35,798 nucleotides of DNA, taken from an uncultured Flavobacteriales bacterium. GTDB taxonomy: Bacteria; Bacteroidota; Bacteroidia; Flavobacteriales_D; Crocinitomicaceae. Positions 1 to 35,798 of this stretch are shown here, piece after piece (the stretch's first letter is position 1; each line of letters starts with the position of its first letter). Under the pieces are notes generated by a model. That model ran no database searches and had not been told where the DNA came from. It saw nothing but the letters and a program-made list of their open reading frames with translations. The DNA is taken from positions 1 to 35,798 of the forward strand of contig CAJAVU010000065.1 in assembly GCA_903945495.1 (NCBI GenBank), read 5' to 3'. Position numbers and translations under genes: made by a program.

Positions 1-131
1 CTATTGATAAATGGGATGGGAAACAAAATGGGCAAGTATTGAATGATGGGGTTTATTTTTATACCTATCAATTGGTTGGGCAAAATGGAGTTTTTTTGAA
101 AGGAGAGGGGTTTATTACCCTATTGAAATGA
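1..131 (+). CDS. C-terminal end of a T9SS type B (gliding-type) sorting domain protein, 5' partial
   Basis: The frame that opens at base 3 runs to a TGA at 129-131 and encodes about 42 residues. It has a W-D-G-K-Q-N-G-Q motif, then G-V-Y-F-Y, and ends G-F-I-T-L-L-K. This W.G..NG....GVYFY......G.ITLLK ending is the hallmark of the gliding-motility-associated C-terminal domain (CHU_C type), which directs large secreted or surface proteins through the type IX secretion system of Bacteroidota. The rest of the protein lies outside the window, so its own function cannot be judged. It is the best local evidence for the phylum. No terminator hairpin was noticed in the 210 bases that follow. Confidence 0.85.
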   Translation, partial: IDKWDGKQNGQVLNDGVYFYTYQLVGQNGVFLKGEGFITLLK

Positions 132-341
132 TTCATTTGTGATAATGTCGAATAAAGTCAGAGGTAATATGGTTTTATAAGCGATTTACGGAGAATTCGC
201 ATTTATTTACTTCTTAGAATTCGAAAAGATAATTCTTATGTAGGTGATTGATTAAATACTTTAAGGTTTAGATATAAGTAATTCCAAAATATTTATTTTA
301 TAAATATTCAAAATTCATGTTGGATGAAAAAAAATGTAATT

Positions 342-889
342 CTATTTGTTTTCCTCCGAAATAGAATCCGTTTTATCCTGTTCCTTTTCTGTCTTAAACA
401 GATTATTGAACAGTTCATCGAGTTTATCGGTGGCTTGTTTGGAGAACATTCCGACTAATCCGGAAATTGCCAGCATACCGTAAAGATTTATTTCTTCAGA
501 TGAGGTGCTTGTGAAGAGGCCTCCGCGGATAACAAAGTAAAATATCAATGCCAGGGCACTACCTACAAAGGGACGGAGGATGTACCACCAGATCCATCTT
601 CTTAAAATTTATCGTGGCCGATGTATCTTGAAAATGAAGTTGCTGTATGTATGAAACTTCCAGGCGCACCACTTAAGATTACCAATAATGCAAGTCTGGA
701 TTCTTTTTCAATGAATACTTTATGTCCGAACAGATAAACACATTTTTGGCCGTTGTCAGGTAAAAGGACATAACAGATGTAAATTAATATGCTGGCGAAT
801 GATATTAATCCGATCCCAAGAAAGGTTAAATAAAATGGGGCAATTTTATTATTCCCAGGACTTGTGAACCAATTTTTAAAATTACTCAT
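342..889 (-). pseudogene. Four-helix membrane protein split by a -1 frameshift
   Basis: The 5' half (889 to 602) encodes 95 residues with helices near residues 19-44 and 66-85, and stops at TAA (602-604) just after Y-I-G-H-D-K-F. Re-reading the last T of the TTT Phe codon (-1 shift at the TTTT run, 607-610 on the plus strand) continues as L-R-R-W-I-W-W-Y-I-L-R-P-F-V-G. The second half then adds two helices and ends near K-Q-A-T-D-K-L-D-E-L-F. The second half read alone has no ATG: it would need a TTG at 548, in the middle of a helix, or an ATT directly after an in-frame stop. One protein with a missing T is therefore the simplest reading. A sequencing error in the T run is possible. The gene follows the FRG gene by 9 nt. 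The restored protein resembles the intact 7854-8453 product in helix order and in its W..WY..RP..G..LAL motif. Confidence 0.7.
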
Positions 890-898
890 AGAAGTGGC

Positions 899-1915
899 TT
901 ATGAAATATTTTTGAATTTTTGAAATGCTGTTTTTGCAATAAGTTCTTCCTGCGGAAACATAAATTCACGATTTATTGGAATTGGTCTATTTTCGGTTAA
1001 ATAGCGTGTTATGTATTCGTTGAGACTTTTATGTATGTTCCAACATTTAATTTTCGGGAGATGAAATGTTTTTCCTATTTCTAATTCACCTGTAAAATGA
1101 TATTCTAAGGGATTGATGGGATCAGAATTGAAAACGAATAATCCGGCTTGGTTTATAATATTTAAATTATGTTGATTAAGGACTAAATTGAAATGAGGTA
1201 TTCCTTTAAGTGTAAATGAATAACCATTAGGAGAATAACCAGGAATATGAAATAATGTTAGACCATTAAAAGTTTCATATTTTAAACTTCCAATCCCGTC
1301 TAAAACATTTGAAATATCAATGTTATCATCAGGATGATTTTCTATTATCTGATCAATCTGGGACAAACTAAATTTAATATGATCAATTATTGAAGGAAAT
1401 ATGCGAGATGTCAATTTTGTATCAATTGAATAAATTGAACAATAATTATCAATATCGCTCGAAGGATAATGTTTTAAACCGTCTAAAGCGAAAAAAGCAG
1501 CGGAATCAAAGCGATATGTAAAATCCAAAAGAGGGGTTGGGGCTCCGTAATGCTGAAGAAAACTTAAAATTGACAAATCATATGCCGGATGGCCGAAAGC
1601 GTTATAATATTTTTCTAAAAGATTTGCTTGAAATGATTTAGCATTATCAATTTCCGCTTGAATAAAATTTTGATAACTTCTGCCTAAATTCGATAATTCT
1701 TCTCCATTCCAAAGCCGTTGAGCAGAATTAAAAAGTTTATATTTTGCTTCGGTTAGACCTCTGAAAATATATCTTGTACCGGTATCTAAAGACGGTTGGT
1801 CTTTAGCATCCGTCCAAAGTTTTGCTAATTCGTCAAATTCTTCTTTAGAATTTATAATCAAACACTCGAAGTATTTTGATTTTTCTTCGAGTGTTTCATA
1901 TGTTTCTATAATCAT
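899..1915 (-). CDS. FRG domain-containing protein
   Basis: This 338-aa soluble protein carries the two signatures of the FRG domain (PF08867). F-R-G is at residues 51-53 after T-R-Y-I, and Q-H-Y-G-A-P-T-P-L-L-D-F-T is at 121-133, followed by S-A-A-F-F-A-L. The domain is named for the F-R-G triplet and is common in accessory and defence islands, but its biochemical activity is not established. The remaining ~190 residues show no motif I recognise. The ATG at 1915 follows an unrecognised 303-aa gene by 62 nt, and the broken membrane-protein gene starts 9 nt downstream, so the three probably form an operon. A palindrome TGAGTA-N4-TACTCA (1965-1980) sits 50-65 nt upstream of the start. Confidence 0.85.
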   Translation of the reverse strand: MIIETYETLEEKSKYFECLIINSKEEFDELAKLWTDAKDQPSLDTGTRYIFRGLTEAKYKLFNSAQRLWNGEELSNLGRSYQNFIQAEIDNAKSFQANLLEKYYNAFGHPAYDLSILSFLQHYGAPTPLLDFTYRFDSAAFFALDGLKHYPSSDIDNYCSIYSIDTKLTSRIFPSIIDHIKFSLSQIDQIIENHPDDNIDISNVLDGIGSLKYETFNGLTLFHIPGYSPNGYSFTLKGIPHFNLVLNQHNLNIINQAGLFVFNSDPINPLEYHFTGELEIGKTFHLPKIKCWNIHKSLNEYITRYLTENRPIPINREFMFPQEELIAKTAFQKFKNIS

Positions 1916-1964
1916 GAAACAATATTTTTTTGATAAAATTGAGAAAAATTAAGGCCCAAAACAA

Positions 1965-1980
1965 TGAGTATAAATACTCA
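1965..1980. promoter_or_regulatory. Palindromic operator candidate, AGTA-N4-TACT type (upstream of FRG gene)
   Basis: TGAGTA-TAAA-TACTCA is a perfect 6-bp-arm palindrome with a 4-nt spacer. It overlaps the stop codon of the 303-aa gene and lies about 50 nt before the FRG start. Its AGTA-N4-TACT core recurs at 2999-3020 and 4094-4109, and with one mismatch at 4242-4257 and 4288-4303. NarL/LuxR-type regulators bind short inverted repeats of this size, so the nearby response regulators are the obvious candidates. That link is inference. Confidence 0.5.
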
Positions 1981-2889
1981 ATTTTTAGGTGTATAAAAAA
2001 AAGAGGGCATGTTGGTAGTCAATAAATTCTCTGCAATCTGGTTACCGGTATGCTGTGCGAGAGCTCCTTGGTTATTTTTAGAATTAAGCTTCGCATTATA
2101 AAAGCAAGCGAAAAAAGCAGCTGGATCGATATAATTCAAAATCTCTTCTCTAAGGTGGCGATTTTCGAAGAACAGTTTTGAAGCTGCGCCAGTATCTGGA
2201 ATGTGTGGAGCCGCAATTACTTTTGAATGAGGTATTGCACCTTGGAGAATAGGGTTGAAAATTTTCTCTAATGTTGGATCGTACCTGTAATCGTCTAAAA
2301 TAATTTCGAAACTAAAATTTTGAGGATCAAACTTTCCTATACTATCACCAGCAGTAACATTTGGATATGTACTCGTGCTATTCGCAACAAACGAAAAAGA
2401 AATAGGCGACACACCAGGTTCAATTTCGAACTCCAAAGCCTTTATCGATACTGCGGGCGCTGCGATATTATTATCAATTGAATCTGGATGTGTTTCCCAA
2501 ATATAATCTATCCAATCAATACCATTTCCACTATTAGCGAGGTCTATTCCATTTAGTAGGGAATCAATCAAAACTCCATGGTAAACAAAATATTTTATTG
2601 TTGGCAATGAAATTTCAGAAACCTCCGATGGTTGTGTTGATGGTTTTAAAATGATCGAACAAGTAGTCGCAAGTGGATCTTCAGAAAGATAGACTGCGGC
2701 CCGACCGTTCGTCACAGCATATGCAAAGGGAGAAACTGCACTATTTGACCGATGATTTGAGGAAATTTGGAATTTTTCCAAACCAGACGACAAACTAAGA
2801 CTTCCGAACGCCTCCTGAGCAGTTTGCCCATTGCCTGTCCCTATTAAATCCAAAAGTTCAGGGTTAGTAAAAAAATAAAAATCTGGCAT
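1978..2889 (-). CDS. Hypothetical protein, 303 aa, first gene of the FRG cassette
   Basis: I do not recognise this family. The protein has no signal peptide or membrane helix. It is rich in Ser, Asn and Pro with many short beta-like stretches. Visible features are K-Y-F-V-Y-H-G-V-L near residue 100, D-W-I-D-Y-I-W-E near 125, and a C-terminal helical part with H-L-R-E-E-I-L-N-Y-I-D-P-A-A-F-F-A-C-F-Y near 245-264. The ATG at 2889 starts a clean frame ending at 1978, and the FRG gene follows after 62 nt on the same strand, which suggests joint function. A 22-bp palindrome of the AGTA-N4-TACT type lies about 110 nt upstream of the start. No function is proposed. Confidence 0.75.
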   Translation of the reverse strand: MPDFYFFTNPELLDLIGTGNGQTAQEAFGSLSLSSGLEKFQISSNHRSNSAVSPFAYAVTNGRAAVYLSEDPLATTCSIILKPSTQPSEVSEISLPTIKYFVYHGVLIDSLLNGIDLANSGNGIDWIDYIWETHPDSIDNNIAAPAVSIKALEFEIEPGVSPISFSFVANSTSTYPNVTAGDSIGKFDPQNFSFEIILDDYRYDPTLEKIFNPILQGAIPHSKVIAAPHIPDTGAASKLFFENRHLREEILNYIDPAAFFACFYNAKLNSKNNQGALAQHTGNQIAENLLTTNMPSFFYTPKN

Positions 2890-2998
2890 CTGTTTACTTA
2901 TTTAACATCTATTTCTTTATGTAACCAATTTGTAATTGACAAATCAAATGCTGACCAATCTAACATATTATTTAATTCAATATTGCATCGTTTGATCA

Positions 2999-3020
2999 AA
3001 ATGAGTATTACTACTCATTT
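2999..3020. promoter_or_regulatory. Palindromic operator candidate, 9-bp arms, AGTA-N4-TACT core
   Basis: AAATGAGTA-TTAC-TACTCATTT is a perfect inverted repeat with 9-bp arms and the 4-nt spacer shared by its relatives in this region. It lies in the 210-nt gap between the 303-aa gene (start 2889) and the end of the orphan response regulator (3100). It is the longest and most regular of the five sites, and most likely controls the FRG operon. Confidence 0.55.
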
Positions 3021-3099
3021 GATTTTGAACGAAATGGCAAAAAATGGTTACGTTTTTCATTAAAGGTTGCTGTTACCAAAACTTTCAAAAGAATAACAC

Positions 3100-3789
3100 T
3101 TAATCAAAAACCACCTTTTTATCGGCACTAATTCGAACTAGTCCATTGCTAAGTGCGTAAACCAAAAGACTAATATTGTTTCTAGCGCCAATTTTACTGT
3201 TAATATGATTGCGATGGTTTTCAACTGTTCGTATGCTGATAAACAGTTTTTCTGATATCTTCTTGGAACACATTTCCTGACATGTCAATCTTAGTACTTC
3301 GATTTCCCTTTCAGAAAGGGACTTGGTTTCTCTTTTTGGAATGATGACCTCATTTTGAATCAATTTGTCTAGTAAATCAACCGGATACATGTTATTGAAA
3401 TAGTAGCCTTGTTGCATTACACCATATATGGCATCTAATAAATCTTCAATTTCGCAATCCTTCGGTAAAAAGGCATGAGCTCCTTTTCTGATGAATTCAG
3501 ATATTGTGAGATCATCGTAAAACATGCTCAAAATCACAATCTTAATATTTGGGAATTCATATTTGATGATTTTCAACGCTTCCGAACCTGTCATGACCGG
3601 CATGTGGATATCGAGAATAATAACATCAACCAGATTTTTCCTCAATTCATAAATTAATTCCTGACCATTGGCAACATGAAAAACAACTTGAAAGTTATTA
3701 TTACTATGATGCAAGGCATCTGCCAATGCCTTTCGGTATACATTATGATCTTCGGCTAGGGCAAGCCTAATTATTTTATCATTGGGCAT
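3100..3789 (-). CDS. LuxR/NarL-family response regulator (orphan)
   Basis: This 229-aa cytoplasmic protein has an N-terminal receiver domain and a C-terminal LuxR-type helix-turn-helix. Receiver residues are the acidic pair E13/D14, the phospho-acceptor D60 in I-I-L-D-I-H-M-P, S88 in V-I-L-S-M, and K110 in F-L-P-K-D. The DNA-binding domain starts near L-S-E-R-E-I-E-V-L-R-L (residue ~158) and contains I-S-I-R-T-V-E-N-H-R. It is encoded opposite to module A across a 640-bp gap, with no kinase on its own strand, so it may be phosphorylated by the module A kinase (5374-6213). It resembles the regulators at 6191-6970 and 14626-15282. Several AGTA-N4-TACT palindromes lie around it, which would fit autoregulation, but that is inference. 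Confidence 0.9.
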   Translation of the reverse strand: MPNDKIIRLALAEDHNVYRKALADALHHSNNNFQVVFHVANGQELIYELRKNLVDVIILDIHMPVMTGSEALKIIKYEFPNIKIVILSMFYDDLTISEFIRKGAHAFLPKDCEIEDLLDAIYGVMQQGYYFNNMYPVDLLDKLIQNEVIIPKRETKSLSEREIEVLRLTCQEMCSKKISEKLFISIRTVENHRNHINSKIGARNNISLLVYALSNGLVRISADKKVVFD

Positions 3790-4093
3790 TAGTTTATAGA
3801 TTTAGTTTCAATTCAATTCCCAGGATGCACAAGCAATATTCATTTGAGCTTTTTGATACTTACATTTTCTGATTTTTAATCATGTAATTACCTCTATAAA
3901 TACTCTTGCATTCCGGTTGAAACTAAACTAGCATTTTACTTTCGGGGTATTTTTTCAATTGATTTCAGAAGTGACAAATGCGGCAATTGAGAATCTTGAA
4001 AGTTTCTCATATCCAATGTGTCAATTTGTATTGTTTTGTACAATGCTTCAATGGGTAATCCAATGGCAAATAATAGGATATGTACTAAAATGT

Positions 4094-4109
4094 ATAGTAT
4101 TTATACTAT
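4094..4109. promoter_or_regulatory. Palindromic operator candidate ATAGTA-N4-TACTAT
   Basis: ATAGTA-TTTA-TACTAT is perfectly palindromic (16 bp) and keeps the AGTA-N4-TACT core found at 1965-1980 and 2999-3020. It lies 305 nt before the regulator start at 3789 and 320 nt before module A, so it could serve either side of the divergent gap. Confidence 0.5.
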
Positions 4110-4241
4110 TGATTTAGTGAATCACTTGTCGTTTTTAACGAAATGAATCATGATTTTAATTTCCCTTAAAATTATTTTGGAAAAGTAAAAAAAGAGGAAA
4201 AGAATGACTTGAATAAGGATTAAGGGGTAAAATGATTTCAA

Positions 4242-4257
4242 ATAGTATAAACACTAT
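4242..4257. promoter_or_regulatory. Operator candidate, one mismatch (AGTA-N4-CACT)
   Basis: ATAGTA-TAAA-CACTAT matches the 4094 palindrome except for one base in the right arm. It is 172 nt upstream of the module A start. Confidence 0.4.
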
Positions 4258-4287
4258 AATGGAATATAGAACATATACCATTTGTTA

Positions 4288-4303
4288 CTGGTACAAATAC
4301 TAT
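4288..4303. promoter_or_regulatory. Operator candidate, one mismatch (GGTA-N4-TACT)
   Basis: The core is GGTA-CAAA-TACT, with one mismatch in the left arm. It lies 46 nt downstream of the preceding site and about 126 nt before the module A start codon. Two spaced imperfect sites ahead of a promoter are typical of cooperative LuxR-type binding, but no experiment supports this here. Confidence 0.35.
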
Positions 4304-4428
4304 TTCACTCTTTAACTTATAAACTTAAATACTTTGTATTCAATTAAATGGCAGTAGAATGACACTTTGAAGTGAAAATAAAGCACTATCGGGCAGGCTA
4401 ATTTTAAGAAACTTAAAACTTTAAAATT

Positions 4429-4743
4429 ATGTCATTTATTGGAAACGAAGGAAAAGAAGTAACTTTGGCTGAGGCATCAGCATGGACAGAAAATTACAGA
4501 GCAACAATAACAAAAGGGGACACGTTGGCTCATTTTGTTGGAAAAGATCAATTAATGAAAATATTAGATCAAGCAGAATGTGTTGGAGTAAGACACTATT
4601 ATGGAATTGATGAAGATGGAGCGAAAGTTCTTATTGCCGTAGGAGTAACAAGCGATGAAAACGATATGACTGAAGGTATTATTATCGAACGAATGATAGC
4701 TTGCCCACCAAGATGTTCAACAAGAAATAATTTAAACAGTTAA
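4429..4743 (+). CDS. Small protein with C-terminal CPxxC motif, first gene of signalling module A
   Basis: This 104-aa protein has no signal peptide or membrane helix and is clearly homologous to the 103-aa product of 16735-17046. Shared positions are E-G near the N-terminus, T-L-A-E, a G-K in the middle, V-G-[VI]-R, I-D-x-D-G, V-G-V, E-N-D and the ending C-P-x-x-C-x-x-R-N-x-L-N-S. The two spaced Cys suggest metal binding or a disulphide. I know similar small proteins only as uncharacterised Bacteroidota proteins. The gene is followed after 1 nt by a 7TM protein gene (TTG start), then a kinase and a regulator. Its place at the head of a sensor operon, in two copies, suggests it is the signal, the signal receptor or the main regulated output. 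Confidence 0.85.
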   Translation: MSFIGNEGKEVTLAEASAWTENYRATITKGDTLAHFVGKDQLMKILDQAECVGVRHYYGIDEDGAKVLIAVGVTSDENDMTEGIIIERMIACPPRCSTRNNLNS

Positions 4744-4744
4744 T

Positions 4745-5392
4745 TTGACAAAATATTATGAGATATTGCTTCAAATAGGATTATTGAGTCATCAACTTCC
4801 AGTCCTTATTGTGGTTTATAATCTTTTAAAATACAGGGGTGCGCCATTGATGGAAAAACTCCTGTATTTTTTTGTCATATACAATGGAATTGTCATATTA
4901 GTAGAGCAATTCATTTTATTGGGAAGGATCAACAACTTCAATCCTATCTTTAATATACAATCCTTTCTAGATACTACACTTTTCCTCTTGATTTTAAGCT
5001 TAATACTCAATAAGCAACGGTTTATGAAACTCACGGTAGTAGTAACCATTTTATTCTGTTTCTTCGGGATAATTGAAATTGTGAATTGGAACTCTATTTA
5101 TTCAATAAATACCTTGAGTAACAGCATCGGTAAATTTCTGGTGGTAATTAGTTCTGTTTATGTTATTTATCAATTAACCACTTCCATTTCAACTGAATTG
5201 AACAAAGGTCACTTAGTTGTTGCTCTGACATTTCTGTTTTATACCCTTTTAAGTTTGGTTATTGCATTGTTTGAAGAGATTGTCAGAGAAAATAATGATT
5301 CATTTTTTGAAAAAATCTGGATGATCCAAATTTCTCTAGGAATTTTATTTAATGTTTCTCTTAGCTTTGGAATATGGCTTATGAAAAAGTAA
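4745..5392 (+). CDS. Seven-helix integral membrane protein of signalling module A
   Basis: The 215-aa product is almost entirely hydrophobic, with about seven predicted helices (roughly residues 7-28, 36-57, 67-88, 92-112, 122-143, 154-176 and 190-212). The start is TTG at 4745, one base after the stop of the small-protein gene. The next in-frame ATG would remove the first helix, and the module B counterpart (16049-16729) also begins with TTG just after its small-protein stop. The 3' end overlaps the kinase gene by 19 nt, indicating translational coupling. The likely role is the membrane input subunit for the kinase, a split version of 7TM-receptor kinases. This is inferred from gene order and topology, as no ligand motif is visible. 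Confidence 0.8.
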   Translation: MTKYYEILLQIGLLSHQLPVLIVVYNLLKYRGAPLMEKLLYFFVIYNGIVILVEQFILLGRINNFNPIFNIQSFLDTTLFLLILSLILNKQRFMKLTVVVTILFCFFGIIEIVNWNSIYSINTLSNSIGKFLVVISSVYVIYQLTTSISTELNKGHLVVALTFLFYTLLSLVIALFEEIVRENNDSFFEKIWMIQISLGILFNVSLSFGIWLMKK

Positions 5393-6213
5393 TATTCCAA
5401 GCAATTATATTGAGTATAATTTTTTTAATTATCCTCATATTTTCATTTCTCATAATTCTACGTCAAAACAGAATGAAACGAATAGGAGAAAAGGAAAGGT
5501 ATAAGTTGGAATTAAAGAATAAGGAATTAGAAATGATGAATGCTGTTGTGCTTGCCCAAGAAACGGAGCGCACAAAGATTGCTCGGAATCTTCATGATGA
5601 AATTGGCGCAATTTTATCAATGGCGCAAAGAAACCTTAGTTCGGTTCTAAAAACGGTTTCAAAAGAAGATTCAATCAGAGAAGATATATCATTTACGGTA
5701 GATGTTTTGGATCAATCGATATCAAAAATCAGATCGATATCCCACGAAATGATCCCGCATTACCTCGTGAAATTTGGTTTAAAAAAAACGCTTCAGCGGT
5801 TAACTGAACAAACTCAAAAGACACTAGGGAACCCGTGTACTTTCACTTCCGCAATTGATGAAGATTTTCAATTAGATCAACAAAATGAAATACATTTTTA
5901 CTGCACGATTCTAGAGTTATTGAACAATGTGCTCAAGCACGCATATCCGAGTGTAATTCATCTCTATCTTGATAAAAAAGGTAAACACCTACATCTCAAA
6001 TTGGAACATGATGGAATTGCCATCAGCCAAACCGATTATGAATACTTAAGAAAAAACACGGACGGTATAGGATTAGAGTCTATTACGCATAGGTTAAATC
6101 TCATCTCAGGAGAGTTGCTTTTTCAACGATTTACAAAAGGTGGCACCATCGAACTTGCCATGCCCATTAATATCACTAATCATTTAGTCAATGAAAAAGT
6201 CCAGTTATCGTAA
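5374..6213 (+). CDS. Membrane-anchored sensor histidine kinase (HisKA_3 type), module A
   Basis: This 279-aa protein has one N-terminal helix (residues ~8-29), then a coiled linker, a HisKA_3 dimerisation/phospho-acceptor segment with H74 in I-A-R-N-L-H-D-E-I-G, and an HATPase domain. The N-box is E-L-L-N-N-V-L-K-H-A (~181-190) and a G-box is D-G-I-G-L-E-S-I (~230-237). The first G-box reads E-H-D-G-I-A-I, which lacks the usual D-N-G-x-G. There is no extracellular sensor domain, so the neighbouring 7TM protein probably supplies input. The ATG at 5374 overlaps the 7TM gene by 19 nt, and the regulator gene overlaps the end by 23 nt. The kinase probably phosphorylates the regulator at 6191-6970, and perhaps the orphan at 3100-3789. 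Confidence 0.9.
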   Translation: MAYEKVIFQAIILSIIFLIILIFSFLIILRQNRMKRIGEKERYKLELKNKELEMMNAVVLAQETERTKIARNLHDEIGAILSMAQRNLSSVLKTVSKEDSIREDISFTVDVLDQSISKIRSISHEMIPHYLVKFGLKKTLQRLTEQTQKTLGNPCTFTSAIDEDFQLDQQNEIHFYCTILELLNNVLKHAYPSVIHLYLDKKGKHLHLKLEHDGIAISQTDYEYLRKNTDGIGLESITHRLNLISGELLFQRFTKGGTIELAMPINITNHLVNEKVQLS

Positions 6214-6970
6214 GCCGGAAAATATCGTAAGGGTTGCTGTCGTTGAGGATCACACAGTAGTTCGACAATGTCTTGTACAAATGCTAAAAAAAGAGCAGCA
6301 GGTCGTTGTGGCATTTCATTCTGAAAATGGGAAGGAATTTTTAAGCAAATTACCCAATTATAGCATTGATATCGTTTTACTTGATCTCGATATGCCAGTA
6401 ATGGATGGAAGGGAAACCTTAAAGATAATACGCAGAGATCACCCTCAAGTTAAGGTGATTATGTTGAGCATGTATGAAGATCCCTGGATAGTATCGGAAC
6501 TCATAAAAGAAGGCGCACGCAGTTTCTTGAAAAAGAATTGCACATTCGATGAAATGATGGATGCACTTTTCGATGTCAAATTTAAAGGAACTCACACCAC
6601 AGATGTGGTAGAGGCATCCATGTTTTCCCAATATGATCATGAATTGGTCAAAAATGAGAATATACTTCGTTACCAGATTTCTACACGCGATCAACTAATT
6701 TTAAAACTAATTTGCGACGGCAAGACAAGTGAAGATATAGCTCAAAGAATGAATCTTTCGAAAAAATCAATTGATGCAATTCGTTCAGACTTATTGAAAA
6801 AAATAGGAGCGAAAAATCCTGCTGAACTTGTTAGAAAAAGTATCCTTCAAGGCTTATATAAGGCAAGAACAGATGAGGAGATACAGGAGGAAGAGAACTC
6901 AATTGAGCAAGAAAAGAAGAGTCGAAGAATAGACCGGTTGAAAAATATTTCCTCTGATTCCGATATTTGA
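6191..6970 (+). CDS. LuxR/NarL-family response regulator, module A
   Basis: This 259-aa protein has a receiver domain followed by a LuxR-type HTH. The acidic pair is E19/D20, the phospho-acceptor is D65 in V-L-L-D-L-D-M-P, the switch Ser is in V-I-M-L-S-M, and the Lys is in F-L-K-K-N. The HTH region runs from about S-T-R-D-Q-L-I-L-K-L to K-I-G-A-K-N-P-A-E-L-V. It differs from the usual consensus: the recognition helix reads L-S-K-K-S-I-D-A-I-R-S-D where T-V-x-x-H is common. A highly charged 45-residue tail (E-E-E-N-S-I-E-Q-E-K-K) extends beyond the normal end of the family. The gene overlaps the kinase by 23 nt. It is the most likely regulator binding the AGTA-N4-TACT sites upstream, by proximity only. 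Confidence 0.88.
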   Translation: MKKSSYRKPENIVRVAVVEDHTVVRQCLVQMLKKEQQVVVAFHSENGKEFLSKLPNYSIDIVLLDLDMPVMDGRETLKIIRRDHPQVKVIMLSMYEDPWIVSELIKEGARSFLKKNCTFDEMMDALFDVKFKGTHTTDVVEASMFSQYDHELVKNENILRYQISTRDQLILKLICDGKTSEDIAQRMNLSKKSIDAIRSDLLKKIGAKNPAELVRKSILQGLYKARTDEEIQEEENSIEQEKKSRRIDRLKNISSDSDI

Positions 6971-7118
6971 CAAGTAGTATCAATCCGAATACATACTAGT
7001 AATTATACCATTTTCCGGATTCTGAAAGCCACGTAGTGTCTGGCTTGGGTTATCATTCTTCAATTTGATGAAAAATCCCCTTGTTATTACCGCTTAATTT
7101 AGTGGTAAACAAACTACT

Positions 7119-7331
7119 ATGCCTAAATTTCGTTTAAACAAACATCGACAAAATCCTAATAATAATCATGAGGTCCACAAGGAGTCCTGTCGTCATTTTT
7201 CTATTCTGACTTCATATATTGAACTTGGTGAATTTGTATTCTGCTCGACAGCATTACAAACGGCCAGGGATTACGGTTTTACTAACGTTGATGGATGCAA
7301 AGAATGTTGTATTGAATGTCATACCGGGTAG
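7119..7331 (+). CDS. Small Cys/His-rich protein, 70 aa
   Basis: The product is soluble and rich in Cys and His: E-V-H-K-E-S-C, then F-C-S-T-A, then D-G-C-K-E-C-C-I-E-C-H-T-G at the C-terminus. The spacing suggests a small zinc-binding fold. It resembles short uncharacterised Bacteroidota proteins with a V-H-K-x-x-C ... L-G-x-F ... G-C-x-x-C-x-x-x-C-H pattern. The ATG at 7119 gives the whole conserved part. It stands alone on the plus strand, 148 nt after module A. A weak relative of the nearby operators (AGTA-N4-TACC, 6998-7009) lies upstream. Confidence 0.7.
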   Translation: MPKFRLNKHRQNPNNNHEVHKESCRHFSILTSYIELGEFVFCSTALQTARDYGFTNVDGCKECCIECHTG

Positions 7332-7389
7332 AAGGTTAATTTGACTAGAAATTGAAAATAAATGATTTAAATACTAATACAGAATATTC

Positions 7390-7509
7390 ATGGCGAAGAA
7401 ATATGGGAATGATAACCTAAAGAAAAAGGGTCAAGACAGCAAATTAGATGGGAGCAAATACGAAAAGTGGGAGAAGGGAAAAACAAAACCATGTAAACCG
7501 AAAAAATAA
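7390..7509 (+). CDS. Possible very small Lys-rich protein, 39 aa
   Basis: A frame from ATG 7390 to TAA 7509 encodes a 39-aa peptide beginning M-A-K-K-Y-G-N-D-N, with about one third Lys and Gly-Lys-rich segments (E-K-W-E-K-G-K-T-K-P). It fills the gap between two plus-strand genes, ends 18 nt before the next start, and has the composition of small nucleic-acid-binding peptides. No family is recognised and the length gives little statistical support. Confidence 0.35.
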   Translation: MAKKYGNDNLKKKGQDSKLDGSKYEKWEKGKTKPCKPKK

Positions 7510-7527
7510 TTAAAAGAAGTATTGAAA

Positions 7528-7857
7528 ATGGAATTAGATTTTGACTTAAGAACCGGATCTTTTAGTGATATGAAAGATTTTCTTATTCGGAGTATACAAT
7601 CATATATAACGCATCATAATAGTGTTAAGGTGGGGATAACATGTGATCCAGACAGGCGTTTTTATAAGCATTCATGCAGTGAGAAGCACTGGAAAAAAAT
7701 GGTTGTGAAATATGAAACCAGTTCAGTTGCTTATATCAATAACATGGAAAAAGCCCTAATTGAATATCATTTTGATTTTATTGAAAATGAAATAAATGGT
7801 GGTGGCGGTCCAAATGGGAAGAATGGCCCTTACTATTTGTATGTGCTTTTAAAATGA
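7528..7857 (+). CDS. GIY-YIG-like nuclease-fold small protein
   Basis: The 109-aa product carries the pattern V-K-V-G-I-T-C-D-P-D-R-R-F-Y-K-H near residues 33-48, then a W and K-Y-E-T-S-S, an E in N-M-E-K-A-L-I-E-Y, an N, a G-G-G-G loop and Y-Y-L-Y-V-L-L at the end. K-x-G-I-T-x-x-P-x-x-R-x-x-x-H plus a later Glu is typical of GIY-YIG-related proteins of mobile DNA. The second Tyr of the defining motif is not obvious, so activity is uncertain. ATG 7528 is preferred over TTG 7522. The stop overlaps the next start (ATGA), so it is coupled to the membrane protein that follows. Confidence 0.6.
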   Translation: MELDFDLRTGSFSDMKDFLIRSIQSYITHHNSVKVGITCDPDRRFYKHSCSEKHWKKMVVKYETSSVAYINNMEKALIEYHFDFIENEINGGGGPNGKNGPYYLYVLLK

Positions 7858-8453
7858 TTAAACGCAAAACAAAAATGAGCAAATCGAACCACTCTATCTT
7901 AGAAAAAGTCCTTATAGCATTGACAATCATGTATGAATTGTTTTTACTTCTGTTTTCGACGTTGTGGCTCTTTACAAATAATTTTGCCGGAATAAAAAAT
8001 GGACTAGGTAATCTGGAACACATCGGCGTGAATGAAACGGTGACTTACGGTTTGTTTTTTTCAGGGGTATTGGGAGGATCATTTTATTGCTTGCGTGCAA
8101 TGTATCAACGTTTAGGTGAGGCTTACACTCCAATTGAAGAAAATAAGACAGCAGCAAAAGACACCCTGGCCATCAAGGTATGGATATTTTGGTATTTCTA
8201 CCGTCCAATTCAAGGCGGTGTGCTTGCTTTGATTTTAATGGCGTTGGTGAAAAGTAATTTATTAGTTCTTCAGGAGCTTACAGAGGATAATTTCAAGTCG
8301 TTTTATGTTCTCATTGCATTGGGTTTTATGGCTGGGTTTGGTAGTCATGAAGTTATTCACAAGATCTATGAAATAATAAAAGTTGTATTTGCAAAATCAG
8401 ATATTAAAGCAAGTACTTCGGAGGATAAGGTGAAGGAAAATAATGGGGTGTGA
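7854..8453 (+). CDS. Four-helix membrane protein
   Basis: This 199-aa protein has helices near residues 18-42, 64-84, 112-135 and 148-170, followed by a charged cytoplasmic tail. Conserved-looking segments are G-V-L-G-G-S-F-Y after helix 2 begins, K-V-W-I-F-W-Y-F-Y-R-P-I-Q-G-G-V-L-A-L before helix 3, and G-F-G-S-H-E-V-I-H-K in helix 4. The same order of motifs (G..GS; W.WWY.LRP..G..LAL; G..S..A...) occurs in the frameshifted gene at 342-889, so I regard them as distant paralogues. It is coupled to the GIY-YIG-like gene by ATGA. The function is unknown, with a membrane effector or anchor among the possibilities. Confidence 0.7.
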   Translation: MIKRKTKMSKSNHSILEKVLIALTIMYELFLLLFSTLWLFTNNFAGIKNGLGNLEHIGVNETVTYGLFFSGVLGGSFYCLRAMYQRLGEAYTPIEENKTAAKDTLAIKVWIFWYFYRPIQGGVLALILMALVKSNLLVLQELTEDNFKSFYVLIALGFMAGFGSHEVIHKIYEIIKVVFAKSDIKASTSEDKVKENNGV

Positions 8454-8525
8454 AAAAATAATGACAATAGAAGAATAATTAAAAACCCAAATCATATTGG
8501 GCATTAACAATAATAAAATATTAGT

Positions 8526-9392
8526 ATGGAGACAAGATTGAGAGCTTATCAATTGGATTCAGAAGGATCCTTATTTAGCCATTACAAACCAGGGGTTTTT
8601 ACGCTAATTGAAGCTAGAATCCCAAAAGCAGGGATTCTGGATATTATAAATGAACTTGCAATTTTCGGGAAAACGAAAATTGATTGTTTACACATCACCA
8701 GTTGGGATATCGATCATTGTAAATACGATGATCTGATTCAAATTTTAAATAAATTTCGACCTGGATTAATTGAGCTTCCTTTTTACGATCCAGAAACGGA
8801 AGAAGGAAAACTTTGTAAAAATACGATTGAAGGTTATGAGGTGGTGCATGAGAGATATAAGCCGAATGTACATGCATGGACAAAGGTTTGGTTCGATGGA
8901 CTTAGTCCAGCTACTCCCAAAACTACAGGAAATGTTGTTTATCGACCTGACTTTGAAAGCTCTGAGAGTAACGACAAATCTTTGATGCAGTTATTAAGAT
9001 CTAACGGTTTTAACGTTGTAAGTCTTGGTGATGTCGAATCAGCAGTAATTGCAAAAAGATTATTGACATGCGAGGTTTTTAAAAATGAAATTGATGTCCT
9101 AATTTTACCACATCATGGTGCAGACAATGGGTTTATTACTGGAGATCTTTTAGATCAAATAAAACCAAAAATTGCCATTTGTTCTTCAAATCATGGGAAT
9201 CAGTATAGGCATCCAAAGGAGAAAATCAGAAGCTTGCTTTCAAATCGAAGTATCCCACTTTTGACCACAAAAGAAGGAGATATTATTATTGAACATGTGA
9301 AGGGTGGAATTCATACAAGCGCAAGGAATTTTGTTTCGAATAATACAGGACTTCAGGGGACTCATGTGTTTGTTTCGAAGAGGTATCATTAA
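8526..9392 (+). CDS. ComEC-like metallo-beta-lactamase-fold protein
   Basis: This soluble 288-aa protein has the motif order of the MBL domain of ComEC/Rec2. H-I-T-S-W-D-I-D-H lies at residues 56-64, N-D-K-S-L-M near 158, S-L-G-D-V-E near 176, L-P-H-H-G-A-D near 203, and S-S-N-H-G-N-Q-Y-R-H-P near 225-235. In the first motif the usual second His of H-x-x-H-x-D-x-D-H is Ser, so metal ligation may be altered. No membrane part is present, so this is not the DNA-uptake protein. Stand-alone versions occur in accessory islands, where nuclease or phosphoesterase activity is suspected. A small membrane-protein gene starts 14 nt downstream, suggesting a two-gene unit. Confidence 0.8.
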   Translation: METRLRAYQLDSEGSLFSHYKPGVFTLIEARIPKAGILDIINELAIFGKTKIDCLHITSWDIDHCKYDDLIQILNKFRPGLIELPFYDPETEEGKLCKNTIEGYEVVHERYKPNVHAWTKVWFDGLSPATPKTTGNVVYRPDFESSESNDKSLMQLLRSNGFNVVSLGDVESAVIAKRLLTCEVFKNEIDVLILPHHGADNGFITGDLLDQIKPKIAICSSNHGNQYRHPKEKIRSLLSNRSIPLLTTKEGDIIIEHVKGGIHTSARNFVSNNTGLQGTHVFVSKRYH

Positions 9393-9406
9393 TTAAAATA
9401 ATAATC

Positions 9407-9886
9407 ATGAATAATATTATTAAAAACTTAAATTTTACAAAATTCTTGGATGACAATGTCCTAATTGCGCAAACTATTTCTCTAATTCTATTTTTTGAAA
9501 GTTATAGCTTAATGATCGACAATAGATCTATCGTGAATATGACAATTAACCTCAACGAGATTACAGTATTACCATTTATTTTTTTACTCGCAGCAATTGC
9601 CTTGAGTAAAGTTACTTGGTTCCTTGTAGTCTGTCTGGTTCCAGTAAAAAGAGCATTAAATGAAAATGAAATTTCTACTAGGACTTCATATACTTCTTTC
9701 ATTCTGACAGTTTCGACAATTTTGTATCTATTGATTTCCTATTTTGAGGAACAAACTCTATTTCAAGTTAGCCATACTGATAGCCCACTTTTGTTTTCAT
9801 TTATAGGAACAATGTTATTGGGGGTACTAATTTCAGGAGGATATGTTTTTTTAAGTCATCCTCCCAAACTTGGAAATTGGAAATAA
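9407..9886 (+). CDS. Small four-helix membrane protein
   Basis: The 159-aa product has about four hydrophobic segments (residues ~20-38, 52-78, 95-113 and 126-148) and short polar loops, with a C-terminal S-H-P-P-K-L-G-N-W-K tail. I do not recognise a family. It starts 14 nt after the MBL-fold gene on the same strand and ends 17 nt before the convergent DnaC-like gene. It is probably co-transcribed with the MBL-fold gene and may tether it to the membrane. Confidence 0.65.
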   Translation: MNNIIKNLNFTKFLDDNVLIAQTISLILFFESYSLMIDNRSIVNMTINLNEITVLPFIFLLAAIALSKVTWFLVVCLVPVKRALNENEISTRTSYTSFILTVSTILYLLISYFEEQTLFQVSHTDSPLLFSFIGTMLLGVLISGGYVFLSHPPKLGNWK

Positions 9887-9903
9887 GAAAATTGAAATTA
9901 TTA

Positions 9904-10530
9904 TCATTTCCGTTTATCCTTGGTGGATGACGGAAAAGTAATCAAATTAAACATCGATCTCAAGCGCGATCTAACTCTATTTCCATACAACTTTTCTAAT
10001 TCTTCAGCATTGAGATTGGTCGTTGCATGGGTTAGAATTCCAAAATTCACATGCATATCGTATCGGTGTAATAGTATCTCACCGATCGTATTGCATTCAT
10101 TTCCATAATACCTCATATTTTGTTCGACACCCAAATCATCCAGACAAAGGGTTTTATGTCGACGACCATACTTTTGAATGATTTCAAAACCTTCCTTGTG
10201 AAATTCAGTTGCAATGTCGCGAGTACTTTTGACCTGGTACTTTTGATGTGGGTAAACGAATTCATTTAGCAATGTCATAATTGTTGTTTTTCCGCAACCA
10301 ACCGGACCAAGAACTAAGATTCCTTTATTCAAATCGATAAAGTTTTCCGAACATACATCTTGAGCTCCGACGGAATAGGAAATCAATCTGAGCAAAGTTT
10401 CTTTATCTGAAAGGTCTATCTGAAAGGTAGATCCGTAACGTTTTTTTCCCAAGAATTCGAGATATTGAACACAATTTTGGAAATTGAACAATCGTTCATT
10501 GTTCTCAATTTTATAGCATTTTTCAAGCAT
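9904..10530 (-). CDS. DnaC/IstB-like AAA+ ATPase of an integrative element
   Basis: This 208-aa ATPase has Walker A G-P-V-G-C-G-K-T at residues 75-82, Walker B L-C-L-D-D-L-G at 128-134, and an arginine-rich C-terminal part (G-N-R-V-R-S-R-L-R-S-M-F) as in DnaC-type helicase loaders. It follows the winged-helix gene at 10542-11258 after 11 nt. Such pairs are common in integrative elements of Bacteroidota, where they are thought to load a helicase at the element's origin. The family is clear, but the exact role in this element is inference. Confidence 0.85.
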   Translation of the reverse strand: MLEKCYKIENNERLFNFQNCVQYLEFLGKKRYGSTFQIDLSDKETLLRLISYSVGAQDVCSENFIDLNKGILVLGPVGCGKTTIMTLLNEFVYPHQKYQVKSTRDIATEFHKEGFEIIQKYGRRHKTLCLDDLGVEQNMRYYGNECNTIGEILLHRYDMHVNFGILTHATTNLNAEELEKLYGNRVRSRLRSMFNLITFPSSTKDKRK

Positions 10531-10541
10531 ATTATTAAATT

Positions 10542-11258
10542 TTAAAGCGGAATAGTGTAATCTTTGTCTTGATCAATATGTAATTGACCTGCTCCAACTG
10601 AGCTTTTGAATTGAGATTTTGTTTCAAAATTGTTCGAATTGATAATCCAATTTCGCGCTGCCGCATGCCAGTTTTTCATTTTTGATTTTCCACCGACTAA
10701 CCAACCATTCGATTCGAAATGATTGAAGAATTTTTCGGCATCAAGAATTGATTTCTTTTTTTCAATAAAAAACAACTTAACCTCATCAAAAGAAGGAGGA
10801 AGAAAATTATTTTTTAAATTGGTTTTTGGTGAAGTGTCAACGTTCAAGTTGACACTATCAATGTTTGTATTGTTTAATTGTTTCTTTTGTTTATTCTTGT
10901 TTATAGAAGGGTACAGTACTTGTTTTGGTACTTGTTTAGAACTTGTTTTAGTTGTTGTTCCACGTCTTGTTCCAAAATCGTACATGTACACCAAGCTACC
11001 CAAAAAAGGATTATGAGAAGGTACATATTTGAGATAACCCCATTCATTAAGTTGCGTCATACAGTTGTGATAAGTGGCATTTGAACCAATTTTTGAGATT
11101 CTCATAGTGTCACCTCTGTTGATAGAAATTGGATTGGCAAAACGATTTAAATTCCAAAACTGAAACAGTGCTAAATACAAACTGATATGAGTTGGCTTTA
11201 AATTTTGATCGTTCGCAATATTTTCCATGACACCAGTCAAATGAGAAATGTAATTCAT
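10542..11258 (-). CDS. Winged-helix replication-associated protein of an integrative element
   Basis: The 238-aa product has an N-terminal winged-helix-like region (residues ~15-90: ...S-I-N-R-G-D-T-M-R-I-S-K-I-G-S-N-A-T-Y... then L-N-E-W-G-Y-L-K-Y), a low-complexity Lys/Asn/Ser linker, and a C-terminal part (F-L-P-P-S-F-D-E-V-K-L-F-F ... A-A-R-N-W-I) that resembles the C-terminal domain of DnaD/replisome-organiser-like proteins. It is followed after 11 nt by the DnaC-like ATPase. A role as origin-binding partner of the loader is likely from context, not proven. Confidence 0.7.
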   Translation of the reverse strand: MNYISHLTGVMENIANDQNLKPTHISLYLALFQFWNLNRFANPISINRGDTMRISKIGSNATYHNCMTQLNEWGYLKYVPSHNPFLGSLVYMYDFGTRRGTTTKTSSKQVPKQVLYPSINKNKQKKQLNNTNIDSVNLNVDTSPKTNLKNNFLPPSFDEVKLFFIEKKKSILDAEKFFNHFESNGWLVGGKSKMKNWHAAARNWIINSNNFETKSQFKSSVGAGQLHIDQDKDYTIPL

Positions 11259-11346
11259 ATGGCTTTTTTTTTAATTTTTAAAGGTCATATGGAATCGCCA
11301 TTGACATAATCTTTTGTTGTAATTGCATTTTCAACTATGGCTTATT

Positions 11347-11637
11347 TCATGATCTGAAAACAACATTGTGTATTCTGTTTGATTGAAGAATTTTTAATAT
11401 TTCCTCATGATCATAAAGAATAACTCCACCCATTTTAGAATAAGGGAGAGTTCCATTAATCCGCATATTTTGAATTGTGCCTGCAGAAATTCCCAATAAT
11501 TTCCGAACCTCCGATGACTTGAGCCATTTTCGTTCAAGATTTGATTCTTTTTGGGATTTTAATAGTGTTTTGATTTCCTGAAGGAGTTCAATTTTGAATT
11601 CCTGCAAATCTTCTGTTGTTAAAACTGTAGTTGCCAT
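11347..11637 (-). CDS. Excisionase-like helix-turn-helix protein (HTH_17 type)
   Basis: The 96-aa product has a coiled N-terminus rich in Glu/Leu and a C-terminal HTH_17/MerR-like domain: W-L-K-S-S-E-V-R-K-L-L-G-I-S-A-G-T-I-Q-N-M-R, then G-T-L-P-Y-S-K-M-G-G-V-I-L-Y. Small proteins of this kind sit beside tyrosine integrases in Bacteroides-type conjugative and mobilisable elements and act as excision factors or regulators. It lies between the replication pair and the RteC-like gene, all on the minus strand. Confidence 0.85.
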   Translation of the reverse strand: MATTVLTTEDLQEFKIELLQEIKTLLKSQKESNLERKWLKSSEVRKLLGISAGTIQNMRINGTLPYSKMGGVILYDHEEILKILQSNRIHNVVFRS

Positions 11638-11963
11638 AAAATGTTTCTTTTTGTTTTTCGTAATGCAAAATTGGATCGATTTGAATTGATTTTTTTACAA
11701 GTACCTTAGGAGTTGGTAGAAATAAATTGTAAAAACGAATTGTAAAAATGCGCAAACAAAACATATTCAGTATGTTGTGAATTGAACGATTTATAAAAAT
11801 CCACCACTTGATATTAAAAACATGTAACCTGATTTTTTCCCTTCAAAAAAAAACATGTTTAATTAATATTTCTTTGAAAATCAAAAGGATTAACTCGTTA
11901 TTGTAACCGATTTTATTTAAAAGTTTTTTAAAACATGTAAGTTTTAATAACTCATATAATTCA
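11638..11963. other. Gene-free 326-bp gap with short repeats
   Basis: No coding frame is supported. The stretch holds a tandem near-repeat AATTGTAAAAA[CT]G around 11728-11753, three copies of AAACATGT (near 11820, 11855 and 11935), and an imperfect palindrome ACATA-N5-TATGT near 11762. It is upstream of the excisionase-like gene and downstream of the RteC-like gene. Recurrent short motifs here would suit binding of the element's regulator or integrase, but no known site was recognised. Confidence 0.4.
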
Positions 11964-12773
11964 CTAATCAAATTCCTTGATTCTGGAATTGAAATTTGCC
12001 AGTAATTCAGTTAAAAATCTACTAGTTATTTTCTTTCGTTCCTTGATAGCATTGAATGTTCGGTAAATGTCTTTTAAATCCATATCCATTATTACACTAA
12101 ATGCTTTGGCCAGTTTTATTATATCAGTTTTACCATTGTCAAAAGCTTTCATGAGATGAAGGGCATAAATTAGTTCAACCAAATCAGCCTTAGTAAAGGA
12201 CCATTTAAGTTCGGGGTAGGATTTATAATGTTTTTCATGTTGTAGATCCTTGAAGTATTCTTTGATTAAATCATAAGCAAAAATGTAGCCGGCTATACAA
12301 TCGTAACCTGTTGAAAATTCAATATCCAGTTCTGGAAGAATTTTAAGCAACACATCATTTTTGGTATGTACTTGTGTGAAATATAAATCATCTCTGAAAT
12401 TTGATTCGCTTTGTAAATAGAAATAGAATTCCTTGAAATCAATAAAATGATCCTGAATGAATGATAGTTTACGCTTTTTTAATGTTTCAAATTCATCCTC
12501 CGACATTGTCATTTTTCTGATTTCGCAATCAAGAATAATACTGTTGGCAATTTTATGTGCTATGAGATGAGGTTTAATTTGCTTGAAGAATTGAATTTCT
12601 TTTTCCGTTGATTCAAAACCTTCTTTCAATACTAGATTTTTTATTTCAATGATTACATCTTGTATTAATTGAATAGATTTTTCTGAACGATTCCTTACAT
12701 TGGAAACGGAAAGACATAACGACTCCATTGAGTCGTTATAGTCTTTAAATTTTTGCATGTATATACTCATCAC
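11964..12773 (-). CDS. RteC-domain protein
   Basis: This 269-aa soluble helical protein matches the RteC family of Bacteroides conjugative transposons: K-E-I-Q-F-F-K-Q-I-K-P-H-L near residues 79-91, later F-Y-F-Y-L-Q-S and D-D-L-Y-F-T, then I-E-F-S-T-G-Y-D and W-S-F-T-K-A-D-L-V-E-L-I-Y-A. In CTnDOT, RteC activates excision genes as the output of RteA/RteB. The ATG is at 12773 and the integrase lies 40 nt away on the same strand, supporting a role in control of excision. No RteA/RteB pair is adjacent, although two HisKA_3/LuxR systems flank the element. Confidence 0.8.
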   Translation of the reverse strand: MMSIYMQKFKDYNDSMESLCLSVSNVRNRSEKSIQLIQDVIIEIKNLVLKEGFESTEKEIQFFKQIKPHLIAHKIANSIILDCEIRKMTMSEDEFETLKKRKLSFIQDHFIDFKEFYFYLQSESNFRDDLYFTQVHTKNDVLLKILPELDIEFSTGYDCIAGYIFAYDLIKEYFKDLQHEKHYKSYPELKWSFTKADLVELIYALHLMKAFDNGKTDIIKLAKAFSVIMDMDLKDIYRTFNAIKERKKITSRFLTELLANFNSRIKEFD

Positions 12774-12813
12774 ATCATTTTATAGTTTCGATGTGATACG
12801 AGCAAAAATGGGG

Positions 12814-14061
12814 TTATGAACCCGTTAAATTGTTACTCTTAGGAGTTGTTTTAGTCAGAAAGAGGTCTTTTAGTTTCTGCATATCATCACTTACTTTGTG
12901 TTCCAAAACTTTCGCATATATCTGGGTTGTTGCCAGTTTGGTATGTCCTAACATTTTGGAAACTGTTTCTATTGGAACCCCATTAGATAGAGTTACAGTT
13001 GTGGCGAAAGTATGACGAGCAATGTGCATCGTCAGATCTTTTTTGATTTTACACAATGCCGCAATTTCTTTCAGATAAGCGTTCATTTTCTGGTTAGATT
13101 TGACAGGAAGAAGATGTCCTGTTTTTTCACAATAAGGGTGATTATTGTATTTGTCAATTATAGCCTGTGCCTGATGAAGTAGCGGAACATTAGAAACGGT
13201 ATTTGTTTTTGTTCTCGTTGTGAAAATCCATCTGTCCCCATCAATGCCAAGTGCTACATCTTCTTTTTTCAATTTCTCTACATCAGCAAACGCATACCCG
13301 GTGAAACAACAGAAAAGAAAAATATCTCTTACTTCCTCCAGGCGATCGATTTCAAATTTATGAGACTCAAGTATTTGTAGTTCCGTTTCATCAAGAATTT
13401 GACGAATGACAGCATGCGAGCTGCATTTAAATTCATTGAATGGGTTTTTATGTATCCAATCATTTTGAAGGGCCATATTGAGGACTTTCTTTAAATTCCG
13501 GATATATTTCATAACGGTATTATGACCGATTTTCTCCTCGACTTTCAAGTAATGTTCAAAATCCGTAACGAATTTGTGATCAAGCTCCTTTAAATAAATG
13601 TCTGTTCGCTTTTTCTTCTTTTTTAAGAAATCTTCCAACTTGCTAAGAACAGTAATGAATTTGCCATGTGTCTGTTTCACGACATCAATTCCAATTCGTT
13701 CCTTCATTTGATCATTATGGTATTTAAAAATTTCAATTAGTGTTTTTTCAGGTTCTCCATTTCCGAATAGAAGATTTTTAAGGAGTTCACCGGTAATAAA
13801 AACCCCTTTTGCACTTAATTGCACGAAGTGAAGGTAAACATCGCTCTTTACCATGTCAAGATAACTGTTGAGGGTACGGATTTCTTCCGATGATCCTTTT
13901 GCCATTCCGGCTTTAACAATCCATTTGTTTGGATCTATGGAACGACGCATGGAAATTTCTGTTCGTTTTCCATTTATTGTAATCCGGCAATAAATTGGAG
14001 CAAGGTCATTGCTCATCTTGTTTCGGTTAATCCAAAACAATAAACTGTAAGTCTGTTTCAT
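12814..14061 (-). CDS. Tyrosine recombinase (Bacteroides-type integrase)
   Basis: This 415-aa integrase has an N-terminal arm-binding part, a SAM-like core-binding domain (~110-210) and a C-terminal catalytic domain. Catalytic residues are K285 in T-R-T-K-T, H346/R349 in M-H-I-A-R-H, H373 in M-L-G-H-T and the nucleophile Y382 in Q-I-Y-A-K-V. The first Arg of the catalytic set is missing: the segment reads F-T-G-Y-A-F-A-D-V-E-K-L. IntDOT of CTnDOT is known to lack it too, which places this enzyme in that group. The gene start faces tRNA-Asp, 273 bp away, a usual position for an integrase next to its attachment site. Confidence 0.93.
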   Translation of the reverse strand: MKQTYSLLFWINRNKMSNDLAPIYCRITINGKRTEISMRRSIDPNKWIVKAGMAKGSSEEIRTLNSYLDMVKSDVYLHFVQLSAKGVFITGELLKNLLFGNGEPEKTLIEIFKYHNDQMKERIGIDVVKQTHGKFITVLSKLEDFLKKKKKRTDIYLKELDHKFVTDFEHYLKVEEKIGHNTVMKYIRNLKKVLNMALQNDWIHKNPFNEFKCSSHAVIRQILDETELQILESHKFEIDRLEEVRDIFLFCCFTGYAFADVEKLKKEDVALGIDGDRWIFTTRTKTNTVSNVPLLHQAQAIIDKYNNHPYCEKTGHLLPVKSNQKMNAYLKEIAALCKIKKDLTMHIARHTFATTVTLSNGVPIETVSKMLGHTKLATTQIYAKVLEHKVSDDMQKLKDLFLTKTTPKSNNLTGS

Positions 14062-14085
14062 TGTGATACAATTTGTTTGAATTTG

Positions 14086-14112
14086 AATTCCTTTTCACTT
14101 TGAAAAGGAATT
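14086..14112. repeat. Perfect 11-bp inverted repeat in the integrase leader
   Basis: AATTCCTTTTC, a 5-nt loop, then GAAAAGGAATT forms a perfect hairpin 25 nt upstream of the integrase ATG. In RNA it could hide the start region or act as an attenuator. As DNA it could bind a regulator. Confidence 0.55.
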
Positions 14113-14173
14113 AAACACGAAAACAAAAAGAAACAAATGGTATCAATTTAAATTGCAGTAATTCAATAGTTTA

Positions 14174-14226
14174 GACCTTATTCGGTTACTCTTTTTTGCA
14201 ATATTAAAAAAGGTAACCGAATAGGT
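14174..14226. repeat. Long near-perfect inverted repeat between integrase and tRNA-Asp
   Basis: GACCTTATTCGGTTAC (14174-14189) faces GTAACCGAATAGGTC (14212-14226), separated by a T-run and A-run that also pair, giving an almost continuous stem of about 22 bp around GCAATATT. It may be a bidirectional terminator or part of the element's attachment region. Position favours the latter, structure the former. Confidence 0.55.
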
Positions 14227-14269
14227 CACCTTTTATTTGGGATTTTTTGAATATTTTATGATTTCATAA

Positions 14270-14309
14270 AAACAAAAAACCGCTTAAATCCTAAGAATTA
14301 AGCGGTTTT
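14270..14309 (-). terminator. Rho-independent terminator after tRNA-Asp
   Basis: Arms 14276-14287 and 14298-14309 form a perfect 12-bp stem (AAAACCGCTTAA with TTAAGCGGTTTT) around a 10-nt loop. On the minus strand it is followed by a T-rich tract. It lies 25 nt beyond the tRNA 3' end. Confidence 0.8.
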
Positions 14310-14333
14310 AGTAAGCTTTGGATTACTCCTAAG

Positions 14334-14407
14334 CGGTCTGGACGGGACTCGAACCCGCGACCCCATGCGTGACAGGCATGTATTCTAACCAACTGAACTA
14401 CCAAACC
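14334..14407 (-). tRNA. tRNA-Asp (GTC anticodon)
   Basis: On the minus strand the 74-nt gene folds as a full cloverleaf. The acceptor stem GGTTTGG pairs with CCAGACC (one G-T pair) and the discriminator is G. The D-arm region starts TAGTTCAGTTGGTTAGA, the anticodon stem is CATGC/GCATG around CTGTCAC, and the T-arm is GCGGGTTCGAGTCCCGT. The anticodon GTC is at 14371-14373 (GAC on the plus strand). CCA is not encoded; CTT follows. Its 3' end points to the integrase at 12814-14061, as expected for an integrative element using a tRNA 3' end as target. Confidence 0.95.
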
Positions 14408-14478
14408 AATTTTCTTCGTTACCTATCAGCTTCAGCTGAATTCAGAAATTGTGTTATGCTTTACGTTAAAAGCGTGTG

Positions 14479-14508
14479 CAAAATTAAGACAATTATTCAT
14501 TTTGGCAA
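14479..14508 (-). promoter_or_regulatory. Bacteroidota-type promoter of tRNA-Asp
   Basis: On the minus strand TTG (14508-14506), exactly 19 nt, then TAATTTTG (14486-14479) matches the Bacteroidota consensus TTG-N19-TAnnTTTG in full. It lies about 70 nt before the tRNA 5' end. Confidence 0.8.
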
Positions 14509-14625
14509 TACTTTTTGAGAAAAAAAATCAAAAAAAAATGAAACCAGTCTTTTTGTCTTTATAAATCTCTCGAAATCAATCGTTCTAAACAGCAGAGCAG
14601 CTGGAACGATATTCCTTGATCTCGC

Positions 14626-15282
14626 TTAAATTTCTATGATTTTGTGTTTAATGGCGTATAAAACCAATCCAACATTGTTTTGTGCCCCAACCTTTTCCAT
14701 CATACGCGTTTTGTGTTTTTCAATCGTACGAATACTCTTGCACATCGTATCTGCAATTTGCTGATTCGTTTGCTCTTTGGAAATCAAATTCAAGATCTTA
14801 ATCTCGTCGTGCGTGAAATCAATGCTACTTGAAACAAAAGCTGGGTGAATTTTTCCGCGTTGCATCAAATTATTGATGAATACTTTCGATACTCGGTCGT
14901 TCAGGTAATAATTGTTCGCCAGTACACCGTGAATCGCTTGCTCAATTTCCTGCAAATCATCGTCCTTCGACAAATAACCGTTCGCACCGTTTTCAATCGC
15001 TGCCTCAACAAATTCCTCGTCGTCGTACATTGAAAGAATGATTACGCGTACAGCTGGGAATTTTTTACGAATTGCTTGTGCTGTTTCAATACCACCCATC
15101 AACGGCATGCTGTAGTCAAGAATAACAATATCCGGACAATTTACTGCCATTTTATCTAGCAGCTCACTTCCATTTTCTGCGTCCAACACAACTTCCATTC
15201 CTTGAAAGCTGTTCAGCAACATAATCAATCCTTTTCTGAAAATTGCCTGATCTTCTGCAAGGCCAATTTTAATTATACTCAT
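14626..15282 (-). CDS. LuxR/NarL-family response regulator, module B
   Basis: This 218-aa regulator has a receiver domain (acidic E10/D11, phospho-acceptor D56 in V-I-L-D-Y-S-M-P, Ser in V-I-I-L-S-M, Lys in Y-L-S-K-D) and a canonical LuxR HTH: F-T-H-D-E-I-K-I-L-N-L-I, then I-A-D-T-M-C-K-S-I-R-T-I-E-K-H-K. It is the last gene of module B and overlaps the kinase by 4 nt (ATGA). It is closer in length to the orphan regulator at 3100-3789 than to the module A regulator, and lacks the latter's charged tail. Confidence 0.92.
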   Translation of the reverse strand: MSIIKIGLAEDQAIFRKGLIMLLNSFQGMEVVLDAENGSELLDKMAVNCPDIVILDYSMPLMGGIETAQAIRKKFPAVRVIILSMYDDEEFVEAAIENGANGYLSKDDDLQEIEQAIHGVLANNYYLNDRVSKVFINNLMQRGKIHPAFVSSSIDFTHDEIKILNLISKEQTNQQIADTMCKSIRTIEKHKTRMMEKVGAQNNVGLVLYAIKHKIIEI

Positions 15283-16058
15283 GGTTTCACTAATGTAATG
15301 GTCACTCTTGTTCCACTTGGTTCAAGCAGTAAATAATCAATTTTTGCTCTCACCTGTTGGATGCGAGAGATAATATTCTTCAAACCTAATGAATCTGTTT
15401 TAGATAAATACGTTTCTGAAGGAATAAATCCTGTTCCGTTGTCATTCAATTCAATAATCATTTTGTTATTGTCGTGTCGAATGTTGAGTTCCACTTTTGT
15501 TGCCTTCGAATATTTCACAACGTTGTTGAGTAATTCTTGAATTACACGGTAAAGCGACAATTCAGTCGATTTGTCAATAAAAAAGGGCAACTCAACCTGC
15601 TGCTTGGTTTCAAATATGGTATTGCTTGATTCTTGAAAGCGTTTTACCAAATGAACAATTGCTTGCTGGAATCCTAATTCATCCAAGACAGATGGCATCA
15701 ATTCATTTGACAAGCGTCGTACGCTTTTACTAATCGTCAATAAATCATCATTTAATTTCTCTCTGGTTCCCTCATTCAGATCCATATAAATCAAACTCAT
15801 TTTAACCGCATTTACGGAAGATCCAATCTCATCGTGTAACTCCTGGGCAATGCGTTTTTGTTCGAGTTCTTTGGTTGTCAATACAGCATCCATCAATAAA
15901 CGCTGTGTTTCCATCTCCATTTCGGCAATCTGCGTCTTTTTCTTAAAGATACGTCGCTGATAAATCACGATAAAAACAATCACCATCACCGCGAGCATAA
16001 CCATCCCGCCTGTGCCCAAGGTCATCATAAAGACGATTTCGTTGTCGTTTAATTCCAT
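15279..16058 (-). CDS. Membrane-anchored sensor histidine kinase (HisKA_3 type), module B
   Basis: This 259-aa kinase has one N-terminal helix (residues ~9-33), a coiled linker, H75 in I-A-Q-E-L-H-D-E-I-G, N-box E-L-L-N-N-V-V-K-Y-S (~175-184), G-box D-N-G-T-G-F (~206-211) and S-L-G-L-K-N-I. Unlike the module A kinase it keeps the canonical D-N-G-x-G. It has no periplasmic sensor. It overlaps the 7TM gene by 10 nt and the regulator by 4 nt, so a translationally coupled unit is likely, with the 7TM protein as its probable input partner. Confidence 0.92.
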   Translation of the reverse strand: MELNDNEIVFMMTLGTGGMVMLAVMVIVFIVIYQRRIFKKKTQIAEMEMETQRLLMDAVLTTKELEQKRIAQELHDEIGSSVNAVKMSLIYMDLNEGTREKLNDDLLTISKSVRRLSNELMPSVLDELGFQQAIVHLVKRFQESSNTIFETKQQVELPFFIDKSTELSLYRVIQELLNNVVKYSKATKVELNIRHDNNKMIIELNDNGTGFIPSETYLSKTDSLGLKNIISRIQQVRAKIDYLLLEPSGTRVTITLVKP

Positions 16059-16729
16059 GTTGGTTCTGGTTTTTCTAGTTTACTTTTTCTTCTTTGATAG
16101 GCCTCAATGGACAAACCGATGCAAACAAGTACGTTGAAGACGATGGTCATGGCTGAAAAAAACGTGTCAAGGTTAAGGAACATATCCCTTGGAATTTTAT
16201 ACATTAAATAATTAATGAACAACCCCAAAATTAATGTACCTGAATAATAAATAAGTAAAGAAGAATTGATCCAAAAATGTGGATGGCGTTCGATGTACAA
16301 AACCTCACCCTTTTCATATATCTCAAAAAAGAACAGAAAAGAATAGAGAATAACCATTAAACTGTAAACGAATCCAATGTTTGAAGGATAAGCGGTTAAT
16401 GGTTCATAATAAATTGTATCAAAACCAGAGAAAATTACATATCCAACGAACAAACCAAGCACGAGCCTTTTAAAAAAGAGCTTTTCAAAAAGAAAAAAAT
16501 AATAAAGTGAAAAGATGCTTATTTCTAAATGTGCCAATACATGTTTCAAATACATGTTATTCTTTAGCTGATAAGCCTCATGATTCATCCATAAGACCAA
16601 AAATGGCAAGAGGATAAGGTACACAGAAAGCCATTTGTTCGATTTCGAGAAACGAGCAAAGAAAATTAGGGCCAGCACAAGACTGACCCAATTAAAACTT
16701 TCTGAAAAATAATTAAATGAGCTTCCCAA
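16049..16729 (-). CDS. Seven-helix integral membrane protein of signalling module B
   Basis: The 226-aa hydrophobic protein has about seven helices (residues ~9-25, 33-50, 66-88, 90-108, 116-134, 150-172 and 188-210) and a basic C-terminus. The start is TTG at 16729, 5 nt after the stop of the small-protein gene. No ATG lies nearby and a later start would lose the first helix. It matches the module A protein at 4745-5392 in size, topology, place in the operon and even TTG start use, although sequence identity is low. The probable role is the receptor subunit for the kinase. Confidence 0.8.
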   Translation of the reverse strand: MGSSFNYFSESFNWVSLVLALIFFARFSKSNKWLSVYLILLPFLVLWMNHEAYQLKNNMYLKHVLAHLEISIFSLYYFFLFEKLFFKRLVLGLFVGYVIFSGFDTIYYEPLTAYPSNIGFVYSLMVILYSFLFFFEIYEKGEVLYIERHPHFWINSSLLIYYSGTLILGLFINYLMYKIPRDMFLNLDTFFSAMTIVFNVLVCIGLSIEAYQRRKSKLEKPEPTWN

Positions 16730-16734
16730 AAAAA

Positions 16735-17046
16735 TTAATTATCAGAATTCAATACATTTCTACTTCCACAAACAATAGGGCATTTAATACCTCTGTCTGC
16801 AACAATACTCAATACATCATTTTCATTTGCGTCTACCCCCACTAAAACTAAGGTGTTTTTTCCATCGGTATCGATTGCAAAATGGAAACGAATTCCAACG
16901 ACTCCAGGCTGACCTAAAAGTTGATTGATGATGCTTTTACCGTAGTAAACAGCATTGCCATTTGAATTCGTTCTTCTCCATTGTTTAGTCATTGCAGCAC
17001 CTTCTGCTAGAGTAATGATTCCCCCTTCTATTCCATTAAAAGCCAT
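16735..17046 (-). CDS. Small protein with C-terminal CPxxC motif, first gene of signalling module B
   Basis: This 103-aa protein is homologous to the 104-aa product of 4429-4743 along its whole length: E-G-G-I-I-T-L-A-E-G, G-K near residue 36, V-V-G-I-R, I-D-T-D-G, V-G-V-D-A-N-E-N-D and the ending C-P-I-V-C-G-S-R-N-V-L-N-S. It has no signal peptide or membrane helix. It heads a four-gene operon whose later genes encode a 7TM protein, a kinase and a regulator. Conservation of the C-terminal motif between two otherwise diverged copies marks it as the functional core. Confidence 0.85.
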   Translation of the reverse strand: MAFNGIEGGIITLAEGAAMTKQWRRTNSNGNAVYYGKSIINQLLGQPGVVGIRFHFAIDTDGKNTLVLVGVDANENDVLSIVADRGIKCPIVCGSRNVLNSDN

Positions 17047-17207
17047 AATAATCGTGGTTTACAAGTTTATGGACGTGAATGTATAAATTATTTTGAATAA
17101 TCGATACTGCAAATTCTAAATCATTCAGAAACGCACTAAATATGAGGAACTAACAAAATAAAATAGGTGGTTTACCGCATCGAAACTGCGGTTTACCGTA
17201 TAGCGAA
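17047..17207. other. Upstream region of module B with degenerate copies of the local promoter motif
   Basis: The region is gene-free. It contains AGGTGGTTTACCGCA (from ~17164) and GCGGTTTACCGTA (from ~17189), which resemble the GGTGGTTTCCCC part of the duplicated block that follows. No exact TTG-N19-TAnnTTTG promoter was found for module B. Confidence 0.4.
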
Positions 17208-17276
17208 GTGCGGAGTTCCGCACTAAAAATAGGTGGTTTCCCCTCTTTTATATGCGGAAACTACACTCTACCTTTG
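17208..17276 (+). promoter_or_regulatory. Promoter block copy 1: palindrome, GGTGGTTTCCCC box and TAnnTTTG
   Basis: GTGCGGA-GT-TCCGCAC (17208-17223) is followed by AAAAATAGGTGGTTTCCCCTC and then, 29 nt after the start of CCCCTC, by TACCTTTG (17269-17276), an exact -7 box. The second copy at 17481-17548 has the same spacing throughout. It would start transcription near 17283, ahead of the candidate small RNA. Confidence 0.55.
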
Positions 17277-17279
17277 TTC

Positions 17280-17439
17280 TGTTCAAAGTCGCTTAAGATA
17301 AACTCATCCTTTATTTCGCGTTTTCAACAATGAAGATTAATTTTTTTTAGGTTAACAGACTTCTTACCGAAGTTCAAAATAAAATTACCGCTTCTACAAT
17401 TACCTATTTAGTCCTCCGATCATTCGGAGGACTTTTTTC
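17280..17439 (+). ncRNA. Candidate small RNA between a -7 box and a strong terminator
   Basis: A TAnnTTTG box at 17269-17276 and a rho-independent terminator ending at 17439 bracket about 155 nt with no coding frame beyond a 6-codon one (M-K-I-N-F-F at 17331). This layout fits an independent small RNA or the leader of a lost gene. The RNA family is not recognised. Confidence 0.4.
17410..17439 (+). terminator. Rho-independent terminator
   Basis: AGTCCTCCGA (17410-17419), loop TCAT, then TCGGAGGACT (17424-17433) is a perfect 10-bp stem followed by a T-run. No plus-strand gene precedes it in the last 2 kb, which is why a small RNA is suspected. Confidence 0.85.
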
Positions 17440-17480
17440 ATGTAAATAGGAGAATAATTGCGTGTTTCACTCTCTGGAAA

Positions 17481-17548
17481 TGCGGAGTTCCGCACAAAAA
17501 AAAGGGTAGTTCCCCTCTTTTTTCGTTAGATACTATGGCCTAGATTTG
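17481..17548 (+). promoter_or_regulatory. Promoter block copy 2 for the DUF3606 gene
   Basis: TGCGGAGTTCCGCAC (17481-17495), then an A-run, GGGTAGTTCCCCTC, and 29 nt after the start of CCCCTC the -7 box TAGATTTG (17541-17548). The block is the same length as copy 1 (68 bp) without indels. The start codon at 17565 is 17 nt past the box. Confidence 0.55.
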
Positions 17549-17564
17549 TTGAAAATTGATAGCC

Positions 17565-17765
17565 ATGAATCAAGCAAATTTTAAACCAAGCAAAATGGAT
17601 CTTTCAGATCAAATGAAAGTGAATGAATGGTGTGCAAAATTGAACTGCAATGAGCAGGTGTTACACTATTGTGTGAGTCATGTAGGTAAATCTCTTACAT
17701 CCGTTGAGGCATTTTTACAAATGAATCGCGATTGGTTGAGTTATCGATTTTCAATTAATAATTAA
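17565..17765 (+). CDS. DUF3606-like small protein
   Basis: The 66-aa soluble product follows the DUF3606 pattern: D-L-S-D-Q-M-K-V-N-E-W-C-A-K-L-N-C, then V-L-H-Y-C-V-S-H-V-G-K-S-L-T-S-V-E-A-F-L. The family is of unknown function. ATG 17565 is preferred to a TTG at 17556 because it lies 17 nt after a good -7 box, leaving a short leader. A second small gene follows after 14 nt, probably in the same transcript. Confidence 0.75.
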   Translation: MNQANFKPSKMDLSDQMKVNEWCAKLNCNEQVLHYCVSHVGKSLTSVEAFLQMNRDWLSYRFSINN

Positions 17766-17779
17766 ATTTTTTTACACTG

Positions 17780-18034
17780 ATGATTACTATGAGTTCAATA
17801 TGTTGGAAAGAGTTTGATTTGAGAAAGCAAGCCGAAGGTGGTGATATTCGCTATTTTTCGTTCAACGAATGGGAAATTGATTACCTCGTTGAAAGAATGA
17901 GAGAGGAGAATCCTGAATTTTCAGAAATACGAATCCTTCGAGCTATTTTAACATGCTGTGAAACGATTCCTGCGCCACATCCAAAAAATGAATTTTACGA
18001 ATACGTTCTCAACAAGCTGCGAGAATTAAATTAA
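17780..18034 (+). CDS. Hypothetical small protein, 84 aa
   Basis: The soluble, charged product has R-Y-F-S-F-N-E-W-E-I-D-Y-L-V-E-R-M-R near the middle and a Cys pair in L-T-C-C-E-T-I-P. No family is recognised. It starts 14 nt after the DUF3606 gene on the same strand, and a second in-frame ATG three codons in (17789) is an equally good start. It is probably a co-transcribed partner of the DUF3606 gene. Confidence 0.6.
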   Translation: MITMSSICWKEFDLRKQAEGGDIRYFSFNEWEIDYLVERMREENPEFSEIRILRAILTCCETIPAPHPKNEFYEYVLNKLRELN

Positions 18035-18082
18035 GATGCATTCACAATATACCTAACCTGACCACTTTTTAACTTTCTAAGC

Positions 18083-18175
18083 TAACCACTATTCACTCAC
18101 TTCGCTTAGAACTGAACAGTTCAAATTTAACCACTATTCATTTATTCCATGGATTCACTGACCAAATCCATGGAA
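18083..18175. repeat. Short direct repeats and hairpins
   Basis: TAACCACTATTCA occurs twice (from ~18083 and ~18128). GAACTG-AA-CAGTTC (18109-18122) is a palindrome. TTCCATGGATT (18145-18155) pairs perfectly with AATCCATGGAA (18165-18175). The last hairpin may terminate the DUF3606 transcript. The direct repeats are unexplained. Confidence 0.5.
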
Positions 18176-18223
18176 TTAACCCTTTTTCACAAAATAAAGG
18201 TGCTTCATTTGACAAAAGCTCGC

Positions 18224-18231
18224 TATTTTTG
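18224..18231 (+). promoter_or_regulatory. Candidate -7 box of the secreted coiled-coil gene
   Basis: TATTTTTG matches TAnnTTTG and lies 23 nt before the ATG at 18255. The -33 element at the ideal spacing is poor; a TTG (TTGAC, from 18210) is closer than usual. Confidence 0.4.
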
Positions 18232-18254
18232 AGGAATACATTATAGCACCTCAG

Positions 18255-19058
18255 ATGAAATTTATTTTAAGCATTGTAGTAAGCCTTGTAATCGGAAATG
18301 TGTTTTCACAAAATTTTAAGCATTTCTATCGCGAAAACTATAATAAGCTATTTCCTAACAATAAAACGATTCAGATTGAGAAACTATCCCAGCAAAATGA
18401 TAGCTTAAAGCGCTTATCTGATAGTTTGAAAAGGGAACAATCGGTTGCTCTTGAAAAAATCAATTCGTTGAAACGAGATGTAATTGATTTAAAGACCGAA
18501 CTTCACGCTGAGCAGGAAAAAGTAAAAGCAGCCAATTCGAGCAGTACATCCGAAGTTGTGATTTTAAGAGATTCCATTGCTAGGCTGACATTCCCACTTG
18601 TTCAAGTGCGCGAAGAATTAGTTACCAAAAAAGGCGTGCAAGACCCAACACTACTAAACACGTTCAATTGGCGCATGTATCAGTTGGTAGAAACTGGAAC
18701 TCCGGATTATAAAGGACGTTATACATGGACAACTGAACTATTCAAACAAGTTGGCGATACCTTGGTTAAAATCAAAAATGTAGATCTCTTTAAAGCCGAA
18801 AAAATTGCAGACTTAGAAAAGTTAATCAATGATCGCTTGGAAGAAGATTTCAAAGCAATGAAGATTAGCGATGCAGAATGTTTCCAAGGTCGTCGTTACT
18901 ATAAAGCTGTTAAATTAACGGATATGCGTATTTCATTGAGCGATCATTCAGAAATCACATTCGAAATCCTACATGGCTTAAGTGTTGCTTGTTTTGCGGT
19001 AAACGCTTCATCAACAACCTTCAAAATTGAGGAATTAAAAGCGTTTTTTGTGGAGTGA
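18255..19058 (+). CDS. Secreted coiled-coil protein of unknown function
   Basis: The 267-aa product begins with a signal peptide (M-K-F-I-L-S-I-V-V-S-L-V-I-G-N-V-F-S-Q, probable cleavage after S18). A heptad-like coiled coil follows at about residues 42-95, rich in S-L-K-R-L-S-D-S-L-K type repeats, and then a globular C-terminal domain of about 150 residues with no recognised family (F-N-W-R-M-Y-Q-L-V-E, F-Q-G-R-R-Y-Y-K-A-V-K). It is likely periplasmic or exported. It is a single gene with its own -7 box upstream and a hairpin terminator at 19087-19116. Confidence 0.8.
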   Translation: MKFILSIVVSLVIGNVFSQNFKHFYRENYNKLFPNNKTIQIEKLSQQNDSLKRLSDSLKREQSVALEKINSLKRDVIDLKTELHAEQEKVKAANSSSTSEVVILRDSIARLTFPLVQVREELVTKKGVQDPTLLNTFNWRMYQLVETGTPDYKGRYTWTTELFKQVGDTLVKIKNVDLFKAEKIADLEKLINDRLEEDFKAMKISDAECFQGRRYYKAVKLTDMRISLSDHSEITFEILHGLSVACFAVNASSTTFKIEELKAFFVE

Positions 19059-19086
19059 TTCTCTAAAATAACTTTGTTTAAATAGG

Positions 19087-19116
19087 AAAGGTACGGTTTA
19101 TCGTGCCTTTTTTTAT
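19087..19116 (+). terminator. Rho-independent terminator
   Basis: AAAGGTACG and CGTGCCTTT (one G-T pair) form a 9-bp stem with a 6-nt loop, followed by a T-run, 28 nt after the coiled-coil gene stop. Confidence 0.75.
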
Positions 19117-19184
19117 TTAGATAAAAAGATCTGGAAACAAAAAAGGGACGATGTAAATTTTGTTAAATGGTGATAGACGGAATC

Positions 19185-19210
19185 CCTGTCTTCGCTGTAG
19201 CTCCGACAGG
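19185..19210. repeat. Hairpin resembling an interspersed palindromic repeat
   Basis: CCTGTC (19185-19190) pairs with GACAGG (19205-19210) around a 14-nt GC-rich loop, and is flanked by CCC and CAGGG. Its base composition is unlike its AT-rich surroundings, suggesting a dispersed repeat unit. The two flanking phrases TGGTGATAGACG (~19168) and TGGTGATGGACG (~19276) are near-identical direct repeats. Confidence 0.45.
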
Positions 19211-19245
19211 CAGGGAACCGAACGACACAAGTTGTATGAAATAAA

Positions 19246-19269
19246 AAAGGGAAGCTGTTGCTTCCCTTT
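19246..19269. terminator. Strong hairpin, terminator-like in both directions
   Basis: AAAGGGAAGC, loop TGTT, GCTTCCCTTT: a perfect 10-bp stem with a T-run on the plus side and an A-run on the other. It lies in the 402-bp gap before the second integrase (19059-19460), which holds no gene. Confidence 0.6.
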
Positions 19270-19401
19270 CTTCAGTGGTGATGGACGTACCACAACATCT
19301 TATTGATTATCAAATCATTAATAATATAAAACGCTATTATTCAATTAATTACAATATTAATAGGTTAATCAATTGATAATTAACGCTATATTTAATCTGT
19401 T

Positions 19402-19446
19402 TTTTTCACCGTATTTTTCACCGTAAATTATATAATATTACATTTG
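19402..19446 (+). promoter_or_regulatory. Integrase promoter with a tandem 12-bp repeat
   Basis: TTTTTCACCGTA occurs twice in perfect tandem (19402-19413, 19414-19425), covering the -33 region of a -7 box TACATTTG (19439-19446). The start codon at 19461 follows by 14 nt. Binding of a regulator or the integrase to the repeats would block the promoter. Confidence 0.5.
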
Positions 19447-19460
19447 TAAAAACGGAAGTG

Positions 19461-20903
19461 ATGAAGCAACCTAGGATACGATACTTTCTCGAACCTCATA
19501 CAGACAGATTTGGAATGCGAACAAGACAAGAACTTGTGATGGCAGAGGTGAACGCTGGATTCATTGAAATCATAAATGGTAAACGAAAATACAAACGATT
19601 TAAAGTAAGTCTGGAGGAACGCATTCATCCAGATAACTTTGGTTATTTGAAGGAAAATTATAAGTTCAATAAATATCTGCTAGAATCATACTCAAATCGC
19701 ACAAAGAAAAGCTCATTACAATTGAAAATGAATCGACTAGAAAATGACGTAATACAGGTTTATCATTACTTTCTATCAAACTTAGAGCAACCAAGTTCTG
19801 AAGAGTTTAAACGAGAATTGCTTACTCGAATGGGCCGCACTTTGCGATACAAGGAAATTCAAACATTCCCTACCTTAAAAGAAGCTATTGCTAAAGTGAT
19901 TGATGATGAACGTAAAATGTTAAGGTCAGCCAGTGATAAAAAAAGAGAAAATACTATAAAAACATACAATACCCTTTTACATTATATTGAACGCTATGAG
20001 CATGTAACGAGCAAGACGTTAGAATTAAATGCATTTGACAAACCGACATATTTACATTTCTGGAAAATTCAAAATGATATAGTAAAAGGCTTAATTGTCT
20101 GTGAGATAGAAGGACAGCGCAAGGTGGCTAAAACTAGTTATGGCATGCTGTCTTCATCAGTCAACAAATATCAAAACTTAATGAAGACACTCATTAAGCG
20201 AACTGGTCACGACATACAACTCGATTTTAATGAAAAAGGTCTTATCGCACAAAAAACAAGTAACCGCAAAGACTTGTACCTGACTTCCGATGAATTGAAC
20301 AAAATAATTAATTTTAAGTCAACAGATTCAAAGTTGGTGCAAGCTCAGGATTATGTAATTCTTGCTAGTATGATGGGCATGCGTCATGAATCTATGTCAG
20401 AAGCATTTGATAAATCTATACAGACCAACGAAAGTAATTCATCAGGTTTCTGTTACATTCATTCAAAACAAAACAAAACCAACACAGAAGCATACATACC
20501 ACTATTCAAGCCAGCACTTGATATTCTGCAAAAGCATGACAACCGTTTTCCAAAATTTCCTGAGAACAGTAAAATAAATAAATACGTTAAGGAGTTATTA
20601 AAAGAAATTGGAATAACTAGAAAGGAGAAATTGAAATTTTTTCCTTATCTGGATAAGCCATTTGAATTGGAAGAACCTATTTACAACTTAATTTCTACAC
20701 ACGATTTCCGTAAAACTTTTTATACTAACTTATCTATTCTGAATGTATCAGAAAGCACAATTGACCTAGTTACACACCCATCCAAATCAAGCGCTAAAAT
20801 GAGTCGCGTTTATGATAAATCGACACTTTTAGACAGAGCTAGAAAGTTCTATAATGAAGTAAGGATAAGGTGTGAAAAACAATCGATATTTTATTTTGAA
20901 TAA
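19461..20903 (+). CDS. Tyrosine recombinase of the second island
   Basis: This 480-aa recombinase has a catalytic domain in the C-terminal third. The first Arg is in M-M-G-M-R-H-E-S-M, the H-x-x-R box is T-H-D-F-R-K-T-F, the second His is in L-V-T-H-P-S-K-S-S, and the nucleophile is Y in S-R-V-Y-D-K-S. The N-terminal half is charged and helical, as in arm- and core-binding domains. Unlike the integrase at 12814-14061 it keeps the first Arg, so the two are not close relatives. ATG 19461 is chosen over GTG 19458. It marks the left part of an accessory region that runs through the restriction-modification genes. Confidence 0.88.
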   Translation: MKQPRIRYFLEPHTDRFGMRTRQELVMAEVNAGFIEIINGKRKYKRFKVSLEERIHPDNFGYLKENYKFNKYLLESYSNRTKKSSLQLKMNRLENDVIQVYHYFLSNLEQPSSEEFKRELLTRMGRTLRYKEIQTFPTLKEAIAKVIDDERKMLRSASDKKRENTIKTYNTLLHYIERYEHVTSKTLELNAFDKPTYLHFWKIQNDIVKGLIVCEIEGQRKVAKTSYGMLSSSVNKYQNLMKTLIKRTGHDIQLDFNEKGLIAQKTSNRKDLYLTSDELNKIINFKSTDSKLVQAQDYVILASMMGMRHESMSEAFDKSIQTNESNSSGFCYIHSKQNKTNTEAYIPLFKPALDILQKHDNRFPKFPENSKINKYVKELLKEIGITRKEKLKFFPYLDKPFELEEPIYNLISTHDFRKTFYTNLSILNVSESTIDLVTHPSKSSAKMSRVYDKSTLLDRARKFYNEVRIRCEKQSIFYFE

Positions 20904-20959
20904 TCTACCCTAAAATACTGACTTTACCATTGTCACCACATATTTATAATTAAAAAAAT

Positions 20960-21316
20960 ATGAGAGACAAATTTATTCAATTTCGAATCAACGATAGTTC
21001 GAAAAAAGCATTTCAGTTGAATTGCAAAGCCAATAAAAAAAGTATGAGCGAGGTTCTCTTCGAATTCATTAATACATCAACACATCAATATACACAATCG
21101 TGTATTTCTCATTTTGAACGAATAGAAAACTTAGATTTTTCCCCTACCCTTAGAACTCTTTTAATCAACTATTCAATAGGGCTGGATGAAGAATATGCAT
21201 GCATCACCGAAGGCCATCTAATTCAATTATACGAGGAGCTTATTTCGAAAAATGAACTCCATCTTTTATTTGAATGGCATTCATTTCAGAATCGTATACG
21301 CTCTGAGTTCTCATAA
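20960..21316 (+). CDS. Ribbon-helix-helix-like protein, 118 aa
   Basis: The N-terminal ~40 residues (F-I-Q-F-R-I-N-D-S-S-K-K-A-F, then N-K-K-S-M-S-E-V-L-F-E-F-I) have the beta-strand/two-helix pattern of ribbon-helix-helix DNA-binding proteins. The remaining 75 residues are helical without a known family. It starts 57 nt after the integrase on the same strand and may regulate the island's integrase or plasmid-like functions. No antitoxin/toxin partner is evident next to it. Confidence 0.6.
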   Translation: MRDKFIQFRINDSSKKAFQLNCKANKKSMSEVLFEFINTSTHQYTQSCISHFERIENLDFSPTLRTLLINYSIGLDEEYACITEGHLIQLYEELISKNELHLLFEWHSFQNRIRSEFS

Positions 21317-21325
21317 AGAAGTAAT

Positions 21326-21359
21326 ACATAGGGAGGGGTACCCATTCCACTCCCTATGT
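21326..21359. repeat. Perfect 10-bp inverted repeat with nested palindrome
   Basis: ACATAGGGAG (21326-21335) pairs with CTCCCTATGT (21350-21359), and the loop contains GGGTACCC. It starts 10 nt after the RHH gene stop, but lacks a T-run. It may be a weak terminator, an operator or a cruciform site. Confidence 0.5.
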
Positions 21360-21569
21360 GAACCTTTATAACACCCCCCTATGGTGAATTGGATAAAAGG
21401 CATTCGGAATGGTTCAAAAATATTTTTGATAAATTTTAGAGTAAAAAATTGGACTTCATTGTTCCGTATTGTAGGATGTATATCACGTTGGTGCTGCACG
21501 ACCATAACTTAAAAACAAACAAAATTCCCCAGAAAAATGGGATAACATTAGATAGATAAAGAAATAAAA

Positions 21570-21971
21570 ATGAACATTTCAAAAATTTTAAAAAATGGAC
21601 GGAAAATTACCGTCAACAATATTAATATAGATAGCGTTTACGACCGTATTTTTATAGAACCCTCCTCACCAGAAATGATAAATGAATTAATGGACACCTT
21701 TCGCTATCCCTCATGTCAATGGGGTGATTATCGCTCATCTATAATGAGAAAAGATTTTGATAAAATAGCACAAGGAATTCTGCCAGATTTTTTCATATCA
21801 TTATGGTTGACCAGTTCACCTCTTAATGATGATAATTTTGACGGTAGCGAATTAATTATCAGTTTTTTTTCGAATCTAGATATTAGTAAAACATTGGATG
21901 AAATAATAAGTGATGGACTAGACGATATAGATAATGTATATGAGGATTATGCAATGAATTTTGAATTATGA
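21570..21971 (+). CDS. Hypothetical acidic protein, 133 aa
   Basis: The soluble product is acidic, with S-Q-W-G-D-Y-style aromatic residues in the middle (S-C-Q-W-G-D-Y-R-S-S) and a C-terminal D/E-rich stretch (S-D-G-L-D-D-I-D-N-V-Y-E-D-Y). No family is recognised. Acidic small proteins of this kind are often immunity or anti-repressor proteins, but nothing here proves that. Its 3' end overlaps the convergent 489-aa gene by 25 nt. Confidence 0.6.
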   Translation: MNISKILKNGRKITVNNINIDSVYDRIFIEPSSPEMINELMDTFRYPSCQWGDYRSSIMRKDFDKIAQGILPDFFISLWLTSSPLNDDNFDGSELIISFFSNLDISKTLDEIISDGLDDIDNVYEDYAMNFEL

Positions 21972-23416
21972 ATTTGAGATAAAAAAGGTATGTTCAATGA
22001 AAGACTGCAATTTTCAGGAAGTAGTACATGATGGACAGGGTGAAATTTATTTTTAGGATTGTCATTATAGCACCATGTTGTTTTTAATTGGCATTCAAAT
22101 CCGATGAAGACAAAGTAACCTTCTACGAGTTTTATTATTTCTGAGTAATTTTCCTTTCGAATGATAATTGAATCATGCTTCGTTAAGCAGAAATAACCGT
22201 CTTTCTTTATTTTACTTAACAATCCATCAATCATAATCTCAGATTCCTTTTTTTGCAACATGATGGAAAAACTATTATCACCATTATTCTTTTTAAATTC
22301 ATCAATCCATGCTATTAACCTAGGCATTAGTTGTTTTAATTGGAGCTTTTGTTGGCTATTATATTTTCGAGAGCTGAATAATATTTCAAACATTGCGTTT
22401 TTAGCCTCTTTTCTTGATTCTACGCCCAGTAAAGTTGATAAGTATTCATATAGATGCCCAGTAATAGAAAATCGCTTAAATGTCTTGAAATCATGAGAAT
22501 TTAGTTCGGTTTTCAATATCCATGATAAAAAAGCAAATTGGGAATTACTTATGTCAATTTGCACCAATCCATTTTGCCTACAGATTTCATCAACCAATGG
22601 CGAATACATATTTGTTAAGTTGGTGTCCAACCTATTATTGGTGTCATTTCGATTAACATAAAAATTTCCCATTTTAAAATTTTCAATTATGTTTTGATGA
22701 TATATGAAATAGGATAATCTCATCTGATAAATGAAATCATCGAAATCACTAATTACACATTTCTTCTTCCTTAAAATAACGTGTTTACCTTCATTGCTTG
22801 CTAGAATTTTAATATAGTTAAGACTCGAATAATTATCTGAAACGCTTCCATTGATTACATATTGATAGAACCCATCTGGTATCTCATCATCTATTTTAAA
22901 GTCATTTATTTTTAAGTTGATTATAGTGTTGGCTGAAATCTGAATTAGATTTTCATAATTTATTATTAGACTTTTAATATCATTTTTAAACCAATTTTGG
23001 TATTGTCTTATTCCGTTATTAGTATATTTTATTTTATGAGCTATCTTTATATTTATCAGGCTTTTATGATTTTTTTCCATACATAATGGCACAAGGTTAA
23101 ATTCTGTAATGAAATAAGCTGGATTAATTCTATAATGAAAACATCTGCCTTCTTTATAAAAGTCCCTTTCAATAAGATTAGAATCCAAAAGAACATTCAA
23201 CCATTTAGAGTATTTGGTAGAAAAAGTACTATCCAGAAATGTCTTAGGTTTTGCTGTGAAGTAAAAGATATTTCCAAATTTCCTGTAGGAATCACGCATC
23301 AGGATTTGAATAAACTTTATTGCATGAGATTTATTTGTTTCTGTTAAATCTAATTCATTGATTGCCTTAAAAAGGCTATTTGGTATTAAAATATTGCTAA
23401 TAATTTTTGATTTCAT
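21947..23416 (-). CDS. Polymerase-like protein with family-A DNA polymerase motifs and a winged-helix N-terminus
   Basis: This 489-aa protein is not normally annotated, but four motifs match the palm and fingers of family-A DNA polymerases in order. N-N-R-L-D-T-N-L-T-N at ~260-269 corresponds to T-G-R-L-S-S-x-x-P-N-L-Q-N. Motif A is I-D288-I-S-N-S-Q, cf. D-Y-S-Q. Motif B is R335-x3-K339-x3-F343-x3-F347, with the R/K/F/Y spacing of the O-helix. Motif C is K-H414-D415-S-I-I. The first ~105 residues look like a winged helix (F-S-T-K-Y-S-K-W-L-N-V-L ... C-F-H-Y-R-I-N). No 3'-5' exonuclease motifs are visible. It may be the replication initiator/polymerase of the element. Activity is inference. 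Confidence 0.7.
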   Translation of the reverse strand: MKSKIISNILIPNSLFKAINELDLTETNKSHAIKFIQILMRDSYRKFGNIFYFTAKPKTFLDSTFSTKYSKWLNVLLDSNLIERDFYKEGRCFHYRINPAYFITEFNLVPLCMEKNHKSLINIKIAHKIKYTNNGIRQYQNWFKNDIKSLIINYENLIQISANTIINLKINDFKIDDEIPDGFYQYVINGSVSDNYSSLNYIKILASNEGKHVILRKKKCVISDFDDFIYQMRLSYFIYHQNIIENFKMGNFYVNRNDTNNRLDTNLTNMYSPLVDEICRQNGLVQIDISNSQFAFLSWILKTELNSHDFKTFKRFSITGHLYEYLSTLLGVESRKEAKNAMFEILFSSRKYNSQQKLQLKQLMPRLIAWIDEFKKNNGDNSFSIMLQKKESEIMIDGLLSKIKKDGYFCLTKHDSIIIRKENYSEIIKLVEGYFVFIGFECQLKTTWCYNDNPKNKFHPVHHVLLPENCSLSLNIPFLSQIHNSKFIA

Positions 23417-23513
23417 TTATTATGTTTTGACCAAAACTACTATGTGTTTGCATTTTTGTCCACTCATAATAAAAAATAATCTATTATATTTTATAAATCT
23501 GTTATTCTTATTA

Positions 23514-23813
23514 TCAATTTCCCTTGGCATAAGCAACCCAATTTACTATTAAACGAAAAACTTCTGTTTCATCATCTATTTCCTTAATGAAGCCAATTTC
23601 GTTTTCAGATTCAATGCGCAGCAGAATCGATTGATTCAGAAGACTACATTTGAAAATGGTGATGTAACCTGGTCTCCCAAATCCATTGAAATGAAACTGT
23701 ATCAACTTAAGTTTTCGGTCAGAAAACACCTCTACTACTTTGAAGTCATAAGCACCAATGGCTATTAATGACGTTTTTTCTTTTTCACTAAAAAAGGGAA
23801 TATTATTATCCAT
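23514..23813 (-). CDS. Hypothetical protein, 99 aa
   Basis: The soluble, mixed alpha/beta product has F-K-V-V-E-V-F-S-D-R-K-L-K-L near residue 25 and G-F-G-R-P-G-Y-I-T-I-F near 45. No family is recognised. It starts divergently from the HTH gene at 23923, with about 110 nt between them, and precedes the polymerase-like gene by 97 nt on the same strand. Confidence 0.55.
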   Translation of the reverse strand: MDNNIPFFSEKEKTSLIAIGAYDFKVVEVFSDRKLKLIQFHFNGFGRPGYITIFKCSLLNQSILLRIESENEIGFIKEIDDETEVFRLIVNWVAYAKGN

Positions 23814-23922
23814 AATTGAATTTTGGAGAGAAGTTAAATATACAAAAACAATGAGAAAAATCCAAATTTATTGTGATGCCATTACTTATTTTCTACCTTT
23901 ATGTCATTATTATTTCGATGGG

Positions 23923-24108
23923 ATGAACAAGTTAAAAGAAATTCTACGCAAACAGGGTCGTTCAAATAAGTGGCTAGCGGTACAACTAGGCAAAAGTGAG
24001 AACACCATTGGCTCATGGTGCGCAAATAAAACACAACCAAAACTGAACGATATCGAAAAGATATGTAAGATACTTACCATTAAATCAACCGACATTATTT
24101 CTATATAA
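23923..24108 (+). CDS. XRE-type HTH regulator heading the type I R-M operon
   Basis: The 61-aa protein is a bare XRE helix-turn-helix: K-E-I-L-R-K-Q-G-R-S-N-K-W-L-A-V-Q-L-G-K-S-E-N-T-I-G-S-W, then P-K-L-N-D-I-E-K-I-C-K-I-L. The frame is open further upstream, but residues before ATG 23923 do not look like the family. Its TAA is immediately followed by the hsdM ATG, so it is probably a controller of restriction-modification expression, acting on its own promoter. Confidence 0.8.
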   Translation: MNKLKEILRKQGRSNKWLAVQLGKSENTIGSWCANKTQPKLNDIEKICKILTIKSTDIISI

Positions 24109-25827
24109 ATGAAAAACGTAAAAGAATCAGCAAATTTTATTTGGTCAATTGCAGACCTACTTCGAGGTGACTACAAGCAAAGTGACTATGGGAAGATTAT
24201 TTTACCGTTAACCGTAATCAGACGATTGGATTGCGTGCTAGAAAGCACTAAAGCGGATGTACTTAAAAAGTATGACCAGCTGAAAACAACCAACGTTGAG
24301 AACCTTGACCCGATTTTAAACAAAACAGCTGGTTTCAAGTTCCACAACAAAAGCCAATTCGATTTCGAGAAACTGATTGCCGACCCAAATAACATTGCTT
24401 CGAATCTAAGAAACTACATCAACGGATTCTCAGAAGATGCAAGAGAAATCATTGAACAATTTGAGTTTGAAAACCAAATCAATAAGATGGATGAAGCCAA
24501 TTTGTTGTTTATGGTGGTGAAACGTTTTCAAGAAATTGACTTGCATCCAGACCGTATTTCAAGTATGGAAATGGGATACATGTTTGAGGAGTTAATTCGG
24601 AAATTCGCTGAAATTTCCAATGAAACAGCGGGCGAGCATTTTACTCCAAGGGAGGTAATCAAGTTGATGGTGAACATTTTGTTTTTGAATGACCGTGATA
24701 TTCTAACCAAGAAAGGAATCACCAAAACTATATATGATAGCTGTGCTGGCACTGGAGGCATGTTATCGGTAGCGGAAGAATACTTGCATGAGTTGAATCC
24801 AGATGCACGTTTGGAGGTATTTGGTCAAGAACTGAATCCAGAATCGTATGCCATTTGTAAGTCGGATTTATTGATTAAAGGACAAAACGCATCCAACATT
24901 AAAAAAGGAAATAGTATCTCAGAAGACCAACTTTCCAACGAGAAATTCGATTACTTGATTACCAATCCACCGTTCGGTGTGAAATGGGAAAAGTTTGGTA
25001 AGAAGGTAAAAGAAGAACACGATACATTGGGTCATGGTGGACGTTTTGGAGCTGGACTTCCATCTGTTGGTGATGGTTCATTCCTTTTCTTGATGCATCT
25101 TATGAGCAAAATGAAACCAGAAGGTTCAAGACTTGCTATTGTATTCAATGGTTCACCTCTTTTCTCTGGTTCACCAAGCAAAACAAAGAACGAGAGTAGT
25201 ATTCGCCAATGGATTATCGAGAACGACTTCCTAGAGGCTGTAATTGCATTACCTAACCAGTTGTTCTACAATACTGGAATTAGTACTTATGTTTGGGTGA
25301 TATCTAATAAGAAGCCAGTTGAACGTAAAGGGAAAGTACAATTGATTAATGCAGTTGACTTATACAAGAAAATGAGTAAATCATTGGGTGATAAACGTAA
25401 TGAGTTATCAGATGACCATATTGCTGAAATCACTAAAATTTATGGTGAGTTCAAACAATCTGGTTACTCAAAGATATTTGATAATAAAGCTTTTGGTTAT
25501 GCAAAAGTAACTGTTGAACGACCAGAACGTAATGTGAAGGGTGAAATCGTAAAAGATAAAAAAGGAAATCCAAAACCAGATTCATCGTTGAGAGATACTG
25601 AGAATATTCCATTAACGATGGATATTCAAGAGTATATGGAGAAGGAAGTACTTCCACATGTACCAGATGCATGGGTAGACCATTCTAAAACCAACATAGG
25701 TTACGAAATTAACTTTACCAAGTATTTCTATCAATACAAACCATTACGTTCTTTAGAAGATATTAGAGCGGATATTATGGCTATTGAACAAGAAACGGAT
25801 GGTTTATTGAAAGAAGTAATCGGTTAG
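24109..25827 (+). CDS. hsdM: Type I restriction-modification DNA methyltransferase subunit
   Basis: The 572-aa product is a typical HsdM. It has an N-terminal helical HsdM_N region, H-F-T-P-R-E-V-I at residues 177-184, SAM motif I D-S-C-A-G-T-G-G at 210-217 and the catalytic N-P-P-F at 286-289 (m6A methyltransferase). Its likely target is adenine in the sequence recognised by HsdS (25830-27173), with which it forms the modification core. It directly abuts the HTH gene, and hsdS starts 2 nt after its stop. The length is near the family's usual ~500-580. Confidence 0.96.
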   Translation: MKNVKESANFIWSIADLLRGDYKQSDYGKIILPLTVIRRLDCVLESTKADVLKKYDQLKTTNVENLDPILNKTAGFKFHNKSQFDFEKLIADPNNIASNLRNYINGFSEDAREIIEQFEFENQINKMDEANLLFMVVKRFQEIDLHPDRISSMEMGYMFEELIRKFAEISNETAGEHFTPREVIKLMVNILFLNDRDILTKKGITKTIYDSCAGTGGMLSVAEEYLHELNPDARLEVFGQELNPESYAICKSDLLIKGQNASNIKKGNSISEDQLSNEKFDYLITNPPFGVKWEKFGKKVKEEHDTLGHGGRFGAGLPSVGDGSFLFLMHLMSKMKPEGSRLAIVFNGSPLFSGSPSKTKNESSIRQWIIENDFLEAVIALPNQLFYNTGISTYVWVISNKKPVERKGKVQLINAVDLYKKMSKSLGDKRNELSDDHIAEITKIYGEFKQSGYSKIFDNKAFGYAKVTVERPERNVKGEIVKDKKGNPKPDSSLRDTENIPLTMDIQEYMEKEVLPHVPDAWVDHSKTNIGYEINFTKYFYQYKPLRSLEDIRADIMAIEQETDGLLKEVIG

Positions 25828-25829
25828 TT

Positions 25830-27173
25830 ATGAAGAAATACAATAACTATAAAGATTCTGATGTGGAATGGATTGGGAAGATTCCAAGTCATTGGATAAT
25901 GCAAAGAATCGATTGGGTATCAAAAATTGTAAGAGGAAATACAGCGTTTAAAAAGGATGAATTACTTGATGCTGGAGAATATATTGCATTACAATATGGA
26001 AAAACATATAAGGTAGATGTTGTTGATGACAGTTTTAATTTCTATGTAAATAGTGAGTTTTTTAATGAGAGTCAAGTTACGACTAAAGGTGATACTATTC
26101 TGATTTCAACTTCAGAAACAGTAGAAGACTTAGGTCACACATGTTTTTATAACAATCAAAATGTAGGGTTACTAGGTGGAGAACAAATATTACTAAAACC
26201 AAATCGCAAATTTTTACATGAAAAGTATCTCTATCATTACTCACGACAGTTTGGTTCGGAATTAAGAAGATATGCTAGAGGTTTAAAAGTTTTTAGATTT
26301 AACACTAGTGACTTAAAACAACTCTTCATTGCAATTCCAACACTTGAGGAACAAATCTCTATCGCCAACTACCTAGACCACAAAACATCCCAAATAGACC
26401 ATTTAATTGCAAAGAAAGAGCAATTCATCAAGTTACTAGAAGAAGAGCGTGTAGCGGTCATTAATCAAGCTGTAACAAAAGGTTTAAACCCAAATGTAAC
26501 GATGAAAGATTCTGGTGTGGAATGGTTGGGTAAAATTCCAGAGCATTGGGAGAGAGCAAGAATCAAAACATTAGTAGCAATAAAAGTATGTGATGGACCA
26601 CATGAGACACCAGAGTGGAAAGAAGAAGGAATTCCTTTCATATCAGCAGAAGCAATAAAAGGAAACCAAATAGACTTAAATTACAAAAGAGGATTTATTT
26701 CTGAAGAACAACATTTAGAATATTGTAAAAAATCAAAAGTTCAAAAAGGTGATATTCTTTTCTGTAAATCTGGTTCAACTACTGGTAAATCTGCATTAGT
26801 TGAAAATGATGATGAATTTGGTATTTGGTCACCATTGGCAATAATTCGTGTTAATGAAAAAAAAATATCAAATCGATTTATGTTCCAAAGTATTCAATCA
26901 TCACTTTTCAAGAATCAAGTTGAAACTTCTTGGACATTTGGTACTCAACCAAATATTGGAATGGGAGCACTGGAAAACTTATGGATTGCTATTCCACCTC
27001 TTAATGAACAAGTTTTAATAGATGAATATTTAAGAACCGAAATAACCAAGTTTGAGAATATTATATTAAAGACTTTTCAAGAAGTCGATTTATTAAAAGA
27101 ATACAAAATAGCATTGATAAGTGAGGTTGTTACTGGTAAGGTTGACGTTTCGACAAGCTCAACGCAAGTGTAA
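25830..27173 (+). CDS. hsdS: Type I restriction-modification specificity subunit
   Basis: The 447-aa product has the two-fold HsdS layout. A first target-recognition half begins V-E-W-I-G-K-I-P-S-H-W. A central conserved helix contains E-E-Q-I-S-I-A-N-Y-L-D-H-K and L-I-A-K-K-E-Q-F. A second half begins V-E-W-L-G-K-I-P-E-H-W near residue 228, and the C-terminal helix contains N-E-Q-V-L-I-D-E-Y-L. Two different TRDs mean a bipartite recognition sequence, which cannot be read from the protein. It sits between hsdM and the DUF262 gene on one strand. Confidence 0.95.
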   Translation: MKKYNNYKDSDVEWIGKIPSHWIMQRIDWVSKIVRGNTAFKKDELLDAGEYIALQYGKTYKVDVVDDSFNFYVNSEFFNESQVTTKGDTILISTSETVEDLGHTCFYNNQNVGLLGGEQILLKPNRKFLHEKYLYHYSRQFGSELRRYARGLKVFRFNTSDLKQLFIAIPTLEEQISIANYLDHKTSQIDHLIAKKEQFIKLLEEERVAVINQAVTKGLNPNVTMKDSGVEWLGKIPEHWERARIKTLVAIKVCDGPHETPEWKEEGIPFISAEAIKGNQIDLNYKRGFISEEQHLEYCKKSKVQKGDILFCKSGSTTGKSALVENDDEFGIWSPLAIIRVNEKKISNRFMFQSIQSSLFKNQVETSWTFGTQPNIGMGALENLWIAIPPLNEQVLIDEYLRTEITKFENIILKTFQEVDLLKEYKIALISEVVTGKVDVSTSSTQV

Positions 27174-27194
27174 GAAATGAAATATTGAATTGAT

Positions 27195-29018
27195 ATGAAA
27201 AAAATATTAGGAGCACCAAAAAGTATTAGAGAATTATTTACTGGAGTTAAATACAGTATCCACTATTACCAAAGGGAATATCAGTGGCAACGGAAACAAA
27301 TTGAAGAGTTAATTGAAGATTTAACTGGTGAATTTTTAGAATATTACTCTGAAACACATGAACGAAATGAGGTAGAGAAATATGGTCACTATTTCATGGG
27401 TTCTGTAGTTCTTACAGAAGATGAAAATGCGATTATCGATGGTCAACAAAGACTTACATCTTTGAGCTTAGTACTTCTATTTATAACCAAACATCTTCAA
27501 GATACGAATGATAAAGCAGAAGTTTTAAACCTTATTTATTCTCAAAAATATGGTAAAACTACTTTCAATATCAATGTTGAAGAGCGAACAAAATGCTTAG
27601 AAGCGATTATCAATGATGAAATTTTTGAACCAGAAGGTCATCCAGAAAGTGTTCAAAATATTTGGCATAGATACAATGATATAATTGAATTAATGATGGA
27701 TGCTGTTCCAGAAGAAGCGCTTCCATTTTTTAAAGATTGGTTGATAGATAATGTACAATTCATAAAAATTGTTGCTCAAACAGAACAAGACGCACATAAA
27801 ATATTTGTTTCAATGAATGACCGTGGTCTTAGCCTAACTGCAACCGAGATGTTGAAAGGCTATTTGCTTTCGGAAATTGCTGACAATGATGAAAGACTAA
27901 AAGCAAACGAGCTTTGGAAAGCTAAAATGCTAGAATTAAAAGCTCTGGGAAAAGAGCAAGAAAGTGATTGCATTAAAACATGGCTTAGGTCACAATATGG
28001 TGAAACAATTCGTGAGCGTAAAAGAAATGCAACACCAGGCGATTTTGACATTATTGGAACGGCATTTCACAAATGGTTGAGAGAAAACGGAAATAATATT
28101 GGATTAAAAAAATCAGTTGATTACAATGATTTTGTCCAAAAAGAATTTATCCTATTTTCAAATACATACGTAAGAATTACGCAATACTCTGAGAAATTGA
28201 CTGAAGGGTTTGAATACATTTTCTATAATTCAAATAGAAACTTTACATTACAACCATTATTGTTGTTGGCAAGTTTGGATAAAAATGACACAAAAGATAT
28301 TATTGATTCTAAGTTAAAAATTGTCTCTTGCTTTTTAGACCAATATATTTCAATTAGAATATTCAATTATAAGTCTCTTGATTATTCAGCTATGACATAC
28401 GCAATGTTTATGATGGCAAAGAAAATCAGACAAAAATCATCGATTGAATTAGTTGAGATTTTAACAAATGAAATTACAACAATGGAATTCAATTTAGATG
28501 GGATTATTCGATTTGACTTGAATGGTTGGACGAAACGATATATGCTTCATCAACTTGCCAGAATAACTCATTTTGTAGAAGAACAAAGTGGAAAAGACAC
28601 CAAATTTGATGTTTATGTTAACCGTTCAATAAAGAATCCATATGATATTGAACACATTTGGGTTGACCATTTTGAGAGGTATTCAGAAGCTTTTGAATCA
28701 GAAGAAGAATTCCAAAGAACAAGAAATATGTTCGGAGATTTGGTCTTGCTACCACAAGATATAAATAGGAGTTTAAATGATTCTAACTACTCAAAGAAAC
28801 TACCAAAATATTTTGGTCAAAATTTATTAGCATCTTCACTAAACGAAAATTGCTACGAAAACAATCCGAATTTTTTACGATTTGCCAATGCAAACAATTT
28901 GAAGTTTAATCCGAGCAATGACTTTAAAAAAGAAACAATTAAGGAAAGACAAAACCTTTATTTAGAAATAGCAAAATTGATTTGGAATTCAGATAATTTG
29001 CGAAAATATTTGATGTAA
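27195..29018 (+). CDS. DUF262/DUF1524 protein (GmrSD-like) within the type I operon
   Basis: This 607-aa protein begins with a DUF262 ParB-like domain (Y-Q-R-E-Y-Q-W near residue 28, D-G-Q-Q-R-L-T-S at 82-89, S-M-N-D-R-G-L-S-L near 206). It ends with a DUF1524 HNH-like region (P-Y-D-I-E-H-I-W, later F-G-D-L-V-L-L and a trailing N-x-S-x-Y-S-K-K). GmrSD enzymes, which cut modified phage DNA, have the same two domains fused. It lies between hsdS and the AlbA_2 gene, which suggests an anti-phage role next to, and maybe complementing, type I restriction. The usual H-P-Q after I-E-H is replaced by W-V-D. Confidence 0.9.
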   Translation: MKKILGAPKSIRELFTGVKYSIHYYQREYQWQRKQIEELIEDLTGEFLEYYSETHERNEVEKYGHYFMGSVVLTEDENAIIDGQQRLTSLSLVLLFITKHLQDTNDKAEVLNLIYSQKYGKTTFNINVEERTKCLEAIINDEIFEPEGHPESVQNIWHRYNDIIELMMDAVPEEALPFFKDWLIDNVQFIKIVAQTEQDAHKIFVSMNDRGLSLTATEMLKGYLLSEIADNDERLKANELWKAKMLELKALGKEQESDCIKTWLRSQYGETIRERKRNATPGDFDIIGTAFHKWLRENGNNIGLKKSVDYNDFVQKEFILFSNTYVRITQYSEKLTEGFEYIFYNSNRNFTLQPLLLLASLDKNDTKDIIDSKLKIVSCFLDQYISIRIFNYKSLDYSAMTYAMFMMAKKIRQKSSIELVEILTNEITTMEFNLDGIIRFDLNGWTKRYMLHQLARITHFVEEQSGKDTKFDVYVNRSIKNPYDIEHIWVDHFERYSEAFESEEEFQRTRNMFGDLVLLPQDINRSLNDSNYSKKLPKYFGQNLLASSLNENCYENNPNFLRFANANNLKFNPSNDFKKETIKERQNLYLEIAKLIWNSDNLRKYLM

Positions 29019-29019
29019 A

Positions 29020-29061
29020 ATGGCAAAAGGAATACAGAACAAACCTTTGAATCATGAGTAA
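29020..29061 (+). other. Relic of an hsdR 5' end
   Basis: Directly after the DUF262 stop, ATGGCAAAAGGAATACAGAAC begins a 13-codon frame (M-A-K-G-I-Q-N-K-P-L-N-H-E) that matches the hsdR start at 30769 (ATGGCGAAAGGAATACA..ACAGAAC) but soon stops. It marks a junction where the DUF262 and AlbA_2 genes were spliced between hsdS and hsdR. Confidence 0.5.
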
Positions 29062-30721
29062 CATGACTGAACAAGAATTAAAAAAGTATTTGCAAACAGA
29101 ATTTCCACAGGAAAACGAAGCTTGTGAATGGAAAGAATACAAATCATTGAAGCATTCTTTTTCGGGTACTTCTGGAAATGATATTATTTCTTATGTTTCG
29201 GCTCTCGCAAATATGGAAGGCGGAAGTCTTGTGATTGGCATTGAAGATAACACGCATAATATTATTGGAATTCAAGATTTCAATAATCATACAGCTCAAA
29301 ATATCCGTTTACGGATTCTTTCAAAATGTCCAAATTTAGATTCTGAGCATTTCACTATTGAAGATATTGAAACGAGCGATTCAAAGAAAAAGGTTTGGAT
29401 ATTCCACATCCCAAAACATTTAGCTAGGAGACCAGTATCAGCTCATGAACGCTATTGGCAACGAGTGGATGACAGTCTGGTGGAGTTGAGAAAAGAAAGA
29501 CTTGAAGCCATTTTAAAAGAGCCAATATTTACAAACGATGACTGGTCGGCTCAAATTGTACAAAATGCAACATTGGATGATTTAGAACCTAAAGCAATTG
29601 AAAAAGCTAGGAAAGAATACAAAGAGAAAAATCCAAGAAAAGCAATAGAGTGTGATACATGGGATGATATTACTTTTTTAAATAAAGCGAAAATTACATT
29701 ACAAGGAAAAATAACCAACACCGCTTTACTTTTATTGGGTAAAGAAGAAGCTTCTCATTTTTTGAGTCCAGCAGTTGCTAAAATTTCATGGATTTTGAAA
29801 GACGAGAATAATGTGGAATTAGACTATGAACATTTTGGCATTCCCTTTTTGTTAAGTTCGTCAGAAGTTTTTAGTCGCATAAGAAATTTAACTTATAGGT
29901 ACATTAAAGATAATTCGCTTTTCCCTACTGAAATTAAAATGTATGATGCTTTTGTAATACGTGAAGCACTTCATAATTGTATTGCACATCAAGATTATAA
30001 TTTACAAGGACGAATAACTGTTGTTGAAAAGCCAGATGAGTTGTTATTTAGTAATCTTGGGGAATTCATTCCAAAGAGTATAGAAAGAGTGATTGAACAA
30101 GATGCACCTCAAGAATACTATCGCAACCAATTTTTAGCCGATGCCATGGTTAACTTGAATATGATTGATACAATTGGAAGTGGAATTAAAAGAATGTTTT
30201 TGAAACAAAAAGAGCGTTTCTTCCCTATGCCAGATTTTGATTTGTCTTTACCTAATAAAGTAGCTGTAAATATTACAGGTAGAATTTGGGATGAAAATTA
30301 TACCAAATTATTAATGAATAAAACGGATTTAGAATTAAAGACGGTTGTTCTATTAGATAGAGTTCAGAAAAACTTACCTATTGATGATGAGGAAATTAAA
30401 GAATTGAAAAAGTTTGGATTAATAGAAGGTCGTAAACCTAATCTGCATGTTTCTTCTGCTGTGGCAAAAATAACAAACGATAAAGCGTCTTACATCAGAA
30501 AAAGAGGAATAGATGATGAATATTGCAAAAAGATAATATTGGATTATTTGAAAGAATTTAAGGAAGGTAAAAAAGATGATTTTGAAAAAACACTTTTAGA
30601 CAAACTTCCAGAGATTTTAGACATTTCTCAAAAGAAAAATAAGATTAAAAACATTCTTCAATCGATGAAAAATCAAGGTAAAATAAAGGTTGAAGGCAAG
30701 TTTTGGAAAATATCTAAGTAA
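29054..30721 (+). CDS. AlbA_2/Schlafen-type ATP-binding protein within the type I operon
   Basis: This 555-aa protein has an N-terminal AlbA_2 (Schlafen-like) domain: C-E-W-K-E-Y near residue 23, I-S-Y-V-S-A-L-A-N-M-E-G-G-S-L-V-I-G-I at 45-63, R-P-V-S-A-H-E-R-Y-W near 128. It continues with an HATPase_c_4-like region carrying E-A-L-H-N-C-I-A-H-Q-D-Y and G-S-G-I-K-R-M-F. The C-terminal ~150 residues are helical and charged. Such proteins are regular accessory members of type I restriction loci, where their role (regulation or antiviral RNA/DNA binding) is not settled. It starts 35 nt after the DUF262 stop and ends 47 nt before hsdR. Confidence 0.88.
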   Translation: MSNMTEQELKKYLQTEFPQENEACEWKEYKSLKHSFSGTSGNDIISYVSALANMEGGSLVIGIEDNTHNIIGIQDFNNHTAQNIRLRILSKCPNLDSEHFTIEDIETSDSKKKVWIFHIPKHLARRPVSAHERYWQRVDDSLVELRKERLEAILKEPIFTNDDWSAQIVQNATLDDLEPKAIEKARKEYKEKNPRKAIECDTWDDITFLNKAKITLQGKITNTALLLLGKEEASHFLSPAVAKISWILKDENNVELDYEHFGIPFLLSSSEVFSRIRNLTYRYIKDNSLFPTEIKMYDAFVIREALHNCIAHQDYNLQGRITVVEKPDELLFSNLGEFIPKSIERVIEQDAPQEYYRNQFLADAMVNLNMIDTIGSGIKRMFLKQKERFFPMPDFDLSLPNKVAVNITGRIWDENYTKLLMNKTDLELKTVVLLDRVQKNLPIDDEEIKELKKFGLIEGRKPNLHVSSAVAKITNDKASYIRKRGIDDEYCKKIILDYLKEFKEGKKDDFEKTLLDKLPEILDISQKKNKIKNILQSMKNQGKIKVEGKFWKISK

Positions 30722-30733
30722 TCATCAAAGATA

Positions 30734-30766
30734 TTTTTTAGACATTTTTTTAGACATTTTTAGATA
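30734..30766. repeat. Three tandem T-run/AGACA repeats before hsdR
   Basis: TTTTTTAGACA, TTTTTTTAGACA and a partial TTTTTAGATA lie head to tail in the 47 nt before the hsdR ATG. They may alter hsdR translation by slippage or be a regulatory site; T-run length could vary between strains. Confidence 0.4.
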
Positions 30767-30768
30767 TT

Positions 30769-33700
30769 ATGGCGAAAGGAATACATACAGAACTAACATT
30801 TGAACAAGCAATCGAATCCAACTTGTTGGAGCAAGGTGGTTATGTGAAAGGTAGTTCAACAGACTTCGATGTGCAACAAGGATTGTTTCCGAATTACATC
30901 ACTGATTTTTTGAAGCAATCACAACCAAAGGCTTGGGATAAACTCGTTACTATCCACAAGGACGAAGCTGAGAAAAAAGTCTTGCTTCGATTGGTTAAAG
31001 AAATTGATTTGCGAGGTGTTTTAGATGTAATAAGAAAAGGATTCACCGATTACGGTGTGAAGTTCCAGATGGCATATTTTAAGCCAGAAAGCACCTTAAA
31101 TCCAGAAGCAGACGAATTGTATCTTACCAATCATTTGGCAGTGACCAGACAGCTATATTACGAGCGAGTAGGCAAGAATTCATTGGACATGGTGCTTTCT
31201 TTGAATGGATTGCCAATTGCAACCATAGAGCTTAAAAATCAGTTTTCTGGACAGTCTGTAGAGAATGCCAAGAAGCAGTATGTATATGACCGTGAACCGA
31301 ACGAACCGATATTTCAATTCAAGAAAAGAACCTTAGTTCACTTCGCTGTGGATACCGATGAGGCTTTCATGACAACGAAACTGGACGGAAAGAACACAAG
31401 ATACTTACCATTTAATTTAGGTTATAACAATGGAGCTGGAAATCCACCAAACCCATATGGATATAGAACCTCGTATCTTTGGGAACAGGTTTGGACAAAA
31501 GATAGTTTCATGGATATTATTGGCAAGTTCCTTCACCTTAGCGTGGAAGAATTTGAGTTGAATGGTGTTAAAAAGAAAAAAGAAACCATCATTTTCCCTC
31601 GTTTCCATCAGATGCAAGTCGTTCGCAAAGTAACAACTGATGCAAGACAAAGTGGTGCTGGAAAAAACTATTTGATTCAGCATTCTGCTGGTTCTGGGAA
31701 ATCCAATTCAATCGCATGGCTATCTTATAGGTTGTCTAGTTTACATGATGAGGCTAATAATAGAATCTTTGATTCAGTTATTGTGATTACAGACCGTAAA
31801 GTATTGGATTCACAATTACAGAATACTATTTACCAATTTGAACACAAGGATGGTGTTGTTCAAAAAATCGACAAGGATTCAACCCAATTAGCAAATGCTA
31901 TTTCAGCTGGTTCAAATATCATTATTACGACTCTACAAAAATTTCCTTTTATCCTGGATAAAATTGGAGAAATACCAGCGAGAAAATATGCAGTAATCAT
32001 TGATGAAGCTCATAGTTCGCAAGGTGGTGAAGCCACCAAAAAAATGAAGGAAGTATTATCAGCACAGTCATTGGAAGAAGCTGAGAAAGATGAGGCTTAC
32101 ACAGGATTGGAAGAAGATGCTGAGGACGAAATCAGAAAGTCAATGTTGGCGAGAGGGAAGCAGAAAAACCTTAGTTTCTTTGGTTTTACCGCTACACCAA
32201 AACCAAAAACAGTTGAAGTGTTCGGAACGATGGGTGCGAGTGGCAAGCCAGAACCGTTTCACTTATACTCAATGAAACAAGCTATTGAAGAAGGGTTTAT
32301 TCTCGATGTGCTTAAGAACTATACAACATATAAAACCTACTTCAAACTGTCCAAAGAAATTGAGGACGACCCAAAAGTAAATAAGAAGAAAGCTTCCAGG
32401 GCAATTGGACGATTCATGTCATTGCATCCACATAATTTGGCACAGAAAACCGAAGTGATGGTGGAACATTTCCGACAAGTGGTTTCGAAAAAAATAGGTG
32501 GAAAAGCAAAAGCAATGGTGGTGTCAAGCTCTCGTTTGCATGCTGTAAGATATAAAGAAGAATTCGATAAGTACATCAAGGATAAAGGATATACCGATGT
32601 TAAAACAATTGTAGCATTTTCTGGAAAGGTAATCTATGGTAGCGCTCCAGAAGGTGTGACCGAGGTTGAAATGAATGGATTTGTCGAAAAGGAATTACCA
32701 AGAAAATTTGCATCGGATGAATATCAACTCTTATTGGTAGCAGACAAATACCAAACAGGATTTGACCAACCATTGTTGCATACCATGTATGTAGATAAGA
32801 AATTATCTGGAGTAAAGGCGGTACAAACATTATCCAGATTGAACAGAATGTGCGCTGGCAAAGAAGATACTTTTGTATTGGATTTTGCAAATGATACTGA
32901 TGAAATATTGGAATCATTTCAACCATATTATGAACTTACCTCAATCAAGGAGAATTCAGACCCAAATTATCTGTACGATTTGAAAGCGGAGTTGGATAAA
33001 GCAAATGTTATATGGGAAACAGAGGTGGACAATTTCTGTAATCTATATTTCAAATCAGCGAAATCATTGACTGTTTCTGACCAAGCAAAATTAAACGCAT
33101 ACATTGACCCAGCTGTGGAAAGATTCAAACAACTTCCAGAGGAGAATTCGGACAAGAATGTAATTGGTACGGAGGTCACAAAAGAAGACTTCAAGAATAC
33201 AATGCAGAGCTTCAATAGAACGTATTCGTTTCTAACTCAAATTATGCCTTTCACAGATGTAGACCTAGAGAAGCTATTTACTTACACTAAATTCCTGTAC
33301 AAAAAACTACCAAGAACCAGCCAGAACGATAAATTCAAATTGGGTGACGAGGTTTCCCTGGAATACTATAGACTGCAAAAGATTGCTGAACAGAGTATCT
33401 TTATGGAAAGTCAAAGCGTTTATGAATTAGACGGTGGTGGTCAAGCTGGTTTGCGTTTAACGAAAGAAGATGAGGCAAATTTGTCAGAAATCATCGAAGT
33501 GTTAAACAAAAAGTTCCAAACTGAATTTAATACAGCAGATAAGCTATTCTTTGACCAAATAGAAGAAGACATGGTGCTGGATGAAAAGCTTATGGAGCAA
33601 GCAAAGAACAACCCAATAGAAAACTTCAAGTTTGGTTTCGATGATATGTTTATGGATAAACTAATTGGACGAATGGACCAGAATCAAGATATTTTCACCA

Positions 33701-33780
33701 AAATGATGGACGATAAAGAATTCGGTGGATTGGTTAAAGGATATATGTTGAAAAAGGTTTATGAGAGGTTGAGTAGGTAA
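30769..33780 (+). CDS. hsdR: Type I restriction endonuclease and translocase subunit
   Basis: The 1003-aa product has an N-terminal nuclease domain with D140 and E154-L-K156 (I-E-L-K-N), a superfamily 2 motor with Walker A G-S-G-K-S at 308-312, D-E-A-H at 412-415, F-T-A-T-P, and a later helicase motif T-G-F-D-Q-P and L-S-R-L-N-R. It cuts unmodified DNA after translocation, in complex with HsdM and HsdS. It starts 47 nt after the AlbA_2 gene. Its first codons are echoed by a relic at 29020-29061, which suggests hsdR once followed hsdS or the DUF262 gene more directly. Confidence 0.96.
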   Translation: MAKGIHTELTFEQAIESNLLEQGGYVKGSSTDFDVQQGLFPNYITDFLKQSQPKAWDKLVTIHKDEAEKKVLLRLVKEIDLRGVLDVIRKGFTDYGVKFQMAYFKPESTLNPEADELYLTNHLAVTRQLYYERVGKNSLDMVLSLNGLPIATIELKNQFSGQSVENAKKQYVYDREPNEPIFQFKKRTLVHFAVDTDEAFMTTKLDGKNTRYLPFNLGYNNGAGNPPNPYGYRTSYLWEQVWTKDSFMDIIGKFLHLSVEEFELNGVKKKKETIIFPRFHQMQVVRKVTTDARQSGAGKNYLIQHSAGSGKSNSIAWLSYRLSSLHDEANNRIFDSVIVITDRKVLDSQLQNTIYQFEHKDGVVQKIDKDSTQLANAISAGSNIIITTLQKFPFILDKIGEIPARKYAVIIDEAHSSQGGEATKKMKEVLSAQSLEEAEKDEAYTGLEEDAEDEIRKSMLARGKQKNLSFFGFTATPKPKTVEVFGTMGASGKPEPFHLYSMKQAIEEGFILDVLKNYTTYKTYFKLSKEIEDDPKVNKKKASRAIGRFMSLHPHNLAQKTEVMVEHFRQVVSKKIGGKAKAMVVSSSRLHAVRYKEEFDKYIKDKGYTDVKTIVAFSGKVIYGSAPEGVTEVEMNGFVEKELPRKFASDEYQLLLVADKYQTGFDQPLLHTMYVDKKLSGVKAVQTLSRLNRMCAGKEDTFVLDFANDTDEILESFQPYYELTSIKENSDPNYLYDLKAELDKANVIWETEVDNFCNLYFKSAKSLTVSDQAKLNAYIDPAVERFKQLPEENSDKNVIGTEVTKEDFKNTMQSFNRTYSFLTQIMPFTDVDLEKLFTYTKFLYKKLPRTSQNDKFKLGDEVSLEYYRLQKIAEQSIFMESQSVYELDGGGQAGLRLTKEDEANLSEIIEVLNKKFQTEFNTADKLFFDQIEEDMVLDEKLMEQAKNNPIENFKFGFDDMFMDKLIGRMDQNQDIFTKMMDDKEFGGLVKGYMLKKVYERLSR

Positions 33781-33815
33781 AAAAGCTCTTATAAATAGTT
33801 AACATATTATAAATA

Positions 33816-34373
33816 ATGAATGAAATGAAAGTTATGAAAAAGACCTTTTTTTTACTGTTACCATTAATAGGTATATTTTTCTTTTTGAGTTGTAATAGCG
33901 GTCTATCAGAAGAAGAAAAGAAAAAATTAGTTGAACATTGCACCAATGGAGATGCTAAATTGATTACAGGTCATTACAGTGAAGCAATAGATGATTATAA
34001 TCAAGCCATAGAAATAGACCCAAAAGATGCAAGTATTTATGTCAACAGAGGACGTGCTAAACAGGAGATAGGTGACTTCAGCGGAGCAATTAAAGATTAC
34101 AGTAAAGCCATTGAAGTTGACCCTAAATATTCATCTTCATATGGCCATAGAGGTAAAATTAAATTTGATTTAGGAGATAAAAGAGGCGCTATTGATGATT
34201 ATAATAAAGCCATTGACAATGACCCAAGTAATGAAAATATTGGAGGGTGGTATTATAATCGAGGAGTGGCAAAACTTCAAACAGGTGAACAAAGTGGATG
34301 CATAGATTTATCTAAGGCTGGAGAATTGGGTTGTGTGGAAGCTTTTGAATTGATAAAAGAATATTGTAATTAA
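33816..34373 (+). CDS. TPR-repeat lipoprotein
   Basis: The 185-aa product has a signal peptide ending in a lipobox (F-F-F-L-S-C), then three to four TPR units (G-H-Y-S-E-A-I-D-D-Y-N-Q-A-I-E-I-D-P, G-D-F-S-G-A-I-K-D-Y-S-K-A-I, G-D-K-R-G-A-I-D-D-Y-N-K-A-I) and a Cys-containing C-terminal tail. An alternative start at ATG 33834 gives a more typical signal peptide. It is probably an outer- or inner-membrane lipoprotein acting as a protein scaffold. It starts 36 nt after hsdR, but it has no known tie to restriction and may be cargo. Confidence 0.85.
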   Translation: MNEMKVMKKTFFLLLPLIGIFFFLSCNSGLSEEEKKKLVEHCTNGDAKLITGHYSEAIDDYNQAIEIDPKDASIYVNRGRAKQEIGDFSGAIKDYSKAIEVDPKYSSSYGHRGKIKFDLGDKRGAIDDYNKAIDNDPSNENIGGWYYNRGVAKLQTGEQSGCIDLSKAGELGCVEAFELIKEYCN

Positions 34374-34477
34374 AATAATTGCGCAATAATTAATAAATTA
34401 CTTGTTTAGGGTATAACTTATATGGTATTCTTGAGATAGAGAATATTCAACTCGTATACCGCTGAAACAAAACATGT

Positions 34478-34502
34478 TTAGGGTAGCATCAGACTACCCT
34501 AA
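34478..34502. terminator. Bidirectional terminator-like hairpin
   Basis: TTAGGGTAG and CTACCCTAA form a perfect 9-bp stem with a 7-nt loop between the convergent TPR lipoprotein and recombinase genes. Confidence 0.65.
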
Positions 34503-34506
34503 TTTA

Positions 34507-35061
34507 TTATAAATTAAGGTAGATGTTGTTTAGCTCTTCTTGTCGAATTCCTAGATACTTCTTGGTGATAGACATGGAAGAGTGGTTAAACAAATCCATA
34601 AGATACATGAGTGCTTTTTCACTTTCGTTGTTCTGGAAGTAAACTCGTCTTCCAAAGGTTTTACGCATCGAATGTGATGAGATGTTTAATCCTTTTTCTT
34701 TGATAAGGCTTTTAAGCATTAGGTTTAGATATTGATTGCTGATAACCGTGCCCTTCTGCGTAATAAATGGAGAACCATCTTGGTATTTACCAATCTTGTT
34801 TACCATGTCCTTTATCTTATCATTGATTGCAATTGTTTTTGTTTTCTTGGTTTTACCTTCTGTTATTGTCAATGTATCTTTTCGCAAATCCTCAAAAGTT
34901 AATTTAAGAACATCCCCGCATCTTAGACCAGTATTTATAGCCACGGCAATGTATGCACCAATGACTTTGCTTTTTTCGTCACTTAGCATTTTCGTTGCTT
35001 TGAACATCATTTTTTCATAGTCCAGATAATCTGATGTTGTTTTAACTCCCATTGCACTCAT
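34507..35061 (-). CDS. Minimal tyrosine recombinase (catalytic domain only)
   Basis: This 184-aa protein consists of the recombinase catalytic domain. The first Arg is in N-T-G-L-R-C-G-D-V, the H-x-x-R box is H-S-M-R-K-T-F, the second His is in L-F-N-H-S-S, and the Tyr is in T-K-K-Y-L-G-I. All catalytic residues are present but the core-binding domain is missing. Short integrases of this kind occur in phages and elements of Bacteroidota, so it is probably complete rather than truncated. A 13-bp inverted repeat (35096-35136) lies 35 nt upstream of its ATG, a good candidate for its own recombination or operator site. Confidence 0.8.
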   Translation of the reverse strand: MSAMGVKTTSDYLDYEKMMFKATKMLSDEKSKVIGAYIAVAINTGLRCGDVLKLTFEDLRKDTLTITEGKTKKTKTIAINDKIKDMVNKIGKYQDGSPFITQKGTVISNQYLNLMLKSLIKEKGLNISSHSMRKTFGRRVYFQNNESEKALMYLMDLFNHSSMSITKKYLGIRQEELNNIYLNL

Positions 35062-35095
35062 GATTCTAATTTTAAGATATTCAAAAGTACAAAAT

Positions 35096-35136
35096 AATAT
35101 TCAATAATGCTATTAAAACAAGTATTATTGAATATT
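35096..35136. repeat. 13-bp perfect inverted repeat flanking a 15-nt spacer
   Basis: AATATTCAATAAT (35096-35108) and ATTATTGAATATT (35124-35136) are exact inverted repeats. Arms of this length next to a tyrosine recombinase gene resemble a core recombination site of the Cre/Xer type, although the spacer is longer than the usual 6-8 nt. Confidence 0.5.
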
Positions 35137-35435
35137 TTATTCCGATTGGAATTACAATATATATCGGAAACTCTGTTATAGCAATGGATACAGCGTTTTT
35201 AAAAATGTTCACTAATATCAAAAGTGAATATTTATAAAATCTCAATGGATTAATCTCAATATTGATGCAATTAATTCGCAGTAGAAAAATAAAAAACTTT
35301 TAAAACGTATCAGAAGAAAATAAAAACATTCTCCAATTGTTATTCATAACCAACTGCTGAAACTGCAGAGATTAGCCCAATTTATAAGAAAAAGTTGTTT
35401 AACCGTAGATAGGCAGTGTAATTCTTAAAGTTGAA
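35137..35435. other. Gene-free stretch, 299 bp
   Basis: No coding frame, promoter or strong hairpin is supported here. A short imperfect palindrome TTCAC...GTGAA (~35208-35228) and CTGC...GCAG near 35355 are the only symmetric sequences seen. Confidence 0.4.
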
Positions 35436-35798
35436 TTATTCTGTATAACAACCTTGATTAGAATTTACTATTTTTGAGGTTCGACTTTTTTCAGCATTAT
35501 CTGTAGTTGCTCTGATATTAAGAGTGTTTTCATATTTAGAATTAAACCACTTACCGCTCATAGATTCACCCTTTAGAATTCCAGAAAATTTATTTCCACT
35601 TGCATCTTGAAGGATAAAATGATTATCCGTCCTTATTTCTCCATCTATTGATATAGCTTCACTTATTGTACACCAGAGATATTTTCCATAAATCCTATTC
35701 CCTTCCCTGGTAAACATTGCATAAACTGGAAGGCCGCCACTTTCAAATTCACCAATAAAATAATATTGCCACTGAGTTTGATTCAGCTTTACTTTTTC
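35436..35798 (-). CDS. C-terminal part of a beta-rich protein, start outside the window
   Basis: The frame from the right edge (35798) is open without interruption to TAA at 35436, so the visible 120 residues lack their start. ATG at 35717 is internal. The fold looks like all-beta strands: W-Q-Y-Y-F-I-G-E-F, L-P-V-Y-A-M-F, G-N-R-I-Y-G-K-Y-L-W, I-S-I-D-G-E-I, F-S-G-I-L-K-G-E-S-M-S-G-K-W-F. The G-x-Y and S-G-K-W repeats resemble secreted beta-sandwich or lipocalin-like domains that are widespread but uncharacterised. A signal peptide would lie in the missing part. Confidence 0.6.
   Translation of the reverse strand, partial: EKVKLNQTQWQYYFIGEFESGGLPVYAMFTREGNRIYGKYLWCTISEAISIDGEIRTDNHFILQDASGNKFSGILKGESMSGKWFNSKYENTLNIRATTDNAEKSRTSKIVNSNQGCYTE

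What the first reader, a model, noticed from the sequence alone, without database searches (positions are those of the whole stretch)
21947..23416. Compact protein with family-A DNA polymerase motifs fused to a winged helix
Motifs corresponding to TGRL/PNLQN, A (D288-x-S-x-S-Q), B (R-x3-K-x3-F-x3-F with exact O-helix spacing) and C (H414-D415) appear in the right order in only 489 residues, with no exonuclease domain and a replication-initiator-like N-terminus. This suggests an element-encoded initiator-polymerase, an unusual design for bacterial integrative elements.
Basis: partly seen in the sequence, partly recalled or inferred. Interest (0 to 1): 0.75.

Follow-up and report, generated by a model that had tools for sequence, protein, structure and literature searches.

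The report
Mini family-A polymerase in mobile element
Next to an integration enzyme, this bacterial DNA carries a gene for a stripped-down polymerase joined to what looks like a DNA-binding domain; relatives occur in other bacteria and in tailed and giant phages, which suggests that such mobile elements bring their own tool for starting or finishing DNA copying, though no activity has been tested.

Summary
AlphaFold models of it (pLDDT 75) and of a Flavobacterium homologue (pLDDT 93) match T7 DNA polymerase and Pol I large fragments best. No exonuclease domain is apparent. Residues 1-113 look like a generic winged helix; "replication-initiator-like" is not shown.

The family is widespread (19 of 395 genomes of the phylum; phages to 735 kb). 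A recombinase lies within 6 kb in 18 of 34 bacterial loci. A same-genus genome carries a syntenic element with the integrase replaced by a serine recombinase and the polymerase by a divergent homologue.

Precedents exist: it is homologous to phage divPolA2 (profile E 5e-14) and resembles TV-Pol (2008), predicted prim-pols. I read it as an element-encoded DNA polymerase/primase that starts or completes copying of the excised or incoming element; activity, priming and origin recognition are inferred. New variant of a known kind.

The parts
21947..23416 (-). 489-aa protein: winged-helix-like N-terminus + family-A polymerase core
23078..23416 (-). residues 1-113: winged-helix-like domain (E5-12, helices 13-20, 26-47, 58-65, 69-78, strands 82-87/92-97/106-113)
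   Evidence: secondary structure of the AlphaFold model; same order in the pLDDT-93 model of the Flavobacterium homologue; winged-helix Foldseek rows at E 0.26 and above
22673..22834 (-). residues 195-248: two long helices before the beta-hairpin, thumb-like (block pLDDT 53-80)
   Evidence: naming as thumb is inference
22631..22633 (-). R262, conserved Arg of the hairpin before the palm (pairs with TGRL of Pol I)
22553..22555 (-). D288, motif A (DISNSQ; family consensus DIxNSQP)
22400..22414 (-). R335-x3-K339, motif B / O-helix
22172..22177 (-). H414-D415, motif C (HDS)
19458..20903 (+). tyrosine recombinase (integrase), 481 aa
   Evidence: Pfam Phage_integrase E 0.0012, below the curated cut-off; PHROG integrase E 2.6e-10
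20960..21316 (+). 118-aa ORF, shared with the element of a same-genus genome (77% identity); start looks like a ribbon-helix-helix (by eye, no database hit)
21570..21971 (+). 133-aa ORF, convergent, overlaps the last 25 bases of the polymerase ORF; shared with the same-genus element
23514..23813 (-). 99-aa ORF just upstream of and co-directional with the polymerase; shared with the same-genus element (74%); candidate partner, fold not tested
24109..33780 (+). neighbouring restriction cargo: hsdM-like and hsdS-like ORFs (by eye), GmrSD, Schlafen-AlbA_2, HsdR; membership in the element not proven

Best explanation
The gene encodes a compact family-A nucleic acid polymerase without an exonuclease domain (winged-helix-like DNA-binding domain, thumb-like helix pair, palm and fingers) that belongs to an integrase-carrying mobile element. 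Most likely it makes DNA on the element's own DNA: the winged helix holds the enzyme on element or host DNA, and the polymerase core primes and/or extends new strands when the element is excised or has entered as single strand, after which host polymerases take over. Shown by computation: fold, catalytic residues and their conservation, homology to phage divPolA2, recombinase association (moderate), and a syntenic element with both recombinase and polymerase replaced. Inferred: that it is catalytically active, that it uses dNTPs, that it can prime, what the winged helix binds, and when it acts.
For: Palm/fingers fold: best PDB rows are T7 DNA polymerase, E 3e-5 (window model), and Pol I large fragments, E 3e-6, all 50 rows listed of 90 at E up to 0.001 being family-A DNA polymerases (Flavobacterium homologue, pLDDT 93). 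In the viral library the best rows are an unnamed 409-aa protein, E 8e-21, and a 'Putative DNA polymerase I' of an uncultured marine phage, E 5e-14. Catalytic set conserved in rows not chosen by motif: R262 23, D288 22, K339 23, D415 23 of 23. Profile E 2.5e-4 to a pooled Pol I + T7/SP6 DNA polymerase profile, 0.39 to an integrase control. The host genome has its own Pol I (G000:C21), so this is an extra polymerase. A recombinase lies within 6 kb in 18 of 34 bacterial loci; 2 of 20 control 18-kb windows hold any (Fisher p 0.0014). Same-genus contig L194: three small ORFs collinear, a serine recombinase in place of the integrase, a divergent homologue in the polymerase slot (hhalign E 8.9e-11). 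SCCmec CCPol-MP, a family-A mobile-element polymerase, primes de novo (PMC7581432, abstract and section 10 read).
Against: No helicase or known replication gene was recognised beside it: no ORF over 200 aa with a Walker-A pattern lies within 6 kb of the window gene (a crude screen), unlike SCCmec or D5-linked TV-Pols. 16 of 34 loci have no recombinase within 6 kb; in the five genomes that supplied the controls only 1 of 6 family loci (L202, L203, L204, L207, L208, L209) has one. The pooled DNA polymerase profile match weakens when split (Pol I alone 0.016, T7/SP6 alone 0.027), and six T7-like RNA polymerases give 0.029; the same-genus homologue itself does not match the DNA polymerase profile (E 0.59). 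Element ends and an empty site were not found. Nine recurrent neighbours of the phage copies show no replication domain in Pfam. No OB-fold partner was shown. One member (L027) has E at the D288 column; three have F and one Y at H414.
Confidence: 0.6

Rival explanations
1. It is a single-subunit RNA polymerase or RNA primase (T7/mitochondrial RNA polymerase-like) that transcribes element genes or lays RNA primers; the winged helix reads promoters.
For: Motif C is HDS, as I recall for T7 RNA polymerase, not the HDE of most DNA polymerases, and motif A has Q at the place of the Klenow ribose gate E710 (recalled; for the family residue). Yutin et al. left DNA or RNA polymerase open for divPolA2 (PMC11348598 section 13). 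Weak PHROG RNA polymerase hits in two relatives, E 0.12 and 0.05. Unpooled profile E-values hardly separate RNA polymerase (0.029) from T7/SP6 DNA polymerase (0.027) or Pol I (0.016).
Against: Only the pooled DNA polymerase profile reaches E 2.5e-4. Foldseek ranks DNA polymerases first and mitochondrial RNA polymerase at E 0.45, none among the 50 rows listed for the second model. PDB is richer in DNA polymerases, so this is not decisive.
Confidence: 0.15
2. It is a repair, gap-filling or anti-phage defence polymerase carried as cargo rather than the element's replication protein.
For: It lies close to a restriction cluster (24109-33780); Rice raised a defence role for PolA-SSB primases (PMC10061031 discussion); divPolA2 is extra to the phages' own polymerase (PMC11348598 section 13).
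Against: With three small ORFs and a recombinase it is kept between two elements of one genus. Whether the restriction genes belong to that core is open: contig L194 ends at the 99-aa ORF.
Confidence: 0.15
3. It is a catalytically dead palm protein that only binds DNA or regulates excision.
For: Rice found mobile-element RRM/palm proteins without the catalytic residues (PMC10061031 section 3.2); here 1 of 92 rows has E at D288 and 4 of 92 have F or Y at H414.
Against: Both aspartates, K339 and R262 are kept in at least 91 of 92 rows, the window protein included.
Confidence: 0.05

Closest known systems
divPolA2 of Caudoviricetes (Yutin et al. 2024, PMC11348598; PHROG phrog_4756)
   Same: Homologous by profile over residues 35-447 (hhalign E 4.9e-14, prob 98, six divPolA2 sequences); relative L040 and the same-genus polymerase hit phrog_4756 at 2e-8 and 5e-7, over about 50 residues around motif C; about 420-490 aa, palm without exonuclease, own N-terminal globular domain.
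   Different: divPolA2 was reported from phages that also carry a regular polymerase; this one is beside an integrase in a bacterial genome, lies on a separate branch with motif A DIxNSQP (quick tree, weak root support), and its N-terminus looks like a winged helix.
TV-Pol family (Iyer et al. 2008, PMC2579912)
   Same: 400-600 aa, hairpin Arg, two palm Asp, RxxxK fingers, helix pair before the hairpin, no exonuclease, linked to integrase or resolvase and restriction genes; members reported from Bacteroidetes and Planctomycetes among others.
   Different: TV-Pols carry an all-helical N-terminal domain or a C-terminal D5 helicase, or stand alone; here a winged-helix-like N-terminus and no helicase. 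The one sequence I took for a published TV-Pol (Ma-LMM01 MAP_030, chosen by its transposase neighbours) gives no significant profile match (E 0.063).
SCCmec CCPol-MP and PolA-SSB primases (PMC7581432, PMC10061031)
   Same: Family-A polymerase on a recombinase-bearing genomic island; works like a candidate for priming.
   Different: Those with a full polymerase domain keep part or all of the 3'-5' exonuclease domain, pair with an OB-fold protein and a helicase, and were all found in Bacillota; none of these was shown here.
Bacterial PolA1/PolA2/PolA3 groups (Timinskas et al. 2026, PMC12926913, abstract, section 15 and passages seen)
   Same: Family-A palm and fingers.
   Different: The groups described in that section are not exonuclease-less, winged-helix forms; supplements were not seen.

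Membership tests
Family-A polymerase superfamily | Right-hand palm/fingers fold | tested here: met
   Foldseek T7 DNAP E 3e-5, Pol I E 3e-6; predicted models only
Family-A polymerase superfamily | Motifs A (D), B (R-x3-K) and C (HD) in order | tested here: met
Family-A polymerase superfamily | Match to Pfam DNA_pol_A (PF00476) | tested here: not met
   No PF00476 hit for the protein at E up to 10 or for it and 10 relatives at E up to 1; only profile-profile and fold comparison reach the superfamily
Family-A polymerase superfamily | Template-directed nucleotide incorporation | not testable with these tools
   needs purified protein
TV-Pol | Hairpin with conserved Arg, two palm Asp, RxxxK in fingers | tested here: met
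   R262 23/23, D288 22/23, D415 23/23, K339 23/23, R335 20/23; strands 254-256/263-265
TV-Pol | Thumb of two antiparallel helices | tested here: inconclusive
   two long helices stand in the right order; their packing was not seen
TV-Pol | Conserved Asp in the fingers module | tested here: inconclusive
   none among the invariant or nearly invariant columns listed
TV-Pol | Standalone, or all-helical N-terminal domain, or C-terminal D5 helicase | tested here: not met
   alpha/beta winged-helix-like N-terminus instead; no D5 helicase seen
TV-Pol | Neighbouring integrase, resolvase or transposase | tested here: met
   window: integrase 1 kb away; family: 18 of 34 loci within 6 kb
TV-Pol | Sequence kinship to published TV-Pols | tested here: inconclusive
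   only MAP_030 of Ma-LMM01, assumed to be one; E 0.063, no profile hit in that record
divPolA2 | Homology to barbavirus/Vibrio phage divPolA2 | tested here: met
   hhalign E 4.9e-14; phrog_4756 hits of relatives; no direct hit of the window protein
divPolA2 | Groups inside the divPolA2 clade | tested here: inconclusive
   six divPolA2 form their own branch (99) apart from the 78 family rows, but the split from them has support 75 and branches are long
PolA-SSB primase | Adjacent OB-fold SSB partner and helicase | tested here: inconclusive
   99-aa ORF adjacent, fold not tested; no Walker-A ORF over 200 aa within 6 kb

The most novel reading that the evidence does not exclude
A one-protein replication starter: the winged helix recognises an origin on the excised or incoming element and the fused family-A core synthesises DNA there de novo without a separate primase, SSB partner or helicase. 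Recombinase and polymerase types are exchanged in place between elements, and the same enzyme family serves integrative elements, small tailed phages and phages of 600-735 kb.
Probability: 0.22. Interest if true: 0.78.

Novelty: new variant of a known kind. Interest (0 to 1): 0.52.

Why it matters
It adds a large branch without a Pfam family to the minimal family-A polymerases, ties phage divPolA2 (PHROG 'unknown function') to integrase-linked genes in Bacteroidota, Ignavibacteriota and Planctomycetota, and offers a 418-aa homologue from a named Flavobacterium strain with a confident model. That makes the 2008 prediction that such minimal polymerases are primase-polymerases testable in a second setting besides SCCmec.

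Tried and rejected
Sequence searches with the single protein: nothing significant in Pfam or PHROGs and nothing in PDB, nothing in plasmids (relatives; same-genus polymerase, which also found nothing in phages). PDB by profile: nothing. IMG/VR scan with the single protein: nothing; the 11-row alignment reached the family. Weak hits of single relatives that I cannot explain and gave no weight: GGDEF_2 E 0.0004, a virion protein PHROG E 0.0016.

Empty site and element ends: a host gene (18255-19058) is found in 10 of 26 genomes, the own included; in six stretches fetched from other genomes little beyond that gene aligns. Direct repeats in 13900-35798 gave no convincing att pair. Element limits stay open.

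Helicase partner: a Walker-A pattern screen found an ORF over 200 aa within 6 kb in 11 of 34 loci, none in the window; AAA_24 and DUF3871 genes (families named in L142, shared by clustering with L137 and L141) lie near in three loci.

RNA polymerase reading: kept as rival. 'Rep-like' N-terminus: unsupported. Tree: only the quick tree was obtained, the careful search did not finish; 14 of 100 rows, all viral, were left out and many branches are long, so I use it only for the mixing of viral and bacterial rows. Scans for more divPolA2 in IMG/VR found none; those for MAP_030 found near-copies that I did not use.

Rows dropped before counts: near-copies at 85% identity, the fragment L002, and four weak hits (L028-L031) before A3; one of these, L029, was later seen to be a relative of the same-genus polymerase. 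The second, 121-aa piece of the split L141 gene was left out of the 92 rows. The recombinase profile was seeded from the bacterial loci themselves. Two locus pairs are near-copies (L120/L121, L129/L131); without one of each, 16 of 32 against 2 of 20, p 0.003.

Full report
What is there. The ORF at 21947-23416 on the minus strand is intact, 489 aa, ATG start. Its sequence gives no significant Pfam or PHROG hit and no PDB hit; it and 10 relatives scanned one by one give no DNA_pol_A hit at E up to 1.

The motifs are real. tblastn with the protein found six uncultured phage records of 595-735 kb, one further genome among 60 relatives and four further genomes among 395 of the window's phylum (the tool names no phylum, I take it for Bacteroidota from the named homologues). 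An 11-row profile then matched 19 of 395 genomes of the phylum, the window's own included. In IMG/VR 112 of 140 candidate stretches encoded relatives (80 kept), in GTDB genomes 23 of 89, among them Flavobacterium, Pontibacter, Rufibacter, Hymenobacter, Mucilaginibacter, Chryseobacterium, Ignavibacteria and Planctomycetota. In a 92-row alignment K339 is kept in 92, D288, R262 and D415 in 91, H414 in 87. Because the scans used a motif-A pattern, I recounted on the 23 rows not chosen so: R262 23, D288 22, K339 23, D415 23, E391 23, H414 21, R335 20. Profile to profile, the family aligns with a pooled Pol I plus T7/SP6 DNA polymerase profile at E 2.5e-4 with the expected residues paired (R262 with TGRL, D288 with DYSQ, R335/K339 with the O-helix, HD with VHDE). 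Split, Pol I alone gives 0.016 and T7/SP6 DNA polymerase 0.027, no better than six T7-like RNA polymerases at 0.029; an integrase control gives 0.39. So the sequence evidence by itself is modest, and the fold carries the case.

The fold. AlphaFold with 64 rows gave pLDDT 75, pTM 0.71; residues 251-450 have block means of 82-97, the stretch 115-195 and the tail are poor. Best solved matches are T7 DNA polymerase (E 3e-5), Aquifex Pol I, apicoplast polymerase and Pol theta, 4 rows at E up to 0.001; TM-scores are low (0.25-0.36 on the query for the first eight); mitochondrial RNA polymerase comes at E 0.45. In the viral library the best rows are an unnamed 409-aa protein (E 8e-21), a 'Putative DNA polymerase I' of an uncultured marine phage (E 5e-14) and, lower, a barbavirus 'DNA polymerase' (E 1e-4). 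A second model, the Flavobacterium notoginsengisoli homologue with 71 rows, has pLDDT 93 and pTM 0.89; 90 PDB rows reach E 0.001, and the 50 listed are all family-A DNA polymerases, mostly Bst and Taq large fragments, first at E 2.8e-6, TM 0.42-0.48 on the query. I saw secondary structure and matches, not coordinates: both models have the order of a winged helix in the first 110 residues, then helices, a helix pair like a thumb, a hairpin, palm and fingers, with no exonuclease domain apparent. The winged-helix rows of Foldseek are generic, at E 0.26 and above, so 'replication-initiator-like' is not shown.

The setting. A tyrosine recombinase lies 1 kb away (19458-20903). On the other side are an HTH gene and a restriction cluster (24109-33780). 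The host has a normal Pol I on another contig. Among 34 bacterial loci with the gene or its divergent form, 18 have a recombinase within 6 kb; of 20 control windows of 18 kb, 2 have any (Fisher p 0.0014, or 0.003 without near-copies). Against this: the controls come from five genomes, in which only 1 of 6 family loci has a recombinase near, and the recombinase profile was seeded from the family loci. The association is therefore moderate, and some loci are short contigs.

A swapped twin. In a genome of the same genus (64% complete), contig L194 carries the 118-, 133- and 99-aa ORFs in the same order (77% and 74% identity for the first and last). Its recombinase is a large serine recombinase (Resolvase E 7e-13), and between the 129-aa and 99-aa ORFs, on the same strand as the window's polymerase, stands another 469-aa protein, plus a 524-aa ORF on the other strand. 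That 469-aa protein and its 40%-identical relative in another genome are distant homologues: profile E 8.9e-11 to the family and 2.4e-8 to divPolA2, the family profile hits the relative at 1.8e-12, and phrog_4756 is hit at 4.7e-7 around motif C. Against the DNA polymerase profile the pair gives only E 0.59. So the polymerase slot is kept while the enzyme and the recombinase type change, which argues for a core role of the polymerase in the element's life.

Phage side. Viral and bacterial rows are mixed in the quick tree: at least 6 changes are forced by well-supported branches, and the window protein pairs with L040 (99), with the caution that branches are long. L040 is on a 27.6-kb IMG/VR contig with a terminase-like ORF (by eye). 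In 51 distinct viral loci a 460-aa ORF recurs in 33 and an ORF of up to 218 aa in 32; the examples scanned have no Pfam and no convincing PHROG match.

How it most likely works. Shown: fold (predicted), residues, homology, moderate recombinase association, slot conservation in one pair. Inferred: it polymerises DNA on the element. Without an exonuclease or a helicase it is unlikely to be a processive replicase; a starter or gap-filler role, as shown for CCPol-MP of SCCmec (PMC7581432, abstract and section 10 read) and predicted for TV-Pol (PMC2579912, whole main text read), fits best. The winged helix would supply DNA binding that MP supplies in SCCmec. Activity, nucleotide choice and priming are untested.

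Compared with what is known. Nearest by sequence is divPolA2 (PMC11348598, section 13 and passages read), E 4.9e-14. Nearest by biology is TV-Pol; several TV-Pol features are met, its N-terminal domain is not, and kinship to a published TV-Pol sequence could not be settled. Rice's PolA-SSB paper (PMC10061031) was seen in its abstract, introduction, methods, sections 3.1-3.2 and discussion. The 2026 survey of bacterial polymerases (PMC12926913; abstract, section 15 and passages) describes PolA1, PolA2, PolA3 and PolA1-like groups. Seven paper searches showed no description of this winged-helix branch; of their listings I opened five papers. Most subscription journals are not held, and Iyer et al. 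list Bacteroidetes members (Cytophaga, Polaribacter, Psychroflexus) that I could not compare, so some members may already be among theirs.

Verdict. Observation confirmed; interpretation partly supported; a new variant of a known kind, of moderate interest, with a testable bolder reading.

Noticed in passing
L018:1483-3540 (G146 of the search): A 686-aa family member carries a C-terminal GIY-YIG (E 0.001) and NUMOD1 (E 2e-10) region, a polymerase-homing-nuclease fusion, unlike the 2008 statement that TV-Pols never fuse to nucleases.
   Followed up: no
L141:7320-8608, Draconibacterium orientale: The homologue is split over two overlapping ORFs in different frames, so it looks broken in this genome.
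   Followed up: no
L003 3738-5057 and 6739-7218; other viral loci: An ORF just upstream (up to 460 aa) and one just downstream (up to 218 aa) of the phage polymerase recur in 33 and 32 of 51 distinct viral loci, with no Pfam match for the examples scanned: an unnamed conserved gene trio.
   Followed up: partly
phrog_4756; L187 3001-4305 (Vibrio phage ICP1): PHROG phrog_4756, labelled unknown function, is the divPolA2 polymerase family; ICP1 phages carry a copy annotated as hypothetical.
   Followed up: partly
window:12814-14061, 14333-14407, 34507-35061: A second tyrosine recombinase next to a tRNA-Asp gene and a third, short one: the window seems to hold more than one integrated element.
   Followed up: no
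L137, L141, L142: The polymerase gene lies near an AAA_24 ATPase (phrog_1366 in L142) and a DUF3871 gene in three Bacteroidota loci, a possible prophage replication cluster.
   Followed up: partly
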